From positions 107,340 to 136,513 of the forward strand of contig NW_003156245.1 in NCBI RefSeq assembly GCF_000003605.2: a stretch of DNA of 29,174 bases, written 5' to 3'. Of this stretch, positions 1-29,174 are shown piece after piece; position 1 is the first letter of the stretch, and each line of letters opens with the position of its first letter. The notes under the pieces are model-generated. The model did no database searches and had not been told where the DNA came from. It worked only from the letters and a program-made list of their open reading frames with translations. This DNA comes from Saccoglossus kowalevskii. Lineage: Eukaryota; Hemichordata; Enteropneusta; Harrimaniidae. The position numbers were made by a program, and so were the translations under genes.

Positions 1-892
1 GCATTAATCTGACACAAACTATAGGCAATGTTACTTTTGTGTTCGTAGATTTACAGTTTGAGATGCCCATTGTGGAATAAATTTATAGTCTAATCCATGT
101 AAGAAATTACCAGTTTATGACAAGGAGCACTTTAATTATTTATTCTATCATTCACAGTCGCAGTAAGGAGAAATTATGAAAGTCAAAGAATTAAGGAACG
201 TGAAAATGGTAACATTCAAATAAAAAACAAAAATTCAAAGAGGAGAAAGTCTAACTCATCACGCTGTCATATAAGTATATTTCATATGTAGAATATAGTA
301 ATAGTTATCTATCATTTTATCGCTAACACATTATTTAAACCTCAAATGTCAGGTTAATATTTGTTTATTGTTAATTAAATTTTGCTGTTTCACATTAAAG
401 TCAAAATAAGCAAAAAAAAAACATTTTCAGGTTTTTATGATTTTTTAAATGACCACAAAATTAAAGAGATTCAAATAATGGTTATACAGTAATCAAAATC
501 GGGGTTATACTGTCCAACAACAAAAAAGTATTTTACTGGAACGTGGTACAGGTTGAAAGGACGATTATCGTTTTCTGGCTATACAAATTCTACTCAGATC
601 TTTAACTTACCACCTTTGTTTATAATTTGTGAACAAGAAAGAGCATTACAAAATTTAATTAAAAAGTTTTTTTCTACCTTAAGTGCACATAAACTGAATA
701 TTGCATTATTGTAAACAAAGCAAATATTCTGTGCAAAACTTCCTATTGTGGAAGACATTAAAAAAACTAATGTGTAAACATTCTTTTGTCATTTTTAGTA
801 GCAGTTATCCCGTTCTATACTGACTTAATTCAGCACAGACATTTACGCTGAAAACACTTTAATATAACATTTGCAATTATGCTATTTTACAG
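1..892. other. AT-rich non-coding stretch, probably intron
   Basis: I see no credible coding exon here. The stretch ends in a plausible acceptor (pyrimidine-rich tract then TTTTACAG at 885-892) directly before the acidic terminal exon. At least its right part is therefore probably the last intron of that + strand gene. It also contains short A- and T-runs. Confidence 0.5.
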
Positions 893-1165
893 ACAATGAA
901 ACGCCGCAGTCGTGTGCTTAGTAGTGATGAAGAAAGAGAAGTGTGGAGAAATTTAACTCCGGAACTCATGTCAGATGAGGAAGAAGGTGACGATGACACC
1001 ACAATTGTACTGAGCGCACCAGCATGTAGAAGTCAAAGACTCAACAGTCTAATTTGCCAGCTTGATGAAAGATTGAAAGACAAAGGAGTTTTTAAACGTT
1101 TCATAAAAAAAACGATTGAGGGGAGAATTGTCAGAGAGAGCCAAACCAGTCACAAAATATTCTGA
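893..1165 (+). CDS. terminal exon of an acidic, SDEE-rich nuclear-type protein (C14orf93-like?)
   Basis: An acceptor TTTTACAG precedes the exon, and a TGA ends it at 1163-1165. The frame is ACA-ATG-AAA, so the exon enters in phase 0, and the ATG at 896 need not be the true start. The peptide starts with a basic MKRRSR stretch, followed by SSDEERE, LTPELMSDEEEGDDD, a CRSQRLNSLICQLDERL helix and a basic tail. From memory, this order (LTP-x-MSDEE, then W/CRS-x-x-LN-x-LI-x-x-LD-x-R) resembles the C-terminus of a multi-copy invertebrate protein family sometimes labelled C14orf93-like. That name is inference. Many such copies are transposon-associated, so this could be a repeat-borne or relic copy. 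An ATTAAA lies about 70 bases past the stop. Upstream exons are outside or unrecognised. Confidence 0.55.
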   Translation, partial: TMKRRSRVLSSDEEREVWRNLTPELMSDEEEGDDDTTIVLSAPACRSQRLNSLICQLDERLKDKGVFKRFIKKTIEGRIVRESQTSHKIF

Positions 1166-1640
1166 GGATTTAGTTGTTTGAAATAATGTTTCAACTTGTT
1201 TTTGTGCATTTGTAATTTATATTGTTATTTTTTTTAATTAAAGTAAACATTATATTTTCATTGTAATAATTGTATTTATATAATGCTGCATTTGGTCAAT
1301 ATTAGTAGAAATGGGTCATGATACATACACCCTGTCCATCATCATTGCAACATGTCTAAATGGCTATTAGTTTACTCCCGTCGTCATCCTTTATATATAT
1401 ATGCACCTACCACACGCCCCCATAAATGGAAATGTTCATACTGCAAATACTTATTATTATCAGTTAAATTTAATCCACTTTGAAATTGTAATGTAATGGG
1501 AGAAATTAAATAAGCTCACAACAAATGAAATGTAAAAGCTGTTTTACACCATATTTATATAAAATGCATAAAAAATACTGGTTTAACCTGTATTAAGAGA
1601 AAAAAGTATAGTTTGATTACTGATTTCTCTTGTAATATAT
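1166..1640. other. AT-rich non-coding spacer
   Basis: Contains the putative 3' UTR of the acidic exon (ATTAAA near 1236) and a short open stretch from an ATG near 1352 with no family resemblance. No supported gene. Confidence 0.5.
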
Positions 1641-2012
1641 TGTAATGAATACTAGTAAATACATGGGATACCATAGTTGTATTCAGGGAAAATACCAGGT
1701 AAATACACAGCTACCCAGTAATATATTTATAATGAATACTGGAAAATACAAAATTATCCAGTAATTTATTTGTAACAAATACTGGTAAATACAGGATTAT
1801 GCTTTACTTTATTTGTAACAAACACTGGTAAATACAGAATTAACCAGTACTTTATTTGTAACAAATACTGGTAAATACAGGATTATGCTTTACTTTATTT
1901 GTAACAAATGCTGGTAAATACAGAATTATCTAGTACTTTATTTGTAACAAATACTGGTAAATACAGGATTATCCAGTACTGTATTTGTAACGAATACTCG
2001 TAAATACAACAG
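1641..2012 (+). repeat. 43-bp tandem repeat (minisatellite), about 8.5 units
   Basis: The motif TGTAACAAATACTGGTAAAT recurs at 1771, 1814, 1857, 1900, 1943 and 1986, exactly 43 bases apart. Diverged units start at 1641, 1685 and 1728. Inner units differ by a few substitutions and alternate between ATTATGCTTTACT and ATTAtCCAGTACT, which suggests a higher-order 86-bp step. The array lies upstream of the first visible Ig exon. Diverged AATACA-rich sequence continues to about 2150. Confidence 0.9.
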
Positions 2013-2335
2013 ATGTATTTAGCTTGTATTACAGTGCATATACATGTGAATACATGATGTATTTCTTTGTAAATGTTATGAATACACAGCTGTATTTATA
2101 TGTATATCCCTGAATTTAATGCAAATACGTGCAAAAATACAGGCTGATAAATGTAGTATTATAGCTGTTTCACGCAGTGTTTTTTCACATAACTAGATAT
2201 TAGAGACTAACATGTCATGTTCATATTAAGGAGTTTAATTTGTCATTCGTTATTATGCAATCCTGGTTGTTTAACATTTCATTTATTGTATTCAATAAAC
2301 AACTCCAATAATTCTATATATTATTTTGTCCTTAG

Positions 2336-2475
2336 ATTTGCATCCGCCAAGTGTTTTGAATAATGGGGCAACACCAAGTGTTGGGGCTGATGTTGAATTA
2401 TTGTGCCAAACCACCGATATCAATAAAAACTACAAATATGGTTGGTATTTTGAAGGTAATGAAGTATTGTCTGAT
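2336..2475 (+). CDS. Ig exon A (first half of Ig domain)
   Basis: The acceptor is TTTTGTCCTTAG and the donor GTGAGT. Entry is phase 1 and exit phase 0. It encodes the N-terminal half of the Ig fold: PPSVL, the strand-B cysteine in ELLCQT and the strand-C tryptophan in YGWYFEGNEVL. An intron in the middle of the Ig domain is common in I-set-type domains. Confidence 0.85.
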
Positions 2476-3316
2476 GTGAGTATTATTTGTTATTAAAAAC
2501 AAACATTACTTGGAATGTATCTTACATGGATTTACTCATTAATTTAAAAATTTAAATTCTGTAGGGTCCGCATCTGAGAATTCTTAATATAACTGTGGAC
2601 AATGTCGGTAAATATCAATGTGAGGTAAAGGGCGAGTGTGGAATGTCATCATTATCTGACATGATGTACTTAAATATTGATGGCGTCATACGTCAACTCA
2701 CAACGGGTTTGTATAATATTTGTTTATATGCACAAGTAGTAGACACATTTTGTTTAAACGATTAAACATATATACTTACTATTGTGTGCCAGTCTAGACC
2801 TGGTGGGCATATATACATAGTAGAACTAGATACTATGTAATATCTCACTAGTGAAGTTATGTTGTGGTACTTTTGCAAACTTATTGTCCAGACAATAAAT
2901 GTGTTGTAGTATTGATCTATAGAAACAATGCTTTAAATAACAATCTCTCCTGTCACACAATCAGTGATTGAAAGTTTCAATTTCCTCCTGACAGAGGCTC
3001 CAAGTCAGACAGATAGATGGATAGTGATCGTATGTAATAATGTTATACTGGTTATCATGTGTGTAATAGTTGGAATAATATGTTGTGTTGGCTACTACAG
3101 GTGATTGTCTTTTTTTATTTTAGAAAGAGTTTTCAAAATTTTAAATAGCCGTAATATTTTAAGTGTTTGACCTGACATAATTATTATTCTGGTTTATAAA
3201 AAAATATTGATTTGTTTTTGTTTCTTTGCAGAAATAAAAAGAGCAAGAACGCCAGAACATATAAATACAGAAAAACTCAAAATAACACTGAGAGTGGAAC
3301 TCTGGAAATGAAATAA
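2336..3316 (+). CDS. single-Ig-domain type I membrane protein, 3' part (4 exons, 5' end missing)
   Basis: Four exons join in one frame: 2336-2475, 2565-2706, 2995-3100 and 3232-3316. Entry is phase 1, and the internal junctions are phases 0, 1 and 2, all GT-AG. The product carries one Ig domain with the first cysteine in ELLCQT, the core tryptophan in YGWYFEG, and the canonical D-x-G-x-Y-x-C as DNVGKYQCEV. A sequon (NIT) lies in LRILNITV. A hydrophobic segment and a short basic tail ending in TLEMK follow. The tail has no recognisable ITIM or ITAM. I found no signal-peptide exon; it must lie upstream, possibly on the far side of the acidic exon. The stop TAA overlaps an AATAAA at 3312-3317. 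No family name is justified; it is a small Ig-superfamily surface protein. Confidence 0.82.
2565..2706 (+). CDS. Ig exon B (second half of Ig domain)
   Basis: The acceptor is AAATTCTGTAG. Entry is phase 0 and exit phase 1. It encodes GPHLRILNITVDNVGKYQCE, carrying the strand-F cysteine motif, then an extra cysteine in KGECG that could pair elsewhere. I chose the donor at 2707 because the GT at 2711 leads to an immediate stop in the next exon. Confidence 0.85.
2995..3100 (+). CDS. transmembrane exon of the Ig protein
   Basis: Encodes EAPSQTDRW followed by about 25 hydrophobic residues (IVIVCNNVILVIMCVIVGII, then CCVGYY) and then a basic stop-transfer residue. Entry is phase 1 and exit phase 2. 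The acceptor is TCCTGACAG and the donor TACAG|GTGATT. Placed after the Ig domain, it makes the protein type I. Confidence 0.85.
3232..3316 (+). CDS. cytoplasmic-tail and terminal exon of the Ig protein
   Basis: The acceptor TTTCTTTGCAG is strong. Encodes a basic juxtamembrane stretch (NKKSKNARTYKYRK) and a short polar tail ending TLEMK, then TAA. Two tyrosines sit close together in TYKYRK, but neither matches a known signalling motif. The AATAAA overlapping the stop implies either a very short 3' UTR or use of a later signal. Confidence 0.85.
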
Positions 3317-3652
3317 ATTTATTGTGTTTATGCTAATTTTATGTTGTTATTCCAGTATATATGCACCGTTTGTCAGTCGTATGAATGAGTCTATGGCATT
3401 GTCCGCTACAACATAGATTGTAAATATAAATATTTGAACAATTCACATGTAAATAATACATACAACTCTTACTTGTTTTCTAAGTTAAAACCTCGTGGCC
3501 AATAGATAAATGGTTCTCAGTTGACTAGACTGATACATTCATCTGACTTGAAAAGCTCCTAATACATAAGTATATTATGTTGTTGTCACGTGATATTATG
3601 CTACTATAGGTCAGAAGATTGTTATAAATCAATTAACAAGAAATGATTATAT

Positions 3653-4107
3653 TGTAACGGAAACCTGTGCTTTATTGCATTATTAAACTACGATATTTGT
3701 TAACCTAGGTAGACCTTTCGGGTCGCCAGGTAGTGGTGGAATATTCCACTCCATATGTGTATAAGGTGTACGCCTATTACATATCGGATTGAGTGTATAA
3801 TATCACATGTCCATTTTTGATTGGCATGTACACTGTAATTCTGGTCGAGCAGCATGGCGTTGATGTGATGATTCATGGAGAATATACCTACTCTGTTTTC
3901 ATCTAAAATCCGTGTGTGAATCGTTTTATTTAGTGGTGAAGTGGTTTAACCGAGACTGTACCAGGACCCCCCTGAGAAGAAACTGCGTGCTGTGTGTCCG
4001 CTAAATCACCGTACGACACAGTAGAAAGTGTCGTCGTTTATCGCACCTAAATTACTGGGCCAGGTAACGTTCTTTTTGTAGTGGATCCCCAAATAAATTC
4101 CATTACA
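3653..4107. mobile_element. solo LTR, 455 bp, with ATAT target duplication
   Basis: The element starts TGTAACGGAA and ends TTCCATTACA, a 10-bp terminal inverted repeat with one mismatch and the TG...CA ends typical of LTRs. The four bases before it (3649-3652) and after it (4108-4111) are both ATAT. An AATAAA lies at 4092-4097, near the 3' end. No internal gag-pol sequence or second LTR is nearby, so it is a solo LTR left by recombination between two LTRs. Ends and a 4-bp duplication fit Ty3/Gypsy-type or other LTR elements; the superfamily is inference. Confidence 0.75.
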
Positions 4108-4549
4108 ATATGTTTATAATAAACAATGTTTGTCAGGAAAGCGTCTGTTGTTATAAACATTTGTTATTATTTGTTTTTAACACACATCTGATACATTTTC
4201 AATAGTTAGTAATACTGTACCAAACATTACTAAGTTAAACTCTTGTTTATATATTGACACTCCACTATCTAGTTTTGTGTCATGTCAATGTCATCGATCA
4301 ATTTTATTATTGTTGTAACAATTTAGGCGTATGCTGACCTGACGATATAATATCAGATATTGTGATTACCATGTGCAATTTTCACGCTTATACCACATAC
4401 TAATATTTAGTGAGAAATTTTCGAATATGTCAATAATATATATATAGAAACGCAGTGTTTAGTCGTGTGGTTGGTGAGTAGACAATATTGCGGACTATGT
4501 AGTTACAGTGACACACACGCTAATCAAATACATTGGCACTTAAGGGGCA
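4108..4549. other. AT-rich spacer between the two mobile elements
   Basis: No ORF, RNA gene or repeat that I can support. It separates the solo LTR from the inverted-repeat element. Confidence 0.5.
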
Positions 4550-5265
4550 GTCACACCATGACGTTCTGGCTAGCGTTCTCTGGCGTTTGAGGAAACGTTG
4601 GCAGTCGCCCAAGGTCGCTGGGACAGCGCCAGAAGAGCGCCGTGAGAACGCTAGTGAACGTCGGTAATCGTTGCTGATCGTCGGGAATCTGCTGAGAACA
4701 CTGATCCAAAAAAAGTTTTGAACATGCACAAAAGTTCTCATTTGAGACCAGCGTTCTTCAACGTTTATTTTTAAACGCTGTTAAACGTTAAATAACGTTC
4801 TTCGATCGTTTTGCTAACGTTCGACGCGTTCGACAATCGTTAGTCAGTCGTTGCTCTAGCGTTACTTAGTTGTTATCAATCGCTCGCTTTGCAGTGAACA
4901 ACTCACTAACGACCTGTCAACGACCGCTGAACGTACCCCTAGCGCACTAAAGCGTGCGACTAACGTCAAATTAACAACCTAAACTATTCGTTCGTTATTC
5001 ACACGTTAGATACCCGCTCAACACGCTCATTTAACGTTTAAAAGTCGTTCGTCGTGCGCCAGTTACACGATAGAACACGTAAATGATTTTCAGGGGTATC
5101 TTACTTGGTCGCTCATGACACGCTCCTCGTGCGTTAGGAACACGCTAGTCATACGTTAAGGCACTCGTTAATCAAACGCTGGATGTGTCTACCTTGTTCC
5201 AGAACGCTCGGAAATTGGACGATTGGAACGTTCAGAGAACGCTGATCAAAACGTTATGGTGTGAC
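4550..5265. mobile_element. non-autonomous TIR element, 716 bp, CpG-dense
   Basis: The left end (4550-4582) starts GTCACACCATGACGTT, and the reverse complement of the right end (5265-5233) starts GTCACACCATAACGTT. The two 33-base arms match at 28 positions. The interior is crowded with AACG, CGTT and CGCT words, so it is much richer in CpG than its surroundings. It has no transposase ORF. It looks like a MITE-like DNA element. A TTAA with GGGG lies just outside the left end (4540-4547) but has no partner on the right, so the exact boundary and target duplication are unresolved. Confidence 0.7.
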
Positions 5266-8099
5266 CAATGGAAATGACTAGCGTACAAAACGTTACTGTC
5301 AACAATACCGTCTTCACTTTACCGATGACTGTGTCACCTGTAAATCTTATTCGCATTGTCTTTAAAATATATGAACATCGAAATTATCTAAATGACGTAT
5401 TATCTTGTTCATAAAAGTGTAATCACTATATAGGTCAGACATATAAATCATTTCTATACATATAATTTAATTGTTTTAGTTGGTAGTATTTTGGACGTGC
5501 TATTTTTCGTCGAGTGGGATAATCAATAGATTTTTTAATAAAAAAAGTAGTACCATCACTGTGTTTTTATATAGGCACTTGTATAATTTGGCATGTATTA
5601 TTGAAATGCTGCAAAAGCACGTGGGCCATAGTATTAACTTACACAGTATTTACATTTGTTGTCATGATTCCCACACAAAAGCATTCCCCCTCAATTGTAT
5701 GTTATGCCAGTTTTCTTATACCTACATTTGTATTGATTTAAAATAATCAAAATATATCTTTGTTTACATATTTCATCAAACTTAATTGTAATAGAATGAT
5801 TTTAATAGACTTGGCTCAATCATACGAATGTAATAAATTACAATACTCAGTGACGATATTGCACCAAAACGTAATTCGCAGGTGAAAATAAGAACAAGGA
5901 AGGCAAACTTCAAGCTAACATCTGTGAAATAAACTAATAATTAGTTGCATGATCTTGCAGTTCCGAGTCTGGCTTAATCAGCAAACATGTAAAATTGTAA
6001 ATGATAAAAAAAAACATTCAATGAAATATGAGGGCGTGTACCAATCAAGCTTTTATTTCCGATTATTTCTCCAACTAGGTCATCATGTTATTCTGCATTA
6101 TCACATCTCACTGCTGAGGCGCGTTCTACGCTGTGAGTATGTGGTACATTCGTTAGAAAATTATTGCAGTAATTTCCACAGCACTCTGACATTTTTGTCT
6201 GGCGAGTGGTAAAATAACTTGCGTTTGAGAATTTCTCAATTCAATTCAATAATATTATACTCGATAAATTGAGTGATTCACACTGCTTGAAACACTAAAA
6301 AGTGTTACCGTTACTAAAAAGAGTATCCGTGGCTGAAAGTAGCAGTTACTGTATATTTTTTCCAGCAAACAATGTATGTATGCTATTGAGTAATGTCCCT
6401 TTTTATAACACATAAAATACAATATTGCATACTTCTAATATAAGTATTGTTATTTTGTGGGGGAGTGGGTGTGAGATGTATATGGTAGTGTAATTCCATA
6501 TGCTGGATATCTGTTTGATGTGATAAAATAAATAAGACATAGTCATTCAAGCAATATCAAGTTGTGTTGTCTGTCCTCGGGCTGTTAGTCATGACAAAAA
6601 TATTAATGATAATCATATATATATATATTATGGTCATGACCACCATCCCTGATATTATCATCGTGATATTATCATCAAAACATGTGTAATTATTTAACTA
6701 TCACAATACCGTGTATGTTGTGTTTACAGTTCTTAGGAATTCGACTACATTTATTCCTTCTTTATGGGTGGTATAATGAGCACAGTATCAATAGTTTACA
6801 AATTTAATAACAGTAAGATATACAGTTATCCGTGAACACAAGGCCACCTTGAACGCCGCATACTTTGTTTACTGACATCCAACGTCATCAGCAAAATATG
6901 TTACTGAGCAATACATGTCTTATCATTATTTAAAGCAAATCCTCTGTAAGATATTAATTTATTTAATATTTCTATTCAATTATATAATTGATCTGTATTT
7001 CCTTTGAAAGAACCTGATTGACAAATATCAGTATCGAATTCACCACCGTACATTAAATATCAAAACAGTTCTTTAGTAAAAATTACTATTGTGGGTGGTT
7101 ACCTTGAGTGAAAGTAAGAGTATTATTATTTCCAATAAGCACTGCCTGATGTTTACAATACAGGGTTATCCACGTTTTGAAAATTAAACAGGGCGCGCCA
7201 AAATCTGGAATACTTGGAACAAATAAAGATCCTAGAAAATTAGTATTTATCTGCTCGTGTGTTGTTTGTGTGTTTTGTCATTGTCTTTGACTTTCCCATC
7301 ATGTTTGCTTTTATTGACAACAATTCAGTCTATTTCAATGCTTCAGTCAATGTTTTTCTTGACTACCTACCAGCTCCTCGCCGGGCGCTATGTGGCTGGT
7401 GTGGCATATTTAAGGTGGGTTCAACCCACTAAATCAGCACAGACAGTAGGGCAATTGTCACATTTAGGGCTCCAAGAATATTCTCTGTCTATGTGTATTT
7501 ATATACGTAGATGCAGTTTCTTTTGCTTGAATAAAATTCACTGGCTTCGTACATACAGGTATACCGGTTTTTAGTTGAAATTTAGCCAATCTTATTATCC
7601 AAGTCAGTTGGACATTTGCCACATGTCACAACACTCCAAGTGCCACCTTAGAATAAGTATTCAAATATGATAATGGTCATGGTGAATGGCAAACTTGGTG
7701 GTCATAAAGTTATAAAAAGTAAGCACCAGCTTACTCCGCTCACCCCACTATGAATTGAATGGCTGTTTATAATACCACTTTTGATGGTTTCATGTTTCTT
7801 ATCCATAACAATTTTAATTTTAAACTTCTATATGTGCTTGCATATGTCAATCAGACCACATTGTATTGTAGTGAGCTATTTGGAATTAGTGTAGTATAGT
7901 AAAGGTATCTGTTCCAGTACTGGGGTGTGACATCAGAATACACTCTTGAAGACGAATTTCAAACAAACGTATTTAAATGATGTTTATAATGTAACACAAA
8001 ATGTGTACAAGTAACTCTTTGTTCAATTACTCCTACTGACAGAAGTTGATGAAACAGTGTCATTTTGTCGTGGTATAAATCGAAAATTATTTAATTTCC

Positions 8100-8101
<2 letters not shown>
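5266..8101. other. gene-poor AT-rich intergenic region
   Basis: Contains only short chance-like ORFs of 87-105 codons with no motif I recognise. A small imperfect direct repeat, TGATATTATCATC, occurs twice at about 6649-6675. A hairpin GTGGGTTCAACCCAC lies near 7417. Nothing supports a gene. Confidence 0.5.

Positions 8102-8184
<83 letters not shown>
8102..8184. repeat. (AT)n microsatellite, about 80 bp
   Basis: An uninterrupted alternating AT run. Such runs mutate quickly in length and can form cruciforms. It lies about 1 kb downstream of the stop of the - strand kringle gene. Confidence 0.97.
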
Positions 8185-8186
<2 letters not shown>

Positions 8187-9228
8187 CGAGTGTTTAATAT
8201 ACTCAAATATTGTGACCATTTATTCTAATTATAATACTAAACAAGTATGTTGGATTGCATAATAAATAGCCAACGTGTACTACCCCGTTTTCATTTTATT
8301 ATAACACTTATTTGACACATCCCTTTTACCCATTAAATCTGCAAATGAATATATTACTTCAAGTGTTATTCTGAAATAAAACTTATTTAAATTTCTTCGT
8401 ATTAAGACATTCTTAGCGTATTCTTACTATATATGTTTTTGCACACAGTACACACATATGTGTATATATTTTACAACGTCAAAAGACAGTGTTAAACTAT
8501 GTTTATGTAAAGTTCTAATCTACACACATTTGAATAGAATAAATTAATTATATATATTGATATGTCTTCGTAACTCAATTGATTGACTGTAATTGGTTGC
8601 AATGAGAACCAGTCTGGCCAGTACAAACACAACATGCATAGGACTCGTATTGACTGCACTCCTGAACGACTGAGGTACTTTAGCAGTAAGTTTATCTCGC
8701 TATCAAGTTATTCGTCCAACACAAAATTACTACAACTGTCAACATTACTTCCTGAATTACGTTCTAATAATCTTTCATTGCTCTTTTCATTGGAAATATC
8801 AATCAGAGAAGCATGAACTCCATCAGTGCGTAAACGCACATATCACCACACTTTGTTGTTTACTATACTAAACCATCATGAATATCTCGCCACCTTTATA
8901 CATACTGTTTAAACATAATTTCGATATGTCATATCATAATTAAAAAAAAATAATTTAGCCGTTTCCCGATGTGAAAATTTTTTTTAGCATATTTTGTCAA
9001 TGCGAATTTCTCTTACATAGTGGGTCGCACAAATGCGCATTAATATGCACAGTAATACATGATTTGAAATTTGTTCGAAATTCGTAAACGTAATCTAATA
9101 GTATAATAGTAATCTACTAGTATATTGTTTATGAAAATGTCTTTTCTACGGGAGACACTATACAATCATTAACAGTTCTAGAATATTACTCGTTTAAAAC
9201 ATTGTCTACGAATATCGCTGTTGTGACC
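8185..9228. other. region downstream of the kringle gene (3' UTR side)
   Basis: This is the 3' flank of the - strand gene that stops at 9229. I did not find a convincing AATAAA on the - strand close to the stop, so the poly(A) site is unplaced. The + strand ORF at 8583-8816 shows no family resemblance. Confidence 0.45.
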
Positions 9229-9509
9229 CTATTCAGATGATATATTCGTGAAAATAAATACTCTGAATGAGTGAGAACACGATGGCATAACGGTATATAT
9301 ATCGTATGTTTGACAGGCCGTGCAACTACCGAAACAACTACCCATGTACACTCCAAACATCATGTAACCGTTATCTCTCGCTACCGCAGCACATTTGCCG
9401 ACAGGGTTTATCCTTTCACGTGGCGGACCATCCAATCTGTGGTCAGTTCCTTCAAGTGATTCAATAGCATGTGGATGGTCATGGTAATAACATCCAACTA
9501 ATCGATAAA
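9229..9509 (-). CDS. exon 21: C-terminal WSC-like/apple-like domain and stop
   Basis: The acceptor has a long pyrimidine tract ending GTTCAG. Entry is phase 1 (VYRLVGCYYHD) and the stop is TAG at 9229-9231. About 92 residues contain GCYYHD, AIESLEG, the DHRLDGPPRERINPVGKC stretch, the helix-like AAVARDNGYMMFGV, and cysteines in GSCFGSCTACQTYD and MPSCSHSF. The pattern GCY-D, then C, A-x-x-x-GY-x-x-F-x-V, then cysteines recalls WSC domains. It also recalls a SLEG/LDG/KC domain I remember from cnidarian and other marine invertebrate extracellular proteins. Both assignments are from memory. The last residues are hydrophobic (FRVFIFTNI) but too short for a clear membrane anchor. Confidence 0.8.
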
Positions 9510-12500
9510 CTGAACAAAAAAAAAACAAACAAAAAAGAAACAAGATATAAAATAGCCTATAATATTTTTTTTGAATCAAGAACGGAAGTCTCCAAGAAAT
9601 ATTGTTCATTGCATAGCAACTTGATTTTATACACAGAAGAACTATTTTTGCGACATACCAAGTAAGCCCAAATACAACCTACCGCAAACGAGGTTATCGA
9701 AGTCCTCACATTCACAACCAGTTTCACATATTCCGCCACATTCGGCAGTGCATGGTACTTCCAGAAAATATAATAAAATAAAAACATTATTCCATTGTCA
9801 GGATATTATATGTGATGTTTGATGAACTGTGGACAATATACACAAATATATTGTTTGACATATTTATATAAAAAATGTGAAAAATGCGCACAAACACTCG
9901 TAATGTACATAATGCTTTTATTTTACTGATATGATACCCTATATCACAATATGATTTTCCCACGAACAACGTATTCATAAAAAAAAATCTTGATTGTTTA
10001 CATATCAGTGACTAGTTTTGACCGAACTGTGTAATCATCACATATGCAAATATTGGGGATGCATACAAATTAAATTACTTCTTGGATAACTTCTGTCGGG
10101 CTTACCTTCAGTGGTATAATACGGTGTAGTATATTCATCAATAGTTGTTAGATCACTCCCTGATATATTATAAAAAATACTGATTCAAATATAAGTTTTC
10201 AATGGCATTATCATTGAAACAAAAAAAAATGGCCAGTTATTGTTGGTTAAATTGAGAAGAGTATATCACAGGAAACTGCATAGGCGAGTACATAATGGAG
10301 TATGTTGGCAATATCGAGTGATATACCTGTTTGTAGCGGTGGTTTATTGCTATTCTTTCATTACATTGTCATTTTAACTGTAATTTCTATGCACGAAATT
10401 ATTTTTTAAGTGCCAAAATACACTATTCAAAAGTGATGACCATTTAAAATCTTCCACTTGCGTGCGATTGCGGTTAAACGAAATGAAACATTAAACACGA
10501 GTGGTGGAGTAACTTTGCACCCATATCTTTGAAATTTATTCGTGTAGTTTTATGATTGCGGCAAGACAACGATTCTCTCCACACCCCTGATTACGTTATG
10601 AGAATCCACAAAAAATTGGCCAATTTTACTTTACAGCAGGATTTACACATTGTGTTGTAACCAAGGTAAATTACTGTATACCGTCTGATTAACTACGGAT
10701 TGCAAAATTACTTAATCAAACAATTGCAATGCTTGTATAAAACATATAAGTTGCATTTAAATTTGAACAATATATCAACATTCAATGTATTTCTGAATAT
10801 TGAATACATATAATTTACCTTCTGATGTTTGTTCAGGATAAGGCGTAGATGTTACAACTGGAATAAAATAACAATTGAACAATAATTACTAGTTAAATCC
10901 AGCAAGTGGCATTATATATGTGCACTATTTCGCAACACAAAATATCATTATTTCGTACACAAGTTGTTGTAAATGCTCCGAAACCGAAAATTGCTCTCGT
11001 GGAGCACATTGATTAATGTGCCACTGTACGCATTGATCTATCTATGTTGTCTCATATAAATTATTGTTTTATACGTCCGTTGCACTCTTTTGAAAACCCT
11101 ATACGACTATTGATATTGAATTATTGGATGCACATACCTTTGCTTTTTTTCATTTCGATATAAATATAAATAATACATATTAAGTAAATTTGCATTCCGA
11201 AATACTTAACTTGCCATGAGTTTAGTACATGCAATTTTTCATACTGTTTTATCTGCATAATACTAAATGAGGAATTACCAACGACAAAGAAAACACGGGG
11301 TATGGCCATGCAACACCATGTAAATACGTACTTGAAATAAATTGTTGTTCAAACATGTATGCTACAAATCATCATGAGGAAATTGCAAAACATATTTACC
11401 TTGAATTGTTTGTTTTTTTCATTTTAAATTGACTTTTTGTATGAAATTTACTAAATTGATGTATATATGTCTATTTCATTAGTTGCAAATTTATGGTTTG
11501 TGATCACGTGACAACTCACAAATTACCTCTGGCTAGATTCCAGACACATGGAACAATTATTAGACTACTCATAGCCGGCATATCCAAGATGTTCACTAGA
11601 CGTTCATAACAAGAAGTATTTATCGTATATCATGGTAAAAACTATCACTGGTAATTACTGGTTGCAACAACTCCCAACATAACACTGACACTTTCAGATA
11701 AGTAGAACGCCATCGTTGATACCTTGTATTCAGCTAAGATAGTCTAACTATGTACTATCTATTTCATGAAGCTATTCAAGTTTTAACAAACCAGTGCTAA
11801 TAAAGTTAACATAAATGCATCTGTTATATCTATAACGTACATGTCTTTTCGTGTGTATATATTATGTTTGAACATCGAGTGAAAATTAACTTTGACTTTC
11901 TATCTTTCTTGTTCTTTTTTTTACTTTTATTACTGTCTGGGCTTTATCTATATTATCAACAAGGTATATGATTTTGGGATATACCTTGTTCATTTTAGAA
12001 CAAAGTGCCCTTCGCTCTCGCAAATTTTAAAAGAGACCTCTTGCCCATTTAAAACAGATTGCCTCAATTACCCTTTAGTAGGTTCTAATAATTACCCTCT
12101 TGGCCATGTTTTGGTTAGCGGATATGTTTTTTGTGTGCAGTGGTATTTCTGTTTCTGCTATATGCAGGATGTCCTGTAGTTTTAGATTTAGAACAGTTTA
12201 GTCTAACTTTATCTTCTCTTTGAAAATATCCGGCAATAAATCGTAAGTTGCAGTTCAGAGTATCACTGGTAACAGGAATATTGGTATGAATCAGACCAGA
12301 CAGAATGTCCTGAAACATACCTCGGGGTGTGTATTCATCAGAAGTGACAATATCAGTTGTCATTATGTCCGTTGTTGTATATACAGATGCTTTATTAGTT
12401 GTAGGGCTGTGTGCTGTCAGTATATGTGGTTCTGCAGTGGAAACTGAAAGTGTAACAAGAAGTGTAATTATCATAATCACAACACAATGAGTAGAAGGTA

Positions 12501-15500
12501 GATTCCTCGTCATTGATCATTGTCAAGAGGATTGGTGACTCAGTCACATGACGTAGAATAAAAATGGAAATTGCATGGTATTACTTGAGCTTGATGTAAT
12601 CGTTGCAAAAGCTAATGTATCTGCCACTGTTTCTGTTCAATTAATGTATCCCACACGTAGCTACTGATGCTTCCTTTAATACGATGACGATTAACACCCA
12701 TGACAAGCCCGTAGGCTGGTTGGCCAACCGAACATGTATTTGGCTGTTGCCATGGTAGGACATGAACGCCAATATTTTCGAAAATGTATTTTATCAATAG
12801 GTTTGTTTTAAAACCAAACATCTTCATCACCAGGAGAGTTATCACATGTTCTGATGTTGTAGCTCGATTACATTATTCCACCAGACACGCCATCGTCGTC
12901 ATTCTTGCACACTTAGCTCCCAATATGAATAAAGTACTCCATCCTCTGATTTCACCATAAAATAACCTCGTAAATCACGCTGACCCTCCCTTCCGAAATA
13001 TACAATAATACTGAACCATATTTTGTGTAGAAGGACGAGAGGACTGGTGTTATATCCACAGTATGTTGGTAGAATGACTGATTTATGAACTTTACTTTTA
13101 AGCTACTAGCTTCATCTCCCTTGACGAGATCAACATTTTGGCGCATAGAATACTGTGACAAAGACTTTCTAATTTCAACATTGTGAAGTTATTTCGTTTT
13201 TATGCAGAAAAATACAGTATTTTCACCAAGTAAAATCATACACCTCTCAGACCTCTCTCCCGCAAAATAACTTCTTAACGCTTGTTGTTTCAGAACGCCG
13301 TAGAAATAACTACAATGATTTTTTCCCGAATGCACCACACCTTCTATTTGCATTCACAAGTCACAAGTATGGCAGGCGCGAAACGCTCGCGGCGTAGATC
13401 GCGCCGCAGCGATAATGAATGTGACGTTTCAGTGACTGCTTAGCCGTACATATTTGCAGCATATAAAACACATTCTAAACATAAAAAACGGTGTATATTA
13501 CTGACTTGCCTTGGTTATATCGGTTACACCTATACATGGTCATATACGGCAGCTTTAAATTAATGTGCAGTCACATATTATTACTTACCTGGCAAGGGTG
13601 TATATTTCAAATCAGTGACATCTGGACTAGTACTCAAATCTTCAGTGATACGCATATTTATTTTGTCAGTTGTAAAATCAGGAAGTGGGGTGGTGCTTTT
13701 CTCTGGTTTGACAAATCACAAATTATAATATTATCAACAACGATGCTCGACTGGCCAGCAATTAGTAATCATTTATAGAATATTACTTGTTAGATGAGGT
13801 ATAGCTACTAACGTTATGATAAATACAATGTAAAATTCTTTGGTTTTTTTTTTAAACGCAACCTAAAAAGAACTGATTTTGAAAAAAAAAATCAGAATTG
13901 TATTAAGAATAAACAAGAATATTATGGAAAAAAGAAAATTTTCTATATTCTCTATATCTTTGCATTTTATTTGTCATGAATTATGACTGAAACATGCTGA
14001 ATGAAATTACAAAATGTTCAACAACTCATGTATGAACAACTGTAAAAATGCTGCATCAGAACAAAAAAACTTCGCAATGTCGAAAAGGAAAAGTTTTTTT
14101 TTTCATATCAGTGTTAATGATAATATTAATTTATATACCTTTGGAAGCAGTTGTGTGTTTTTGATCGGTGACAACGCCAGTTGGCATCATTCTCATTGTT
14201 GTATATACGATTGCTTTCTCAGTTGTTGGTGCCTGTGTTGTTGACATATGTGGTTCATCGGTTGTAACTGAAATTTTAAGAATAATAATAACATCCTAAC
14301 CAGCACAAAAAAACAAACGAACGAAGGACAGTACATTCATCATCATGAATCATTGCCAAATATAAGCCAATATCTTATACAATGGTTCCACCATCAACGT
14401 TTGGCGATATGCTCTCGACTTGTTGCTTCCTTCGTTTATGTATCACTTGTCCAATTAGGGATGAACACGTGCCACTTAAATACTACCCTCATATAATTAG
14501 GATATCAGGACATTACCTTGTGGAGGATTGGTGTACACCATTGGTGTGATTTTAGAACTTTTTGGTTCTAGTGATGTTAACCCATGAACTGTTGGAATAG
14601 GAGCTTCGGTCGTGGTACCTAAAAGTCCATGAGAAATATTCAAAATTGTCATTACAAGTATTGATATCACCTTATAGTAATACCAATTATTAATTATAAT
14701 ATACAATTATATAGAACAGTGACGTTATTGTTATGCTAATTGCCGCTCGTCGATTCGCATGTCAGTGTATTGATTGTACTATTTTACCTAATATAATTGA
14801 TCACATTGTTTTCCATAGTATGTGTTTGGTTACGTTGAAACAATTCAACATGAATATTCATCACACACTCAAACAAATAGACTATGAAATGTAGCGAGAT
14901 ATGTTGGTTTGTCCCCTGTGGCGAGTCGATTGTCGTGACTGCGAATTCCAATTATATGTTTAGTTTTTGTTTCCATATACAAATATTATGTAAACCGTTA
15001 TCAAGTTCGCCTAACAGATAAAATGGTATTATAATATACAATTTAAACGCAATCATTCGCTTTGGGTAATTCCATTTGTTTGTATTCAGAAAGTGTTGGA
15101 GTGTGCGTTTCTGAGATCTGGCCAATATAGAGGATGTCATGATTGGTTAGCAAACACATGCGCGAAATTTACGGTGAAAGTTAACATAGTTTAAATTGTT
15201 GCTTCCTTTGTTTATGTGTCACTTGTCGCCAATTAGGGATTAGCACGTGCCACCTAAATACAACTCTCAGCATAATTATGATATTACCTTGCGGAGGATT
15301 GGTGTACAACATTGGTGTGATTTTAGAACTTGTTGGTTCTAGTGATGTTAATCCATGAACTGTTGGAATAGAAGCCTCGGTAGTGGTAACTGAAAGTTTA
15401 CAAGTATTGCAATCGTCTTACAGTGATACCAGTTGTTAATTATAACATACACTTATATAGAACAGTTTTCTATGATGTTATTGTTATGCTATTTGCCGCG

Positions 15501-18500
15501 TATCGCTCGTCAATGTGCATGTCAGTGTATTAATTATACACTTTTACCTTATATAATTAATCACATCATTTCCCATAGTATGAATTTAGGTCACCATGAA
15601 TATTCATTCACACACTCAAACAAATAGGCTGTAAAAGGTAGCGAGGTATGTAGCGTTGGTCCGCTGTGGTGAGTCGATTGTCGTGGCCGCGAATTTCAAT
15701 TAAATGTTCAGTTTTTGTTTGTGTACACAATTACAATAAAAAAACATGATCAAGTTCGCCTGACAGATGAAATTTTATCATAATATACAATGATAACACA
15801 ATTCTGTGCTTTATTTGTATATTGGTTAGTGGATTTAGTTTGTGGTTTTCATATTTATTATTGTGTATCACTGCTTACCACAATTTGCACCTGGGCGACC
15901 AACACGACAGTATCGCCAGCGTACACTGGGATTCACTGTGTAGCACCACGGAGCGACTTTATCATCTGGGTTCCGACAGTGATTGTGATTACCGAGACCA
16001 GCATTTGGATAGTTTTGTGGTGTTCGTGTGTGGCTATGAGGGGTCTGCCACGTCCATTTTTGACACGTGTCGCCACTACCAGCTACGCTTAATGTTCCTC
16101 GGTAGTCAGTACCATGTACATCCCTGTAACACTCTGAAGTTGGACCTGAAATGAATATTTATTGATAAATAGTGGATATGAATAATGCACCAAAGTGTAG
16201 GTATGTAGTCTGTATATATTTATATGTTTATTTAAACGTTAAATAACTTACCTTCGGTGGTCTTGTAATTCTCGGATGTTGTATGTTTTGTTCTTTGTGT
16301 TGTTCCTGTTGTTGTTGGTAAATATTCTGTAGTAACTGAAATTACATATAATGTCGGTATAATTTAACATGTGCCAGTGCTGCATGGTATCTTCCTTGTG
16401 GATAACAGTTCGAATAATGGATAGTTACTTGTCACCGTATAAACAGTTTTCCGAACACATGTTTAGAATTTAGCTTGAGTGTACATGTCTCCTTTGAGTA
16501 ATATGTAAATAAATTACATTTCGTAATCAAATTAGTAGACGAAAGATGTTTGAACCAATAGTATACAGAAAGTAATGTAATATATCATTATGAGTAGCAT
16601 TCAAATAGTTTTCGTGTGGTTGGCACATGACAAGTGCCATTGCTGCCATCTTAGTTCTCCTAACAGTGTTACAGCATTGTACCTCAAGCTCACCATATTC
16701 GTTTACCACACATTTTAAAACTAGTTGTTTATTACAAAACTATTACTTTAGTAGTTTAGACAGAATAAAACAACATTGTAGTTGTATTACAGACTTGAAT
16801 TGAGATAAGGGAAGGTGATAGGTATTTTTCGTGACTTTTTCCCAGTAAAATTAAAAATCATCTAATTTGTCATATTTCTTTTGGTGAAAAAGATGTCTCT
16901 CAAATATAATTTCAAGACACATATCTAAGAATGAATTATAATTCTGTAGTCTTTTCTACTACTGTAATCTCTTGTTCAACAGAATATAACATTGATTATA
17001 GAAACTAAAACTAAATATAGAAATATCGATGAAAGATATATATGGACGACGTGTATTCATTCTTCGGTAATAACATTACCAACCTGTTACCTACAATTCA
17101 ACGGTTTCCGCAAACACAAAACAATGTACATACCACAATTCTCATATGGGTCCCCGACATCACATAATCCCCAACGCTTGGCGGGATTTGTGGTATAGCA
17201 CCACGTTTGTATATCTGCATCAGGGTTTCGACAATAGTTGTGGTCACCAAGACCAGCGCCTGGGAAGTTTTCCGGAGTCCTAGTGTGCTTGTGGGGTGTT
17301 TGTTCCGTCCATTGTTGACAAGTTTCACCTTGGATTGTGGTGCTCTTTTTTCCACGGTAGTCACTTGCATCTGGTACCTTATAGCACTCATCTAAAAACA
17401 CAAATATGAAAGTATGTTATTTTTGATTATGCAACATGTATATAAAAAAAATTGGCAACCTAACAAATTGTCAAGCATTTTAAATCACTGAAAACTTGAT
17501 AAGAATTAGGCATTCACCATGCACCTACAAATTAAGCTCACCGGGAATAATTCCAGGCAATGTTGTTAGTGGTGCTCCCGTTGTTAACTTGGCTGTAACG
17601 TTCGTTCCTTCCGTTTCCTGTTTTGTAACTAGTTTTTCTGTTGTCTGCCATTTTGCTGGAAAATGCACAATGCATGAGTATAAACAACTGGTAAAGATTA
17701 ACACCAAAGAATTATATAGTATACTGTATGTCATGCATTACCACGCCTAAACAACATGCGTTGTAACACATGACAATTCTTACATTAAAAACATAATATA
17801 ATTATCAGTACTGTTCAATATATCGAATTTATTGTGATTTGTCAATGAAAGTATTCTTTTATTATACCCAGAACAAAGAGTGTGTGATGCAACAACTACG
17901 GTGTCTATGTGCAATTGTTAAATGTTTGCCAAACTATGTATGTCCTGACTTGGTTTTCTACCACGATGTTAGCTCTTTATTTGTATTTCAGTGAATGAAA
18001 TGTTAATTATGCCTAATGTTTTTGTATGCTGTCTTCGAGACATCTGGTTTTCAAATGGTTATCAGGCAAGCTATACATTTAGAAACAAAAACATTGATTG
18101 ATATAATTTGATAGCTCATTTGATTTATGCCTTCCATGACTAAATATAGTTCAGTCCCTGAGAGGAAGGTGCCAATTAGATTTGTGTTAATGTGTATGTG
18201 ATAGTGAAATTGTCGTCAAGGATTCAGGTTCTTCAGTTCCAGGTTCCGTTGTATTGACATATGCTGATGCAGATTTGGTATGTGTATAATGTATATCGTT
18301 AGTTGGGTATTGATAGTTAGATTACAATACAAACATAAACATACATTTTGTGAGCAAGTACTATAATAGTTTACCCTTAGCTTTTATATCTATATGACAC
18401 TATTTAGTAAGTCATTCACTGTGATTACCGAATACCCGAATCAGCGGTGTAACACCTTTCTGTAAGACCCGGCCATAGATGTATCTGAGTGATTAGGGTT

Positions 18501-21500
18501 GGGGGTCAGAGATGTCTATTTATAACATTCACTTCATGGATTATGGTGTTGGAAAGTCAATAAAACAACCTTCTGTATTATTCCGCTGTTATACATACAA
18601 AAGTTGATCAATCTGATTTTTATGTACTTAATTTTAGAAAAAAAAGACAAAAAACAAAAACATCTGTCATAATAATTGAAACCATTTAAATGACTTACCC
18701 AGTTGAACTGAAGTAGGTTTTGTCAGTGAGGCCAGTGTTGTTACACCTGGAGGTAAAATAGTTAATATAAAGTAAAACACAATTTATTCACAACATTCAA
18801 GTAAGTTCATTGAACCATTTGTTAAATCTTATTCTTACTACAATCGTCACGGGGATCTCCAATGTCACAGTAGTCCCATCGTATAGTAAGGTTGGTCGTG
18901 TAACACCACACATGCACATCACCGTCAGGATTTCGACAGTAGTTGTGGTCTCCAAGACCGGCATTTGGATAATTATCCGGCGTTCGCGAATGATAATGAT
19001 ATGTTTGATCCGTCCATTCAGAGCAGTCTACTCCTCTTTGTGTCATGTTAACTATACCGCGGTAGTCACTTCCATCCGTTTCTTCATAACATTCAGTTAT
19101 ACCTGAAATACAATTATCCCTTGTAATATCAAATATATGAACAATATATAAAGTTTAAATATGATTTTTTATGCAATTCATCTGTTATAATAAGTTGAGT
19201 GATGTGAATGTCTTACGTGGTGAAACTTGAGGTGAAGTTGGGGCTACTGTTGTTACACCTAGAAGTAATAAATTGGATAATATTAAGTAAAAATAAAGTT
19301 TAGCCGCAACAATTATATCATTAAGTACAGTAAATAATTTCTTAAATCCAATTCTTACTACAGTCCTCGCGGGGATCTCCAATGTCACAGTAGTCCCATC
19401 GTATAGTCAAGTTGGTCGTGTAACACCACACATGCACATCACCGTCAGGATTTCGGCAGTAGTTGTGGTCTCCAAGACCGGCATTTGGATAATTATCCGG
19501 CGTTCGCGAATGCTGATGGTGTGTTTGATCCGTCCATTCAGAACAGTCTACTCCTCTTTGTGTCATGTTAACTACACCACGGTAGTCACTTCCATCCATT
19601 TCTTCATAACATTCAGTTATACCTGAAACACAATTATCCATTGTAATATCAAATATATGAACAAAATATGAAGTTTAAATATGATTTTTTATGCAATTTA
19701 TCTGTTATAATAAGTTGAGTTATGTGAATGACTTACCTGGTGGAACTTGAGGTGAAGTTGGGGCTACTGTTGTTACACCTAGAAGTAATATATTAGATAA
19801 TATTAAGTAAAAATAAAGTTTATTCGCAACAATTATGTCATTAAGTAAGTACAGTGAATAATTTCTTAAATCCAATTCTTACTACAGTCCTCGCGGGGAT
19901 CTCCAATGTCACAGTAGTCCCATCGCCGATTAAGGTTGTTTGTGTAACACCACACAAGCACATCGCCGTCAGGGTTTCGGCAGTAGTTGTGGTCTCCAAG
20001 ACCAGCATTTGGATAATTATCCGGCGTTCGCGAATGCTGATGGTGTGTTTGGTCAGTCCATTCAGCACAGTCTTCTCCACTTCGTGTCATGTTAACTACA
20101 CCGCGGTAGTCACTTCCATCCGCCTCTTCATAACACTCAGTTATATCTAAAATCCAGATAGTGCTTGTAAGATCAAATATTTGAATAACATGTGAGGTGT
20201 TAATATGATACAAAATGCAACTCACACTCATCTATATATACTTACCAAGAGGATGATCTTTGACCCGCAATGCAAACACCAGAATCACAACCAGGAAAGC
20301 TATGGCTAGTACAACAGCAAATGCACAAATTGCTGCCAAAGCAAAATTAGAAGCTTTTTCCTATTGGAAGTGAAAATATGTATTTGTTAAGTAAATAGGT
20401 GTCATGACACCTTGCAAGCAGCATGTATAAAATCATGCATATTTTACAGTCGCTAACATCGCAATCAAAAACGCGGTCTCAAAATGTATGCACTACATGG
20501 ATGAAAAAGAAAACAAATCCTATTTGGTTTTATTATAGAAGTAAAAGCGAAATTTAGTCACACTTTCTTTATAGTTGATTTTTTATTTATGTTTTGTTTT
20601 GACGCAGTGGACGCTAATACGAAAATCGTGGTCAATTCATTCTATTGATGTATGGTCCAAATGGAGATGCACAATATTCACAGCTTTTCAACAATGTTTG
20701 TAAAATCTGTGAATGTATTGCTTTCTGGTTTATTAAATCATTTTGGAATTATTTCATGCTGTCACAAAAGCCCGTCTCCCGTGTTATAGAGTCGATTATA
20801 CTATTAACATAACAAAGGGACTTGTATAAATTAGTTGTTCGATACTCGATACTCTTAGCATCCACTTTCAGTAAAATTATTAAGTTTTGACACTGTCTAG
20901 GAGACAAGTGTACACTGTAGATCAGATATAGTATTGTATAATATAGACAAAATAGTATAATTTTGTAATCAGTTTATCCATAGTCAAATACGAAGGAACG
21001 TTTTAGGCATATACGTCCCATCGAGCCGTTGATTTTGAGTACTGGTCACAAGATCCTGGATACGTTTATGAAACTTAGTCTATAAAGTTCACTGGACTAT
21101 ATCTCCATGACTTTGGTGCATATACAATTGTCAAGACCCAGTTTCAAAGATCAATGTTCTATAAAACTACAATTAATTATTTTACATCTCAGATTTCTGA
21201 AACAAATACATTATCATAGCTGCATGCTTAATAACGGGTAAGGTAGGTAATAATACACTAATGTTTTTACACTATTGATACCTCAATAATGCAGTAGACT
21301 ATAGTCAATTACAAAATCTCTTAAGGTAGAAACCTATTCATATTTTCTGAAAAAGTTGGGCATAAATCGCATGACGATGTTCATTTTTTTATGTACAATC
21401 ATTGCGTTACTATCCCATGGCACCAGGAAATAGCTTTGTGAGAAACTTTCCTAATATTTAAATTCTATAGAAAAGAATGTTGAAAAATGTTGCATTTTTG

Positions 21501-22061
21501 ACACATTTTGAACTTTTGAAAAACAAATAATTAAATAATTAATTAATAATTAATTATAATTACATCGTTCGCAATATATATTTTTTTACAATTTGAATTA
21601 TGGCATAACATTTCTGCCATGGCATGACAGATCTCTATAATACTGACAAAATGGCCACAATCAACTAAAATACAAAAATAATTTTATCGAAAATTGTGCC
21701 GGTGATCCCCAACTTGTTTTCATGTAAATTTCCTTATATTGCCCGGAAATAGAGTTAATTGCAAGATGAATTAAAGAAAGCTTACTAATCTACAAATGTT
21801 ACTGTATCAATTAGAACATTCTCTTATTAAACCGTGATTACAAGTCCTTTATGTCAAGCTGTTTCAAATTAATACATCTTTCATACGTAAATAAGCATGT
21901 GATTTAAGCATTTTCCTACGGAAATCACTACCACGTATTCTTAATTTTGTACACTGCAGTCATGTCGCATTAACCTCTCGCCTACCTACATCCAATAACA
22001 TTACTAATAGAACACATTAATGTAAATATGATGTATGTGCAACACTCACTGATTGTACCAT
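9229..22061 (-). CDS. multi-kringle membrane protein with mucin-like stalk and C-terminal cysteine-rich head (21 exons)
   Basis: Chaining 21 GT-AG exons gives one open frame of 931 codons with the stop. Order: MVQS start exon; membrane segment; kringles K1-K3 with 14-16 residue linkers; a 38-residue linker; K4; a Thr-rich linker; K5; seven Thr/Ser/Pro-rich linker exons (stalk); a six-cysteine 25-residue module; and a WSC-like or apple-like C-terminal domain. Each kringle has six cysteines and the HN[YH]CRNP and WCYT signatures. Junctions are phase 0 before the membrane exon and phase 1 everywhere after it. Kringles bind protein ligands outside cells, often through lysine side chains, so this is probably a surface or secreted adhesion or receptor protein; the ligand is unknown. 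Kremen also combines a kringle with WSC, but its order and other domains differ. The start exon is the least certain part. Confidence 0.85.
9683..9757 (-). CDS. exon 20: six-cysteine mini-module
   Basis: 25 codons, phase 1 in and out. Acceptor TTTTCTGGAAG (weak, ends AAG), donor GTAGGT. Spacing is C-x3-C-x3-C-x3-C-x-C-x7-C within CTAECGGICETGCECEDFDN and the closing LVC. Six cysteines suggest three internal disulfides in a very small fold, or pairing with the following domain. I do not recognise the family; it is EGF- or antistasin-like only in density. The exon sits between the stalk and the C-terminal head. Confidence 0.72.
10106..10159 (-). CDS. exon 19: short Thr/Tyr-rich stalk linker
   Basis: 18 codons, phase 1 in and out, acceptor ATATATCAG, donor GTAAGC. 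Encodes SDLTTIDEYTTPYYTTE. The Thr runs suggest O-glycosylation, and the DEY/YY pairs could be sulphated (inference). Confidence 0.75.
10160..10818. other. intron of the kringle gene
   Basis: AT-rich, no supported exon. A donor-like site near 10325 (-) lacks an acceptor in a compatible phase and was rejected. Confidence 0.6.
10819..10857 (-). CDS. exon 18: 13-codon stalk linker
   Basis: A microexon, phase 1 in and out. The acceptor is TTTTATTCCAG and the donor GTAAAT. Encodes VTSTPYPEQTSE. It rests mainly on splice-site quality and phase, since the peptide is too short to identify. Confidence 0.65.
10858..12320. other. 1.46-kb intron of the kringle gene
   Basis: AT-rich. Donor-like sites at about 11134 and 11400 (-) are not joined to any Thr/Pro-rich phase-1 exon. 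The ORF around 11121-11309 (-) encodes a hydrophobic, non-linker-like peptide and is not supported. Confidence 0.55.
12321..12443 (-). CDS. exon 17: Thr-rich stalk linker (paralogue of exon 15)
   Basis: 41 codons, phase 1 in and out. Acceptor TTACACTTTCAG, donor GTATGT. The peptide has AEPHILTAHSPTTNKA, then VYTTTDIMTTDIVTSDEYTP. It aligns with exon 15: EPH, then PTT-x-KA, VYTT, an M/T pair and VVT/IVT occur in the same order. The two are diverged copies of one linker. Thr and Ser content predicts mucin-type O-glycosylation. Confidence 0.8.
12444..13588. other. 1.1-kb intron with a possible decayed coding fragment
   Basis: On the - strand, frames at about 13161-12952 and then, after a shift, about 13010-12900 read protein-like (for example DLRGYFMVKSEDGVLYSYWE) but are broken by stops. 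At about 13375-13435 the sequence is unusually CpG-rich and includes a GCGGCG/CGCCGC hairpin. I cannot name the source, which may be an old insertion. Confidence 0.35.
13589..13702 (-). CDS. exon 16: stalk linker
   Basis: 38 codons, phase 1 in and out. Acceptor TTTGTCAAACCAG, donor GTAAGT. Encodes KSTTPLPDFTTDKINMRITE followed by DLSTSPDVTDLKYTPLP. It is richer in Asp than its neighbours and has no cysteine. It is the least repeat-like of the longer linkers. Confidence 0.75.
14139..14267 (-). CDS. exon 15: Thr-rich stalk linker (paralogue of exon 17)
   Basis: 43 codons, phase 1 in and out. Acceptor TTAAAATTTCAG, donor GTATAT. Encodes TTDEPHMSTTQAPTTEKAIV, then YTTMRMMPTGVVTDQKHTTA. It is homologous to the linker at 12321-12443, which shows a duplication with about 1.8 kb between the copies. 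Confidence 0.8.
14390..15050 (-). repeat. tandem duplication unit, 771-bp offset (copy 2)
   Basis: This block, including a linker exon and its flanks, matches about 15190-15790. Shared landmarks are TTGTTGCTTCCTT, CAATTAGGGAT, CACGTGCCAC, TATATAGAACAGT, GTTATTGTTATGCTA, GCATGTCAGTGTATT and ATCAAGTTCGCCT. Substitutions and small indels separate the copies, so the event is older than the kringle-block duplication to the right. Confidence 0.8.
14517..14618 (-). CDS. exon 14: stalk linker, copy 2 of the 771-bp duplication
   Basis: 34 codons, phase 1 in and out. Acceptor GGACTTTTAG, donor GTAATG. Encodes TTTEAPIPTVHGLTSLEPKS, then SKITPMVYTNPPQ. It is nearly identical to the exon at 15288-15389; visible changes include S to P, T to K and L to V. 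The acceptor context differs from its copy (TTTTAG against TTTCAG). Confidence 0.82.
15190..15790 (-). repeat. tandem duplication unit, 771-bp offset (copy 1)
   Basis: Partner of 14390-15050. Both linker-exon ends are offset by exactly 771 bases (14517/15288 and 14618/15389). The intervening flanks carry indels that balance out over the exon. Confidence 0.8.
15288..15389 (-). CDS. exon 13: stalk linker, copy 1 of the 771-bp duplication
   Basis: 34 codons, phase 1 in and out. Acceptor GTAAACTTTCAG, donor GTAATA. Encodes TTTEASIPTVHGLTSLEPTS, then SKITPMLYTNPPQ. This is the first stalk exon after K5. The near-identical copy lies 771 bases away at 14517-14618. Confidence 0.82.
15879..16145 (-). 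CDS. exon 12: kringle 5 (K5)
   Basis: 89 codons, phase 1 in and out. Acceptor TCATTTCAG, donor GTAAGC. Six cysteines sit in SECYRD, DTCQKW, HNHCRNP, PWCYT, RYCRV and GANC, and DYRGTLS is present. This kringle is the most diverged. HNYC is HNHC, and the acidic DxD of the lysine-binding pocket reads PDDKVAPWC, placing lysine at the second acidic position. It probably lacks classical lysine binding (inference). PSVRWRYC matches vertebrate kringles well. Confidence 0.95.
16252..16335 (-). CDS. exon 11: Thr-rich linker between K4 and K5
   Basis: 28 codons, phase 1 in and out. Acceptor TATGTAATTTCAG, donor GTAAGT. Encodes TTEYLPTTTGTTQRTKHTTS, then ENYKTTE. More than 40 percent of residues are Thr, a mucin-like linker. 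Confidence 0.8.
16336..17133. other. intron of the kringle gene
   Basis: AT-rich with no supported exon. The ORF at 16527-16709 (-) has no linker or domain character. Confidence 0.55.
17134..17391 (-). CDS. exon 10: kringle 4 (K4)
   Basis: 86 codons, phase 1 in and out. Acceptor TTGTGTTTTTAG, donor GTATGT. Six cysteines sit in DECYKV, ETCQQW, HNYCRNP, TWCYTT, GLCDV and ENC, and SDYRGKK is present. The lysine-pocket DxD is kept (PDADIQTWC), with KRW downstream. GLC replaces the usual aromatic-Y-C before C5. The fold looks intact, and it is the most plasminogen-like of the set at HNYCRNPDAD. Confidence 0.96.
17542..17655 (-). CDS. exon 9: linker between K3 and K4
   Basis: 38 codons, phase 1 in and out. 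Acceptor GCATTTTCCAG, donor GTGAGC. Encodes KWQTTEKLVTKQETEGTNVT, then AKLTTGAPLTTLPGIIP. It contains one N-glycosylation sequon (NVT) and many Thr. It is longer than the linkers separating K1-K3. Confidence 0.8.
17656..18698. other. 1.04-kb intron with a candidate alternative exon
   Basis: Mostly AT-rich. It holds the possible alternative or decayed linker exon at 18187-18263 (-), listed separately. Nothing else is supported. Confidence 0.5.
18187..18263 (-). pseudogene. candidate alternative terminal or decayed linker exon
   Basis: After a CTGCATCAG acceptor, a phase-1 frame encodes YVNTTEPGTEEPESLTTISL and a few more residues before TAA. The Thr/Glu/Pro composition and the sequon NTT resemble the true linkers, but no donor GT exists in the open stretch. 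It is either a relic linker exon whose donor was lost, or an alternative last exon giving a three-kringle isoform. No AATAAA follows closely, which argues for a relic. Chance cannot be excluded. Confidence 0.3.
18699..18746 (-). CDS. exon 8: linker after K3
   Basis: 16 codons, phase 1 in and out. Acceptor TATTTTACCTCCAG, donor GTAAGT. Encodes VTTLASLTKPTSVQL. It is homologous to the 14-codon linkers (VTT-x-A-x), but two codons longer and diverged. Confidence 0.82.
18839..19102 (-). CDS. exon 7: kringle 3 (K3)
   Basis: 88 codons, phase 1 in and out, 264 bp exactly like K1 and K2. Acceptor ATTTCAG, donor GTAAGA. Cysteines sit in TECYEE, VDCSEW, HNYCRNP, VWCYTT, DYCDI and DDC. The lysine-pocket DxD is present as PDGDV. 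Two sequons occur, NMT and NLT. It differs from K2 at only a few residues (for example TYHYHS against THHQHS, and RDD against RED), so it is a recent copy. Confidence 0.97.
19217..19258 (-). CDS. exon 6: linker between K2 and K3
   Basis: 14 codons, phase 1 in and out. Acceptor TTACTTCTAG, donor GTAAGA. Encodes VTTVAPTSPQVSP. Near-identical to the K1-K2 linker (VTTVAPTSPQVPP). The last exon base is C where its copy has G, giving an Arg instead of a Gly at the junction and a weaker donor context (CAC|GTAAGA). Confidence 0.88.
19359..19622 (-). CDS. exon 5: kringle 2 (K2)
   Basis: 88 codons, phase 1 in and out. Acceptor TTGTGTTTCAG, donor GTAAGA. Cysteines sit in TECYEE, VDCSEW, HNYCRNP, VWCYTT, DYCDI and EDC. 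It keeps the DxD (PDGDV) and RWDYC features of a lysine-binding kringle. Sequons are NMT and NLT. It is the closest relative of K3. Confidence 0.97.
19737..19778 (-). CDS. exon 4: linker between K1 and K2
   Basis: 14 codons, phase 1 in and out. Acceptor TTACTTCTAG, donor GTAAGT. Encodes VTTVAPTSPQVPP. A short Thr/Pro spacer, likely extended and O-glycosylated. Confidence 0.88.
19883..20146 (-). CDS. exon 3: kringle 1 (K1)
   Basis: 88 codons, phase 1 in and out. Acceptor CTGGATTTTAG, donor GTAAGA. Cysteines sit in TECYEE, EDCAEW, HNYCRNP, VWCYTN, DYCDI and EDC, with SDYRGVV. The lysine-pocket DxD (PDGDVLVWC) and NRRWDYC are intact. One sequon (NMT) remains; the second, found in K2 and K3, is absent (NLNRR). 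It follows the membrane exon after a DIT junction. Confidence 0.97.
20246..20360 (-). CDS. exon 2: membrane-spanning / signal-anchor exon
   Basis: Acceptor CACTTCCAATAG, donor GTAAGT. Phase 0 in and phase 1 out; the other two entry phases hit stops. Encodes EKASN, then about 26 hydrophobic residues (FALAAICAFAVVLAIAFLVV and ILVFAL), then RVKDHPL. With the kringles downstream it must act as an uncleaved signal anchor (type II) or an unusual signal peptide. The charges do not clearly favour type II, because the positive residues sit on the kringle side. That leaves room for a different N-terminus. Confidence 0.85.
20361..22049. other. first intron of the kringle gene (1.69 kb)
   Basis: AT-rich. 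A palindromic AATTAATTAATAATTAATTA stretch lies at about 21535-21560. The part around 21300-21720 has the feel of an old interspersed repeat but has no ends I can define. No exon found. Confidence 0.5.
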
Positions 22062-22087
22062 TATGACGATCTTGTTTCACATATGAC
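22050..22087 (-). CDS. exon 1: proposed start exon (MVQS)
   Basis: A 38-base exon runs from a good acceptor (TCTTTTTTTTCATGATAG) to the donor GTGAGT. The ATG at 22061-22059 has A at -3 and G at +4. An in-frame TGA lies upstream in the same exon. It codes MVQS and ends in phase 0, exactly the entry phase of the membrane exon. The small size makes it a weak claim by itself. An upstream 5' UTR exon is implied by the acceptor. Another start exon within the 1.7-kb intron or further right cannot be excluded. Confidence 0.5.
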
Positions 22088-25087
22088 CTATCATGAAAAA
22101 AAAGATTCAACGTCATTACTATAAACACATCACAATTAGAACCCCAACCACCAGTAGTTCAAATTTCAGTTTACACTACATGTGTTGAACTGATGTCTCT
22201 CACAATAGAGGAAAATGTTTTAAACGGTTCCAAAAATTGTTATTTTTATGCTTTGTGTCAGTAGCAAATACCAGTCTATTCCATAATTTTATGTATACTA
22301 TGACGTCCATATATCGTCTTATTTTTTATTTGATTACTTCGTGTTTTGTACTCGTCAGTTGTTCTGTTTTATTTCGAATTGTTCAGTTGACTGTTGTCAG
22401 TCATTCGTTTCGTGCTTTTGAACTTGTAAACAGTTCTACGGTTTGGTACGACTACTTTCGCATTCATATGTGGTATGGAGTTACACAAACAGTATCCATT
22501 CAATCAGGATTATATAATACACTATATAAATGTGGACATAGCTTTGAATTCACACTGCATTCAGAAGGCCGTCAAATATTATAACTAAAACAACAAGAGT
22601 ATTTGGTAAACCTTAACACAAAGAGTGGTGTGTTTCTTCTTTCGTGTTCTAATACAATGTGGAATTTACTAATATATCCTGCGGTAAAGAGGATATATAA
22701 CAATGTCACTTTGCAACTCGCATTAAAATTCCAAGTGAATATTTTGAAATCCCTAATTTGTCAAACCTAAAGATGGCGTCGCATGGAATCATTCAACCAC
22801 TGATCGGCCACTACTGCTTGTCGATTTACTTTTGGTTTGGATAAATACCGCTGAACAAATTGACCCAAAATTCACTAAAATGTCGCCGATGTATTTTAGT
22901 AACCAAAAATGATGATTAAAAAATAAAATTATTTTTTCAATACACTGACCACTGTATGTTCAAAAAACGGCCTTTCTGTGTGCAAATAACCTTCTGATGC
23001 TAAACTAGCTGGAAATACAATCATGTGATTATTAGAATATCAATACTTATGCTCAATCCAGTGTTTGTCGTCTGGGACTTGGAACATATGGAAGTGGATA
23101 TAATATATCCTATCACAAATCATGTAACCAAAATTGAATAAAACAATTTACAATCATTGTAAACATTTTTGAATTTAATATTATTCTACCATGTATGGTA
23201 TTGATTCTACAACGTAGAAATATATAATAGTTAATTATAATATATCAAATAATATATCAACTAACATGGCCGGACGTGACAGAAAAGATAGCTGATACAT
23301 AAATATCTGACTGCACTAAACTACTAGTTATGAAGCTAAGTTACATGTGTTATTGTGCGCTGTCTATTGAATAGGCATTGTATGTACACGATGATTGAGC
23401 ATGTATAAAACCTTTTGGACACTTTTTTTGTCGAAGTCCAAACAATAATTTTCTTAATCTCACACGTAAGTGAATACTGATCCCACACTTCTTGTTGGAT
23501 AACAGTTACTCTAGGTCTGGTTTTTGCTATGACCAGGTCAAATGAAACCACATTTAAATCGTCTTAGCTACACGTATTACGAACATCATATCTTTTTCAA
23601 AAATAACAATCATTATGTGTTATATGAAGCAAATAATCAATATCGTGTTCACTATATCACTGTCAATATTCTGGATATTTAACAAGAATGACCTACGGTA
23701 TCAAGATCTTCTCATCGGATTTGCGAAATACAATGTGCATTCTAATTTGGTATTCATCGTTGGAATAACCAACCCGCATGAAGATTACTATGAAAAATAC
23801 ACCCTGTTTAAACGGTTGAAAATAAATAATCTAAATATTTCTATATATTCTCAATAATTTTACGTCGAATTCTTAAGTAGTCTCCAATTATGCATTTATT
23901 ATTTGAGTATTTTTAAATGCAGACAGTATATTGTTATGGCCTGTACATATTTCTGTCATTGGACTGCTGTATTATGTATTTTACTTTAACAATTGACATT
24001 TAGTCATAATCATATCAAATAATGATTTGTACACTACTCGTGCAACCTCTGTGTAAGTTCGTGAAAGGTAATAGAAAACACAAAATATTAGACTCAATCT
24101 ATAATTTGTTTAGTTTGTTTTGCAAACATGATGACTTGAGCGAGAATAATAAAAATAGAGTATATACACTTTTGCTTGACATTTTACAGCATAATATAAT
24201 GATAACAACTTAAATTTCTAGCTACTTGTTGTCCAGACAGTATGACGACGTCCGAAAATAGCATGTTACAGATAGTATGTTGTAGTGTTTTTTTCCAAAT
24301 AAAAATGCGCAAGTGTTAAAAATAAAAATAGATTATTTTTAACTCAGGCGCTCTCAATTCACACGTACAATTGAACCCATTGGACCAATATTTTTACATA
24401 TGCATTAGCAGACACATGCCTACTTTATTGTTGAATTAATTTCGCAACGACACTCTTAGTGGCGTTTGAATTAGCGAAATTTAAATTGGCAATACCTGTT
24501 TTTATGATAATTACACTATTGTTTCTAGGTGTGCTATTGTCATGTAATTTTTTAACTCGGCCTGCCGAGATTACTTCCGGGCATATTGACAAGTATCAAC
24601 GAGCGTACACGATAATTCTGAATCTCTAATACTAAATCAATGAAGTCAATCTATGTAGGATAGTATGTAATCTGCTGTAGCATATGTTAATGTGAGACGA
24701 GTCGAAATACAACCTACAGTTCTCAACAAGAATAATAAATGTTAATTGGAATACAGAATAAGCATTACAAGACAACAAAATTACCTGTAGTTATCAGTTT
24801 AACGCTCAAAGTATCAGTAATTTTAACACGAAGCGTAGTTATTCGTACAGATGACTGGAATCGGATTACATTTATTTTCAGCTATGGCATGGTAGAGTAA
24901 TTGCTATGACAACACTTTACTCACTCACATATTTAAATATCTATTTATATTTACACTTTTCTCCAAGAAAATCACAATTCAAACACGATGTTTCACACAA
25001 GCAAGTATGATTTATAATAGTATGTTGTATCGTAATTGCCTGGTAAAATGATTTGAATATGACCGAATATATCACGTAGCAACTTAC
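22088..25087. other. AT-rich region upstream of the kringle start exon
   Basis: Short ORFs at 22237-22584 (+), 23615-23857 (+) and 24022-24213 (+) are Asn/Ile/Lys/Leu-rich, as expected from AT-rich DNA. I recognise no family in them. A perfect hairpin CTCGGCCTGCCGAG lies at about 24555-24569. Donor-like sequences at about 22987 and 24785 (-) have no usable partner exon. Confidence 0.45.
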
Positions 25088-25200
25088 CTTCCTATGATAA
25101 TCCGCTGGTGGGCGAAACCATTCATTCGAATAATGTGCATTGTTTTCACTGTGTTGTTAACATTTATGGTCAATTTGCCGATTTTGCAGTTGTATGATGC
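25088..25200 (-). other. candidate 5' exon with strong donor (right boundary approximate)
   Basis: GGAAG|GTAAGT is a strong donor on the - strand. An ATG at 25140 (with a second in frame at 25125) opens MHIIRMNGFAHQRIIIG, ending in phase 2. It does not fit the frame of the kringle start exon: spliced to 22087 it would give an overlapping upstream ORF. It may be a 5' UTR exon of the kringle gene, or the first exon of another transcript. Confidence 0.25.
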
Positions 25201-27336
25201 AGTCTAAAAACGGGTAATAATATTTTTACCTTTTTTGTGAACAATTTAGTTTACCTGGTTATTAAAAATTATACCTACAATCTTTATATATATTAATCAA
25301 TAATTGCAAAAACATGAGGTTAGATTACCAACTGATGTTAGAGGCGCCATGGCTAAACATTGTTTTAATCTATCAACGTTGCTGTTCGCAATACAGTGTA
25401 TTGCATATTACAATCACAATTACAATAACAGTTACTTGAAAACAAGCTGTCTCCAGACAAGACTAAAATCGGAGAGTTTTAGAATATTCTGACAAGGTCC
25501 ATTTAGGAAGAATGAGACAGTATATATGCGAGATATAACAAACAAAAACATGCTGGAACTCGTAGCATGAGGTTCAGATGTAATTGTAATCACGAGACAA
25601 CGAATGGTGTGTTACCATAAAATAAATATATGATGCCAAACCATTCACCCTCTCGAATAAAACTTGAGATTATTTCATATCATATTGTATTGATGCATAA
25701 TATGGACGCAGTTATGCAATTCTTAGTCATGTAGAACATTTACTCTGTGCTTACAAAAGCAGCACCAAACACCAAAAGGCTTAATGTGATTGAGTCACAA
25801 TCTAGTCGCAGAAGGAATTCTGCAATGTGCCAGAAAACTGCCATTACTAAGTTGAAATATATTCAAAACTATATACCAATATATCCACCCAATTCCATGC
25901 ACTTGACGTCATCCCTCATTTGTTCAATGAAATTGGAGTTCAATACGCACATTCAGAGTGCAAGACAATTTCTGATAATTGCCAAAATCCTGACACGGAT
26001 ACATTTAAGTGAGTCATTTAAGTCATCTAGTTAATAAGGTCACGCACAACAAGTATACATTACTGCCCTGTCACACTATAATATACATTATCTAAAATCA
26101 TTTTGAAAACACTAAAAAACGCCCGACATTGAAATATTATGCGGCAAGCTTTTATTTTAAGGAAGCAAACTCTGTGAATACGTATTATATTGCATTCCTA
26201 TTTACAGAATATTAATCCCCAGCTTCGTCTTTGGTGAATATTTCGGATAAAATCTTGTCACACATACAATGTCTCTGTCATGAAGTATTCATTATTTTGA
26301 TCTAGGTAAAATCTTTATTTATTTATAGACATTTATTTGTATAAATTTTACAATTACATGTTGTGATATTGAGCGTATCACTACAGCTTTTATTCACGTT
26401 GACGCTTAGTTTGTTGTTGTTGGTTGTTTTACAATTTCGATTGTTTTAATTCTTGTTGTGCTGTGAGTTTAGTGTTTTCTATATCCCAGAAATAAACGTG
26501 TGAACAGTATTATTGAATCATGTATTTAGTTTGTTCTTCTTCACCCCTTCAAAAACAAGCTGCAGGTTATGGCGTTGCTTGACTATTCAATGTGTGAGGC
26601 TACCTGACTGAGTGGTTTTTGGTCTAGCTAGCTTCGTTATCTAAAAAAAACAGAGGTATGAGTTACATTTGCAGTGTAATTAAAATAGAGCATAACCTAA
26701 ATTACATGCGCCTTAAATATATGTTAATATTGAAGTTCAATTAGTGACCTACTGATTTAGTATCAACTCTATGAAATGTCACAGTATTGAGCAGAATTTC
26801 TGCATTTCTGATGAATGGGCACATTGAGGCATGTGACAGGAGGCGTAATCACACGGGTTATAGCTCTTCGGGTTATCACTTAGCTAAATCTTTATTTTCA
26901 CCATAGCGACAATAATTGTAGGGATGGAATAGCAAGAATTCCTTAAAGAACCTCACCCTTTTAGCTGAACCCTAACACTCTACTCCCCCAATGTAGTTCA
27001 ATGTGCCCCCCAACAGGGTATATACAACTGAAATAGAGGAAGGGCACTGGGGGGTATGGATATAATTAGAGTTATGGGTGAGGGACGCTAACAAAGTTTT
27101 ACAGATAGAATGGGTTACAGCGTTTTCTGAGAAGTACAGCTGTTCATATTTGCAGTGGATTATGGATATTTTCTTTTGCTGAATCACAATTCATTCAAAC
27201 AAATAGTGTAGTAAGCAAAGATTGTATTAGGTAAGAATTGCATGGTAGATGTTATTCAGTATTTCACAAGTGAAGTGTGAACCAGGTGATTTACATTATA
27301 GAATAATGATTTTTCCGAAGTTACAAGTTTCTTCTT
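25201..27336. other. gene-poor AT-rich region
   Basis: Only short ORFs (25304-25492 and 25747-26034 on +, 26972-27187 on -), none with recognisable motifs or convincing splice context. No RNA gene or mobile element could be supported. Confidence 0.5.
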
Positions 27337-27361
27337 GGTGGTGGTGGTGGTGGTGGTGGTG
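27337..27361 (+). repeat. (GGT)8 microsatellite
   Basis: Eight consecutive GGT triplets, not within a supported coding frame. It lies about 370 bases upstream of the CpG-richer candidate promoter. Confidence 0.95.
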
Positions 27362-27689
27362 ATTATGTATTCGCTTCTCGTTATATTCTAAGTGCAGGTT
27401 GCTGCTGCCAAACTAAACACATGAAAAGGATTAACATATTATAGGTTGATACAAATTAGTGTTGCTTGATCACAAATGTGACATTGTCAGTTCAGCGAGG
27501 CAGCTAATCATTTTGTTTTTACGATCACATTTTTGCATCTTTTCTGTGTATGTTCTGTAGTCTCGGTTAGGAAATGGTGACCACTGTATTTTATTTATAG
27601 ACTGTATCGTTTCTCTGCTTGTAATTTTCATTTGTGAATATCCTTCACATTTGAGTGTGTTTTATTTGAAATTTGTCAGCTGTGTTTAA

Positions 27690-27974
27690 GGAATGGTTTT
27701 GCATTTCCCGCGTGACGGGAACGTGATTGAGTAGGCATGCGCAAAAAGAAGAGTTGGACAGCGTTCTGTCGTCACAGGAAGCGCTGTTCCAGCACAGACA
27801 AATACTCCGACCTGCAGCGATGCTCAGAAAGTTGTGGTGAAATTGCTTTGAATCGCCAGTCACTGATTGAACAGTTCTGATACGTACCAGTAAATACACA
27901 GGAAAGACTTCCAATGCATTTTGGGCCTTTGACGGCGACGAAATGACTGCGATAGCCACGAATTTCCAGTTGAG
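27690..27974 (+). promoter_or_regulatory. candidate TATA-less promoter and first exon of a + strand gene
   Basis: GC and CpG rise here against the AT-rich background. GCATGCGCA at 27735-27743 matches an NRF-1-type half palindrome, and CACAGGAAGCG (GGAA at 27777-27780) matches an ETS-type core. A strong donor TTGAG|GTGAGC ends the putative exon at 27974. An ATG at 27943 (G at -3) would code MTAIATNFQL and leave in phase 2. Earlier ATGs at about 27821 and 27914 meet early stops. No following exon is visible in the window. Confidence 0.35.
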
Positions 27975-28560
27975 GTGAGCGTTTCAAATTTGGTGTCGTC
28001 TGCCGGGTACTATCCAGAGTTAGCGGGACCAGCGCAATACAAACGTGACCTTGATAATATGATTGTGTTCAAATAATAGAAACTGACATTTTTGGACTAA
28101 CATTATGTAATTGAAACACAAAATATAATTACTAGAGGGATTACAAAAGAGGCTATAGTTAATATGGGCAGATGATTTGCTGGAGTTGTTGGTAAATTTA
28201 TGTAATTGATTTTGCTGTGACAATGTATACATGTATGAACAATTATGTGAATATGGTGTTGTGTGTTATAGGAAGTAGGTGATGTCTTTTGGTAATGTCA
28301 TTTGAATCAAGAGGGGAGGTTAAAATACTTGATCGGAAAGAATGATTATATTTGTTCTTTGGCAGTGAATGGATTAATTGTACTTGACTGTGCCCCACCC
28401 TCCACTCGATTGTAATTTGACCAGTTGCTATTAGACATCACTAGCATGACTAGTTGGAAGACAACCATGTAAAAATAGTGTGAATAGAATAAACGTCTGT
28501 AAAGAACAAGGAAAAAATAAACTTTATATTTTTTGTCTTAACCATTAATATACAACAAGT
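27975..28560. other. AT-rich non-coding, possibly first intron of a + strand gene
   Basis: No exon, RNA gene or repeat supported. The ORF at 28020-28232 (-) has no motif. Confidence 0.4.
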
Positions 28561-28637
28561 TTACAAAAAAATTCGAGTAAGAATAAAGTAAAAAGTTGAA
28601 CCAATAGGAGATACAGGTGATGGTTGAATTATCTCGC
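28561..28637 (-). CDS. possible short terminal exon (- strand)
   Basis: A strong acceptor (TTTTTTATTTTCTTCCAG) is followed by a phase-1 frame coding EIIQPSPVSPIGSTFYFILT and RIFL before TAA. The hydrophobic end after a small-residue GS could suggest a lipid-anchor signal, but it is short. No AATAAA is evident on the - strand just downstream. The rest of such a gene would lie right of the window. Weak. Confidence 0.25.
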
Positions 28638-29174
28638 CTGGAAGAAAATAAAAAACAAGTGGTAAGGATTATATATTGTAATGAATGATTTGAGTAAGGT
28701 GTTGAGTAGAGGACTGTTCAATAGGAAGAACATTGTTGAAATGCTTTGGAAATGATTGGACTTTCCATAAATAAAATCTTGATGCACATTGTAAATAACT
28801 AGTGAGAGGATTCTGAAAGCACTACCGTGCAGTCAAGCATCCTCTCAATGAAAACACAGGTTATGCACATTATAATGAGGTAAATTAGTGTTGTAAATGG
28901 AGCGTCATGATTAAATCTGGTATGATGTGCATGGAACAACTCATTATGCAAAAGCAAACAAGTGTCGACGGAAGACCCAAATGATAGTTATCACCACCGA
29001 CCAATTTTGTAGTAGTCATGTTGCCGAAAATACTATATCTTGTTGTTTTCAATAAATATATGTGTAGCAACAATAAACTGTACAAAACCAGTAGTTAACT
29101 GTTTACAAGACAGTATTATAGACCCATATCATGTAAAGTTACAGGGTGTTGTACAAATATACCCCCTTACTTTT
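28638..29174. other. AT-rich window end
   Basis: Contains a nested hairpin (GAGAGGAT at 28804-28811 pairing with ATCCTCTC at 28839-28846, with an inner GCAC/GTGC pair). No gene supported. Confidence 0.45.

Follow-up and report, generated by a model that had tools for sequence, protein, structure and literature searches.

On the minus strand of the window (the whole stretch of DNA analysed here, 29,174 nucleotides of Saccoglossus kowalevskii), 21 exons running from 22061 to 9229 splice into a single frame of 930 residues (2793 nt, 930 codons plus stop). We read this chain as one gene and give about an even chance to the proposal that it encodes a type II membrane glycoprotein serving, without catalytic activity, as a receptor for capture, adhesion or recognition.

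Exon chain and putative membrane anchor

The gene model was read from genomic sequence alone, on the contig that we refer to as C4566. The original prediction had described 21 exons in one uninterrupted frame of 930 residues without naming the strand; splicing of the minus strand reproduces this chain, with GT-AG borders in all 20 introns; the junctions from exon 2|3 through exon 20|21 are all in phase 1. The features, all on the minus strand, are the following.

22050..22061, minus: exon 1, start codon and MVQS, 12 coding nt, donor GTGAGT; the least certain exon
20246..20360, minus: exon 2, putative membrane anchor EKASNFALAAICAFAVVLAIAFLVVILVFALRVKDHPL, 115 nt, phase 0 to 1 (like exons in paralogues)
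19883..20146, minus: exon 3, kringle 1 with the DxD lysine-site motif (Pfam, residue survey)
19737..19778, minus: exon 4, short Thr/Pro linker (splicing)
19359..19622, minus: exon 5, kringle 2, DxD (Pfam, PDB match, residue survey)
19217..19258, minus: exon 6, short Thr/Pro linker (splicing)
18839..19102, minus: exon 7, kringle 3, DxD (Pfam, residue survey)
18699..18746, minus: exon 8, short linker (splicing)
17542..17655, minus: exon 9, Thr-rich linker (splicing)
17134..17391, minus: exon 10, kringle 4, DxD (Pfam, residue survey)
16252..16335, minus: exon 11, Thr-rich linker (splicing)
15879..16145, minus: exon 12, kringle 5, DxK, lysine site probably lost (Pfam, residue survey)
15288..15389, minus: exon 13, Thr-rich stalk, 92% identity with exon 14 (splicing, fixed-criteria scan)
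14517..14618, minus: exon 14, Thr-rich stalk (splicing, fixed-criteria scan)
14139..14267, minus: exon 15, Thr-rich stalk, paralogue of exon 17 (splicing; under the fixed-criteria cut)
13589..13702, minus: exon 16, Thr-rich stalk (splicing, fixed-criteria scan)
12321..12443, minus: exon 17, Thr-rich stalk, its acceptor aligning with that of exon 15 (splicing, fixed-criteria scan)
10819..10857, minus: exon 18, Thr-rich stalk (splicing, fixed-criteria scan)
10106..10159, minus: exon 19, Thr-rich stalk (splicing, fixed-criteria scan)
9683..9757, minus: exon 20, six-Cys module C-x3-C-x3-C-x3-C-x-C-x7-C (splicing, spacing search)
9229..9509, minus: exon 21, WSC-like head and stop codon (splicing, family alignment)

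The least certain parts of this model are exon 1, the membrane topology and alternative transcripts. Exon 1 has an in-frame stop five codons upstream and a Kozak context that is good as judged by eye, and upstream of exon 2 no DNA similarity to paralogues was found at E ≤ 1e-3.

The predicted N-terminal membrane segment was recovered as residues 10-35, the sole strong hydrophobic segment of the product (best 19-residue mean 3.37, against 0.96 elsewhere). Charges beside the anchor, judged by eye, do not decide the topology, and it is the disulfide-rich domains that point to a type II orientation, with the C-terminus outside. Membrane exons of the same kind stand directly before a kringle at five other places, two on C4566, two on C4317 and one on C4132, with hydrophobic 19-residue means of 2.91 to 3.65. 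Searches of small sequence sets with tblastn gave anchor-like exons at C4317:116457 (E 1.3e-6), C4317:80733 (E 7.5e-4) and C4566:230978 (E 0.013), and an exon scan gave one at C4566:207282 which, like exon 2, has 115 nt; splice sites and phase 0 to 1 could be read in four of the five paralogous exons, C4317:80733 being unconfirmed. Against the whole genome, the anchor peptide recovered the window copy alone at E ≤ 0.1.

The V-F-A|L site that follows the hydrophobic stretch could be cleaved, and the V-F-A directly before LRVKDH fits the -3,-1 rule, so that the segment might be a cleaved signal peptide and the protein secreted. However, the hydrophobic run has 26 residues, which is long for a signal peptide, and strongly hydrophobic stretches occur in the five paralogous exons too; we consider secretion very unlikely and retain the membrane anchor.

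Several other features were noted in the window. A short immunoglobulin-domain gene with a membrane segment lies at 2340-3310 on the plus strand (Ig_2, E 7.4e-8, with two exon peptides that were put together by eye), and a 100-residue frame at 863-1165, also on the plus strand, has a DUF4616 match (28.2 bits, cut-off 27). A 43-base tandem repeat of 7.4 copies occupies 1690-2008, and 41 copies of a TA repeat occupy 8102-8183.

The Thr-rich stalk and a second locus

The seven Thr-rich stalk exons of the original prediction are all present in the chain. Together (exons 13-19, residues 592-812) they encode 24.9% Thr, 8.6% Ser and 11.3% Pro and no Cys. Using fixed splice-score and composition criteria with exons of up to 150 nt, we found six Thr/Ser/Pro-rich exons in the stalk interval, all in phase 1, exon 15 being outside this count because it falls under the summed splice-score cut. 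In 100 dinucleotide shuffles the mean was 0.01 exons per phase and the maximum 1, and a control sequence of 114,729 readable base-strands gave no such exon in any phase. The stalk exons are thus far beyond chance.

A second locus, on the plus strand of contig C4132, has its parts in the same order: a membrane exon, a kringle, Thr-rich phase-1 exons, a six-Cys exon and a head.

C4132:16232-16340, plus: membrane exon, 109 nt, phase 0 to 1 (place, phase and hydrophobicity)
C4132:16840-17097, plus: kringle, 58% to exon 3
C4132:22047 to 40451, plus: six Thr-rich phase-1 exons, the last overlapped by one phase-2 match
C4132:40775-40861, plus: six-Cys exon, recognised by its spacing, which is identical to that of exon 20
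C4132:start at about 41345, plus: head exon, ending in a stop

The scan of this locus allowed exons of up to 200 nt and found no stalk exons between 25404 and 40272, an interval in which 29841-32002 is N; the reading also omits 17801-22000. Since these gaps remain, what C4132 offers is an order of parts as read, and not a proven transcript. The anchor peptide has no match in the C4132 membrane exon, its best match on that contig (E 3.2) lying elsewhere. C4132 and C4566 are the contigs that appear in both the kringle and the head lists among the matches listed. Absence of a head near the neighbouring kringle genes of C4566 was considered as counter-evidence to a shared architecture and was dropped; it says little because runs of N (87341-107339, 136514-188502 and 210344-226100) take up 87,745 of the 161,045 bases read.

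The locus on C4132 bears on whether the window holds one transcription unit or two. A kringle gene ending in Thr-rich sequence could be followed, as a separate unit or from an alternative promoter, by a secreted protein made of Thr-rich sequence, six-Cys module and head and starting at the ATG at 12513. From there an in-frame ATG and a signal-peptide-like stretch (12443-12513, minus) run into exon 17, with a peak 10-residue hydropathy of 3.49; of the 1506 acceptor-frame combinations of the window, 29 have values of at least 2.4. However, exon 17 can be aligned with exon 15 at 72% over 118 nt (E 6.6e-14). The alignment takes in the last part of the intron before them, and with the two acceptors aligned exon 17 resembles a duplicated internal exon. 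An ATG with a hydrophobic stretch can likewise be read at exons 9 and 21 (2.31 and 3.24), a pattern that AT-rich pyrimidine tracts may produce, and the Kozak context at 12513 is weak as judged by eye. Since the acceptors align, two other exons behave alike and C4132 repeats the order with a membrane exon, exon 17 is better read as internal. The same order on C4132 makes a two-gene split, or a chance chain, unlikely; we regard two units as quite improbable and keep the single gene, which may have an additional, shorter transcript.

Kringles and the lysine site

All five predicted kringles were recovered: PF00051 matches five stretches of the 930-residue product (371.5 bits, cut-off 34.3, E 1.8e-113), and each of the five kringle exons scored singly lies above the curated cut-off. 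The Pfam scan (E ≤ 5) found no protease domain in the product, in agreement with the original prediction, and no CUB, kinase, Ig or Fz domain; the profile search that had been proposed for kringle, WSC and PAN domains thus returned kringles, and neither WSC nor PAN. Kringle 4 also contains an NtA match, which we disregarded because its 16.6 bits lie below the cut-off of 25.1. In PDB, kringle 2 matches plasminogen best (E 1.4e-98), and within plasminogen it is kringle 4 that scores highest. In the host genome (572 Mb, 4830 contigs) there are at least 86 kringle matches, at least 77 of them over the cut-off. Kringles are unusual in bacteria; scanning genome contigs with kringle 2 also gave a 605-residue protein of Pseudoalteromonas amylolytica (L001:3669-5486) that has two kringles at its end (PF00051, E 1.6e-31).

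Kringles 1-3 are close tandem copies, with exon identities of 88.6-94.7% and dN/dS of 0.23-0.24, a ratio that needs careful reading because the copies are a patchwork. Within 18839-20146 (minus), identity reaches 94% between the introns that follow kringles 1 and 2, yet exon dS is 0.25; it is 76% between the introns that follow kringles 1 and 3, and 71% for kringles 2 and 3. The 94% intron identity next to this exon dS suggests that gene conversion has taken place between kringle copies.

For the lysine site we assume that the residue set and numbering D55, 57, W62, R71 and 72 apply to these kringles. The criterion was D55, D/E57, W62, R71 and an aromatic residue at 72, the DXD/E motif being taken from the available part of PMC5467299, according to which plasminogen kringles 1, 2, 4 and 5 have DXD/E and kringle 3 has DXK, with binding abolished. 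Kringles 1-4 of the window protein all have D55, D57, W62, Y64, R71 and W72, and kringle 5 has K at position 57. The lysine binding put forward in the original prediction is therefore supported at residue level for kringles 1-4, which would be expected to bind, and not for kringle 5. Since kringle 5 departs from kringles 1-4 at a position of known importance, the idea is directly testable.

The survey covered 21 of the 26 kringles in hand (four C2729 kringles and one C1555 kringle were omitted). D55 with D/E57 is kept in 14 of the 21, and D55, D/E57, R71 and an aromatic residue at 72 are jointly kept in 9. In the C4132 kringle the lysine site is lost, and lysine binding is therefore not conserved across both genes of the same order; it may be particular to the window gene and its C4566 and C4317 relatives.

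This variability among relatives (the 14 of 21), the Thr-rich stalk and linkers, the 7 N-glycosylation sequons of the predicted product and the very short tail would also suit a protective membrane mucin. Such a protein would form a glycoprotein coat without a specific function as receptor, and its kringles and head would have a chiefly structural part or bind only loosely. Conservation of the surveyed binding residues in kringles 1-4 and the dN/dS among kringles 1-3 argue against such a coat, which we hold to be unlikely, and the receptor remains our preferred reading.

The head, the proposed receptor and known systems

The predicted six-Cys module is exon 20. Its spacing occurs at two loci in 406,434 readable six-frame residues (overlapping loci being counted repeatedly), each time just upstream of a head exon, and its peptide found itself alone genome-wide at E ≤ 0.1. 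The module has no Pfam match at E ≤ 10, and somewhat resembles what we take to be half a TIL domain.

The head of exon 21 has 26 other matches in the genome (E ≤ 0.01), which makes at least 27 copies; its two closest relatives share 51% and 49% identity with it. Many of these lie in arrays of WSC-like heads at C594:181887-186692 and C594:349237-369394. Sixteen of the 27 matches, 20 of which were cut as loci, were aligned (the window head and 15 relatives), leaving out L042 and L048, which were unparsed, and L041 and L049, in reverse orientation; the alignment has 18 invariant columns, among them four invariant Cys. At E ≤ 1, Pfam WSC is recognised in 15 of these 16 sequences (best 7.4e-8), the exception being the window head, which has no match to any family at E ≤ 10. 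Seven of the 15 relatives were scanned singly, one lying over the curated cut-off of WSC (PF01822) and six below. The window head has six Cys, lacks the GG...VYI end of its family and carries a CFGSCTAC stretch that resembles one in its two nearest relatives. The WSC consensus has eight conserved cysteines and a CGG motif (PMC9024836, available part); with no PF01822 match, no eight-Cys pattern and no GG, the window head falls outside it. The WSC-like head of the original prediction is thus not recovered from this head alone but is supported through its family: since 15 of the 16 aligned members match WSC, we assign it to a WSC-like family with four invariant Cys that departs from the eight-Cys consensus. 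Searching PDB with the last 118 residues returned nothing, and the head-family profile had no significant match there; on viral contigs, neither the head nor kringle 2 had any relatives. Three matches to a head-motif DNA pattern were rejected as not head-like.

In the protein that we propose, a cytosolic tail of about nine residues would precede the anchor, followed outward by five kringles, a Thr-rich stalk (probably O-glycosylated), the six-Cys module and a distal WSC/PAN-like head. Borne on the stalk, the head would bind its ligand, a glycan or a protein, at a distance from the membrane, in line with reports of beta-glucan or protein-partner binding by WSC domains (PMC9024836, PMC9252488 and PMC5014086, in the parts available). 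Near the membrane, kringles 1-4 would bind partners bearing lysines, either internal or exposed by proteolysis. Because there is almost no tail, signalling would need partners or clustering. From the intact lysine-site residues, the distal WSC-type head and the short tail we infer a capture or adhesion receptor; the adhesion or recognition role of the original prediction has the same standing.

In the open-access literature searched, with annotated animal protein databases outside the search, we found no described family with this order of parts, in line with the original prediction that the architecture is unfamiliar; a relative that lacks annotation or publication may well exist. The recurrence of the order on C4132 suggests that the window gene belongs to a protein family. 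More speculatively, and in our view unlikely, the gene could belong to an undescribed family of animal membrane receptors in kringle gene clusters, in which protease-free lysine recognition of the plasminogen type and a WSC head on a mucin stalk would serve to detect surfaces that are foreign or have undergone proteolysis, while the way in which head and kringles are linked would have diversified from one gene to the next. Kringle-bearing lineage-specific genes are noted in another invertebrate, Xenoturbella (PMC11521371, available part). A proper family description would be worthwhile for the four-Cys WSC-like heads and for the six-Cys module found ahead of two of them.

Fungal Wsc1-type wall sensors also carry a WSC-type head on a membrane protein, in Wsc1 above a Ser/Thr-rich stalk, and by analogy the window protein may work in a similar way. 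By contrast, Wsc1 has an eight-Cys WSC domain and no kringle (PMC9024836, available part), whereas the window head has six Cys and its family four invariant ones.

Kremen 1/2, like the window protein, combine kringle and WSC in one membrane protein, and the head-family profile touches the Kremen WSC at a non-significant E of 2.7-6.8, so that a Kremen-like modulator of Wnt/Dickkopf signalling was weighed. Kremen is a type I protein with one kringle, WSC and CUB, and requires the kringle-WSC-CUB triplet (PMC5014086, available part). The window protein, with an N-terminal anchor and a probably opposite orientation, has five kringles, a long stalk, a six-Cys module, another Cys pattern and no CUB, and thus lies outside the Kremen type; such a modulator is highly improbable.

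ROR, a membrane protein with a kringle, and MuSK are kringle-bearing membrane proteins as well, and the window protein differs in having no kinase, Ig or Fz domain. The MuSK kringle is reported from fish, amphibians and birds.

The kringle array with its DxD motif is shared with plasminogen, apolipoprotein(a) and HGF; plasminogen also has five kringles, and DxK in its kringle 3 as the window protein has in kringle 5. Kringle 2 differs from plasminogen by one additional residue before the NYC motif. In HGF a trypsin-like domain follows the kringles. The same arrangement is described for plasminogen (PMC5467299, available part), whereas the window protein, in which Pfam finds no protease domain, falls outside the plasminogen/HGF family and has instead an N-terminal anchor, Thr-rich linkers and stalk and a C-terminal WSC-like head. 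Kringles would stand here in a membrane-anchored, non-proteolytic setting with surveyed lysine-site residues intact; they would again be paired with a PAN-fold-type module, a combination known from plasminogen, HGF and Kremen, but in a new order.
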